NCBI GenBank assembly: GCA_025360645.1
Contig: JANYBT010000013.1
Span: 1-39,473, forward strand
Length of the DNA: 39,473 nt
Direction of reading: 5' to 3'
Source: Acidobacteriaceae bacterium
GTDB taxonomy: Bacteria > Acidobacteriota > Terriglobia > Terriglobales > Acidobacteriaceae
The position numbers and the translations under genes were made by a program. Under the pieces are notes generated by a model, which was not told where the DNA came from, made no database searches, and saw only the letters and a program-made list of their open reading frames with translations. Below are positions 1 through 39,473 of the stretch, one piece after another; the stretch's first letter is position 1; each line of letters opens with the position of its first letter.

Positions 1-1113
1 GCGTCCCAGCGTTGCCAGCATGCCGACCCCGCGGTAATAGTGAGGTTCTAAATTCTGGCCCGTTAGCGACGCCACGAGGTTACGGGCAAGATGCCGGCCC
101 TGGCGGATCGCATGCTGCGCCGTGGGCGGCTGGTAGCCTCCACCATGTTCCGGTACCAGAGCGCAATCGCCGATGGCCCACAGCGTCCCATAGCCCCGCA
201 CTTGAAGATACTCGTTTACGGGGAGCCGGTGGTCGCCACCTTGAGACCGCGGAACCTCGATCGTCCGGATCAAAGGCGAAGGCCGGACGCCCGCGGTCCA
301 GATGACCGTTTCGGCTTCCAGTTGGCGCCCGTCGTGGACACTCAGGCAATGGGACTCGTACGCCGTGACGCGCGCAGGGAGCCAGATCTCGATCCCCCGG
401 CTCTCGAGGTTCCGCTGCGCATAAATGCCAAGCTCAGGCGGCAGCTCCTGCGCCAGCCGATCGAGCATCTCGATGAGCACCAGGCGGATCTCCCCGCCGT
501 TGATGGACGGATAGTCCTCTAACGCCTTCAGGATGAAGTCATGAAGTTCGCCCCCGATCTCAATCCCGTTCAGCCCGCCGCCGACCACAACAAAAGTCAG
601 GAGGGGCCGACGCTCCTGCTTCGGGAGAAGCGCTGCCCGCTCCAGCAGGTCGATGATGCGATTCCGGATGCGGACGGCGTCCCCCAGGGTCTTGAGAGTT
701 AGCGCGTTCTCTGCCAGGCCCGGGATCCCGAAGAACTCGGTGACTCCTCCGGGGGCGAGCACGCAGTGCTCGTAGGAGAGCAATCGGGAACGGCCGTTCT
801 TGTCGACAAATCGCACTGTCCGCCCGCCCGGGTCCAACTCCTGGACCGTCCCCTCGATGAACCGGACCCGGCTGAGCATCCGGCGGATCGGATTCACTGC
901 ATGCCGGGGCTCAATGAGAGAGGCGGCGACCTCCGCCAGGAGGGGGGTGAAGAGAAAGAAATTGTTGCGGCTGATGAGGGTCACCTCGGCCCTCAAGCCG
1001 CGCTCAAGCTGGCGGTCCAGAGCCATGGCGGCGTTCATCGCCCCGAAGCCGCCGCCGACAATAACGATGTCGGTGCGATCAGGATGCGCCTTGCCGTCGT
1101 CTATGCCATCCAT
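1..1113 (-). CDS. NAD(P)/FAD-dependent oxidoreductase, type II NADH dehydrogenase-like (3' end cut by window)
   Basis: 371 codons are visible; the C-terminus lies beyond position 1. The protein opens with a Rossmann FAD-binding motif (VIVGGGFGAM, about residues 17-26). It has a second dinucleotide-binding motif (FVVVGGGLNGIEIGGEL, about residues 172-188), then TVIWTAGVRPSPL and an AIGDCA motif followed by PPTAQHAIRQG. This order is typical of single-subunit NDH-2 enzymes, which pass electrons from NADH to quinone at the inner membrane face without pumping protons. The C-terminal membrane-anchoring helix that would separate NDH-2 from related reductases is not in the window. The ATG at 1113 is chosen because GAGG lies six bases upstream of it. 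The gene diverges from the radical SAM operon, and a palindrome lies in the shared upstream region. Confidence 0.9.
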   Translation of the reverse strand, partial: MDGIDDGKAHPDRTDIVIVGGGFGAMNAAMALDRQLERGLRAEVTLISRNNFFLFTPLLAEVAASLIEPRHAVNPIRRMLSRVRFIEGTVQELDPGGRTVRFVDKNGRSRLLSYEHCVLAPGGVTEFFGIPGLAENALTLKTLGDAVRIRNRIIDLLERAALLPKQERRPLLTFVVVGGGLNGIEIGGELHDFILKALEDYPSINGGEIRLVLIEMLDRLAQELPPELGIYAQRNLESRGIEIWLPARVTAYESHCLSVHDGRQLEAETVIWTAGVRPSPLIRTIEVPRSQGGDHRLPVNEYLQVRGYGTLWAIGDCALVPEHGGGYQPPTAQHAIRQGRHLARNLVASLTGQNLEPHYYRGVGMLATLGR

Positions 1114-1169
1114 AAATTCCTCAATGATCTAACCTTTCTGGAAATATCGGGCTACCTGAAGTCTCGTGC

Positions 1170-1191
1170 GTCTTGATATTTAAGTCAAGAC
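1170..1191. promoter_or_regulatory. Perfect 7-bp inverted repeat, probable operator
   Basis: GTCTTGA (1170-1176) and TCAAGAC (1185-1191) are exact reverse complements separated by 8 AT-rich bases. The left arm contains most of the -35 hexamer of the radical SAM promoter, so a dimeric regulator bound here would block RNA polymerase. The spacing (TTGA-N8-TCAA) is two bases too wide for an FNR/CRP-type TTGAT-N4-ATCAA box, so I do not assign a regulator family. The site also lies upstream of the divergent NADH dehydrogenase and could affect both genes. Confidence 0.6.
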
Positions 1192-1200
1192 AGGTATAAT
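1173..1200 (+). promoter_or_regulatory. Sigma-70-type promoter of the radical SAM / ATP-grasp operon
   Basis: TTGATA (1173-1178) matches the -35 consensus at five of six positions and TATAAT (1195-1200) matches the -10 consensus exactly, with a 16-bp spacer. Transcription would begin near 1207. The ATG at 1199 overlaps the -10 box and cannot be translated from this promoter. The next in-frame ATG (1211) would leave almost no leader, so the mRNA may be leaderless. Confidence 0.65.
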
Positions 1201-1210
1201 GACTTGTATT

Positions 1211-2647
1211 ATGAAGTCACTCGCGAGCCTCGCGGCCGACTCGGTACCGTTGCACCCACGAAAAACAAAAACCGTGCGCGTACTGCTGGTGTCCACCTAC
1301 GAGCTTGGCCGGCAGCCTTTCGGGCTGGCTTCGCCAGCTGCGTGCTTGCGCGCCGACGGACACCAGGTCACCTGCACCGACCTCGCCGTGGAAAAACTTT
1401 CGCTGGACACAGTACGCAACGTGGACCTGATCGCCTTCCACCTTCCCATGCATACTGCTACGCGTCTTGCGGTGCCGGTGATCGAAGCCGCCCGGCGCGT
1501 CAACCCGGGCGCTCATGTGTGCTGCTATGGTCTTTATGCGCCGGTCAACGCCGGTTATCTGCGGTCCCTCGGAGTGGAGACGCTGGTGGGCGGAGAATTC
1601 GAGGATGAGTTGCGGCGCCTGGCACAGAGGCTCGCGGCCGGTGATCGATACACTTCCGCGGAACCGCTGATGTCGTTCGAACGGATGCGATTTGAGACAC
1701 CGGACCGGTCTGGACTGCCTCCGCTCAGCCAATACGCCACCATGTTCGATGGCGAGACGGATCGCATCGCCGGATATACGGAGACGAGCCGTGGCTGCAA
1801 ACACCTATGCCGTCATTGTCCCGTTGTGCCCGTTTACAACGGGACGTTCCGAGTGGTACCGGCTGACGTCGTGATGGCCGACATCCGCCAGCAGGTGGAG
1901 TCCGGGGCGCAACATATCACCTTCGGCGATCCGGATTTTTTCAACGGCCCTACCCACGGCATGCGCATCATCGAGCGGATGAAGCGGGACTTCCCGACGC
2001 TCACCTATGACGTCACCATCAAAATCGAGCATCTGCTGAATCGCCGTGATCTGTTGCCAGAATTGCGGCGCACTGGTTGCTTGGTTGTAACCACCGCCGT
2101 GGAGTCAGTGGACGATGAGGTTCTCCGCAAGCTCGACAAAGGCCACACCAAGGCCGATTTCATTGAGGTCGTCCGTCTGTTTCGCCTGGCCGGGCTGAAC
2201 CTTTCGCCGACCTTCATTCCTTTTAGCCCGTGGACGACGTGGGAAAGCTACCGGGAGCTGTTGCACGTTCTGGCAGAGCTCGATTTGGTGCACCAGGTGC
2301 CTCCCGTGCAGCTTGCGCTGAGGCTACTGATTCCAGCGGGCTCGCGACTGCTGGAACTGGAAGAGATCCGCCGCATGGTGGACCTGTTCCAGCCGGACGC
2401 TTTGGGCTACAAGTGGCGCCACCAGGACCCCAGCCTCGACATGTTGGCCGAGCGGCTACTCCATCTGGTCGACTCCGAACAGAAGCGCGGAGCGTCGCGG
2501 GCCAAATGCTTCGCGGCAATTTGGGCGGAGGCGGGTGGGGACGAACCGGCTCCGGTGCTGGCTCCCGAGCGGGGGAGAGCGCCACAACTAAGCGAGCCCT
2601 GGTTCTGCTGCGCTGAACCGATGCGGGACCGCGTCCCCCTAGTCTGA
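1211..2647 (+). CDS. CUAEP/CCAEP-tail type radical SAM protein with N-terminal B12-binding-like domain
   Basis: The protein is 478 residues from the ATG at 1211. Residues ~25-130 resemble a cobalamin-binding Rossmann domain but show no DxHxxG motif. A radical SAM core follows with CKHLCRHC (Cys 196, 200, 203), a CxxxCxxC site for the 4Fe-4S cluster. The C-terminus carries WFCCAEP (Cys 466 and 467). From memory, a family of radical SAM (seleno)proteins is named after a CUAEP or CCAEP tail; this is the cysteine version (both codons TGC). The substrate is unknown to me. The gene overlaps the ATP-grasp gene by one base, so the two are translated together and probably act in one pathway. An in-frame ATG at 1199 exists but lies in the -10 box, so the start at 1211 is preferred. 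Confidence 0.85.
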   Translation: MKSLASLAADSVPLHPRKTKTVRVLLVSTYELGRQPFGLASPAACLRADGHQVTCTDLAVEKLSLDTVRNVDLIAFHLPMHTATRLAVPVIEAARRVNPGAHVCCYGLYAPVNAGYLRSLGVETLVGGEFEDELRRLAQRLAAGDRYTSAEPLMSFERMRFETPDRSGLPPLSQYATMFDGETDRIAGYTETSRGCKHLCRHCPVVPVYNGTFRVVPADVVMADIRQQVESGAQHITFGDPDFFNGPTHGMRIIERMKRDFPTLTYDVTIKIEHLLNRRDLLPELRRTGCLVVTTAVESVDDEVLRKLDKGHTKADFIEVVRLFRLAGLNLSPTFIPFSPWTTWESYRELLHVLAELDLVHQVPPVQLALRLLIPAGSRLLELEEIRRMVDLFQPDALGYKWRHQDPSLDMLAERLLHLVDSEQKRGASRAKCFAAIWAEAGGDEPAPVLAPERGRAPQLSEPWFCCAEPMRDRVPLV

Positions 2648-3945
2648 TGGCAATGGCGACCGCTACTCGAAAACGTCTGCTGGTGGTCGCGGCGACCACC
2701 GGCTACCAGACCAGAATCTTCGCGGTGGTAGCGCGGCGGCTCGGCGTTGAGGTGAGCCTTGCCACCGATCGCTGCCACGTGCTGAACGATCCCTGGGGCG
2801 ATCAGGCCATCCCGGTCCGTTTCGAGGCGCTGGAAGAATCCGCCGCAACCCTGGCCCACGGGAGAAGCTTCGACGGGGTGGTCGCCGTAGGGGACCGGCC
2901 TGCCTACCTGGCGGCGCTCGCCGCCGAACTACTGCGAGTGCCTTTCCATCCACCCGCGGCGGCTGCGGCCGCTATCAATAAATTCGCTGCCCGCGAGTGC
3001 TTCCGCAAGGCGGGCCTCCCCGTGCCCATGTATTCCCGAGTCGCATTGGACGAATACGCCGAAGTGGCAGCAAGCGGGGTTCAGTACCCCTGCGTTCTCA
3101 AACCGCTTGGCCTGTCCGCAAGCAGGGGTGTGATCCGGGCAAATAGTCCGCAAGAGTTCGTTCTCGCCTTTGCAAGGATCCGCAACCTTTTGGAGAGTCC
3201 CGACGTTGCGCGGCTGAGCGACCCGGCTTCGGACCACATCCAGGTAGAGACCTTCCTGCCGGGGCGCGAGTTCGCGCTCGAAGGTTTGGTAACGGATGGG
3301 CGCTTGCATGTGCTAGCGCTATTCGACAAACCCGATCCCCTGGATGGACCGTACTTCGAGGAGACGATTTACGTTTTGCCTTCGCGCGAGCCGCAGAGCG
3401 TACAGGAGGCGATCATTCAGACAGCACAACTGGCCGTGACGGCTCTCGGATTGCGCTACGGACCCGTGCACGCCGAAATGCGCGTTGACGGAGACCGCGT
3501 CTGGATGCTCGAAGTAGCTCCGCGCCCGATCGGTGGCCTTTGCGCCAAAGCTCTCGTTTTTGAAGACGGCGCGCCGCTGGAGGAACTGATCGTCCGGCAT
3601 GCGCTCGGCGAAGACGTGTCGCGCGCGCGCAGGCGCGACGGGGCGGCGGGAGTAATGATGATCCCGGTGCGTCGCGCGGGCATCTACCGAGGTGTTCGCG
3701 GTGTTGATCAGGCGGAGATGCTTGTCGACGAAGTGATTATCACCGCCAAACAAGGTCAGCTCGTCTTGCCATTGCCTGAGGGAAACACCTATCTCGGTTT
3801 CCTGTTCGCTTACGGAGAAACGGCCTCACGGGTTGAGGAGCGTCTGCGCCGGGCGCACAAACATTTGGAGTTCGAAATCGCTGAAACGCTACCGGTGGTG
3901 AGCCGGTCGGCGGAGTCTATTGGAACATTTTGCCAGTTGATTTAA
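2647..3945 (+). CDS. ATP-grasp domain carboxylate-amine ligase-like enzyme
   Basis: A 432-residue protein with an N-terminal pre-ATP-grasp Rossmann region (~10-105), a central ATP-grasp fold and a C-terminal lid domain. Visible motifs are VLKPLGLSASRGV (Lys152, nucleotide binding), ETFLPGREFALEG (~201-213), HAEMRVDGDRVWMLEVAPRP (Glu277, Glu289, Arg293; metal and phosphate contacts) and IGG (295-297). Such enzymes join a carboxylate to an amine or thiol through an acyl-phosphate. The acceptor cannot be read from the sequence. Its ATG shares one base with the TGA of the radical SAM gene. A second in-frame ATG follows at 2653. The gene is the last of a two-gene operon, so a small-molecule or peptide modification pathway is the best guess. 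Confidence 0.85.
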   Translation: MAMATATRKRLLVVAATTGYQTRIFAVVARRLGVEVSLATDRCHVLNDPWGDQAIPVRFEALEESAATLAHGRSFDGVVAVGDRPAYLAALAAELLRVPFHPPAAAAAAINKFAARECFRKAGLPVPMYSRVALDEYAEVAASGVQYPCVLKPLGLSASRGVIRANSPQEFVLAFARIRNLLESPDVARLSDPASDHIQVETFLPGREFALEGLVTDGRLHVLALFDKPDPLDGPYFEETIYVLPSREPQSVQEAIIQTAQLAVTALGLRYGPVHAEMRVDGDRVWMLEVAPRPIGGLCAKALVFEDGAPLEELIVRHALGEDVSRARRRDGAAGVMMIPVRRAGIYRGVRGVDQAEMLVDEVIITAKQGQLVLPLPEGNTYLGFLFAYGETASRVEERLRRAHKHLEFEIAETLPVVSRSAESIGTFCQLI

Positions 3946-4032
3946 TCAACCGCGTACGCCTGTCCCTCGCCAAATTATCCGCCGCCCATGGAATCAATGA
4001 CTTAGCGTCGGCGGGCTCGAAGCCTTGGCGGT

Positions 4033-4656
4033 ATGATTCTAACCATGTTTGCATGGCTGCGACACCTTTTCGGCTGGTTCGTTGACGCCTTTCGCTCGCG
4101 AGAAGACCTAGTGCTGGAGAATGGGGCCCTCCGGCAGCAGTCGCTCAGCCTCCACGCCAGGCTTCCTCGCCCCCGGCTTTCCCCAATGTCCAAGCTCTTC
4201 TGGGTCGTCCTTCGCAGAATCTGGCCGGGCTGGCGCCGCTCCCTGGTCCTCGTTACGCCTCAAACCGTCTTGCGCTGGCATCAGCAAGGCTTCAAGCTCT
4301 ATTAGGCCTGGATCTCGCGAACTCGACACATCGCCGGCAGCAGACCTCTGACCAAAGAGCTGCGCGAGCTGATCGCGCGCATGGCGTCCGAGAATCCGAC
4401 TTGGGGCGCACCTCGCATCCACGGCGAGCTACTCATGCTTGGGGTCGACGTCTCGGAGCGTAGCGTGTCTCGTTGGGTCAAGAGATGTCGAAACAGTCCG
4501 GACCCGGCTAAGCAGTGCTTGACGTTCCTGTGGAACCATCGCGAGGCCATCGCCGCGATGGACTTCTTCACCGTGCCCACCTTGACCTTCGGCGTCCCGC
4601 ACTGCTTCTTTGTCATCAGCCACAACCGGCGCCGAGTTCTGCACTACGACGTGACC
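4033..4656 (+). pseudogene. Decayed integrase-core (DDE) transposase remnant, IS481/IS3-like
   Basis: Two reading-frame segments in the same frame (4033-4302 and 4306-4656) form one transposase-like protein interrupted by TAG at 4303-4305. Homologous transposases usually have Trp at this place after LY, so a TGG-to-TAG change is likely. Recognisable parts are LVLENGALRQQ, TVLRWHQQGFKLY, NPTWGAPRIHGELLMLG, VSERSVSRWVKR and AAMDFFTVPTLTFGV, which holds the first catalytic Asp. Similarity ends at about 4656 (HYDVT), so the second Asp, the Glu and roughly the last third are missing. The element is therefore both nonsense-mutated and 3'-truncated and should be inactive. Its 3' boundary lies just before the end of the convergent transporter gene. 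No terminal inverted repeats were found. Confidence 0.75.
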
Positions 4657-4716
4657 CCTGGTTGCAGGAAGCAACCGATAGGTGGCCCCGGCCCAAACAA
4701 ATTCTTCAGGTCCGGC

Positions 4717-6579
4717 CTAAGGGTTAGCTGCGCCCACTTCTTGCTCGACCATGCCGCTCGGAGGAGTCTGGTTGCCTGAGCCCTTTGGCTGACCGAGCAA
4801 GGAAACCGCATCCTGCAAGCTAGTCGCAACCCTATTTGTGCCGCGCAGTCCCAGCCGCTCGGCAGCCTTGGCTACGTTTTCTTCCAAACTCCACAAACCC
4901 ACGATAAGGTTCAGGTTCGGACTGCCCTGTGCCACCCGCCGACAGAGCGCGCAAGTTGGGCCGAATGCGAAAGGGGGAAGGGCGGAAATGACCACCGCGC
5001 AAGAAGGGCCTTCCGTTATCTCCGCCGACATAGTCGCCTGCCCCTCAATTGGGAGCTGGCGAACATCGCACCCTAAGCGAGTAAGCAACTGGCCCAGCAT
5101 CATAGCGACCAGCTCATCTGCGTCATCCATTGCGGGGATACAGAAAATTCGCATGCCGGCTAACGCCTCAGGACGCGCATCGCTCAGAGCGGGTTCATCG
5201 GAACTGGCCGATTCTTCGGGAGCCCGCTCGCCCAACTCTTCGATGAGTTCACGCGCGCTCTGAAAGATGAAATTGGCTTTCTCCTCATCCAGCGCACTGG
5301 TGTGTCGGTCTCGCTCCGCCAACACCAGTGCCGGAATAAGAACTGAATCGTAAAACTCATCGACTCGCCGCTCTTTGAGATAGGCTTCGGCTACCTCTCT
5401 CGCCTCCTCCTGATCCAGCGCCAAAAGCCGCTGGTAGAAATGGGCTTCCACCGGCAGAACAGGTTCGTCGCCAAGCAGCACCTCGAGAAATTTCAGTTGC
5501 GGCACATACCGCCCCAGCAAGAGCAGGCAAACCGTCAGCGGTGTCGACAAAATCAGCCCTACAGGGCCCCATAAGATTGCCCAAAAGACTGCGGAGACAA
5601 CAATCGCAAAAGACGAGATTCCTGTGTGCGCGCCATACAACCAGGGCTCCACCACGTTTGCAATTACGAGTTCAAGAACGACAAACAGACCGAACACCAA
5701 GACCGCCTGACTCCAGCCGGGAAACACGGCAATGGCCATGAACAGCGGAAATACTGCGGCGATTGGCGTCCCAATATACGGAACAAAGCGCAATGAGCCA
5801 GACAGAACACCCCACAGCAGAGCATGAGGTATACCGATTGCATAAGCAATTAGCCCGCAGAGTATACCGTAGCCCATATTCACCAGAAACAGGAACAGTA
5901 AGTAGCGGCTCAATCGTGTGGAGGCGTCATCGAGCGCTTGGGTAACGGAATGCAAATGGCCCGTTCCCACCAGCCGGATAAGGCGATTGCGCAAATCTTC
6001 GCGTTTGAGCAGCATAAACAGCGCGAAGATGGTGACCATTGCGGATGTCTCAACCACCCCGGCAAGCGGCCCGATGACCGTCTTGATGAACTGCGGGCCC
6101 TCGGTAGGGGGTGGTGTAACTTGGATTGGGATAGACCGGCTTCCTCCAGACTTACCCGTCGTCGGCTCTGCCTCCGGAGCCGATGCGGCAGATATTTCCT
6201 TGCCTATCGCGGAGACCGTATTGGACGCGGTCCTAAGCCGACTTGAGTGCGGAAGTCGAAGTGAACGAATCTTGTCTCGAATATTGCTTTGATAACTCGG
6301 AAGCTGATCGACTATCCCCGCCAATTGACCCGTAACAATCCAGCCTAAGGAACCCAGCAAGGCAAAGACAAGCAGCAACACCGCCACAACAACAGGCACT
6401 CGCCCCATGCGCGACTTCTCTAACCATCCCACCAGCGGAGCCAGCACGAAAGCAAAAACCATCGCTAGAGCGAGCGGGATCAACACCGGGCGACCGAAGA
6501 ACAGCCCAACCAGCACCGCACATACCGCGATGAGCGTCAGCAGCCTGGACAAGGGCGCGGCAGTGTTCGAAGGAATCAA
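4717..6579 (-). CDS. AI-2E family transporter (PerM/YdiK-type) with soluble C-terminal domain
   Basis: About 620 residues from a TTG at 6579. The first ~370 residues form the AI-2E transporter family pattern: two N-terminal helices (TLIAVCAVLVGLFF; IPLALAMVFAFVLAPLVGWL), a third helix, a polar extracytoplasmic-type stretch, then several helices including LRFVPYIGTPIAAVFPL and the GPVGLILSTPLTVCLLLLGRY end. A ~230-residue soluble tail follows: a charged helical part (LALDQEEAREVAEAYLKERRVDEFYDS), then a Rossmann-like domain starting MRIFCIPAMDDADELVAMML. Substrates of this family vary (autoinducer-2, ions), so none is assigned. The open frame extends upstream to 6726, but those codons overlap a more protein-like small ORF in another frame. 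TTG 6579 overlaps that ORF's TGA (TTGA), which suggests coupled translation. Confidence 0.85.
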   Translation of the reverse strand: MIPSNTAAPLSRLLTLIAVCAVLVGLFFGRPVLIPLALAMVFAFVLAPLVGWLEKSRMGRVPVVVAVLLLVFALLGSLGWIVTGQLAGIVDQLPSYQSNIRDKIRSLRLPHSSRLRTASNTVSAIGKEISAASAPEAEPTTGKSGGSRSIPIQVTPPPTEGPQFIKTVIGPLAGVVETSAMVTIFALFMLLKREDLRNRLIRLVGTGHLHSVTQALDDASTRLSRYLLFLFLVNMGYGILCGLIAYAIGIPHALLWGVLSGSLRFVPYIGTPIAAVFPLFMAIAVFPGWSQAVLVFGLFVVLELVIANVVEPWLYGAHTGISSFAIVVSAVFWAILWGPVGLILSTPLTVCLLLLGRYVPQLKFLEVLLGDEPVLPVEAHFYQRLLALDQEEAREVAEAYLKERRVDEFYDSVLIPALVLAERDRHTSALDEEKANFIFQSARELIEELGERAPEESASSDEPALSDARPEALAGMRIFCIPAMDDADELVAMMLGQLLTRLGCDVRQLPIEGQATMSAEITEGPSCAVVISALPPFAFGPTCALCRRVAQGSPNLNLIVGLWSLEENVAKAAERLGLRGTNRVATSLQDAVSLLGQPKGSGNQTPPSGMVEQEVGAANP

Positions 6580-6884
6580 GGAGTTGAGCGGCGGCGCTCC
6601 GCTCCAGGTCGCTGAAAATTCGCTCGGCTTGGCTTGGTAGCTTTCCACAGCGTTGCCAAAGCGCGGGCAGCATCGTCCAAGACCCGCTTTTGAAGATTCG
6701 ATGCATCGCAGTGCAGGGGCAGCCAATTGCGGCGAGGCGGCTCCGGTTGGGCCTCTTCGCCAAGCAGGGCAAGCGACCGTTCAACGACTGTTTTCAAATG
6801 GTTCGAAGATGCAGTTCCTGGCTCCGCTTCCAGTCGATTTACCAAGTTGTTATCCATTGCCATAATCATGCCTGTCTTTCCCAT
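6576..6884 (-). CDS. Small hypothetical protein upstream of, and coupled to, the AI-2E transporter
   Basis: A 102-residue frame (ATG 6884; other in-frame ATGs at 6869, 6863 and 6857) ends with TGA at 6578-6576. That stop overlaps the preferred TTG start of the transporter. The first ~80 residues look like real protein: acidic and helical, for example VNRLEAEPGTASSNHLKTVVERSLALLG, and SNLQKRVLDDAARALATLW. The alternative reading of this DNA as the transporter N-terminus gives a Cys- and Ser-rich stretch without a membrane segment. No domain is recognised. It may be a small partner of the transporter or a spurious frame. Confidence 0.4.
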   Translation of the reverse strand: MGKTGMIMAMDNNLVNRLEAEPGTASSNHLKTVVERSLALLGEEAQPEPPRRNWLPLHCDASNLQKRVLDDAARALATLWKATKPSRANFQRPGAERRRSTP

Positions 6885-7010
6885 TCAAGTAAAAGAGCAT
6901 ACCCGTGGACGACTAAACGTGACCGGTCAGTTGAAACCGGGAACTGCGAGCTGTTCGGCCTCTAATCAGAAATAGTTTTTCGTTAGAAGTGTCTTCATAA
7001 AAGTAGAAGT

Positions 7011-7046
7011 GGTTTCAGGGACGGTTTCATGGACGGTTTCGTGGAA
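7011..7046. repeat. Three tandem 12-bp repeats
   Basis: GGTTTCAGGGAC (7011-7022), GGTTTCATGGAC (7023-7034) and GGTTTCGTGGAA (7035-7046) are adjacent and differ at only a few positions. They lie in the gap between the transporter cluster and the YciF-like gene. No function is evident. Confidence 0.7.
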
Positions 7047-7047
7047 G

Positions 7048-7099
7048 GGCACGGCTTTAGCCGTGCCACCCGAACACGCGAAAAGGATGGGCTTTAGCC
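7048..7099. repeat. Paired GGCTTTAGCC hairpins (dispersed REP-like element)
   Basis: GGCACGGC-TTTA-GCCGTGCC (7048-7067) is a perfect 8-bp stem with a 4-base loop. GGGC-TTTA-GCCC (7088-7099) is a shorter stem with the same TTTA loop. The shared GGCTTTAGCC core suggests copies of one intergenic repeat. Such hairpins occur between genes in acidobacterial genomes (from memory). They could terminate the YciF-like transcript, but no T-tract follows. Confidence 0.6.
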
Positions 7100-7174
7100 C
7101 CCGTGGCGAGTCACTCCCATTGCGAGTCCCTTATGAAGCTAGCTCTAAGTCTCAACGCCGATGAAATCAAGCGG

Positions 7175-7729
7175 TTAGCCGGTGGCTTTTAACCGTCGGC
7201 CCGCTGGTTTCGCCTGTTGTCGCTTGGAAATCGGTTGCGCTCCCTCTTCCGCCTCCAGGTTGACTTGATCGGCAATTCCACTTAGCTCCTCATCCGCTTC
7301 TTTTTCTTCTTCGAGCGTCTGAGCCAGCAGGTCCGCTGCCTCGGTGTCGCCCAAAAGCGTCGCGTAGGTGCGCACGCATCCGTAGCCGGCGATTTCGTAG
7401 TGCTCCACCCGCTGCGCGGCGGCAATCAGGGCGGCGTCCTTCACTTCGTCCTCCATGTCCTCCTCGATAACTTCCGCCCCCTCCTTCACCAGTCCTTCCA
7501 TGGCCTTGCATTTCTTCCCCTGGGCCTTCTCCCCCATCTCTTCGAAGATGGTCTCAATTCGCTCCGCATGGGTCTTGGTCTTTTCCAAGTGGTCTTCAAA
7601 CGCGGCTCGCAGCTCGTCTGAGGTAGCCGCCTTCGCCATTTTGGGAAGCGCTTTGATCAATTGGTGCTCGGCGTTGTACAGATCCTTGAGCTGTTCCAAA
7701 TACAATTCACGTAAAGATCCCACTTTCAT
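7175..7729 (-). CDS. YciE/YciF-type ferroxidase-like protein (DUF892)
   Basis: A 184-residue protein. It begins with LRELYLEQLKDLYNAEHQLIKALPKMAKAA, the characteristic first helix of the YciE/YciF (DUF892) family, and continues with HLEKTKTHAERIETIFEEMG. Later comes AAAQRVEHYEIAGYGCVRTYA, a ferritin-like four-helix-bundle arrangement. Likely metal ligands are Glu and His in the ExxH-type positions of helices 1, 2 and 3 (AEH, THAERIE, EHYE). Family members are stress-induced and thought to handle iron or peroxide. The C-terminus is a Lys/Arg-rich tail. GGGAGG lies seven bases before the ATG. It fits the many other stress genes in this region. Confidence 0.9.
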   Translation of the reverse strand: MKVGSLRELYLEQLKDLYNAEHQLIKALPKMAKAATSDELRAAFEDHLEKTKTHAERIETIFEEMGEKAQGKKCKAMEGLVKEGAEVIEEDMEDEVKDAALIAAAQRVEHYEIAGYGCVRTYATLLGDTEAADLLAQTLEEEKEADEELSGIADQVNLEAEEGAQPISKRQQAKPAGRRLKATG

Positions 7730-8153
7730 CGTCTAGCCTCCCGAGTTGTGTGTGTTGCGAAAAAGTCATCGAAAATCAAACTCTTGCGCGGCATCACTGG
7801 GCACCAAATCCGCTGCGCGCCGGCCCGATAGGGCGGCAATAACCCCTCGCGTCCGTGCTGCGCAAATGTGCGTTCATTTTCTTGAGGACTTGATACTCAT
7901 GCGGAAGCATAGGCAACAATCGAGTATCGCGAAATCCTGCCGACCGTGTACGGTCTCTGAGAATTTCATGTAGGGCCAGGGGAGGGGAGCAGAATCTCCG
8001 AATCGAAGCGCGACGGATGAGATGAGGCACAGCCCTGGAGAGAGTCCATCGGCAAGCTGATCGGTCGGCCACGGATTGGGTACCCTTCATTGGCCGCCAA
8101 GATGGGGCGTTTAGTGTATTGCTTTGCCTTAGCGCCCAGCTTAACTTCTAACT
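7730..8153. other. Intergenic stretch without recognised gene
   Basis: This 424-base stretch separates the divergent YciF-like and receiver genes. Short frames on both strands (for example minus 7794-8090) have no ribosome-binding site and an Arg/Pro/Cys-rich composition typical of unused frames. It presumably holds both promoters, but I cannot place them. Confidence 0.5.
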
Positions 8154-8570
8154 ATGCGGTTTCTCGATGGCGCACCGAACGGGGACCGGGTCACCCGAAT
8201 TCTTGTTGTGGACGACAACCCATCGGTTCGGCGCCATCTCCGCGGGGTTCTGGAGGAGCATGAAGGCTGGCGCGTCTGTGACGAAGCTCGAAATGGTCAA
8301 GACGCGGTAGATCGGTACCGCCAAGTTCGACCGGACGTCATCCTGCTTGATTTCCAGATGCCCGAGTTGAATGGCCTGGAGGCGGCTCGCATTATTACGC
8401 AACTTTCTCCAAGAATACCGATCCTTATGCTCACCCTCGACCTCACGAAACAGCTTTCCGAGGAGGCTCGGAAGGTTGGCATCCGAGGTGCCTGCGTGAA
8501 GACGGATGCTCATTCGGTAGTCGACGCCGTAGAAGCCTTGCTGCGCGAGGAAACCTATTTCGTCGACTGA
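8154..8570 (+). CDS. Stand-alone response-regulator receiver protein
   Basis: A 138-residue CheY-like receiver with no output domain. RILVVDDNPSVRRHL holds the acidic pair, VILLDFQMPELNG holds the phospho-accepting Asp, IPILMLTLD the conserved Thr, and GACVKTDA the conserved Lys. The family transfers phosphoryl groups from a histidine kinase and acts through protein contacts. The sequence resembles NarL-type receivers whose HTH has been lost (GVLEEHEGWRVCDEARNGQDAV is near-identical in pattern to the later receivers here). The likely partner is the MEDS kinase 300 bases downstream. No strong ribosome-binding site precedes the ATG. Confidence 0.88.
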   Translation: MRFLDGAPNGDRVTRILVVDDNPSVRRHLRGVLEEHEGWRVCDEARNGQDAVDRYRQVRPDVILLDFQMPELNGLEAARIITQLSPRIPILMLTLDLTKQLSEEARKVGIRGACVKTDAHSVVDAVEALLREETYFVD

Positions 8571-8872
8571 TCTTTCGTCGATTGATGCGGACACTCGGTC
8601 ACGCGAGGGGAGCAGGATGGTGCTTCTGTGCAGTTGGGCACGCCGTCCGGCAAATGCAGCCTCTCATTTTGCCCAGCAATGCCCCAAAAAATGCCCTTAA
8701 CGAGCTGCCCTTGTGGTACCGCACTCGCCTCCAACGAATACAGGATTCCCTGTATTCGCGCGGAGCCGTCATAAATACTAAACTGCCATGATGAAGCGAA
8801 TCAGATCTGGCCAGCCGCAATTTGCATGGCCACATCAGACGAAGCACATGAAGTCTCGATTGCGAGGACAAG
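8571..8872. other. Gene-free gap containing a long palindrome
   Basis: This 302-base gap lies between the receiver and the MEDS kinase. It contains the palindrome described at 8735-8758. Short frames (plus 8582-8791, minus 8599-8871) lack credible starts or composition. The kinase ribosome-binding site (GAGGA) lies at its right end. Confidence 0.5.
8735..8758. repeat. Perfect 10-bp inverted repeat with 4-base loop
   Basis: CGAATACAGG (8735-8744) and CCTGTATTCG (8749-8758) are exact reverse complements around ATTC. A T-tract is absent on either side, so a simple intrinsic terminator is unlikely. It could be a regulator site, an attenuating hairpin in the leader of the kinase mRNA, or an end of a former mobile element. 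Confidence 0.7.
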
Positions 8873-10297
8873 ATGAGTATCGCCAGTAGTGACCGTCCAC
8901 CAAACGTCTTGCCTGCGCACCTCCTCGAAGTAGGGCATCTGGCGCACTCGGTGCAGTTTTATGGCGAGGATTCCTTTCTCCTGGATGAATTGAGCGCTTT
9001 TGTTGGCGCCGCGCTTATGGCTGGAGATTCTGCGGTCGTCATTGGCACCAAGCCCCACCGAGAGGGGCTGATGCAGCGCCTTCAGGCCCGCGGTTTTGAT
9101 GCGACCAATGCAATTGCGCAGGGCCGTTACCAGTCATTGGATGCCGCCCAGACTCTGGAGCGCTTCATGCGGGAGGGGTGGCCTGAAGCCGCCCGTTTCG
9201 TCAAGGTCGTCGGAACTGCCTTGGAGCAAGCCGCAATGGCTGCCCAGGGAAAGACTCCCCGCATTGCCGCCTTCGGCGAGATGGTCGCTCTGTTGTGGGA
9301 GAGGGGCGACCCCGAGGCTGCAATCCGCCTCGAACAGCTGTGGAATGACTTGGCCAAGACTTACCCTTTGGCTCTCCGCTGCGCCTATCCGATCAGCGCC
9401 TTTGACCGCGAAGAACACGGTGACTCATTTCTCAGAATATGCGCGGAACACTCGCATGTAATACCGGTTGAGAGCCACACGATGCTGGTCAGCGAAGAGG
9501 AGCGCAGTCGCAGCATTTCCCGCTTGCAGCAGAAAGCGCAAGCCCTCGAAGCCGAGGTTGCGGAGCGCCGGCTCGTCGAAGAAGCTTTGCGCAGAACCAA
9601 GGCGCAGCTGGAATCACTGGTCGAGCAGCGGACGGCTGCCCTACGCCAGCTCTCCTCTCGTTTGCTGAACTTGCAAGACGGGGAACGTCGCCGGATTGCG
9701 CGTGAACTGCACGACAGCTTTGGGCAATACTTGACAGGTTTGAAGCTCAATGTGGACCTCATGCAACAGTCTCCCGGAAGCACAGAATTGTTGCCGGAAA
9801 TGGAGCTGTTGGTGCAGCAATGCATTTCTGAAGTCAGAACGCTTTCTTACCTGCTTCATCCCCCGACCATCGACGCGGCGGGGTTTGCTTCGGCGGCCAG
9901 TTGGTTCGTGGAGGGCTTTGGCCAGCGCAGTGGAATCAAAGTGACTTTGGATGTGCCCAGCAATGTCAGTCGTTTGCCTGACGCCATCGAAATTGCACTC
10001 TTCCGCGTACTCCAGGAAGCATTCACCAATGTGCATCGGCATTCCGGCGCTTCGGAGGCTCAGGTCTCCATCAGCGCTCACGCCGAGGAGGTGGTTCTGG
10101 AAGTAAGAGATAACGGGCGCGGAATTCCGGAAGAGCGGCTGGCGAATTTCCATGCCACAGGCGCCGGAATGGGCGTCGGACTCGCGGGAATTCGCGAGCG
10201 AGCGTGGGAGCTAGGTGGGAAGCTGAGGCTGGTATCGGACAGCAATGGCACGTCGTTACGCGTTGCCATACCCGTCCCAGGGACAATGCGACCGTGA
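8873..10297 (+). CDS. MEDS-domain sensor histidine kinase (HisKA_3 / NarX-type)
   Basis: A 474-residue soluble kinase. Residues ~20-190 match the MEDS (methanogen/methylotroph DcmR sensory) pattern: HSVQFYGEDSFLLDELSAFV, GDSAVVIGT, a helical middle and ALRCAYPISAF. A coiled coil follows (~205-260). The HisKA_3 dimerisation domain has RRIARELHDSFGQYL with phospho-accepting His280. The HATPase_c domain has FRVLQEAFTNVHRHS (N box), VRDNGRGIP (G1) and GVGLAGIRERAWELGG (G2). There is no membrane segment, so the signal is cytoplasmic; MEDS domains are suspected to bind small molecules such as hydrocarbon derivatives. GAGGA precedes the ATG by five bases. The next receiver starts with GTG overlapping this gene's TGA. 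Confidence 0.92.
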   Translation: MSIASSDRPPNVLPAHLLEVGHLAHSVQFYGEDSFLLDELSAFVGAALMAGDSAVVIGTKPHREGLMQRLQARGFDATNAIAQGRYQSLDAAQTLERFMREGWPEAARFVKVVGTALEQAAMAAQGKTPRIAAFGEMVALLWERGDPEAAIRLEQLWNDLAKTYPLALRCAYPISAFDREEHGDSFLRICAEHSHVIPVESHTMLVSEEERSRSISRLQQKAQALEAEVAERRLVEEALRRTKAQLESLVEQRTAALRQLSSRLLNLQDGERRRIARELHDSFGQYLTGLKLNVDLMQQSPGSTELLPEMELLVQQCISEVRTLSYLLHPPTIDAAGFASAASWFVEGFGQRSGIKVTLDVPSNVSRLPDAIEIALFRVLQEAFTNVHRHSGASEAQVSISAHAEEVVLEVRDNGRGIPEERLANFHATGAGMGVGLAGIRERAWELGGKLRLVSDSNGTSLRVAIPVPGTMRP

Positions 10298-10818
10298 GAA
10301 ACTTGGACTATGCTCGGATGGTGGGGATGTCAGAGAATAGTCCATCCCCCGAAACTAACGGTCAAAATAAGATCGAACCCAATTGCAGCCCGGGGATGGC
10401 AGATTTGACGGCTTGCCGAATTTTAGTGGTTGACGATCATCCGGTCATGCGGCGCGGATTAAGAACTTTGCTCGGCAGTCATCCGGAATGGGAAATTGTC
10501 GCCGAAGCTCAAGATGGCATTGAGGCCGTGGAGAAGGCGTTACAATTAAAGCCGGATATTGTGGTGCTCGACATCACCATGCCTCGGATGGATGGCTTGG
10601 AAGCGTGCCGGCTGATCCGGCGGGACCTGCCGAAATCGGAAGTGGTGATTGTTACCCAGCACGACTCTCCCCAAATGAGACGGGAAGCGCTGGGCGCCGG
10701 TGCACGGAGCTATGTCGTAAAGTCGAATATGGTCAGAGACTTGCCAGCAGCCATAGAGTCGGCTTGCAAGCATACGTCTTCCCCAGCGCCCAACCTGGGG
10801 TCGCCCTCAGATTCTTAA
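10294..10818 (+). CDS. Stand-alone receiver protein, NarL-type receiver without HTH
   Basis: About 174 residues from GTG 10294, which overlaps the kinase stop as GTGA. AGGGA lies upstream, so translation coupling to the kinase is likely. ATGs at 10318 and 10327 are alternatives. The receiver has RILVVDDHPVMRRGLRTLL, IVVLDITMPRMDG (phospho-Asp), EVVIVTQHDS (Thr) and SYVVKSNM (Lys). The protein stops ~20 residues after the receiver, so it has no DNA-binding output. The N-terminal ~45 residues are polar and probably disordered. It would receive phosphate from the MEDS kinase and compete with, or relay to, the full-length regulator that follows. Confidence 0.85.
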   Translation: MRNLDYARMVGMSENSPSPETNGQNKIEPNCSPGMADLTACRILVVDDHPVMRRGLRTLLGSHPEWEIVAEAQDGIEAVEKALQLKPDIVVLDITMPRMDGLEACRLIRRDLPKSEVVIVTQHDSPQMRREALGAGARSYVVKSNMVRDLPAAIESACKHTSSPAPNLGSPSDS

Positions 10819-10897
10819 TGAACGGCGCGGGCAATCGAGACTGTACCATGCAAGCGGGAAAAGCCATGAGTTTGGTGAGCCCCTGAAGGAGAGCAAA

Positions 10898-11599
10898 ATG
10901 AAACTGCGAATTTTGATAGCGGATGATCACGAAGTGGTACGGCGTGGCCTCTGTACGCTGCTCCAGGCGCGGGAGGGGTGGGAGATCTGCGGCGAGGCCA
11001 AGGATGGACGTGAGGCCGTCGAGATGGCCAAGCAGTTGAAACCCGATGTGGTGATCTTGGACGTAGGCATGCCCAAACTCAATGGGTTGGAAGCCACCCG
11101 CCAATTGATTCAACAGAACCCCAGCCAGAAGATCATTGTGCTGACCATCACCGATTCAGACCAGGTCATCCGGGAAGCCTTGGATGCGGGGGCTCGCGGC
11201 TTCGTGTTGAAATCGGATGCAGCTTCGGATCTCGTATCCGCAGTGGAAGCGTTACAGCGGAAACGCATGTTTTTCACGCCGCGCGTAAACGATATGGTGC
11301 TGGCGGGCTTTCTCGACCGGGGCCACAACACTGGGCACACTGAATCGCCGAAGGTGCCCACGCTGACCCCCAGGGAACGCGAAGTGGTTCAGCTTCTGGC
11401 TGAAGGGAAGAGCTCCAAAGAGGTAGCTGTTCTGCTCAACCTCAGTACCAAGACCGCAGAGACTCATCGCAGCAACATCATGCGCAAACTCGACTTTCAC
11501 TCCATTCGCGATATCGTCGTGTATGCGATCCAGAACAACATCATCCAAGTCCAGGTGCCCGTGCTCGCGAGCGACCCGCCGGAAGGCCCAATAGCATAA
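10898..11599 (+). CDS. NarL/FixJ-family response regulator (receiver + LuxR-type HTH)
   Basis: A 233-residue transcription factor. The receiver has ILIADDHEVVRRGLCTLL, VVILDVGMPKLNG (phospho-Asp), KIIVLTITDS (Thr) and GFVLKSDA (Lys). The LuxR/GerE DNA-binding domain spans ~155-215: LTPREREVVQLLAEGKSSKEVAVLLNLSTKTAETHRSNIMRKL. AGGAG precedes the ATG by seven bases. It is the only regulator in this cluster with a DNA-binding output and is the natural effector of the MEDS kinase 600 bases upstream. Target genes may be the neighbouring stress genes, which is an inference from position only. Confidence 0.94.
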   Translation: MKLRILIADDHEVVRRGLCTLLQAREGWEICGEAKDGREAVEMAKQLKPDVVILDVGMPKLNGLEATRQLIQQNPSQKIIVLTITDSDQVIREALDAGARGFVLKSDAASDLVSAVEALQRKRMFFTPRVNDMVLAGFLDRGHNTGHTESPKVPTLTPREREVVQLLAEGKSSKEVAVLLNLSTKTAETHRSNIMRKLDFHSIRDIVVYAIQNNIIQVQVPVLASDPPEGPIA

Positions 11600-11834
11600 G
11601 CTCCCGGCAATTCTTGACATTTACTGATTCTAAAAGACTTATCTTGATCTTGGCCCCTTCGGGGCCGAATGCGCAACCGGCCGACTGGAAAATGGGGCTC
11701 TCGTGCCTTACCCAGAATGCCATTTGCTTCGCATTAGAGGCCCGTGGTGAGGCGAACGGGGTCGGGGTGAGCCCTCAAGTCATCCCGAGCCCTCCGAGGG
11801 GCTTACAACGCATTTAAACGCAAAATCTGGATTG

Positions 11835-11853
11835 GAGTGTAAAAATTACACTC
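11835..11853. promoter_or_regulatory. 19-bp palindrome, operator-like
   Basis: GAGTGTAA (11835-11842) and TTACACTC (11846-11853) are exact reverse complements around AAA. A second, AT-rich palindrome (TATAGCTATA) starts five bases later. The short odd spacer and AT-rich context fit a dimeric regulator site better than an RNA terminator. The gene it would control is not clear. Confidence 0.45.
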
Positions 11854-12055
11854 GCGATATAGCTATAAGAACTTCCTCCGCCAAGCCGATGGCCCGGCAG
11901 CCGCTGGTGGCCCGGTCTTTACCGGACTCGGTTCGACAGCCCAGCACCACCCGCAATCTTCGTCGTGGTTTCTTTCGGCCGCTTTCGTGACATTTTCTTC
12001 TGCCGGCATATACCCAAGTTGGAACTTTGGTGGGGCGGGACCCCAAAAAGGCGAG

Positions 12056-12097
12056 GGGCAAGTGCTGGCTTCGCTTGTTGCAGGCCAGCCCTTGCCC
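12056..12097. other. Strong stem-loop in the gene-free gap, candidate structured RNA
   Basis: GGGCAAG (12056-12062) pairs with CTTGCCC (12091-12097), and GCTGGC (12064-12069) pairs with GCCAGC (12084-12089). One mismatch separates the two helices, and a 14-base loop closes them. This gives 13 Watson-Crick pairs. No T-run follows directly. Confidence 0.45.
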
Positions 12098-12391
12098 TGA
12101 AGGAATGGAAAAACCTAAGGACGTGTGTAGTGTCTTCAAAATACGCAGCCCATCGCCATCACACCATCCGGTCAAGTCTGTAGGTCTCTGCCAACCTCGC
12201 GGTAGCCCACCCCTTATACGCTTCTACAGTCCGACCCTATCGGATGGCCATCTCCCCTTCTCCGGCATTGCGGATTACAGCAATGAATCCACCCAGGTAG
12301 GGCGCACACGGGATGGCCCGCCCGTGTCTGCTGCGTTTAGTCTGCGATTGGATGTAGGAAGTCGAACTTTCAGATCGCAGGGGAGAACGCA

Positions 12392-13090
12392 ATGGGAAAC
12401 AGTCTTAAGGCCGCAGCAGAGCGCAAATCGGATTTGGAGCTGGTTCGATTGGCCCAGCAAGGAGATGCCGACGCCTTCGCTGCTCTATTTAATGCTCATA
12501 AGGCCAAGATCTATTCTCTTTGCCTCCGAATGACGAGTAATACTGCTGAAGCCGAAGACCTGGCCCAGGATGCGTTTTTGCAGGCCTTCCGGAAATTGGC
12601 GAGCTTTCGCGGAGACTCCACGCTTTCGACCTGGCTCCATCGCGTGGCGGTCAACACGGTTCTGATGCATTTCCGCAAGAAGGGTCGCAGGGAGGTCTCG
12701 ATCGACGAACCGGTGAACGCCGAGGCCAATGCGCCGAAACGCGAGCATGGGAAAGTGGACGAGGGGCTGGCGGCTACCATCGACAGGATCGCGCTTGCGC
12801 GCGCCATGAAGGAATTGCCCGCGGGCTACCGCACTATTTTGCTGTTGCACGAAGTCAAGGGGTACGAACACCACGAGATCGCCCGCCTGCGTTCGTGCTC
12901 TATCGGCAACTCCAAATCCCAACTCCACAAAGCGAAAGCGCGGATGCGAGTGCTGATGGGCCTGAGCGGCATGAGCGGCCTGACGCAGCGTCCCCGGCGC
13001 TCCGCACGATCAGAGAAATTGCCGCCGAAGTCAGTGTCCATGCGCTCGACAATCGAATCCCAAACGTTGCAGACCTCTCAAGCAATTTGA
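12392..13090 (+). CDS. ECF-type RNA polymerase sigma factor
   Basis: A 232-residue protein. Region 2 contains AFAALFNAHKAKIYSLCLRMTSNTAEAEDLAQDAFLQAFRKL and then FRGDSTLSTWLHRVAVNTVLMHFRKK. Region 4 contains LPAGYRTILLLHEVKGYEHHEIARLRSCSIGNSKSQLHKAKARMRVLM, with the usual sigma-4 helix-turn-helix. GGGAGA precedes the ATG. Typical members end shortly after region 4; here a Ser/Arg-rich tail of ~45 residues follows (from about GLSGMSGLTQRP). No anti-sigma gene lies next to it. The tail could be a recent read-through into former non-coding DNA, or a regulatory extension. The position inside a stress-gene cluster suggests stress control. Confidence 0.92.
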   Translation: MGNSLKAAAERKSDLELVRLAQQGDADAFAALFNAHKAKIYSLCLRMTSNTAEAEDLAQDAFLQAFRKLASFRGDSTLSTWLHRVAVNTVLMHFRKKGRREVSIDEPVNAEANAPKREHGKVDEGLAATIDRIALARAMKELPAGYRTILLLHEVKGYEHHEIARLRSCSIGNSKSQLHKAKARMRVLMGLSGMSGLTQRPRRSARSEKLPPKSVSMRSTIESQTLQTSQAI

Positions 13091-13129
13091 GCGTTCTGGT
13101 TGGTGGGTATCGCACGGTGTTGGATTTAC

Positions 13130-13262
13130 GAATTGTCATCCCGAACGAAGTGAGGGATCTGTTTTTTGCCGCCGACTGAACACCCGGCCCATTCTCCATC
13201 TCACGTCGTTTGGGATGACAATTCCGGAAGCAGATCCCTCACCTGGTTCGAGATGACAATTC
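13130..13262. repeat. Dispersed intergenic repeat, GTCATCCCGA..GAGGGATCT family, three copies
   Basis: 13130-13161 and 13231-13262 are inverted copies that agree at 29 of 32 positions. A third partial copy (13200-13224) has the orientation of the second. The core, TTGTCATCCCGAACGAAG then TGAGGGATCT, is a type of repeat I recall from intergenic DNA of many bacteria. The inverted pair could fold into a long hairpin enclosing the third copy. Confidence 0.75.
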
Positions 13263-13378
13263 TTGGCAGATGGGCGTCGCCAGGGAACTCTCCAGGGTGA
13301 CGCCAGGCACTGTTGTATACTCAATTCAGTGCAATGAAATCCGGCCCGTTTCGGGCCTTTCGCCAAAGAGGAATACAC

Positions 13379-13627
13379 ATGGCCGACAACGCCGGCACCA
13401 CCCTACCCGGAACAGTGGAGAAAATTATCAAATCGCCCTTCCCGACAGAACCCGACAAGGCTCAGATCGCGATTGAAGGCGCCGACCATCTCTACAAGGA
13501 AATTCGAATCGAGAACATTTTCACCGACGAGCATGGCAATCAGGTGCAATTAAAACCAGGGGCTGAGGTACAAGTCACGGTCGAGGCGGGGCCGGAAGCG
13601 GTTGTGCCGAAGCCGAAGACACCCTAA
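13379..13627 (+). CDS. Small conserved-looking hypothetical protein (82 aa)
   Basis: The start is the ATG at 13379, preceded by AGAGGA. The protein is soluble and acidic, with no signal peptide. It begins MADNAGTTLPGTVEKIIKSP and shows a beta-rich middle (IAIEGADHLYKEIRIENIFTDEHG, QVQLKPGAEVQVTVEA), ending in a Pro/Lys tail. The alternating pattern suggests a small beta-sandwich or barrel. I do not recognise the family. It sits at the head of a run of small stress-type genes on the same strand. Confidence 0.7.
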   Translation: MADNAGTTLPGTVEKIIKSPFPTEPDKAQIAIEGADHLYKEIRIENIFTDEHGNQVQLKPGAEVQVTVEAGPEAVVPKPKTP

Positions 13628-14094
13628 ATTCCTTTCGCGCGACACACATTTCCCAAGGCTCGGCTCAGCGAAGCGCCTGTCCCACTCCACCGACGCCACT
13701 CCCTTCAGCGCCACCCACGGCACCCGCAAGAGCCGTGCGCCCAATGAACTCCATGCGACACCGAGCGAACTAGATTGCAGTTCTGCGGCCCCTGACCAGG
13801 TTGCCCTCCGCCCCGGAGTTGTTGCAGACAACGGGCATTCGGTTTCGAATTTCGCCCTGCTGCTCATCCACCGTATTGGACCTTCCTGGACCGGCTTGCC
13901 TCTCATCATCCATCCCTTGTGGATTCGTAGGGGCATCTACCTTCGGGCTTTATGCAAAATACCCTCGACACCGGATTGGCTCTGGCGCCGTGCAGCTTTA
14001 TCTTCATCGAAGCTGGTGGTTGGGAATGCGACTGCGCTGCGGCGCCAGCACCGCTCAGCAGCCCCCAGCTAAAAACACAGGAGGTAGTCGGTCG
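13628..14094. other. Gene-free stretch upstream of the BON gene
   Basis: No credible gene is seen in these 467 bases. Frames in it (13602-14072, and an upstream extension of the BON gene from 13801) have no ribosome-binding site and Arg/Ser/Pro-rich content. The BON gene promoter should lie here, but no clear -35/-10 pair was found. Confidence 0.45.
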
Positions 14095-14592
14095 ATGAAG
14101 CAAGCAAATCGTAGCGGTATCAGGACTGTTGTACTGGTTGGCGCGTTGCTTGGAGGTGGCACCCTGCTGATGGCACAGCAGCCCGCCACGCAAGACCCAG
14201 CTGCTCCAGCAGACCACACCACAATGAAGCAGCAAGATCCCGCTGCCGCCCCGACAGACGGCACCAAGATGAACCAGCCAGATCCCTCTGTCCCCGCGGA
14301 CAATACCAAAACCAACCAGCGTGATCGGAATGCGAATGAACCGACCGCCGACCAGCAAAAAGAAAACCACTCAGACCGCGACGTCACCCAGCAGATACGC
14401 CGGGCCATCGTTAAAGACAAGTCTCTTTCCACCTATGCCCACAATGTGAAGATCGTCACCCAAAATGGCATGGTGACTTTGAAGGGCCCAGTGCGGTCCG
14501 ACGAAGAAAAGCGGGCTGTGGAAGCTAAGGCCGCTGAAATTGCCGGCCAGGACAAAGTGACCAGCCAACTGGACGTCAAAGCCAAGAAGTAG
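14095..14592 (+). CDS. Secreted BON-domain protein with N-terminal repeat linker
   Basis: 165 residues from the ATG at 14095 (AGGAGG nine bases upstream). A signal peptide covers about the first 28 residues (RTVVLVGALLGGGTLLMAQQ). Then comes a low-complexity linker with about three imperfect repeats of a QQDPAAPADxTxMxQ type unit (~30-80). The C-terminal ~65 residues form a BON domain: VTQQIRRAIVKDKSLSTYAHNVKIVTQNGMVTLKGPVRSDEEKRAVE. BON domains (OsmY-like) are periplasmic and linked to membrane or osmotic stress. The gene precedes a general stress protein gene by 49 bases, so they are probably co-transcribed. Confidence 0.9.
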   Translation: MKQANRSGIRTVVLVGALLGGGTLLMAQQPATQDPAAPADHTTMKQQDPAAAPTDGTKMNQPDPSVPADNTKTNQRDRNANEPTADQQKENHSDRDVTQQIRRAIVKDKSLSTYAHNVKIVTQNGMVTLKGPVRSDEEKRAVEAKAAEIAGQDKVTSQLDVKAKK

Positions 14593-14641
14593 GCACGAGT
14601 GCCAGACCAACGATAACTAAAATTAAAAAGGAGAAATCACA

Positions 14642-15211
14642 ATGGCAGGCAAAAACACCGCAGTATTTGGGATTTACCCGAGCTATGCGAACGTCGAGAG
14701 TGGGGTCGATGGCTTGAAGGCAGCGGGCTTCCACAGCAGCGATATCTCTGTCCTCTTTCCGGAGGGCGCGGGCTCCAAGGATTTCGCTCACGAAAAGGGC
14801 ACCAAAGCACCAGAGGGAGCCACAGCAGGCGCCGGAACCGGTGCGGTGCTGGGAGGAACGATGGGATGGCTGGTTGGCATTGGAGCTCTCGCCATTCCCG
14901 GGCTTGGGCCGTTCATCGCGGCCGGTCCGATTATGGCTGCCCTGGCAGGGGCGGGAGTGGGCGGAGCGGTCGGAGGCATTACTGGAGCCCTGGTCGGAAT
15001 GGGGATCCCGGAGTATGAGGCCAAGCGCTACGAAGGCCGCGTAAAAGATGGCGGCATCCTGCTCTCCGTCCACTCAGATAGCTCAGAGTGGACCAAAAAG
15101 GCGAAACAGATCCTGGAGGCCACCGGCGCCCAGGATATTTCGTCCACCGGCGAGGCGAGCTCCAAGGGAGCCGAGTCCGAAACCTCAGAACTCAAGCGAC
15201 GAGCGGTATAA
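14642..15211 (+). CDS. General stress protein, YflT/GSP17M-like with glycine-zipper segment
   Basis: A 189-residue protein. The N-terminal part (NTAVFGIYPSYANVESGVDGLKAAGFHSSDISVLFPE) has the pattern of the YflT/general-stress-17M domain. The middle (~65-120) is a glycine-rich hydrophobic stretch (TGAVLGGTMGWLVGIGALAI; GAGVGGAVGGITGALVGMG) that could insert in a membrane. YEGRVKDGGILLSVHS follows, then a polar tail. AAGGAG lies nine bases before the ATG. Molecular function is unknown; homologues are induced by stress in other bacteria. Confidence 0.82.
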   Translation: MAGKNTAVFGIYPSYANVESGVDGLKAAGFHSSDISVLFPEGAGSKDFAHEKGTKAPEGATAGAGTGAVLGGTMGWLVGIGALAIPGLGPFIAAGPIMAALAGAGVGGAVGGITGALVGMGIPEYEAKRYEGRVKDGGILLSVHSDSSEWTKKAKQILEATGAQDISSTGEASSKGAESETSELKRRAV

Positions 15212-15373
15212 GTCGCGGGGCGCTCTGAATACCGCGCGCCGGCAGCAGACCGCCGCTGGCGCAGGGTACAGAGTTTGATATCGCCTCGCGGTTGAGGAAG
15301 TTAGTCAGGTTCAACGGAGCTTGCTTCATAAACCAAGGGTGCTTCCTGAAATCTTACATAAAGGAGAATTAAA

Positions 15374-15604
15374 ATGAATTCGGATGAAATGAAAGGCAAG
15401 TGGAAACAGGTCAAAGGGGCAGTGAAGGAGAAGTGGGGCAAGTTGACCGATGATGACATGGACGTCATCGACGGAAAACACGATCAACTGGTCGGCAAAA
15501 TTCAGGAGCGCTACGGGGTTGCCCGGGATGCCGCGCAGAAGCAGGTTGACGAGTGGAACTCCACTCCTGCTCGCGATGTTGCACCCAAGCCCAAAGTACT
15601 CTAA
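15374..15604 (+). CDS. CsbD family stress-response protein
   Basis: A 76-residue, highly charged protein. MNSDEMKGKWKQVKGAVKEK followed by WGKLTDDDMDVIDGKHDQLVGKIQERYG is the diagnostic CsbD-like pattern. The family is a small four-helix bundle induced by general stress (sigma-B-controlled in Bacillus) with unknown biochemical role. AAAGGAG precedes the ATG. A strong terminator lies just after the gene, so this is the end of the transcript that may start at the BON gene. Confidence 0.95.
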   Translation: MNSDEMKGKWKQVKGAVKEKWGKLTDDDMDVIDGKHDQLVGKIQERYGVARDAAQKQVDEWNSTPARDVAPKPKVL

Positions 15605-15625
15605 ACCTTTCTCGTCTCTCCCCGG

Positions 15626-15657
15626 GGGGGAAGCCGCGCAATCGGCTTCCCCCTTTT
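15626..15657. terminator. Rho-independent terminator after csbD-like gene
   Basis: GGGGGAAGCCG (15626-15636) and CGGCTTCCCCC (15643-15653) form an 11-bp stem with a 6-base loop, followed by TTTT. The stop codon of the convergent histidine kinase is immediately adjacent, and the inverted orientation also ends in a short A/T run. It can therefore serve both converging transcripts. Confidence 0.9.
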
Positions 15658-17216
15658 CAGTTTGGGTCTGAAGTCCGGCTGCCGCCAGCCTGTCCTTCCG
15701 CCGGGAAAGCCGGTTGATCAGGTGGTGGTGCCGCAGCTTCTTCTGGCATCGGCAGCACGGCCTTCACGAGCGTCCCCTTCCGGCTTGACTGAATTTCCAT
15801 GGTTCCGCCCAAAAAGTGGATTCGTTCTCTCATGCCGCGAAAACCAACTCCGCTTCGACCCTTGGAAATGACTCCCAATTTTTCTGGCGGAATGCCTTTG
15901 CCCGCGTCCTGCACTATGACTATGACTCTGCGGTCTTGACGCTCGATCCGTATAGCGGCAGTCTTGCTGCACGAGTGGCGGTTCACGTTGGTGAGACACT
16001 CCTGCACGATGCGAAAAATCGCTGTCTCCAATTCATGGGTAAGGCGAGGTGGGGAAGCGTCGATTTCCAAGGTCACATCAATTTTGCTACGGGCTGAGAA
16101 TTCGTCGACAAACCAACTGAGAGCGGAGCGAAGCCCAACTTCATCAAGCAATGGAGGGTGTAGCAGATGGGAAATGGTTCGAATCTCGCTTAGAAGCTGC
16201 TCCACGATGCCTTCATTCTCAGACAAAGCGCGCAAGGCGACCGGTGAAAGCTTGTCCATTTCGCTTTTCACAAAAGAGAAATTCATTTTCATGGCAGCCA
16301 GCAATTGGCCGGCACTGTCGTGCAGCTCTCTAGCCAGACGTCTGGCTTCATCGTCCCGCATTTGCAGCAGCCGGGCGGAAAGTTCCCGCAAGCTGTCGTT
16401 GGCTTTGCTCAGCTCTTCGGTCCGCTCTTCCACCCTCGCTTCCAACTGCTGCCGCGCCTCTCGTAGGGCCTCCTCAGAGCGGTACCGATCGGTGATGTCG
16501 AATGATTTTCCTCCCACCATCCTCCGTCCATGGCCGTCCACCACGGGAAACTTCAGACTCAGCCAGGTGCGCTGTCCGTCGGCTTCCATGGTCCGTTCAA
16601 CAAACTCGCGGGTTTTGTTTTCTGCAAGGACAAGAGTATCGTTTTCGCGATTTTGTGCAGCAATTTCAAGCGGATACAACTCCGCATCGGTCTTGCCGAC
16701 TGGCGCAGTCACATGGAACCGCTCGCGGCTGGTGCGGTTCATGTACACATACCTGCCTTCTTCGTCCTTCAAGAACGCTACAGCCGGGCTATTGTCCATG
16801 AAGGTCTCAAACAGGAGTTTGGTCCGGAGCGCCTCGCGCTCGGCCGCGGCAATTTTTAAGTGTGACCGGCGGTGCGCTTCTCCCATGGTAATGATCATGG
16901 AAGAAACTAAAAGAAACCCGATCAGGCCATAGAGGTCCTCGGACGCGGGAATGCCGAAGGACGCGCGGGGGGGAAGAACCCAATACCAAATTCCCAGCAG
17001 CCCAGTGATCATGGAGACCACGGACGGTCCACGGCCGCAATACCATGCCGAAAAAAACAACGCAGCCCACATCGTGAGGAAAGGGCTCTTTGTTCCCAAA
17101 AGAGGGGTGAGCAGATCTCGCAGGTAGACCGCGCCGAGAGTCACCCCGATGGCGAGTCCATATCGCACCGCCGCACTCTGGCGATCAACGCTAGTGGATA
17201 GCGAGTCTGATGTCAT
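15657..17216 (-). CDS. Membrane-bound PAS sensor histidine kinase (DUF4118/MASE-like, HisKA_3)
   Basis: 519 residues from the ATG at 17216, chosen because GGAGG lies seven bases upstream; the frame stays open to 17291. The N-terminus has four hydrophobic segments resembling the KdpD-type DUF4118 region (~17-110). A PAS domain follows (ETFMDNSPAVAFLKDEEGRYVYMN, ~137-245), then a coiled coil. The HisKA_3 domain is DEARRLARELHDSAGQLLAA with His299. The HATPase_c domain has FRIVQECLTNVNRHS, VQDAGKGIP and GVGFRGMRERI. All catalytic motifs look intact. The upstream gene on the same strand is a paralogue that has lost its His. The ligand of the PAS domain is unknown. Confidence 0.92.
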   Translation of the reverse strand: MTSDSLSTSVDRQSAAVRYGLAIGVTLGAVYLRDLLTPLLGTKSPFLTMWAALFFSAWYCGRGPSVVSMITGLLGIWYWVLPPRASFGIPASEDLYGLIGFLLVSSMIITMGEAHRRSHLKIAAAEREALRTKLLFETFMDNSPAVAFLKDEEGRYVYMNRTSRERFHVTAPVGKTDAELYPLEIAAQNRENDTLVLAENKTREFVERTMEADGQRTWLSLKFPVVDGHGRRMVGGKSFDITDRYRSEEALREARQQLEARVEERTEELSKANDSLRELSARLLQMRDDEARRLARELHDSAGQLLAAMKMNFSFVKSEMDKLSPVALRALSENEGIVEQLLSEIRTISHLLHPPLLDEVGLRSALSWFVDEFSARSKIDVTLEIDASPPRLTHELETAIFRIVQECLTNVNRHSCSKTAAIRIERQDRRVIVIVQDAGKGIPPEKLGVISKGRSGVGFRGMRERIHFLGGTMEIQSSRKGTLVKAVLPMPEEAAAPPPDQPAFPAEGQAGGSRTSDPN

Positions 17217-17326
17217 GTTACTGCCTCCCGCGGTCCAGAAAAACCCATCTCCCGCCGGGGTAACAATGTCGGCAGCCGGCGGTTCGTGCATTTTTGATTT
17301 TCAAGGCGGTTCGTGCTGTCCCTAGG

Positions 17327-18916
17327 TTAGCGGATCCCGGCTTCGCATGCGCCTGCGGCATCGGGTGGTTCCAGTGGCAGGCTCGCGGTTACCGCCGTAC
17401 CATTGCCATCCGAACGGATCTCCACGGCGCCGTCCAGGGCCCGTATGCGCTCCGCCATACTGCGGAACCCAACTCCGCCCCCACCCGCCGCAGTGGCCCG
17501 CAATTGCTCGGGAGCCATGCCTCGCCCTGAGTCTTCCACCACCACAACCACTCGGCGGTCTTCTCTCGAGATCCGGATGCCCGCGGTCTTGCTTCCAGAG
17601 TGACTGTGAATATTGTTGAGACACTCCTGCACCATGCGGTAGATGGCAGTCTCCAGCTCGGGTCTGAAGCGTTGTATCGTGGGATCAACTTCCAAAGAAA
17701 TTGCTACCTTAGTTCGCTTCCCAAACTCTTGCACAAACCAGTCAAGACCGGCCTGCAGGCCAGCTTCGTCCAGCAGCGGAAATTGCAGCATGTGAGAAAT
17801 GGTCCGGATCTCCTGAAAAACCGGCTCCACCAGTTTTTGATTCTCCTCGACTGCCTGGGATGCGACCGGGCTGAGCTTGTCGGATTGCATTTTCACCCAG
17901 GACAAATTCGTCTTCACCGCCGCCAGCAGTTGCCCCGTGTTTTCATTCAATTCCCGTGCCAGACGCCGCGCTTCGTCATCCCGCATGTGCAGCAGCTGGG
18001 CAGACAGTCCGCGCAAATCGGCATTGGCTCGGTCGAGTTCCGCGGTACGTTCCCGCACTCGTTGCTCGAGATGGTCACGAGCAACGCTCAAAGACTCCTG
18101 CAGCTTGCGCTGCATATGGATATCGGTGTTGGCGCCGAACCATCGGTCAATCTTGCCTTCAGGGTTGCGAACTGGCCTCACCCGCGTCAAAAACCAGCGG
18201 AATTCTCCGTCCGCGCCGCGCAGGGGAAATTCCATCTCAAACGGGACTTCGTTGCGGATGGACCATGTCCATTGCCGCAAAACATCCGGCAGCATCGCCG
18301 GGTCATGCACCGATTGCCAGCCCCATCCCTCCATCTGTTCCAGTGTGGTTCCCGTGTACTCATACCACTTTTCGTTGTACCAAAAAATGTATCCGTTGCC
18401 GTCGGCCATCCAGCATAGTTCCGGAAGGGAATCGGCGAGCGCATGAAATTGGCTTTCGCTGGGGACCAGAGTTTCTGCCAACCGCTTGTTCCGGCTAAAA
18501 TCCTGGCTCAGACCCACGATGCCGGTGACCGCTCCGCTGGCGTCTCGTAGTGGAGACAGGCTCACTAAAGCCGACAGGGTCTTACCGTCTTTGCAACGAA
18601 CCTGGAATTCCCCCGACCCACTCTTGCCAGAGTTCAGCCGCGCCATGTGTCTGCCAGCTTCTTCTTCGGTTTCCTGGCGTACCGCGATCTCCATGACGTT
18701 CCGTCCCACCACTTCTTGGGCTGGCCAGCCGTAGATTTGTTCAGCAAACGGATTCCAATACGTAATCATCCCCGCGCCGTCCGTGATCATCACGGCAGCT
18801 TGCAGGGCATCCAGAAACGGGCCGGGATGAGAGCCGCTGTCGGGCACTTCCTGCGCGGCCTTCCGCGATTGCGGCGGCTTTGGAGAAAGCGGCGGAACTC
18901 GAAATGTGTCTGCCAT
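17327..18916 (-). CDS. PAS-PAS histidine-kinase-like protein lacking the phospho-accepting His
   Basis: 529 residues from the ATG at 18916 (GGTAGG upstream); the frame also contains a TTG at 18943. Two PAS domains (~33-145 and ~155-270) are followed by a coiled coil and a HisKA_3-like helix. At the catalytic site the sequence is DEARRLARELNENTGQLLAA. Asn324 (codon AAT at 17945-17947) replaces the His found in the neighbouring paralogue's RELHDSAGQ. The HATPase_c domain keeps its motifs: YRMVQECLNNIHSHS, VEDSGRGM, GVGFRSMAERI. The protein can probably bind ATP but cannot autophosphorylate on the usual residue. It may act as a sensory partner of the intact kinase through heterodimers, or be decaying. 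Confidence 0.9.
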   Translation of the reverse strand: MADTFRVPPLSPKPPQSRKAAQEVPDSGSHPGPFLDALQAAVMITDGAGMITYWNPFAEQIYGWPAQEVVGRNVMEIAVRQETEEEAGRHMARLNSGKSGSGEFQVRCKDGKTLSALVSLSPLRDASGAVTGIVGLSQDFSRNKRLAETLVPSESQFHALADSLPELCWMADGNGYIFWYNEKWYEYTGTTLEQMEGWGWQSVHDPAMLPDVLRQWTWSIRNEVPFEMEFPLRGADGEFRWFLTRVRPVRNPEGKIDRWFGANTDIHMQRKLQESLSVARDHLEQRVRERTAELDRANADLRGLSAQLLHMRDDEARRLARELNENTGQLLAAVKTNLSWVKMQSDKLSPVASQAVEENQKLVEPVFQEIRTISHMLQFPLLDEAGLQAGLDWFVQEFGKRTKVAISLEVDPTIQRFRPELETAIYRMVQECLNNIHSHSGSKTAGIRISREDRRVVVVVEDSGRGMAPEQLRATAAGGGGVGFRSMAERIRALDGAVEIRSDGNGTAVTASLPLEPPDAAGACEAGIR

Positions 18917-19106
18917 CGTGAACCTACCAAGCTGGTGTCGCAAAGACTACCAATGTTCTTCCCCGTACGAATGCTCAATTTCATACACTTTTTTGGGCGC
19001 GTGCGGTGACCGTCCCAGATTTCCATTGAGCGGTGTTACCCTCGGTCGCTCAGAAAAATGACCGTGACGCGAGTGAGCTGCCGCTCAGAGGATGAAATTT
19101 TATTGA

Positions 19107-19135
19107 TTGCAAATGCCCTGTGTCAAGCTTAAAAA
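19107..19135 (+). promoter_or_regulatory. Possible promoter of the stand-alone receiver gene
   Basis: TTGCAA (19107-19112) and TAAAAA (19130-19135) are separated by 17 bp and resemble sigma-70 hexamers, in an AT-rich patch of otherwise GC-rich DNA. They lie upstream of the receiver gene and between it and the divergent kinase-like gene. Confidence 0.35.
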
Positions 19136-19312
19136 CTAAGCAAAAATCGTAGGCTATCCTACCCAACCTTGCCCTCATCCCCAGTTCCGAATGCTTTTTC
19201 CGCTGTTGAAGCCGATTCCCCGCTACCATACAGTGTGGCAGGTATTGAGAACGGCGCTGCGGCAAACAATAATGTGGACGGGAATGCAAACGGAATTGAA
19301 ATCAAGGCCTCT

Positions 19313-19684
19313 GTGAAGAATATCTTGATCATCGACGACAGTCCCTTGATTCGTAGAATGATTCGCGAAGTGCTGCGACGCCGCGCTGACTGGCATGTCT
19401 GTGGCGAGGCGGCGAACGGCCGGGATGGTGTGGCTATGGCGTTGGAGTTCTGCCCGGATCTGGTATTGCTCGACCTTTCCATGCCGATCATGAATGGCTT
19501 CGAGGCTGCCCGGAAACTGAAGCGGTTGCGGCCCCGCATGCCCATCCTGGTGTTTACCAGCATGTTAAGATCCGAAATTGAGAGCGAAGCCCTGGCGGCT
19601 GGCGCGACTGCCGTGCAGTCCAAATTTGAGGGCGTGGAGTCTCTCTACCGGAGTATTGTGAACTTACTCGAGACGGCTGCCTAG
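19313..19684 (+). CDS. Stand-alone response-regulator receiver protein
   Basis: A CheY-like receiver of ~123 residues from GTG 19313, which is preceded by AAGG at five bases. The same frame is open upstream to TTG 19169, but those ~48 residues are low-complexity (Asn/Ala/Ser-rich). NILIIDDSPLIRRMIREVL has the acidic pair, LVLLDLSMPIMNG the phospho-Asp, MPILVFTSML the Thr, and AVQSKFEG the Lys. No output domain is present. It diverges from the His-less kinase gene, so either of the two minus-strand kinases may be its partner. Confidence 0.82.
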   Translation: MKNILIIDDSPLIRRMIREVLRRRADWHVCGEAANGRDGVAMALEFCPDLVLLDLSMPIMNGFEAARKLKRLRPRMPILVFTSMLRSEIESEALAAGATAVQSKFEGVESLYRSIVNLLETAA

Positions 19685-19782
19685 CACCCACTCCCGACGG
19701 GGGAGTCAACCCGGAATTCCACCCCACCCACTACAAACCCTAAGTCTCCGCAGGCATCCAAAGCTGCGGGTGCGCCGCCGGG

Positions 19783-21087
19783 ATGTCAAACTCAGATCTG
19801 ATCTCAATTCTCTTCATACTCCTGCTTCTGGTGGGGCTGGCGCACATGCTCGGGAGCCTCTTCACTAAGCTTCGGCAGCCGCGCGTCATTGGTGAGATTC
19901 TGGCTGGCGTCATACTCGGTCCCGCTCTCCTCGGCCGGTTGCCGCTCGCCTCCAGGTTCACCGACGCCATTCAGCACCAGCGAGGCATCCTCGACTTTGT
20001 TTATTGGCTCGGCCTGCTGTTGCTCATGTTCCTCTCGGGCGCAGAGACCCGGCACCTGTTCAGCCGCGAGGAGCGCCGCGAAGTTGGCTGGCTGGTCACC
20101 GTGGGAACAGGCATACCGTTCTTGCTGGCGCTCATCGTGAGTCCCTGGTTGATTGGTCCCGCGCTTGCGGGGCCCAACGGGAACCGCATCTCTTTGATGA
20201 TTGTCCTCGCCGTCGGGGTCGCGGTGACCTCGGTTCCGGTCATCGCGAAGATTTTCACCGACTTGAAGATACTTCACACTCGCTTCGCCCGATTGGTTCT
20301 CGGGGTCGCGGTGCTGGAAGACATAGTGCTGTGGTTAGCGCTGGCCGCGGCCACAGCGCTGGCTGGGACGACGGCGCTCAATGCAAGGCAAATGTCGTAC
20401 CACTTGTTCGCCACTATGGGATTTTTTGGGCTGGGACTGACCGTCCTGCCCAGGATCGTGAAGCGCATCAACAAATCGCGATTCAACGTTTTTGCACAGC
20501 ACTCGCCGGTGGGATATGCGATGGCAGTCTTGCTCGGCTATTGCGTGGCCGCTGGGGCGCTCGGCGTCAGCCTGGTATTTGCCGCCTTTCTAGCGGGATT
20601 CGCTGTGGTCCATAAAAAGCGTCAACTGTTCGCGGAGGCACTGGACTCCATTGGCAAAGTCTCTTTCGCATTCTTCATCCCCGTGTACTTCGCGATTGTA
20701 GGGCTCAAGCTCGATCTGATTCGGGGCGTTTCGCTGCGGATGATTTCCGCTTTCGTGATCGGAAGCTGTGTGGTCAAGATTCTTTCCGTATCCCTGGCGG
20801 GGCGGTTGGCGGGGTTCCGCGGATTGGACCTGATCAATCTTGCAATCACCACCAATGCTCGCGGGGGACCGGGCATTATTGTGGCTACCGTAGCTTTTGA
20901 TGCGGGAATCATTAGCCCAAGTTTCTACACCACCCTTGTGCTAGCTGCGGTACTCACCTCGCAGATGGCGGGTGCATGGCTTGACTATGTGTTGCGCCGG
21001 GGTTGGCCTTTGCTGGGGCCAGTCGCTCCTCAACAAGCTGCCGTATCGGAGCAAGAGGCCTATTCAACCCACGTTGGGATCGGTTAG
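19783..21087 (+). CDS. Cation/proton antiporter, CPA2 (KefB/NapA-like) family
   Basis: A 434-residue membrane protein with about 12-13 hydrophobic segments. The N-terminal motif KLRQPRVIGEILAGVILGPALLG, then FLSGAETRHLF, VLAVGVAVTSVPVIAKIF and LVLGVAVLEDIVLWLALA (buried acidic pair ED typical of monovalent cation/H+ exchangers) are diagnostic. TNARGGPGIIVATVAFDAGI near the end also fits. There is no C-terminal TrkA-N domain. The substrate would be Na+ or K+ exchanged for H+. No good ribosome-binding site precedes the ATG. The context of envelope-stress genes fits a role in pH or salt homeostasis. Confidence 0.93.
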   Translation: MSNSDLISILFILLLLVGLAHMLGSLFTKLRQPRVIGEILAGVILGPALLGRLPLASRFTDAIQHQRGILDFVYWLGLLLLMFLSGAETRHLFSREERREVGWLVTVGTGIPFLLALIVSPWLIGPALAGPNGNRISLMIVLAVGVAVTSVPVIAKIFTDLKILHTRFARLVLGVAVLEDIVLWLALAAATALAGTTALNARQMSYHLFATMGFFGLGLTVLPRIVKRINKSRFNVFAQHSPVGYAMAVLLGYCVAAGALGVSLVFAAFLAGFAVVHKKRQLFAEALDSIGKVSFAFFIPVYFAIVGLKLDLIRGVSLRMISAFVIGSCVVKILSVSLAGRLAGFRGLDLINLAITTNARGGPGIIVATVAFDAGIISPSFYTTLVLAAVLTSQMAGAWLDYVLRRGWPLLGPVAPQQAAVSEQEAYSTHVGIG

Positions 21088-21127
21088 ACCGGGCGCTCGA
21101 AAAACCCAAAGCTTGGAGAAAAAAGTT

Positions 21128-21155
21128 GGGCGGGAAGCGAACTTGATACCCGCCC
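21128..21155. terminator. Hairpin downstream of the antiporter, possible terminator
   Basis: GGGCGGG (21128-21134) pairs with CCCGCCC (21149-21155) around a 14-base loop, 40 bases past the antiporter stop. No clear T-tract follows, so termination would have to be Rho-assisted. Confidence 0.35.
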
Positions 21156-21235
21156 TGTGATTGAAATTGAAAAGGAGGCTGAGCAGTCAGGCCGCACGCA
21201 TAGCTCGTGTCCGGCGTTGGTGCCCCGCCGATCCC

Positions 21236-21391
21236 TTACGCTGCTCTAGGCCCCATCACAAAGTGAAGAACCAGAGAGATGACGGCGAGTACCAACAACA
21301 GGTGAATCATTCCGCCGGCAACGTGGTACACGGTGAAGCCGCCGATCCAAGCAATCAAGAGAATCACGAACAGAATCGTCCAAATGCTCAT
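21236..21391 (-). CDS. lmo0937-type small membrane protein
   Basis: 51 residues from the ATG at 21391 (GGAGG eight bases upstream). The sequence begins MSIWTILFVILLIAWIGGFT and continues VYHVAGGMIHLLLVLAVISLVLHF: two membrane helices separated by a short Gly/His turn. This matches a widespread family of tiny membrane proteins annotated after Listeria lmo0937, with unknown function and frequent presence beside stress genes. The frame is open upstream to 21454 but without a ribosome-binding site. Confidence 0.85.
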   Translation of the reverse strand: MSIWTILFVILLIAWIGGFTVYHVAGGMIHLLLVLAVISLVLHFVMGPRAA

Positions 21392-21893
21392 TTTTTCTGC
21401 CTCCGTAGAAATTTTGCCAGCAGTCCCGTCCTCAGCGCAGCCCCTGCGAACCACGCAAGGTAGTCGCCGAAGAAACTCACCGATACAGAACCATGCGCCA
21501 ATCCCAACCCGGATATGGCACGGAGCAAGATTACCGAGAGCCGCTTTCCCATACCATAAGGCGAACGCTGTAATCCCGAGGAACCAATCCCGGTAGCTGG
21601 TTCAGTACAAGCGGAGAGTCGATTTGCGTTGCTGGGCCGCCGAGAAGTCCCTCTTCCCGCCGAGATATCTATGCGCTAGCCCCGCTTCGGTTCTTCGCCT
21701 ATCCAGGGTGCCCTGCTGCCCTTCTCGCACCAGACAAAGTACGACAGGCAAATCCTTCATCTAAGGGTTTCATCGGATGGTCATCTCGTGCGGCCCGATT
21801 ATGATGGCAAATGTGTGGCATCACTTTGAACGAATGATTTCCGCCCAATAAGGAATGCCCACGGGTAACCAGATTCAAACAAGGAGGAGTACA
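21392..21893. other. Gene-free stretch
   Basis: This ~500-base gap lies between the divergent lmo0937-type and YqjD-like genes. I see no coding frame with a plausible start, and no strong hairpin. It ends in the ribosome-binding site of the next gene (AAGGAGGAG). Confidence 0.45.
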
Positions 21894-22310
21894 GTGAACG
21901 ACTACGATACGCAATCCGGTTCTGTAACAAACGGAGAATCCATGGGAGTCTCCAGCCACTCAGCCGTCGGTTTCAAGGAACAAATCGCTGACAAAGCTAC
22001 GGAAGCGAAGGACAAAGTCACGGAATTCGGCCGCAAAGCGGTTGACAAGGTTGACAGCTCGCGGGAATCAGCTGCCGGAGCCCTGGACAAGACCGCTGCA
22101 TCATTGCACTCCAGTGGCGAGAAGTTGTCTGGGGTGGCCCATTCCGCCGCTGGTACGGTGGAAGCGACTGCAGACTATGTTCGTCGGACTGACTTGAAGG
22201 GCATGGCAGCGGACGTGCAGGACATCGTCAAGCGTTATCCGGGACAGTCCTTGGCGGCAGCGACCGTTCTGGGCTTCCTGGTAGCCCGCAGTCTGCGTAG
22301 CCACGACTAA
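21894..22310 (+). CDS. YqjD/ElaB/DUF883-like stress protein
   Basis: 138 residues from GTG 21894, set by AAGGAGGAG just upstream. The protein is mostly a long amphipathic helix rich in Lys, Glu, Ala and Ser (KEQIADKATEAKDKVTEFGRKAVDKVDSSRE). It ends with VKRYPGQSLAAATVLGFLVARSLR, the YqjD-like C-terminal membrane segment with the usual 'P..SLaaA...GfllG' pattern. In E. coli, YqjD binds ribosomes to the inner membrane in stationary phase. It is the first gene of a three-gene operon whose second gene is YqjE-like, as in E. coli. Confidence 0.8.
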   Translation: MNDYDTQSGSVTNGESMGVSSHSAVGFKEQIADKATEAKDKVTEFGRKAVDKVDSSRESAAGALDKTAASLHSSGEKLSGVAHSAAGTVEATADYVRRTDLKGMAADVQDIVKRYPGQSLAAATVLGFLVARSLRSHD

Positions 22311-22336
22311 ATCGGCTGATTGTGGAGGAATCGAGC

Positions 22337-22729
22337 ATGGCAATGCCCCAAATTCAGCGGTCCGTTCCCGAGGTCTTGCAGGATATCGTCAGCAACCTGC
22401 AGGAGATTGTTCGGTCTGAGCTTCGCCTTGCCAAGACCGAGGTCAAGGAAGCAGCGTCCCGTGCGGCCAAACCGGTCGCCACCTATGCCGTGGGAGCCGT
22501 TCTCGGCTTCTACGGCTTCGGGTGCTTTCTTGTTGCTGCGATTTCCGGGTTGTCTCTTGTAATGGCGGTATGGTTGGCGGCCCTGCTTGTGGGTGCTGTT
22601 CTCGCCATCCTCGCCCTGGTCTTGATGAGTTCCAGCAAAAACAAACTGAAGAATTCTGCCCTCGACAAAACTATTTCAAGTGTGAACGTGAAGGAGAATG
22701 TCCCATGGACAGCACAGCAAATCAAATAG
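22337..22729 (+). CDS. YqjE-like / phage-holin-3-6 superfamily membrane protein
   Basis: 130 residues from ATG 22337 (GGAGGAA upstream). It starts with an amphipathic helix (VPEVLQDIVSNLQEIVRSELRLAKTEVKE). Two membrane helices follow (YAVGAVLGFYGFGCFLVAAISGL; VMAVWLAALLVGAVLAILALVLM), then a polar tail. This is the DUF1469/YqjE pattern, placed in a holin superfamily by name only; there is no phage context here. The 3' end overlaps the next gene by 25 bases in another frame. Confidence 0.85.
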   Translation: MAMPQIQRSVPEVLQDIVSNLQEIVRSELRLAKTEVKEAASRAAKPVATYAVGAVLGFYGFGCFLVAAISGLSLVMAVWLAALLVGAVLAILALVLMSSSKNKLKNSALDKTISSVNVKENVPWTAQQIK

Positions 22730-23148
22730 AACGGCATATCCAGGAAACACGAGACGATCTAAGCGGTAACTTCCGCGAGCTTGAAGAGAAAGTCAAGTCT
22801 GCGGTGGACTGGCGGGTTCAGTTCAAGGATCGTCCCATGACTTTAATGGCTCTCGCATTTGGCGGAGGCGTACTGGTTTCGGCGCTCCTGCCATCCGACC
22901 GGCCGTCGAGCAAACGCTACTCCGGAAGCGAGGCGCCGGAAACTGCCACCTCAAGTCACGCCATGCAGGTTTTCTCGCCCTCGAATGGCAAGGCCAGCCA
23001 CACGCTGGAAGTCTGGGACGCGTTCAAGAGCGCTCTCATCGGTGTAGCGACGGCGAAGCTCACGGGAGTCATTGAAGAATTGGTCCCCGGCTTCGAAACT
23101 GAATTCACCAAGGCTCAAGGCTCTAATGGCTCCGGACGGTCGGCCTAA
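22705..23148 (+). CDS. DUF3618-type membrane-associated protein
   Basis: 147 residues from ATG 22705, preceded by AAGGAG inside the end of the YqjE-like gene. The N-terminal MDSTANQIERHIQETRDDLS followed by GNFRELEEKVKSAVDWRVQF is the DUF3618 motif. One hydrophobic segment (RPMTLMALAFGGGVLVSALLP) follows, then a Ser-rich linker and an amphipathic helix (WDAFKSALIGVATAKLTGVIEELVPGF). The overlap implies coupled translation with the YqjE-like protein, so the trio probably works at the inner membrane as one unit. Confidence 0.82.
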   Translation: MDSTANQIERHIQETRDDLSGNFRELEEKVKSAVDWRVQFKDRPMTLMALAFGGGVLVSALLPSDRPSSKRYSGSEAPETATSSHAMQVFSPSNGKASHTLEVWDAFKSALIGVATAKLTGVIEELVPGFETEFTKAQGSNGSGRSA

Positions 23149-23511
23149 AGCGGACTCCGTTTACACGCTCATGAGCGGTGCTAGAGTAGCCGAGGCGGTG
23201 GAAGGGGGAGGCTTCCCCTTCCACGGTATTTCGGTCGGCTGCGCTGGCTGGAATATCCCGACGGAAACAGGTCTCTCATTCGCGGAAGACGGAACCCACT
23301 TAGAACGCTACTCCCGGGCGCTGAACTGCTGCGAGATCAACTCATCGTTTTAGCGCCCACATCAGCCCAAGATCTGGTTGAGGTGGGCGAAATCTTATTT
23401 GCATTCTGCAACAAAACCAACAACTTACAGGTGGATGAATTGGGGAACAAGACAGACAAGAAAAAGTGAGCTATCAGATGTGGTCAGGCAGGCAGTGTTC
23501 CGCATCTAACT
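23149..23511. other. Gene-free gap with a strong hairpin
   Basis: GTGGAAGGGG (23198-23207) and CCCCTTCCAC (23215-23224) form a perfect 10-bp stem with a 7-base loop, 50 bases after the DUF3618 gene. It may end that operon, although only a weak T-run (TATTTC) follows. I see nothing else in the ~360 bases. Confidence 0.45.
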
Positions 23512-24300
23512 TTGGTGTATTCAAGACTCACAGCTGGTCCGGATTCAGGAATCACGAGTAGGGCCTCGGAAGTGCTGCTTTCAGCGGACCGCAGGCATTG
23601 CGAAGGAAGGCCAGTCGGCAATCGCATTCTCCGCTCTCTGCCGGAGCGCGAGTTTGAGGCCTTGCGTTCGTTATTGCGCTTCGAGTCTCTCGCGCTCCAC
23701 AAACGCCTCCACGAGCCCGGCGAAAAAGCGGAGTTTACCTACTTTCTCAACCGCGGCGTGGTTTCTTCCCTGGTCGCGACCAGGGAAGGCAAGAGCGTTG
23801 AGGTGGGAATGGTGGGCAGCGAAGGTATGGTAGGGGTGCCGGCGCTGGTCGGCCTGAGTCATCCTCCCCATGGGGTCGTGGTGCGGATCGCCGGAGACGC
23901 CTTCCGTGTAGGGGCGGATGCTTTGCGAAACATTCTCCCGAATAGTCCCTATCTACACTTCGGCGTCAGCCGACATGCGGCGATCCTGGGCATCCAGGCT
24001 ACTCAGTCGGCTGCGTGCAATCGGCTCCACGCAATCGACCAACGGCTTGCGCGCTGGCTGTTGATGATGCAAGACAGAGTGCAAGGCGATGTTGTGTATA
24101 ACACGCATGGTTCTCTGGCGACGCTGCTTGGCACGGACCGTCCAAGTGTCAGCCTGGCGGCCGCTCTACTTCAACGCAAAGGGATGATCGAATACACCCG
24201 CGGCACCATCAAGATTCTGAACCGGAGAGGCATTGAGGAATCAGCCTGCGAGTGCTATCAAGTGATGCAGCAATTGAATGTGCCTGTGGAGCTCAAATAG
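23512..24300 (+). CDS. Crp/Fnr-family transcriptional regulator
   Basis: A 262-residue frame. Residues ~40-150 form a cyclic-nucleotide-binding-type beta-roll (LHEPGEKAEFTYFLNRGVVSSLVATREGKSVEVGMVGSEGMVGVPALVG). A long dimerisation helix (CNRLHAIDQRLARWLLMMQDRV) follows, then a winged helix-turn-helix (THGSLATLLGTDRPSVSLAAALLQRKGMIEYTRGTIKILNRRGIEE). No Cys cluster for an Fe-S centre is seen, so it is not a classic FNR. The usual cAMP-contact Arg/Ser pattern is also not obvious. The start is uncertain: 23512 is a TTG without a ribosome-binding site, and GTG 23572 is an alternative. It is the last gene of the stress region. Confidence 0.88.
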   Translation: MVYSRLTAGPDSGITSRASEVLLSADRRHCEGRPVGNRILRSLPEREFEALRSLLRFESLALHKRLHEPGEKAEFTYFLNRGVVSSLVATREGKSVEVGMVGSEGMVGVPALVGLSHPPHGVVVRIAGDAFRVGADALRNILPNSPYLHFGVSRHAAILGIQATQSAACNRLHAIDQRLARWLLMMQDRVQGDVVYNTHGSLATLLGTDRPSVSLAAALLQRKGMIEYTRGTIKILNRRGIEESACECYQVMQQLNVPVELK

Positions 24301-24376
24301 AATCGACGGATGCACGACCGCCGAGCCGTGCAGGCATCCTCGAACTTAGGGGGAGGGTCATCCCGAACTGGCCCAC

Positions 24377-26536
24377 TTATCCGCCTGACTGCTGCAACAA
24401 CCTGGCGAGTTTCTGCTCTGGGTTGTGCATAAAATTCTTCAGCATGTTTTTGGCATAGCGCAGTAGGGTTGCCAGATTCGTCTCATACCAGCAGCACTGA
24501 GCCATTTGTGGAGACAATCCGCAGAAAAAGTGGAACCGGCCCACTGACTGGGGAGAGGTGAGGATAGCTGCCAGTAACCGATGGTTGCCGTCGAGGACAG
24601 TGAAGGGGCCGCTCTCGTTCAATCCAATCAGGAGCACAGTCCCCGCCACAGTCCCTTTCTGAAGATGGGCCTGCAGATCCTGAATTTTGGCGCGGAACAG
24701 TTCCGGGGCCAGGGCCCGGTCGTGCGGTCCGGCGAGCCGGGTAGCGATTGTCGTTATATCGAAATCGCCCATCGCGAGCTTCCGCCAGTGAGCTCTGGGG
24801 AACACTCGAATCCGATGTAGGTCAGCGCTGCCGATTTCCACCTCGTACCATGCGGTTTCTTTCGGAAGTTCTCTCCATAACGCTCCATGACGAATGAACA
24901 GCAGAGCTCGCCGCCGCTCGTTTTCGGCGGCGTTGTTCAGATCCGGCGCGGTTACGAGTCGAGCTCCCGCTTCCTGATAGTCCCGAAACTCCGGGCAATG
25001 GAAATCATTCTTCAGGAATTCGGCAATGACTTCATCTTCCGAAGCCCGGCGCAGCAGTCTTACCAACCCTGGGAGCGCCAGCCGCTCCGAGCCGCTTCTG
25101 CGCTTTGCCCAAGTGACCACAAATGGAATCGCGACGCAGAGCAGCAGGACGATCATCATCGCCACCTGCACCCAGATGACTTGCGCCAGAGAGGAGTGGA
25201 AAATATAGATCCCCGCGATTACGGCGCCGCTGATAACCAATTGCACCCATCCAGTATTCGCGATCTTGCGCGACATTTCGTAGGCGACGATGACAACACT
25301 GAGTGCATAGATGCCCGTGGAAACCGCATAGAGCACGAGTAGAGAGCGAAAAGTTGCAGTACCCGCGAGGCCGAACTGACTGCCGAAGAGCCAGGTCCAC
25401 AGGCGCTCCGGAGCCAGCCCCAAGCCAGCGGCAAAGAGCAAACAAATGGCAAAGACCAAAAGGAGGGAAGTTCCCAGAACGCCATAGTCTTCTTTTTCGC
25501 TGCGATCCTCCGCAGCGATGGGAAACATGCTGCTAACCACCGCCCAGGAGAATGCGAACACCACGCGTCCAACCATGGCTACGGCGGCATAGATGCCCGC
25601 CGATTCCGACGGAAAAAAATGCTTGACCACAACGATGTCGCAGTTGTTGATCAGTACCTGCCCGGAAAAGAATACAGCCGCCTGCAGGCTCTCGCGAAAA
25701 GCGACTGGAATTTTCGGCACGCTTCCGATGGTGAGGTGAAGCTCGGGCTTGGCAAAGAAGTAGGCAGTGATCACGGCGACAACATTCGCGGCGATCACAC
25801 CCGTCACTCCGGTTCCCATGAGGATCATGAAAAGCGATCCGACCAGTCGTACCAAGCCTTCCAAAACGAGATTGAGGGCGAGCAGACGAAAGTTGCAGAC
25901 CCCCTGGATATATCCTCTTCGTGCACCCAAAGGCACGTAGAATGCCGTACCGATCCCTAGGAGCACGATCAACGTCGGGCTCGGCAAGTTGAGATAGCTG
26001 GTGACAGCGTTCCGAAATAGCAGTAGCAGCAGGCCGACCAGAATGCCCGCCACCCAGCCGCGCCAGTGGAAACCGCGGTATGCCGCGGCTTGCGATTCCC
26101 GTGTGTCATGCTGGGCTACAATCTTGGCAGTGAGAATCTGAAACGAGAGCGTGACGGCTGAGATGAGAATGAGCAGCGTGTAAACTGCGGTGGTGTGACC
26201 GAAGGCCGTGGGTCCGAGAAAACGGGCTACCGCAATGTTGTAAGCGAAGTTGATCAGAGTTGCGAAGCCGAGGCCGGACAGAAGAATAGCGCTACCGCTA
26301 AGCACACGGTCGCGGGGCGTCTTGGCGCCGATTACAGGCGGTTGAATGGCGCTAAGCAATTGGAGGCTCCGGCGGGACGGAGAGGAGGAATCTCGGGTTG
26401 ATTGGATCCATTCTGGTGGAGCCTCCGTCCGGCTATTCGTAAACACGTTGCGTAAATCCGTCCGTCTTATGATGCGGGAATGGGCTGCTACGGCTGCTTG
26501 CGAGAGAAAGCATCTGGTGGGTTGCAACCTCCGCAC
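24377..26536 (-). CDS. MOP-superfamily polysaccharide flippase fused to a DGNHR-motif C-terminal domain
   Basis: A 719-residue frame. Residues ~78-490 give about 12-14 membrane helices with the oligosaccharide-flippase pattern: VLSGSAILLSGLGFATLINFAYNIAVARFLGPTAFG at the start and repeated helix pairs later. These flippases move lipid-linked or free glycans across the inner membrane. From ~490 a soluble domain of ~220 residues follows, with WRELPKETAWYEVEI, IRVFPRAHWRKLAMGDF and GPFTVLDGNHRLLAAIL (Asp649-Arg653). DGNHR is the nucleotide-contact motif of ParB/sulfiredoxin-fold proteins. The true start is uncertain: the first 60 residues are polar and the 26536 start is not an ATG with a ribosome-binding site. 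The gene converges on the Crp/Fnr gene and diverges from the glycoside hydrolase gene 43 bases away. Confidence 0.85.
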   Translation of the reverse strand: MRRLQPTRCFLSQAAVAAHSRIIRRTDLRNVFTNSRTEAPPEWIQSTRDSSSPSRRSLQLLSAIQPPVIGAKTPRDRVLSGSAILLSGLGFATLINFAYNIAVARFLGPTAFGHTTAVYTLLILISAVTLSFQILTAKIVAQHDTRESQAAAYRGFHWRGWVAGILVGLLLLLFRNAVTSYLNLPSPTLIVLLGIGTAFYVPLGARRGYIQGVCNFRLLALNLVLEGLVRLVGSLFMILMGTGVTGVIAANVVAVITAYFFAKPELHLTIGSVPKIPVAFRESLQAAVFFSGQVLINNCDIVVVKHFFPSESAGIYAAVAMVGRVVFAFSWAVVSSMFPIAAEDRSEKEDYGVLGTSLLLVFAICLLFAAGLGLAPERLWTWLFGSQFGLAGTATFRSLLVLYAVSTGIYALSVVIVAYEMSRKIANTGWVQLVISGAVIAGIYIFHSSLAQVIWVQVAMMIVLLLCVAIPFVVTWAKRRSGSERLALPGLVRLLRRASEDEVIAEFLKNDFHCPEFRDYQEAGARLVTAPDLNNAAENERRRALLFIRHGALWRELPKETAWYEVEIGSADLHRIRVFPRAHWRKLAMGDFDITTIATRLAGPHDRALAPELFRAKIQDLQAHLQKGTVAGTVLLIGLNESGPFTVLDGNHRLLAAILTSPQSVGRFHFFCGLSPQMAQCCWYETNLATLLRYAKNMLKNFMHNPEQKLARLLQQSGG

Positions 26537-26579
26537 CCGTCTCCGCCTCTAATTCAGAAAACCCCATGACCCATCTCTT

Positions 26580-27545
26580 ATGATTCAGCTCTTAAAGTGC
26601 AGCCTCATAGCCCTGGTCTTGCTCTTGTTGCAGAGCTGCACTCAGACCAGCGTCCATCATGCGAGCGTCCATCATGCCCTTCGAGAAAGCGTTCCGGCGG
26701 CGAACTCGGTGACCCGTCTGCTCGCCGTTTACGAGCCCTGGTTTGGCCATCCGCAGCACATCAGCGTGGGCTATTCTTCGCAGGATCCGGTCGTGATCAA
26801 GAAACAGATCGAGAAGGCAAAGAACCTGGGCATCTCAGGCTTCGTGGTGGATTGGTATGGGGACCGGGAACCGTTTCTGGACAAGAGCTATGCACTTATC
26901 CAGCGGATTGCGGGCGAGCAGAATTTCAACGTGGCAGTGATGTTCGACGAATCAGAGCAGGATAGCGCCCAGGCCACGGACGATGCGCTGGCTGCCTTCC
27001 AAAAGCTTCACGACACGTATCTGACGCCAGATGCAGCGGGCCGCAAGGCATACCTGGAGTATCGGGGCCGGCCGGTGATTTTTATTTTTCCCAAGGGCGG
27101 GCACACCGACTGGAACCGCGTCCGCACCGAGACGGACCGTTGGAACCCGCCGCCTTTGCTCATTCACGAAAATCTCCCCACCCCCTTGACCAATGGGCTG
27201 GACGGCTTCTATGCATGGATCAATCCTGGAAAAAAAGGATGGTCCGCGGATGGAAGCAATTGGGGCGAAGATTATCTGCGCGACTTCTATCGGACGATGC
27301 AGACGAAGTATCCGGAGAAGATCGTCGTGGGAGCAGCATGGGCCGGCTTTGATGACCGCAAGGCGTCTTGGGGGCTTAACCGATATATGTCGCAACGCTG
27401 CGGAGAAACTTTCGCGGATACAACCAAACTTCAGCGGGATTTCTACCCGGCCGATAAACCGATACCATTTATGCTGATTGCCACCTGGAACGATTACGAA
27501 GAGAGCACGGCCATTGAGCGGGGTTTGGAGAAGTGCAACCGCTGA
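26580..27545 (+). CDS. Lipoprotein with GH99/GH71-like glycoside hydrolase fold
   Basis: 321 residues. A lipoprotein signal (LIALVLLLLQSC, lipobox LQSC) places it on the outer face of a membrane. The rest follows the GH99/GH71-like pattern: VYEPWFGHPQHISVGYSSQDPVVIKKQIEKAKNLGISGFVVDWYG, then FNVAVMFDE, GRPVIFIFP, GLDGFYAWIN and MLIATWNDYEESTAIERG at the end. Related enzymes cut mannan or glucan chains; here it may trim or release the glycan made by this locus. Catalytic residues cannot be named safely. No strong ribosome-binding site precedes the ATG. Confidence 0.8.
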   Translation: MIQLLKCSLIALVLLLLQSCTQTSVHHASVHHALRESVPAANSVTRLLAVYEPWFGHPQHISVGYSSQDPVVIKKQIEKAKNLGISGFVVDWYGDREPFLDKSYALIQRIAGEQNFNVAVMFDESEQDSAQATDDALAAFQKLHDTYLTPDAAGRKAYLEYRGRPVIFIFPKGGHTDWNRVRTETDRWNPPPLLIHENLPTPLTNGLDGFYAWINPGKKGWSADGSNWGEDYLRDFYRTMQTKYPEKIVVGAAWAGFDDRKASWGLNRYMSQRCGETFADTTKLQRDFYPADKPIPFMLIATWNDYEESTAIERGLEKCNR

Positions 27546-27588
27546 CGAGCTAACCGGGGAAGCTGACCAACCGTTGCTCCCCAGGGCC

Positions 27589-28593
27589 CTACGCAGCCGG
27601 AAAGATGTTTCCCCGCGCGCTCTCCCTTACTCCAACCGCATGCGCCAGCTTCTCCGATGTCGCGTGGTCGGCGCTGAAGGCTTGGCCACCCGCCCGGTAA
27701 ACGTCGTTAACAATCGAAAGCGGTCTTTGCCGAACCTCATCATAGACACGTCCCACGTATTCCCCAAGAATGCCTACGCAAAGCAGCGGGAAGCTTGTCA
27801 TCAGGAAGATCGCGGCAAACAGACCATACTGCATTGAATTCTGCCTGGACCACAGCGCCAGAATGCCAAATACAGCGGCGGTGAACACACCGAGGGCTGC
27901 GAGGACGAAGCTCAGCCGCAGAGGTTTATAGCTGAAGCTGGTGATCGCGTCCATCGCATATTTGATTCGGCTGAGGAACGTCAGCTTGCCTTCGCCGCCG
28001 ACGCGGTCCTGCCGATCGTAATAGACGACCGCTTCCCGGTATCCGACCCACGCCCTCAGCCCGGGCAAATACCGATTACCCTCGCGCAAGCCGTTCATGG
28101 AGTCGAGAACCTGCCGATCGAGGAGCCCGAAAATGCCAGCGTTCAGCGGGATGGGAAAATCCGAGATTGCGCCCAAGATTCGATAGAAGAGGGGGAATAG
28201 CAGTGCCAGCGCCTTGCGGCTTTCCTGCCTGCTGCGGCGAACCGCCGTCACCACTTGAGCCCCGCGATGCCAGGCGGCCACCATGTCCGGGATTACCGAG
28301 GGAGGATCCTGCAGATCGCCGTCCATCAGCACAACCGCGTTGCCCTGCGCGGTACGCAGACCTGCGTTGAGCGCGCCCATGTGACCCCAGTTGCGCGAGA
28401 GATCCACTACCGCCACGTGAGGATCGTCAGCCTGCAGGGTCCGAAGAAGAGACAGCGACGAGTCAGATGAGCCGTCATTCACATAGACCACCTCCCAACT
28501 CTCGCGAACCTCGCGCATCGCCTTGCTAAGGGCGTCGTGGAGCAGGGAAATGATTTCTTCCTCGTTATAAATCGGTATCACGATCGAGATCAT
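27589..28593 (-). CDS. GT2 glycosyltransferase, DPM1/GtrB/ArnC-like, with two C-terminal membrane helices
   Basis: A 334-residue protein. SIVIPIYNEEEIISLL opens the GT-A fold, YVNDGSSDSSL and VVLMDGDLQDPPSVIP carry the nucleotide- and metal-binding Asp residues (the DGDLQDPP motif is that of polyprenyl-phosphate glycosyltransferases). Two C-terminal helices (LRLSFVLAALGVFTAAVFGILAL; GLFAAIFLMTSFPLLCVGILGEYVGRVYDEV) anchor it. Such enzymes load a sugar onto undecaprenyl phosphate at the inner membrane. This would supply a GT-C enzyme such as the large membrane protein in the same operon direction. AGGAG lies seven bases before the ATG. It is 85 bases downstream of the four-gene operon and may belong to it. 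Confidence 0.94.
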   Translation of the reverse strand: MISIVIPIYNEEEIISLLHDALSKAMREVRESWEVVYVNDGSSDSSLSLLRTLQADDPHVAVVDLSRNWGHMGALNAGLRTAQGNAVVLMDGDLQDPPSVIPDMVAAWHRGAQVVTAVRRSRQESRKALALLFPLFYRILGAISDFPIPLNAGIFGLLDRQVLDSMNGLREGNRYLPGLRAWVGYREAVVYYDRQDRVGGEGKLTFLSRIKYAMDAITSFSYKPLRLSFVLAALGVFTAAVFGILALWSRQNSMQYGLFAAIFLMTSFPLLCVGILGEYVGRVYDEVRQRPLSIVNDVYRAGGQAFSADHATSEKLAHAVGVRESARGNIFPAA

Positions 28594-28678
28594 GCAAGGG
28601 CTCCTGGAACCGTTCTATCTTGGTTACTGCATTCTGAGTGTTCTTGGATGTCATAATCGCAAGCTGGTTTGCTTGGTA

Positions 28679-29191
28679 TCAGCTTCCGCCTTGAAAAATG
28701 CGCACTTTCCACTTTGATTCGGTCGGAGTCAGGACTGCGACGTAACGAGTGCGGACGTGCTGCGTTCCTAGCGTTTTGCCGTGCTTGCCAATTACCAGAT
28801 CGTATTCGACGTCGTCCAGGAGCTGAATCGAGAGTCCTTCGGGCGAATAGAACACGATTTGGAGATGATGCGATTGCTCCTGGTAGGCCGACTGAATCCC
28901 AAGGTTCTGTTGCGCACGGACCGTCTCGGCCAGCTTATCCTTTGCCACGCCCACGAAAAATGCGTCCAATAACTCCGGCTGATTTTGCTCCATGGCCTGG
29001 CCCATGGCGTGCCAGGCGGCCAGATAGTCACGAACCACGGACGCCTGGGTGTGCTTTTCCACGCTACGGGAGCCCGTGGTGTCCGCGATCGTGACTTCCA
29101 CTGTGGGACGATCGGCACCCAGAAGCAGGCCAGCTAAGAGGATGGGGCATGTGGCTCGGAGCCAGTTCGTGATGGGTGGCTTCATCTTCAT
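28679..29191 (-). CDS. Small secreted protein, possibly NTF2-like
   Basis: 170 residues with an N-terminal signal peptide (NWLRATCPILLAGLLLGA). An alpha-beta part follows: VVRDYLAAWHAMGQAMEQNQPELLDAFFVGVAKDKLAETV is helical, and LQIVFYSPEGLSIQLLDDVEYDL, RTRYVAVLTPTESKWKVRIFQ are strands. The order helix-helix-strands resembles NTF2-like domains, but I do not recognise the family. Its ATG overlaps the stop of the Ig-like gene as ATGA, so it is the last member of a coupled four-gene operon. Confidence 0.78.
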   Translation of the reverse strand: MKMKPPITNWLRATCPILLAGLLLGADRPTVEVTIADTTGSRSVEKHTQASVVRDYLAAWHAMGQAMEQNQPELLDAFFVGVAKDKLAETVRAQQNLGIQSAYQEQSHHLQIVFYSPEGLSIQLLDDVEYDLVIGKHGKTLGTQHVRTRYVAVLTPTESKWKVRIFQGGS

Positions 29192-30060
29192 TGTCCGCCG
29201 GTCACGCGAATCTCGTTGCCCATCACTACGCCGCTCGCCACCGAAATCACGGCTCGGCTGCGGGCCAGCAGTTCCGTCCGGGCGACTCCGCGCTTAAGAG
29301 GCACATCGACCGTGGTTTGTTGCCCCCCATATACTTCGGTGAAGGTCACGATCGTGCCGTCCGGAACGGCGTTCCCATTGCAGTCGCGCAACGGGTCGGT
29401 CTCCAACACTATTCTTTGGCCCGCTCCGTGGGAGTTCATCTTTACGGTGCAGGGTTCTCCAGGCACATTCAGCACCGCTCTCTGAACCCGAATGTCGCCC
29501 GAACTAGCTCGAAACTGCGAGGAGCCGGCCTTGGTCGCGGAATTCATCTTCACCCAAGCGACGCCGTTGCGCGTGGTCGCAACCCGCGATTGCGTTCCCC
29601 CGGACGGATCCGAAAGTTCAAATGTCACCCGCTGCGGCTGCACTAACAGATTGCGAAAGGCATCAAGCACATAAACCACACCGCTCAAGCCATTGACCTG
29701 GTTCACCGGGAGACGCGAGGGCTTCGCGATGAAGCTGAGGCCCGCGGGCTGAGTCGAAGCGACGACGTCGAACTGCGCGCTCTGAGTTTCAGTGCCAGCG
29801 ACCAGAAGAGCAACGTAATGGCCAGCATTACGAAGGTCCTCGGAGCTAAATGCAATGCTTTGTCCCAGCTGAACACTACGTTGGAGCGCATCCCCGGTCC
29901 CGACCACGTACAAAGTTGCGGGGCCGGAACCACTGGTCTGCACCGAAAACGCCGTCCCTGCCTGAACCGTCGGAGGGAAGCGCCACGCCGAAGGCTGAGC
30001 CAACCCGTAGGGCGCCAACAGGCTCAACAATCCGCAGAGTGCTGTCGCCCATCGCTTCAT
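29188..30060 (-). CDS. Secreted Ig-like (bacterial big-domain type) protein
   Basis: 290 residues with a signal peptide (WATALCGLLSLLAPYGLAQ). The mature protein is almost entirely beta-strand. A first domain (~22-105) reads FPPTVQAGTAFSVQTSGSGPATLYVVG; the second and third parts resemble Big/invasin-type Ig repeats (GLSGVVYVLDAFRNLLVQPQRVTFELSDPSGG; GNAVPDGTIVTFTEVYGGQQTTVDVPLKRGVARTELLA). No catalytic motif is visible. Both ends overlap neighbours as ATGA. It is probably an exported structural or glycan-binding partner of the operon. Confidence 0.78.
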   Translation of the reverse strand: MKRWATALCGLLSLLAPYGLAQPSAWRFPPTVQAGTAFSVQTSGSGPATLYVVGTGDALQRSVQLGQSIAFSSEDLRNAGHYVALLVAGTETQSAQFDVVASTQPAGLSFIAKPSRLPVNQVNGLSGVVYVLDAFRNLLVQPQRVTFELSDPSGGTQSRVATTRNGVAWVKMNSATKAGSSQFRASSGDIRVQRAVLNVPGEPCTVKMNSHGAGQRIVLETDPLRDCNGNAVPDGTIVTFTEVYGGQQTTVDVPLKRGVARTELLARSRAVISVASGVVMGNEIRVTGGQ

Positions 30061-31190
30061 TGCGCGTGACCCGACCTATAAGAAGTGGTCATCACGTGAT
30101 AGCTCGCGACCTTGCTGGACACGTCCGCCGGGAGCGCGATCGCGAACGGTACGGGCGTCTGCGGAAGCAGCGCGCGGCTAGGATAGCTGTCCGCCACCCA
30201 AACAATTTGGCCGTTGCCGTCGTAGAACGTGCCAATTACGTGGGCCACATTGACGACCTGGCCACTCTGATTCAGGAGTTCTCCGGTCAGCGAGGCGTCC
30301 GGAACAGGATTCAACTTCTGGGATTCGATACCGATCACCGGATCCGCTGAGGCAGAAACGAGACTGGAAGAAGGTTGAATATGAACGCTGTCCACTTGCG
30401 ACAGCCTGACGTTCCGAAAGTCGATGCGAAAAGGAGAAACCTGCTTCGGCAAAAGCAGATGGGAGATCTTGTCGAAACTGTCTTCCGTGGCGAGGGTAGC
30501 CCCGTTGGCACCAAGCAGCGCCGCTTTGACGGTCACGAATGCCGGAACCACATCTTCATTGAGCAGCTCGCCGAGAATCACCACCCCGCCGCCGCGATCC
30601 ACGGGATGCATGGCCACGATCCGAACGTGCGGCGCCTCGACGTCCTGCGTTCCCCAGTCATCCTGAGGGCCGCGATTGATGACGTCCCAGCGTAAGTAGT
30701 TCACTGGAATCACTTGCGGAGGGACTCGGGCTTCTTTCATCAGCGGCCATGCAACTTGCCAATGGTCGCCTTTCCGAACCACCCGCAAATCGCGGGGATC
30801 GTCGAACGTGCCAACCACGGAGGCCCACCGCAAATTAGCGCGAAACTGGGCCTCGTCGGTAGAAGCGCGAAGCGGGTGGACGTCAAACCCGTCCAACAAG
30901 GCATACGTGCGCAGACTCCCGTAGTTCCCGGTGAGGTCAGAAGCGAACTCAGCTTCCGAAAAGTCATTCTTATTGGCAAGACCCGAGTAAGCGGCGCTCC
31001 AGTCGCGACGGCCGATCTGCTGCAGCAGAGTATTGACGGCGTCCTGAGGAGACGAACTGCCGCTCGCAAGCCGAGCCCCGGCATCCGGGTTGGCCGCAGC
31101 CGATTGATTCGGCCACACCGTACCGACGACAACCAGACCCACCGTCGCAATCGCCAGTACCAACGCTAATAAGTAGCCGCCCCTCTTCAT
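30057..31190 (-). CDS. Membrane-anchored or secreted protein with two FxLYD-like domains
   Basis: 377 residues. An N-terminal membrane segment or signal (LLALVLAIATVGLVVVGTVWP) is followed by a ~110-residue NTF2-like part (SPQDAVNTLLQQIGRRDWSAAYSGLANKNDFSEAEFASDL ... GDHWQVAWP). Two beta-sandwich repeats of FxLYD type come after: VVILGELLNEDVVPAFVTVKAALLGANGATLATE and SLTGELLNQSGQVVNVAHVIGTFYDGNGQIVWV. FxLYD proteins are extracytoplasmic and poorly understood. It overlaps both neighbours as ATGA. Confidence 0.8.
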   Translation of the reverse strand: MKRGGYLLALVLAIATVGLVVVGTVWPNQSAAANPDAGARLASGSSSPQDAVNTLLQQIGRRDWSAAYSGLANKNDFSEAEFASDLTGNYGSLRTYALLDGFDVHPLRASTDEAQFRANLRWASVVGTFDDPRDLRVVRKGDHWQVAWPLMKEARVPPQVIPVNYLRWDVINRGPQDDWGTQDVEAPHVRIVAMHPVDRGGGVVILGELLNEDVVPAFVTVKAALLGANGATLATEDSFDKISHLLLPKQVSPFRIDFRNVRLSQVDSVHIQPSSSLVSASADPVIGIESQKLNPVPDASLTGELLNQSGQVVNVAHVIGTFYDGNGQIVWVADSYPSRALLPQTPVPFAIALPADVSSKVASYHVMTTSYRSGHAQ

Positions 31191-32965
31191 GAGGTCACCC
31201 TCCGCAGCACCAGATCCTCAGAGTCAACGGGTTCAGGCATCGGCTTGGAAGGCAAAGTAGACACACTAATCGTCCGCTCCGACCGGCGCCGCTCCGGAAA
31301 GAACACCAGGATCATCGCCAGCAGACTGCTGCCAATCGGCAGCGTGCCCCACAATAATCCCTCCCAGCCATGCGGGCGCTGCTGCGATTCGATGGGAGTG
31401 GCGGGCGCTACATCTTCCTTGCTCCAGATGGTGATGGTCTTGTCTTCCAGATCGTCCACCTGGCGCCAGCCGGAGAAAACCAGCAGGGGCTCGTAATAAG
31501 GGTCCTTCAGCAAAACCCATTTCAAGCCGTAGCGGTCGGCATGCTGAAGGATCGCGCTGAGCGCCTCGAGCCCAGCTTTTCCGAAATACTTGGAACTGGT
31601 AAGAGCACCTGCGCCATGCGCGGTAAGTTCGGGCAACATGCGGCCGGAGTTCCACTCTCCATCCACGCTGCCCGCCTGGGTAAGGACGGCAAGCCGGGAG
31701 ATCTTGTTGCCAAATCCGAGAGTGACATAGCGATAGCGGTCGTGCCCGTCGCGATTCAGCCAGGCTGCCGCGGAATCAACCTTGAAATCTTCGGCGTCGG
31801 CTGGACGGTACGTCGCCCAGGCCACTGCCACTCCGCAGGTCAAGCCGGCAGCCACCGTCAATCCTGCGACCGCACGCCACTGAAATCGGTCAACTAGCTC
31901 CTCGACCAGAAGGCCCACAAAGGGTAACGCAAGCAGAGTCGCCCAGTAGGTGAACCTCTCCATGGTGATGACTTCGAATGCGCGGCCCAGAAGCAGTTTA
32001 GCCACTGGTGTGGTCCCGCCCAGGCCCAACAGAAAGGCAACCCAGAAGCCGAAAAGAAGAGGGCGCAGTCGGGGAGTCAACGATCCTCGCCACAGAATGA
32101 ATGGAACAGCGAGAATCAGGGCCCCGTAGGGCACTAGGAAGTAGTTCACTCCCCATTGAGGACTCAGAATGTAATTGGCCCGACTAGGATGGGGAATGGG
32201 AGTCTGAGTCACCGGATAGTGAAACAGTGCGATCCAAAAAGGCAGGAGGACCACAGTAATCAAAATTCCAACGATCACAGTCGCTAAGACTGTGCGTAGA
32301 ACAAAATTAGTCCCTTCAGAACGGCGGTTTTTCCAAACCTCCATCCCCGCGAGTGCGATCACGGGAATGGCGAACAAGAATGATCCAAACAGCAGCGTGG
32401 CATGGTGAGCGGCGGCCGCAGCCATCGCCAGCACCGCGCCCTTCAGTAGTGCGCGCCCATTGCGCCACCGTATCCATTCATAAAGATAGGGAAGTGAGTT
32501 GAGGTAAAGGGGCGCGGCAAACGTGGTTGACAACTGGCCCGCAGAATAGACCAGGAAGGCTTCCGATCCCAGAAGCACGCTCGCAAGGGCGGCGAAGGCG
32601 GAAGCGCGTGGGCCGACCCACAGCTTGGCAAACCGGTACACCCCCAGAACCAGCAGAAGGATCGCTGCAAACTGCACGATCATGTAAGCGAAATCCAGCC
32701 CGACCACCCAGGAGAGCAACGCTACCCACTGCTGCGGCAAGGGAGGATAGGTGGTCTGCGAAAACCCGGCATACCACTTCGGGTTCCAAGGGTCGAACCA
32801 GTGATGTGCATAGTGCGACGCGAAGAAAATGTGGAAATTGGTGTCGTAGGATTTCAAGGGAAGCTTCATCAGAAGCAGGGGCCCATGAACCAGAAACGCC
32901 CCTAGCATGATCAACCCGAGCGGGATGGGCCGTACTAAACCGTCAATCGAATTCCGACTCTGCAC
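31187..32965 (-). CDS. GT-C-like multi-pass membrane protein (6-pyruvoyl-tetrahydropterin synthase-related family)
   Basis: 592 residues from GTG 32965 (GGAG upstream). About 10-12 membrane helices cover residues 15-375, followed by a soluble ~165-residue domain and one more helix (LPIGSSLLAMILVFF). The stretch SYDTNFHIFFASHYAHHWFDPWNPKWYAGFSQTTYPPLP is typical of the PTPS-related membrane family: an acidic residue after the first helix and a YPPL motif, as in GT-C glycosyltransferases that use polyprenyl-phosphate sugars. The pterin in the family name is a misnomer and no pterin chemistry is implied. It is the first gene of the ATGA-coupled operon and diverges from the TPR/barrel gene. Confidence 0.8.
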   Translation of the reverse strand: MQSRNSIDGLVRPIPLGLIMLGAFLVHGPLLLMKLPLKSYDTNFHIFFASHYAHHWFDPWNPKWYAGFSQTTYPPLPQQWVALLSWVVGLDFAYMIVQFAAILLLVLGVYRFAKLWVGPRASAFAALASVLLGSEAFLVYSAGQLSTTFAAPLYLNSLPYLYEWIRWRNGRALLKGAVLAMAAAAAHHATLLFGSFLFAIPVIALAGMEVWKNRRSEGTNFVLRTVLATVIVGILITVVLLPFWIALFHYPVTQTPIPHPSRANYILSPQWGVNYFLVPYGALILAVPFILWRGSLTPRLRPLLFGFWVAFLLGLGGTTPVAKLLLGRAFEVITMERFTYWATLLALPFVGLLVEELVDRFQWRAVAGLTVAAGLTCGVAVAWATYRPADAEDFKVDSAAAWLNRDGHDRYRYVTLGFGNKISRLAVLTQAGSVDGEWNSGRMLPELTAHGAGALTSSKYFGKAGLEALSAILQHADRYGLKWVLLKDPYYEPLLVFSGWRQVDDLEDKTITIWSKEDVAPATPIESQQRPHGWEGLLWGTLPIGSSLLAMILVFFPERRRSERTISVSTLPSKPMPEPVDSEDLVLRRVTS

Positions 32966-33109
32966 AGCCTTCTCCAGTGGCAGCTTTGATTACAGGTGCG
33001 CTCTGGAGGTTGCCTTAAAACCACACAGCGCCGCGCACCGCTTTCCGCTATTCATTTTCCTTAAGCAGTCAGCCAACATCTCGGCCGTGTCGGGAATCGA
33101 ACTATCGGT

Positions 33110-33149
33110 GGAGCGATTGCAAGTGGAGTGATTTGCAAGTGAAGTGATT
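33110..33149. repeat. Short imperfect direct repeats upstream of the TPR gene
   Basis: GGAGCGATTGCAAGT (33110-33124), GGAGTGATTTGCAAGT (33125-33140) and GAAGTGATT (33141-33149) are adjacent near-copies. They lie in the 180-base intergenic space between the two divergent transcripts and just before the ribosome-binding site of the TPR gene. They may be a regulator array or slippage product. Confidence 0.5.
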
Positions 33150-33170
33150 CGGAATTTTGTCGGAGGCGTT

Positions 33171-36100
33171 TTGAGTTCCCGGACTAGCTACCGAAGATTG
33201 TTGTTCGTGTCGGCTGTGCTGGCCGCAGGAATCTGTGCGCATGCTCAGGACCAGACCCTCAAGGTCAATTCGGGTTCAGCCCCGCCCGACGCGCAGACTT
33301 CGCGGCACGCCCGGCCTGCCGAAACGCAGCCACAGTCCACCGAGAAAGTTCTGGGCTGGGGATCCAATATTCAGAATGCCCGTTTGGCTCATGCCGCCGA
33401 GTCCGCGTTACAGCGCGGCGACTTCGCAGGAGCGGTGGATTACGCCCAGCGTGCCGCAGCGGCGGCTCCTAATGACGCCCAGCTTTGGTTTCTGCTGGGT
33501 TTTGCGGCGCGCCTTGCCGGAAAGTCCCAACTCTCCGTCGATGCCTACGACCATGGGCTGAAGGCAAATCCGTCATCCCTCGAAGGGTTGTCGGGGATGG
33601 CTCAAACTTTTAACACCATGGGCCGGAAAGCGGAAGCTCAGGCTTTATTGAAGCGCATTCTGGCAGCCGATCCCAGCCGCAGTGTGGATCTCCGCCTGCT
33701 CGCCGAAATCCTTTTGCAATCTGGACAATATGAAGAGGCACTCGGCCTGCTCGATCGCGCGGAACGCACGCAACCCAATGCCCGCACAGAGTTACTGTTG
33801 GCATTTGCCTACCAGCGCCTGAAAAAGTTTAACGATGCGAAGCGTTATCTGGAGATGGCCAGGCACCGTTCGCCGAATGATCCCGAGCTTCTGCGATCCC
33901 TCGCCGGCTATTATCGCGAGACCGGGAACTACCCCGCGGCAATTGCGGCCCTGGCGAGCTTACGCAATCCCTCAGCGGAAGTGAAGGCGGAGCTTGCCTA
34001 TAACTATCAGCTCTCCGGTAAGCAGGAGGAAGCGGCGAAGCTCTACGCCGAGGCGGCCAACTCAGCCCCGCGTGACTTGAATCTGCAACTTTCAGCCGCC
34101 CAAGCCCAGTTAAGTACTGGAGCGAATGAAGCGGCCAAGACTTTCCTGAAACGAGCTGCAAGTCTGGATGCGGAAAATTACCGTTTGCACGCCATTCGCG
34201 GCGAGGTGGCTCGTCAAGAAGGAAGGGACGAGGACGCTCTGCAGGAATACAACGCTGCCGTGAAAAGAATGCCGCAGGCTCCGCCCGAAGGTTCCCTCTA
34301 CCCCATCCAGCTCACCATGAACTTGATGGAACTCCACCAGCGTTTGCACGATGACGACGCTGCTAAGATCCAGCTCAAAATCGCCCAGTCGCAAATCGCA
34401 AGCCTCGAGGTTCAGGGCAGTGGACGCGGCGAGTTCCTCCGTTTGCGGGCCATGATCCAATTGAGCGCAGGAGACAATGAGGGCGCCCTCCGCAATGTGA
34501 AAGAAGCGCTTGCGCTGAACGGCGAAGATCCGAATGCCCTCCAGCTTAACGGCGATGTGCTCGCTAAGATGGGCCGCAGCGACGACGCGGTTCGCGTTTA
34601 CAAGAAGATACTAGCCACCGACCCCAACAATCGACTGGCACTTACATCGCTGGGCTCGGTGTCACGCGAACTGGGTCATGATCGGGAGGCTGAGAAGTAT
34701 TTCCAGCGAATTGTGGCCGCCTATCCAGGCTTCAGCCCAGCTTATTTGGCGTTGGGCGACTTATATACTTCGCGCCGAGACTTCACCAAAGCTGAGGCCG
34801 CCTACAGCAAAGCCTATAAGTTGGGCTCGCCCAACAGCTTGGTGATGGCTGGAGGCGCGAACGCCGCCATCGAAGCCCATCAATTAGGGCTGGCGGCCGA
34901 GTGGCTGGGTCGTGCCACCCCCGCGATGCAGCATGATCCGCCTCTCCTGCGGGAGAGAGAGCGGTACCTAAGTTGGGGTGGCAAATACCAGGAGTCGGCG
35001 GAGGTCGGACAGGAAGCGATCCAGAAATTGCCAAGGGATCGCGATGTGGTAGTCTATCTGGGATACGATTTGCTCCGCCTGGAAAGATATGACGAACTGC
35101 TACAATTGACGTCACGCTATCAATCTCTCATGCCGAAAGAGCCAGCCATCCCTTTGTTGGCGGGATACGTCCACAAGCACAATGGGGAGATGGAGGAAGC
35201 AAGTGCCTCCTTTACCCAGGCACTGGAACGCGATCCGAATGTAGTAACCGCGTATGTGAACCGCGGATATGTATTGCACGACTTACGCAAGCCAGCGGCG
35301 GCGGCGGCCGATTTCGAAGCAGCTCTCCAGCTCGAGCCCAAGAACGGCGAAGCCCATCTGGGTCTCGCTTATACCAGCCTTGATCTGCATCGGCCGCGAT
35401 TAGCCCTGCAGCAGGCCAAGCTCGCAGAGAAAGAACTTGGCGACTCCACCGCCTTGCATCTTATTCGCGGTACAGCATACGGCCAGGACGGGATGCTGCA
35501 ACAGTCAGCCCAGGAGTACCGGATCGCGCTGAAGAATGCCCCAAACGACGCCGCGTTGCACACCGCACTCGCCAACACTTTGTACGACCTTCGCCAGCAC
35601 CGCGAGTCTATCGCTGAACTGCAAGCCGCGGATAAGCTCTCCCCCGGCAATGCAACTGCTTACGCTCAGATGGCGCGAGCTTATGCTCAACTTGGGGATG
35701 GCGAGCAGACGCAACATTATGTGGAGTTAGCAGAGAAGCAGGGGTCCGCTGCGATTTTTATTTCTACCGGTGAAGCTCTCAGCTTGCTGGGTGAATCCGC
35801 TGCTGCGATGGAACGCTTTGAGCGGGCGCTGAAGGGTTCTGATGCCGACCGCATCGCGGTGCGCCTCAGCGTCGCTCGCCTTGACGTAAAGGTCAACCAA
35901 CCGGAGGACGCGCGACGGCAGATCTCACTTGCCCTGATGGAAGCTGCTTCCGGTCGCACCCTGCCCCCCACCGGCAATCAGTTGTTGCAAGCGGCAGACT
36001 TGTTCCTTGCCATCCATGAGTACGAGCTTGCCGAAACTTACTTTCAGCGGGCCTTGGCTGCGGGAGCGCCCGAGACGGAAGTGCGCCTGGGGCTCGCGAA

Positions 36101-37367
36101 CACTTATCTGGCATTGGGCGACACCCCTCGGGCCGAGGGCCAACTTACGGTCGTCAGCCGCGACCTGACCAGTGGAGAGCCTAACCCCCAGTACCTTCTG
36201 GCGAAAGCCAACATGCTGCGCCAGCGCCACCAGAGCGCGCAAGCCTTGACTGCTTTTGCCCAGGCCGCCGCCGCCGCGGGCGACGATCCTACCGCCCAGC
36301 GGGAATTGCTTCGCGCCGGCGACGACGAAGGTTTGCGAATCAATCACATGGTGAGCCTGCGTTCCGATGTGTCCGTTGCTCCCATTTTCGAAGACTCGAC
36401 CGTCTATCAGCTCGATGCAAAGCTATTGGCATCGCCCAACGGCCTGTTGCCATCGCCCCGCTCCTCCCTTGAATCGCAAGGTACGCTGGCCTACCATCTT
36501 CATCTCCCTGGCTTGCCGGATGCAGGAGGCTTCTTTCAGATTCGCAATGCTCGTGGCCAAATCTCCCTGCCGAGCGCAAACCAAATCATCAATCGCGACA
36601 CTACGGACTATTCCTTTAACTTTGCCGTCAATCCTACGTTTCGGGTCGGCGGCAATGCCTTCACACTGAGTGCGGGTCTGCAGAAAACCATCCGTCGGGA
36701 CGCAGCAGATCCCTACCACATGAACCAGAATCTGTTGCGGCAATTTGTTTACCTGTCCACTAGTTCGTTCTATAACTGGGTTTCGGTGAAGGGATTCGCG
36801 GTACGCGAGGCCGGTCCATTTACCCAGAGTCACCTGCGTTCGCGCGATTTGGCAGCTTCTTTGGAGTTCCGCGTCGGCAGGCCATGGGGGAAAACAGCGT
36901 TTGTCACGGGATGGGGGGCGCGGGACCAACAATTCTCACCTGTGATCCGCGAGTTTTTCTATACTTCTACCTATGCCGGGGTGGAGCAACAGTTTTCGGA
37001 AAGGCTTCGGGTCCGGGCCATCGGCGAGTATCTCCGCTCTTGGCGCGTAGAGGGGAACCAGTTCGCTATCGCCCAGGCGTTTCGGCCGGCGGGGAGCGTG
37101 GAGTACTCCTGCGGGAAGAATTGGAACGTGGAGACATCGGTTGCCTACTCGCGCAACATGGGCTTTCATGCTTATGACGCGGTACAGACCGGATTCAACA
37201 TTTCTTATGCGATGCCGGTGCACCGCCGATTTGAAGCAAACGGCCAGGCCCTACCGCTCAGTTATCCAATACGCTTTTCGGCGGGCTTACAGCAGGAGAC
37301 GTTTGTCAATTTCCCGGGCGCGAACAGTCATCAGTTCCGGCCCTTCGTTCGTATTAGTTTGTTTTGA
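33171..37367 (+). CDS. Very large TPR protein with C-terminal outer-membrane beta-barrel
   Basis: About 1398 residues from TTG 33171, preceded by GGAGG at four bases; a GTG at 33144 in the same frame is the other option. A signal peptide comes first (RRLLFVSAVLAAGICAHAQ). Residues ~60-1060 are a continuous superhelix of two dozen or more TPR units (for example AQLWFLLGFAARLAGKSQLSVDAYDHGLKANPSS; AYVNRGYVLHDLRKPAAAAADFEAALQLEPKNGEAHLGLAY). The last ~330 residues are alternating amphipathic strands ending in Phe (FRPFVRISLF), the mark of an outer-membrane barrel. This TPR-barrel layout is that of BcsC, PgaA, PelB and NfrA, which export glycans or receive phage. The next gene is a GT4 glycosyltransferase. 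Confidence 0.9.
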   Translation: MSSRTSYRRLLFVSAVLAAGICAHAQDQTLKVNSGSAPPDAQTSRHARPAETQPQSTEKVLGWGSNIQNARLAHAAESALQRGDFAGAVDYAQRAAAAAPNDAQLWFLLGFAARLAGKSQLSVDAYDHGLKANPSSLEGLSGMAQTFNTMGRKAEAQALLKRILAADPSRSVDLRLLAEILLQSGQYEEALGLLDRAERTQPNARTELLLAFAYQRLKKFNDAKRYLEMARHRSPNDPELLRSLAGYYRETGNYPAAIAALASLRNPSAEVKAELAYNYQLSGKQEEAAKLYAEAANSAPRDLNLQLSAAQAQLSTGANEAAKTFLKRAASLDAENYRLHAIRGEVARQEGRDEDALQEYNAAVKRMPQAPPEGSLYPIQLTMNLMELHQRLHDDDAAKIQLKIAQSQIASLEVQGSGRGEFLRLRAMIQLSAGDNEGALRNVKEALALNGEDPNALQLNGDVLAKMGRSDDAVRVYKKILATDPNNRLALTSLGSVSRELGHDREAEKYFQRIVAAYPGFSPAYLALGDLYTSRRDFTKAEAAYSKAYKLGSPNSLVMAGGANAAIEAHQLGLAAEWLGRATPAMQHDPPLLRERERYLSWGGKYQESAEVGQEAIQKLPRDRDVVVYLGYDLLRLERYDELLQLTSRYQSLMPKEPAIPLLAGYVHKHNGEMEEASASFTQALERDPNVVTAYVNRGYVLHDLRKPAAAAADFEAALQLEPKNGEAHLGLAYTSLDLHRPRLALQQAKLAEKELGDSTALHLIRGTAYGQDGMLQQSAQEYRIALKNAPNDAALHTALANTLYDLRQHRESIAELQAADKLSPGNATAYAQMARAYAQLGDGEQTQHYVELAEKQGSAAIFISTGEALSLLGESAAAMERFERALKGSDADRIAVRLSVARLDVKVNQPEDARRQISLALMEAASGRTLPPTGNQLLQAADLFLAIHEYELAETYFQRALAAGAPETEVRLGLANTYLALGDTPRAEGQLTVVSRDLTSGEPNPQYLLAKANMLRQRHQSAQALTAFAQAAAAAGDDPTAQRELLRAGDDEGLRINHMVSLRSDVSVAPIFEDSTVYQLDAKLLASPNGLLPSPRSSLESQGTLAYHLHLPGLPDAGGFFQIRNARGQISLPSANQIINRDTTDYSFNFAVNPTFRVGGNAFTLSAGLQKTIRRDAADPYHMNQNLLRQFVYLSTSSFYNWVSVKGFAVREAGPFTQSHLRSRDLAASLEFRVGRPWGKTAFVTGWGARDQQFSPVIREFFYTSTYAGVEQQFSERLRVRAIGEYLRSWRVEGNQFAIAQAFRPAGSVEYSCGKNWNVETSVAYSRNMGFHAYDAVQTGFNISYAMPVHRRFEANGQALPLSYPIRFSAGLQQETFVNFPGANSHQFRPFVRISLF

Positions 37368-37391
37368 AACAGCATCTTTGAGAGTAAGCCC

Positions 37392-38750
37392 ATGAATATT
37401 TGCCTGGTTACAGCTTTTCCGCCGAGTGGACGACAGTTAAATGAATACGGCTACCACTTGGCTCGAGAGCTGCAACGCAACCCGCTGGTCAACCTGACCA
37501 TCCTCGCCGACGAGCTCACCGACTATGAGTGGGCCACGGACGAAAACGGGAAGCACATCGGTGCCGATCAGCAACAAGAGTTGCCAGGTTTCAACGTAGT
37601 TCGCTGCTGGCGGACGAATAGTTTATCGGCTCCGGTCGCCTTGGCGAGGGCGGTTCGCAAGCTGCGGCCGGATGTGGTCTGGTTCAATCTGGTATATTCG
37701 ACCTTCGCAGCTCACGACCATCCGGTGGCGGCATTCGCCGGGCTCTGCACCCCGGCTCTCACCAGTAAGTTAGGATGCTTTACCCATGTTACTCTGCACC
37801 ACATCCTGGAGCATGTGGACTTTGCCAGCGCCGGCGTGAAGCGTGAAGGCATGTTCCGCCTTGGTAGTGAAATGGCGACCAGGATGCTTCTGAAAGCCGA
37901 TTCGGTGTCGGTGTTACTCTCCGGCTATCGGCGCACGCTGGCGGCGAAATATGCTGCGCAGAACGTCCTTCTCGGAACCCACGGAACGTTCGCTCAATGT
38001 CCCACCCCGCCGGATTTCTCTTTGCGGGGAAATCCTGACCAGCGAATCCTGGCCATCGGGCACTGGGGAACTTACAAACGACTCGAAACCTTGATGGAAG
38101 CGTTCCCCGCTGTTTTGCGTCGCGTGCCCAATGCGCGCCTGATCGTCGCCGGTGCCAATCATCACACCAAGCCCGGATATTGGGAGTCGATTCGCGAAAC
38201 CCAGCGCGCCAATCCGCGGATTGAGTTCCGTGGTTACGTGCCCGAAGATGCCGTGCCCGACCTCTTTCGCTCTACCAGTGTGGTCGTGCTGCCCTACGAC
38301 TCAGCCACCGGGTCCAGCGGGCCCGCCCACCAGGCATGCGAGTACGGAGTGCCGGTCGTCTCTGCCGATATCAAAGACTTCCGCGACATGGCGACCGATG
38401 AAAATATGGCGATTAATTTCTACCAGACCGGAGACGCTGAGGATTTAGCCGGCCAATTAATCGCAATGCTGGAGTCTCCCGAAGCTCAGCGCCGGGATTC
38501 TGAGCAGAATTATTCCGCCGCCGTTCGAATGACGATGCCCCATGTGGTCAGCCACTATCTCCGCTGGTTCGAACTGAAGCGACGCAAACAAGTTTTGGGC
38601 TCTTCAGCGGTTGCGCGTTTCTTCAAGCGGCGGAGCGCCCCTTCATTACGCTCTCACGTGAAGGGGCTGTCGCAGGACTCTCTGGTGAATTGGGCCTTTC
38701 AGTCGCTGCCCGCCGAGCAGGAGATCGGCCCCGGCGAGCCAGAAAGCTGA
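37392..38750 (+). CDS. GT4-family glycosyltransferase
   Basis: A 452-residue GT-B protein without a membrane segment. The N-terminal MNICLVTAFPPSGRQLNEYGYHLARELQ is the usual acceptor-domain start. The C-terminal domain has RILAIGHWGTYKRLETLMEAFPAVL, RLIVAGAN, IEFRGYVPEDAVPDLFRSTSVVVLPYDSATGSSGPAHQACEYGVPVVSADIKDF, which contains the donor-binding region (E-x7-E-like position replaced by ATGSSGPAHQACEYG). It transfers a sugar from a nucleotide donor. It follows the TPR/barrel gene by 25 bases and is probably co-transcribed with it. Confidence 0.9.
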   Translation: MNICLVTAFPPSGRQLNEYGYHLARELQRNPLVNLTILADELTDYEWATDENGKHIGADQQQELPGFNVVRCWRTNSLSAPVALARAVRKLRPDVVWFNLVYSTFAAHDHPVAAFAGLCTPALTSKLGCFTHVTLHHILEHVDFASAGVKREGMFRLGSEMATRMLLKADSVSVLLSGYRRTLAAKYAAQNVLLGTHGTFAQCPTPPDFSLRGNPDQRILAIGHWGTYKRLETLMEAFPAVLRRVPNARLIVAGANHHTKPGYWESIRETQRANPRIEFRGYVPEDAVPDLFRSTSVVVLPYDSATGSSGPAHQACEYGVPVVSADIKDFRDMATDENMAINFYQTGDAEDLAGQLIAMLESPEAQRRDSEQNYSAAVRMTMPHVVSHYLRWFELKRRKQVLGSSAVARFFKRRSAPSLRSHVKGLSQDSLVNWAFQSLPAEQEIGPGEPES

Positions 38751-38810
38751 GTTTCAATCGCGCGTCCCACGCGGACGATTCACCTTGCCGATTCCTCCTA
38801 CCGATTCCAC

Positions 38811-39473
38811 CTACCATGAAAGCAGCGAGGACTCGTCCAGGTATTCGTCGATCACAATACCGGATACGGCACTGTCCAACTGGTGCTGCACCCCGAGAAC
38901 TGCGGTCCAGGCGGGGTTGGGAATTGTGGACCATGCAACGCCTCCCAGATAGGTAGTCTGCCCGTCAATGGTCAGTGTCCCAAACCGTAAGCTAGTGTTG
39001 GTATCTGTGGACGAACTGAAGGTATTCGGAATTTGCTGGTACCCCGACGCCGCCACTCGTTGTAGAAAGTACGTGGAGTGATGCCACACCCCGGTTGTAA
39101 ACTGGCATGGCGAGATGCCCGTATCCACCCAGGTTAAATTCGAACCTTGAGGAAGCCAGAACTGCCAGTGGTTCGTGACATAGTTGCACTGCGTTCCGAA
39201 AACGAACTCATGCACCCCATCGCTGAACGGCACCGCTTGGAACACATCGAACTCCAGGGCTTGTACTGAGGAGGTCTTGGTCGTCGTCGGGATGTAGAAC
39301 CAGAAATCCCACAGAAAATTTGTGTACCCATTGAATCTCGTGGGGCTCTCGAACTTGCGATAGAAGAGGCTGTCGTCGTAGGTGCAGCCGCTGGTCACTA
39401 CAAAATGCTGCCCCCGGCCATCAAAAGATGGCAAATTACCGGTGTTCGGATCAGAGTTGCTGGAAAAAGTTCC
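38811..39473 (-). CDS. Secreted beta-sandwich protein, 5' end cut by window
   Basis: 220 residues are visible; the frame runs off the right end of the window. The sequence is rich in aromatic and Thr/Ser residues with strand patterns: FLWDFWFYIPTTTKTSSVQALEFDVFQAV, HEFVFGTQCNYVTNHWQFWLP, VWHHSTYFLQRVAAS, SLRFGTLTIDGQTTYLGGVAW and ends with GIVIDEYLDESSLLSW. This resembles concanavalin-A/LamG-like jelly-roll domains seen at the ends of acidobacterial secreted proteins. The N-terminal signal cannot be seen. No catalytic motif is recognised. It converges on the GT4 gene. Confidence 0.7.
   Translation of the reverse strand, partial: GTFSSNSDPNTGNLPSFDGRGQHFVVTSGCTYDDSLFYRKFESPTRFNGYTNFLWDFWFYIPTTTKTSSVQALEFDVFQAVPFSDGVHEFVFGTQCNYVTNHWQFWLPQGSNLTWVDTGISPCQFTTGVWHHSTYFLQRVAASGYQQIPNTFSSSTDTNTSLRFGTLTIDGQTTYLGGVAWSTIPNPAWTAVLGVQHQLDSAVSGIVIDEYLDESSLLSW

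What the first reader, a model, noticed from the sequence alone, without database searches (positions are those of the whole stretch)
1170..3945. CCAEP-tail radical SAM protein paired with an ATP-grasp enzyme as a two-gene pathway
The radical SAM protein has a C-terminal CCAEP motif (two adjacent Cys codons near the end), whose family variant carries selenocysteine in this place. The gene is coupled by a one-base overlap to an ATP-grasp ligase. Radical SAM plus ATP-grasp with no other gene in the operon suggests a compact small-molecule or peptide-tailoring pathway whose product is unknown to me. The conserved double-Cys tail may be catalytic or a metal or substrate site.
Basis: partly seen in the sequence, partly recalled or inferred. 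Interest (0 to 1): 0.7.

Follow-up and report, generated by a model that had tools for sequence, protein, structure and literature searches.

The report
Selenium-swapping two-enzyme pathway, unknown product
Two neighbouring bacterial genes, a radical enzyme with a cysteine-cysteine tail that is often cysteine-selenocysteine in relatives and an amino-acid-joining enzyme, occur together in nearly every genome that has the first, even when far apart, so they probably make one unknown small molecule.

Summary
Confirmed. The window, probably from a Bryobacteraceae-like acidobacterium, encodes a radical SAM protein (1199-2647) of NCBIfam family NF040546 ending in EPWFCCAEP, then an ATP-grasp protein (2647-3945). 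The one-base overlap is doubtful: the start conserved in the clade is 2653. All 93 readable tails (window included) keep the motif; the second position is Sec in 68 and Cys in 25, with at least 14 switches. Sec forms carry a SECIS-like hairpin that the window has lost. The ATP-grasp gene is immediately downstream in only 37 of 80 named loci, yet 144 of 146 genomes with the radical SAM gene have it, against 25 of 482 without in two phylum samples. So this is a real, often unlinked, two-gene pathway. The closest characterised relative is ArsL (arsinothricin synthesis); 5 of 6 ArsL clusters read also hold an ATP-grasp gene. The partner resembles the Met-Gly ligase BL00235. Best model: SAM's aminocarboxypropyl group goes to a soft atom held by the Cys-Cys/Sec tail, and the new amino acid is then amide-linked. 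The chemistry is inferred. Seven of 32 genomes picked as Cys-type lack SelD, so the product seems not to need selenophosphate.

The parts
1173..1200 (+). promoter-like sequence TTGATA-16-TATAAT, overlapping the first ATG
   Evidence: consensus scan, 11 of 12 matches; 1 found, 0.6 expected in shuffles; not evidence of function
1199..2647 (+). CCAEP-tail radical SAM protein, 482 aa (start may be 1211 or later)
   Evidence: NF040546 626.4 bits, PF04055 63 bits; structure model mean pLDDT 90.7
1796..1819 (+). [4Fe-4S] cluster motif CxxxCxxC, Cys200, Cys204, Cys207
   Evidence: invariant in the 87 rows of A2, window included, and shared with 4 ArsL sequences
2078..2080 (+). Cys294, a further invariant cysteine of the CUAEP family
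   Evidence: invariant in A2; Val or Leu in the 4 ArsL sequences
2606..2620 (+). CCAEP tail motif (Cys470-Cys471-Ala-Glu-Pro); codon 2609-2611 is TGA (Sec) in most relatives
2621..2653 (+). place of the SECIS-like hairpin in Sec-type relatives; the CAG[T/G]T loop is lost here
   Evidence: loop in 64 of 66 Sec and 7 of 25 Cys genes; window lacks it
2647..3945 (+). ATP-grasp protein of L-amino-acid-ligase type, 432 aa (conserved start codon 2653)
   Evidence: PF13535, PF18603 LAL_C2; nearest solved chain 3vot BL00235; mean pLDDT 91.5
3541..3543 (+). Cys299 of the ATP-grasp protein (motif RPIGGLC), invariant in the partner family
   Evidence: 67 of 67 partner sequences examined, 0 of 5 ArsL-cluster ATP-grasps

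Best explanation
The two genes are the core of one small-molecule pathway. Shown: the pair co-occurs almost without exception, the Cys-Cys/Cys-Sec tail is conserved, the radical SAM protein is a distant homologue of ArsL, and the partner has the sequence and predicted fold of an L-amino-acid ligase. Inferred: the C-terminal Cys470-Cys/Sec471 pair, perhaps with Cys294, holds a thiophilic acceptor, arsenite being the first candidate. As in ArsL, the enzyme cleaves SAM non-canonically and transfers the 3-amino-3-carboxypropyl group to that acceptor, giving a 2-amino-4-X-butanoate that resembles methionine or glutamate. The ATP-grasp enzyme then activates this or a second amino acid as acyl phosphate and joins them into a dipeptide-like amide. 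Sec at the second tail position is an interchangeable, more nucleophilic version of Cys; the window's lineage has gone to Cys and lost the SECIS hairpin although its genome still holds the Sec machinery.
For: Co-occurrence: 44 of 44 radical-SAM-positive against 3 of 253 negative genomes in the window's phylum sample and 71 of 71 against 22 of 229 in a second phylum sample, in many gene orders. ArsL kinship: NF040542 276 bits, E 7e-82; 49 conserved residues shared, including the cluster cysteines; both proteins end in adjacent cysteines (RCCLKC and CCAEP). ArsL is reported to add the aminocarboxypropyl group of SAM to As(III) (PMC8552651, discussion section read; a JACS 2024 paper seen only as cited in passages of PMC12159101). 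5 of 6 ArsL clusters read, out of 16 ArsL/RCCLKC plasmid records listed, also carry an ATP-grasp gene. Partner nearest BL00235, 3vot, listed as making Met-Gly and Met-Met (PMC6920838 passages). Sec/Cys exchange at exactly one tail position, at least 14 switches, 9 by starred branches of a quick tree. Invariant Cys299 in the ligase. 'CU' pairs recur among metal or organomercury selenoproteins in Table 1 of PMC13188914 (SaoL, HgcA, SaoC, MbdU), though the same table lists CU in a 2Fe-2S protein and the KCU-star family.
Against: No arsenic gene shows up as a conserved neighbour: the only frequent neighbour besides the ATP-grasp gene outside apparent synteny blocks is yggX (neighbours were clustered, most clusters were not identified by family search). 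The window protein scores below the ArsL cut-off (276 of 450 bits) and lacks RCCLKC. The ArsL-cluster ATP-grasps are only about 24% identical to the partner (3 compared), and its invariant Cys299 is Ile in all 5 of them, so the two pairings need not be one inheritance; one of the 6 ArsL clusters has no ATP-grasp gene within 4 kb. ATP-grasp occurs without the radical SAM gene in 27 genomes (2 + 3 + 22), and two radical-SAM-positive genomes lack it (G025, G079). The Thermomicrobium gene has no ATP-grasp neighbour within 6 kb; its chromosome was not examined. No coordinates of the model were available, so the tail's distance to the cluster was not measured; the model is poor there (residues 471-480 mean pLDDT 55).
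Confidence: 0.4

Rival explanations
1. The tail is a redox arm: Cys-Cys or Cys-Sec shuttles electrons or donates a hydrogen atom to a carbon radical (as in thioredoxin reductase, ribonucleotide reductase or radical SAM epimerases; these parallels are recalled), and the enzyme does ordinary 5'-deoxyadenosyl radical chemistry on an amino acid or small peptide that the ligase makes or uses.
For: The Sec/Cys exchange is typical of redox sites; most uncharacterised selenoproteins are thought redox-active (PMC13188914 section 7). The tail is a low-confidence, possibly mobile segment. The nearest solved folds are AprD4, OxsB, MgmA, CysS, TsrM and MiaB, which use 5'-deoxyadenosyl or methyl chemistry (recalled).
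Against: By sequence the closest family after its own is ArsL, far ahead of the next (276 against 52 bits), and ArsL also ends in adjacent cysteines.
Confidence: 0.3
2. The acceptor is arsenite and the pathway makes a hydroxyarsinothricin dipeptide: an arsenic antibiotic or detoxification product outside the known ars operons.
For: ArsL kinship and ATP-grasp genes in 5 of 6 ArsL clusters read.
Against: No conserved ars neighbours seen; no RCCLKC; the ligase has an invariant cysteine that the ArsL-cluster ligases lack.
Confidence: 0.22
3. The acceptor or product contains selenium.
For: Most members collected are selenoproteins (68 of 93 rows).
Against: 7 of 32 genomes chosen as Cys-type lack SelD above cut-off, among them G153, G319 and G337 at 97-99% completeness, yet these three have both genes.
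Confidence: 0.04
4. The co-occurrence is only shared ancestry or chance and the genes work in separate pathways.
For: Genomes in the samples are related, so counts are not independent; ATP-grasp occurs alone in 27 genomes.
Against: Near-perfect one-way dependence in two phylum samples and a patchy distribution; adjacency in several orders and orientations (gap up to 250 bases: same strand downstream 21, convergent 3, upstream 2 of 44; gap up to 350: same strand upstream 16, downstream 8, convergent 10 of 71).
Confidence: 0.04

Closest known systems
NCBIfam NF040546, CUAEP/CCAEP-tail radical SAM (seleno)protein
   Same: 626 bits over almost the whole length, tail motif and Cys/Sec alternation
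   Different: The family line shown here carries a name but no function; the nearly obligate, often unlinked ATP-grasp partner was found here
ArsL, arsinothricin biosynthesis radical SAM protein (NF040542, RCCLKC tail)
   Same: Nearest characterised homologue (276 bits), 49 shared conserved residues, adjacent C-terminal cysteines; ATP-grasp gene in 5 of 6 clusters read
   Different: Below the ArsL cut-off of 450; tail CCAEP not RCCLKC; extra invariant Cys294; Sec forms; no conserved ars genes seen around it
L-amino acid ligase BL00235 of Bacillus licheniformis (PDB 3vot)
   Same: Nearest solved chain by sequence (121 bits single, 233 bits with the family profile) and fold (TM 0.79/0.83)
   Different: About 25% identity; partner has invariant Cys299 after the RxxGG motif (Val in the profile alignment to BL00235), and mostly Arg at what I count as the place of BL00235 Pro85 in the linked acidobacterial set
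BacD, alanine-anticapsin ligase (3vmm, 3wnz)
   Same: Same ligase fold and motifs (98 bits with the profile)
   Different: More distant; its neighbours are the bacilysin genes (recalled)
AprD4 and other cobalamin-fold or methylthiotransferase radical SAM enzymes (OxsB, MgmA, CysS, TsrM, MiaB)
   Same: Nearest solved folds, VIA Z about 24-27, rmsd 3.3-6.7 over 356-442 residues
   Different: 13-20% identity; B12-binding domain hit below Pfam's cut-off (27.1 of 32.1)

Membership tests
NF040546 CUAEP/CCAEP-tail radical SAM (seleno)protein | score above the curated cut-off of 500 bits over the whole protein | tested here: met
   626.4 bits, profile 1-466 of 468
NF040546 CUAEP/CCAEP-tail radical SAM (seleno)protein | C-terminal C[C/U]AEP tail | tested here: met
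   EPWFCCAEP at residues 466-474
ArsL (NF040542) | score above the curated cut-off of 450 bits | tested here: not met
   275.9 bits
ArsL (NF040542) | RCCLKC C-terminal tail | tested here: not met
   tail is CCAEPMRDRVPLV; ArsL tails read RCCLKC in 4 of 4
ArsL (NF040542) | transfers aminocarboxypropyl from SAM to arsenite | not testable with these tools
L-amino acid ligase (ATP-grasp) | ATP-grasp_4 domain plus LAL C-terminal domain | tested here: met
   PF13535 103.4 bits (cut-off 27), PF18603 47.9 bits (cut-off 29.4)
L-amino acid ligase (ATP-grasp) | nearest solved structure is an L-amino acid ligase | tested here: met
   3vot first by sequence and fold
L-amino acid ligase (ATP-grasp) | forms dipeptides from free amino acids with ATP | not testable with these tools
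   needs purified enzyme
cobalamin-dependent radical SAM enzymes | B12-binding domain above Pfam's cut-off | tested here: not met
   PF02310 27.1 bits, cut-off 32.1; the overall fold is similar, and cobalamin binding itself was not tested

The most novel reading that the evidence does not exclude
A widespread environmental pathway in which a Sec/Cys-tailed radical SAM enzyme forms a carbon-metalloid (or other carbon-soft-element) bond with the aminocarboxypropyl group of SAM, and a dedicated ligase, carrying its own invariant cysteine, builds the resulting amino acid into a dipeptide: an unrecognised class of organometalloid metabolite encoded in about one in seven genomes of one phylum sample (44 of 297) and one in four of another (71 of 300).
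Probability: 0.22. Interest if true: 0.87.

Novelty: new variant of a known kind. Interest (0 to 1): 0.62.

Why it matters
The radical SAM family has a name but no function that I could find, and it is not listed, by accession or recognisable name, in the 119-family selenoprotein inventory of 2026 (Table 1 of PMC13188914, table read in full). Finding its nearly obligate partner turns an orphan family into a testable two-enzyme pathway, present in 44 of 297 and 71 of 300 sampled genomes, that can be rebuilt in E. coli with two genes. The repeated Sec/Cys exchange at one residue is a natural experiment on what selenium adds to a radical enzyme. The ArsL link suggests that carbon-metalloid or similar bond formation may be far more common than the known arsinothricin clusters.

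Tried and rejected
Rfam scan of the window: nothing above gathering score. PHROGs for the ATP-grasp: none. Gene clustering around 94 loci for a third pathway gene: only yggX recurs (21 loci) besides what look like synteny blocks; around 20 unlinked ATP-grasp genes no cluster is in more than 4, one of the two such sets being yggX again and the other probably a spurious ORF. ATP-grasp counted by ORF clustering (44 of 94) misses some copies; tblastn found 9 of 13 in the first set and 44 of 80 in the second (37 adjacent, 7 elsewhere). A possible tail-less subset, raised by five phylum-sample matches that stop before the tail: not found; G343 has CUAEP in frame, G080 has it in another frame (a break or an assembly error), G188, G223 and G270 run into contig ends. 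ArsL-cluster ATP-grasps as orthologues of the partner: not supported at about 24% identity; no ligase tree was made. A selenium-containing product: rejected for selenophosphate. Peptide tailoring: nothing found for it, not specifically tested. Literature: 'CUAEP' in 0 papers; radical SAM + selenoprotein + ATP-grasp 0; at least four of ArsL, hydroxyarsinothricin, arsinothricin, ATP-grasp, peptide: 0; at least three of radical SAM, ATP-grasp, arsenic, amino acid ligase: two papers, judged unrelated from the listing alone. The two Haft selenoprotein papers most likely to mention the family are not held, so absence from print is not shown. Fisher p-values (1.9e-49, 1.1e-49, 1.4e-8) ignore relatedness and are not to be read as probabilities.

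Rows left out: negatives searched were 32 of the 47 radical-SAM-negative genomes (mostly the less complete ones left out); one search took 19 of the 26 named loci without a local partner; alignment A2 holds 87 and A3 41 (of 44 clustered) sequences; one search leaves out L027 (duplicate), L072, L092 and L118 (pieces end). In one search L027 and L068 are one contig, so 68 Sec is 67 without the duplicate. One of the two patterns of the 80-locus scan was the Cys-type tail, so the Sec:Cys ratio is not an estimate of nature's; of the 13 profile-found relatives all are Sec.
Full report
What is there. The window (a contig of a 3.8 Mb, 99.9% complete genome) has a radical SAM gene at 1199-2647 and an ATP-grasp gene at 2647-3945, both on the + strand. 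The first belongs to NCBIfam NF040546 (626 bits) and is second-best matched by ArsL, NF040542 (276 bits, E 7e-82). The nearest public relatives, 83-93% identical, are from records titled Bryobacteraceae, Bryobacterales, Candidatus Sulfopaludibacter and Acidobacteria metagenome genomes. The one-base overlap is probably not used: the in-frame start conserved across the window's clade is 2653. A promoter-like box ends on the first ATG of the radical SAM gene, so its start may be 1211 or further down.

The tail. The 80 are therefore the closest members, mostly acidobacteria, with some titled Chloroflexi, Calditrichia, Tectomicrobia, Methylomirabilota, Proteobacteria and Pseudonocardiales. Of these 93 plus the window, L118 ends before the tail; all 93 readable tails, window included, fit E[PA]WxC[C/U][A/S]EP. 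The first position of the pair is Cys in all. The second is Sec (TGA) in 68 and Cys in 25; L027 and L068 are one contig. Five profile matches of the phylum sample stopped before the tail: one has it in frame (G343, Sec), one in another frame (G080), three run off their contigs. On a quick tree whose kept columns exclude the tail motif the state changes at least 14 times, 9 if only starred branches count, and the window lies in a clade of seven all-Cys genes nested among Sec genes. A hairpin with the loop CAG[T/G]T follows the TGA in 64 of 66 Sec genes (the Thermomicrobium gene, which lacks the loop, counted among the 66) but in 7 of 25 Cys genes. The mean folding z is -1.66 against 0.04 (mononucleotide shuffles). 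The QLA-like residues after CUAEP thus seem to follow the RNA, not the enzyme, and are absent in the window. The window's genome still has tRNA-Sec (71 bits), SelB (367 bits) and a TGA-containing SelD, so the Cys form is not forced by loss of the machinery.

The partner. Adjacent, same strand, downstream: 37 of 80 named loci. Elsewhere on the held piece: 7. Absent from the piece with at least 1.5 kb held downstream: 26. Piece too short: 10. This looked like a loose association until whole genomes were searched with the profile of 41 partner sequences (A3). Related genomes: 13 of 14 with the radical SAM gene have the partner, against 2 of 32 without (32 of the 47 negatives were searched; G025, 97% complete, is the exception). 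Named genomes without a local partner: 18 of 19 searched, of 26, have one elsewhere (the exception is a Pseudonocardiales bin). Phylum sample of the window, at least 90% complete: 44 of 44 against 3 of 253 (43 of the 44 above the family cut-off). Phylum sample of a genome titled Chloroflexi: 71 of 71 against 22 of 229 (68 of the 71 above the cut-off). In all, 144 of 146 distinct genome handles. When linked, the order varies: downstream, upstream, or convergent. These counts are not corrected for relatedness.

What the partner is. Sequence and predicted fold both put it next to BL00235 of Bacillus licheniformis, PDB 3vot (121 and 233 bits, TM 0.79/0.83), an L-amino acid ligase reported to make Met-Gly and Met-Met (PMC6920838, passages). 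Cys299, directly after the RPIGGL motif, is Cys in 67 of 67 partners examined (window, 40 others of A3, 20 unlinked, 6 Chloroflexi-type), Ile in all 5 ArsL-cluster ATP-grasps, and aligned with Val in BL00235. By my reading of the alignment it lies two residues past the place of BacD Trp332, a substrate-pocket residue (numbering inferred). That is compatible with a thiophilic substrate, no more.

What the radical SAM protein is. Its model (pLDDT 90.7) matches AprD4, OxsB, MgmA, CysS, TsrM and MiaB (VIA Z about 24-27), that is, the cobalamin-type and methylthiotransferase radical SAM folds; the B12 domain scores below Pfam's cut-off. ArsL was compared directly using four plasmid-borne genes: 31-34% identity over about 410 residues, 49 shared conserved positions including the three cluster cysteines, and in both families two adjacent cysteines at the C-terminal end. 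ArsL is reported to add the aminocarboxypropyl group of SAM to arsenite (PMC8552651, discussion). Five of six ArsL clusters I read, of 16 listed records, contain an ATP-grasp gene (two Priestia, Alicyclobacillus, two Pantoea; not Pseudomonas amygdali). These ligases are too distant from the window's (about 24%) to claim common descent of the pairing.

Mechanism. The best reading is a two-step pathway: radical formation of an unusual amino acid on a soft atom held by the Cys-Cys/Sec pair, then ATP-driven amide formation. Shown: the pairing, the tail, the kinship, the ligase type. Inferred: aminocarboxypropyl chemistry, the acceptor, and the order of steps. Selenophosphate-derived selenium in the product is unlikely, because 7 of 32 genomes chosen as Cys-type lack SelD above cut-off (one of the 32, G223, has an unread tail but does have SelD); G153, G319 and G337, 97-99% complete, have both pathway genes. 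Arsenic is the first candidate by kinship, but no arsenic gene was seen as a conserved neighbour. A redox role of the tail is the main rival.

Novelty. The radical SAM family already has an NCBIfam name; its nearly obligate partner, the ArsL-type pairing and the Sec/Cys history are not in any paper I could find, within the limits of an open-access library that lacks the two most relevant selenoprotein papers. I file it as a new variant of a known kind: it resembles ArsL pathways but fails ArsL membership.

Noticed in passing
L046, L047, L048, L061, L069, L103 and others, e.g. L103:12786-13118: A yggX-like Fe(II)-trafficking gene (PF04362 in the 3 copies tested) lies convergent to the ATP-grasp gene in many loci; 21 of 94 loci have it, all 21 with an ATP-grasp gene, and it stays near the ATP-grasp gene when that is away from the radical SAM gene (L047, L087, L129-L131).
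   Followed up: partly
L121, L123, L124, L151, L152: ArsL clusters on plasmids of Priestia, Alicyclobacillus and Pantoea carry an ATP-grasp gene and a GTP-binding protein gene besides ars genes, suggesting arsinothricin peptides or another ligation step.
   Followed up: partly
L120:5935-7371: The annotated Thermomicrobium roseum CUAEP gene ends at the TGA that is Sec in relatives; AEP and a possible hairpin follow, so the annotation is probably truncated.
   Followed up: partly
window 4033-4779: Broken pieces, one with a sub-cut-off HTH_21 match, look like a decayed transposase just downstream of the pair.
   Followed up: no
L045 and L093: One metagenome bin (JANXRE01) holds both a Cys-type and a Sec-type copy on two contigs; either two genes or a mixed bin.
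   Followed up: no
G391, G398, G419 and 19 further genomes of the Chloroflexi sample; G004, G010, G094, G326, G360: The partner ATP-grasp gene occurs without the radical SAM gene in 27 genomes, several with lower scores; it may have another amino-acid source there.
   Followed up: no
L154 (G080:C9:101500-104500): The radical SAM gene's reading frame is lost before the tail; a CUAEP tail follows in another frame: a broken gene or an assembly error.
   Followed up: no
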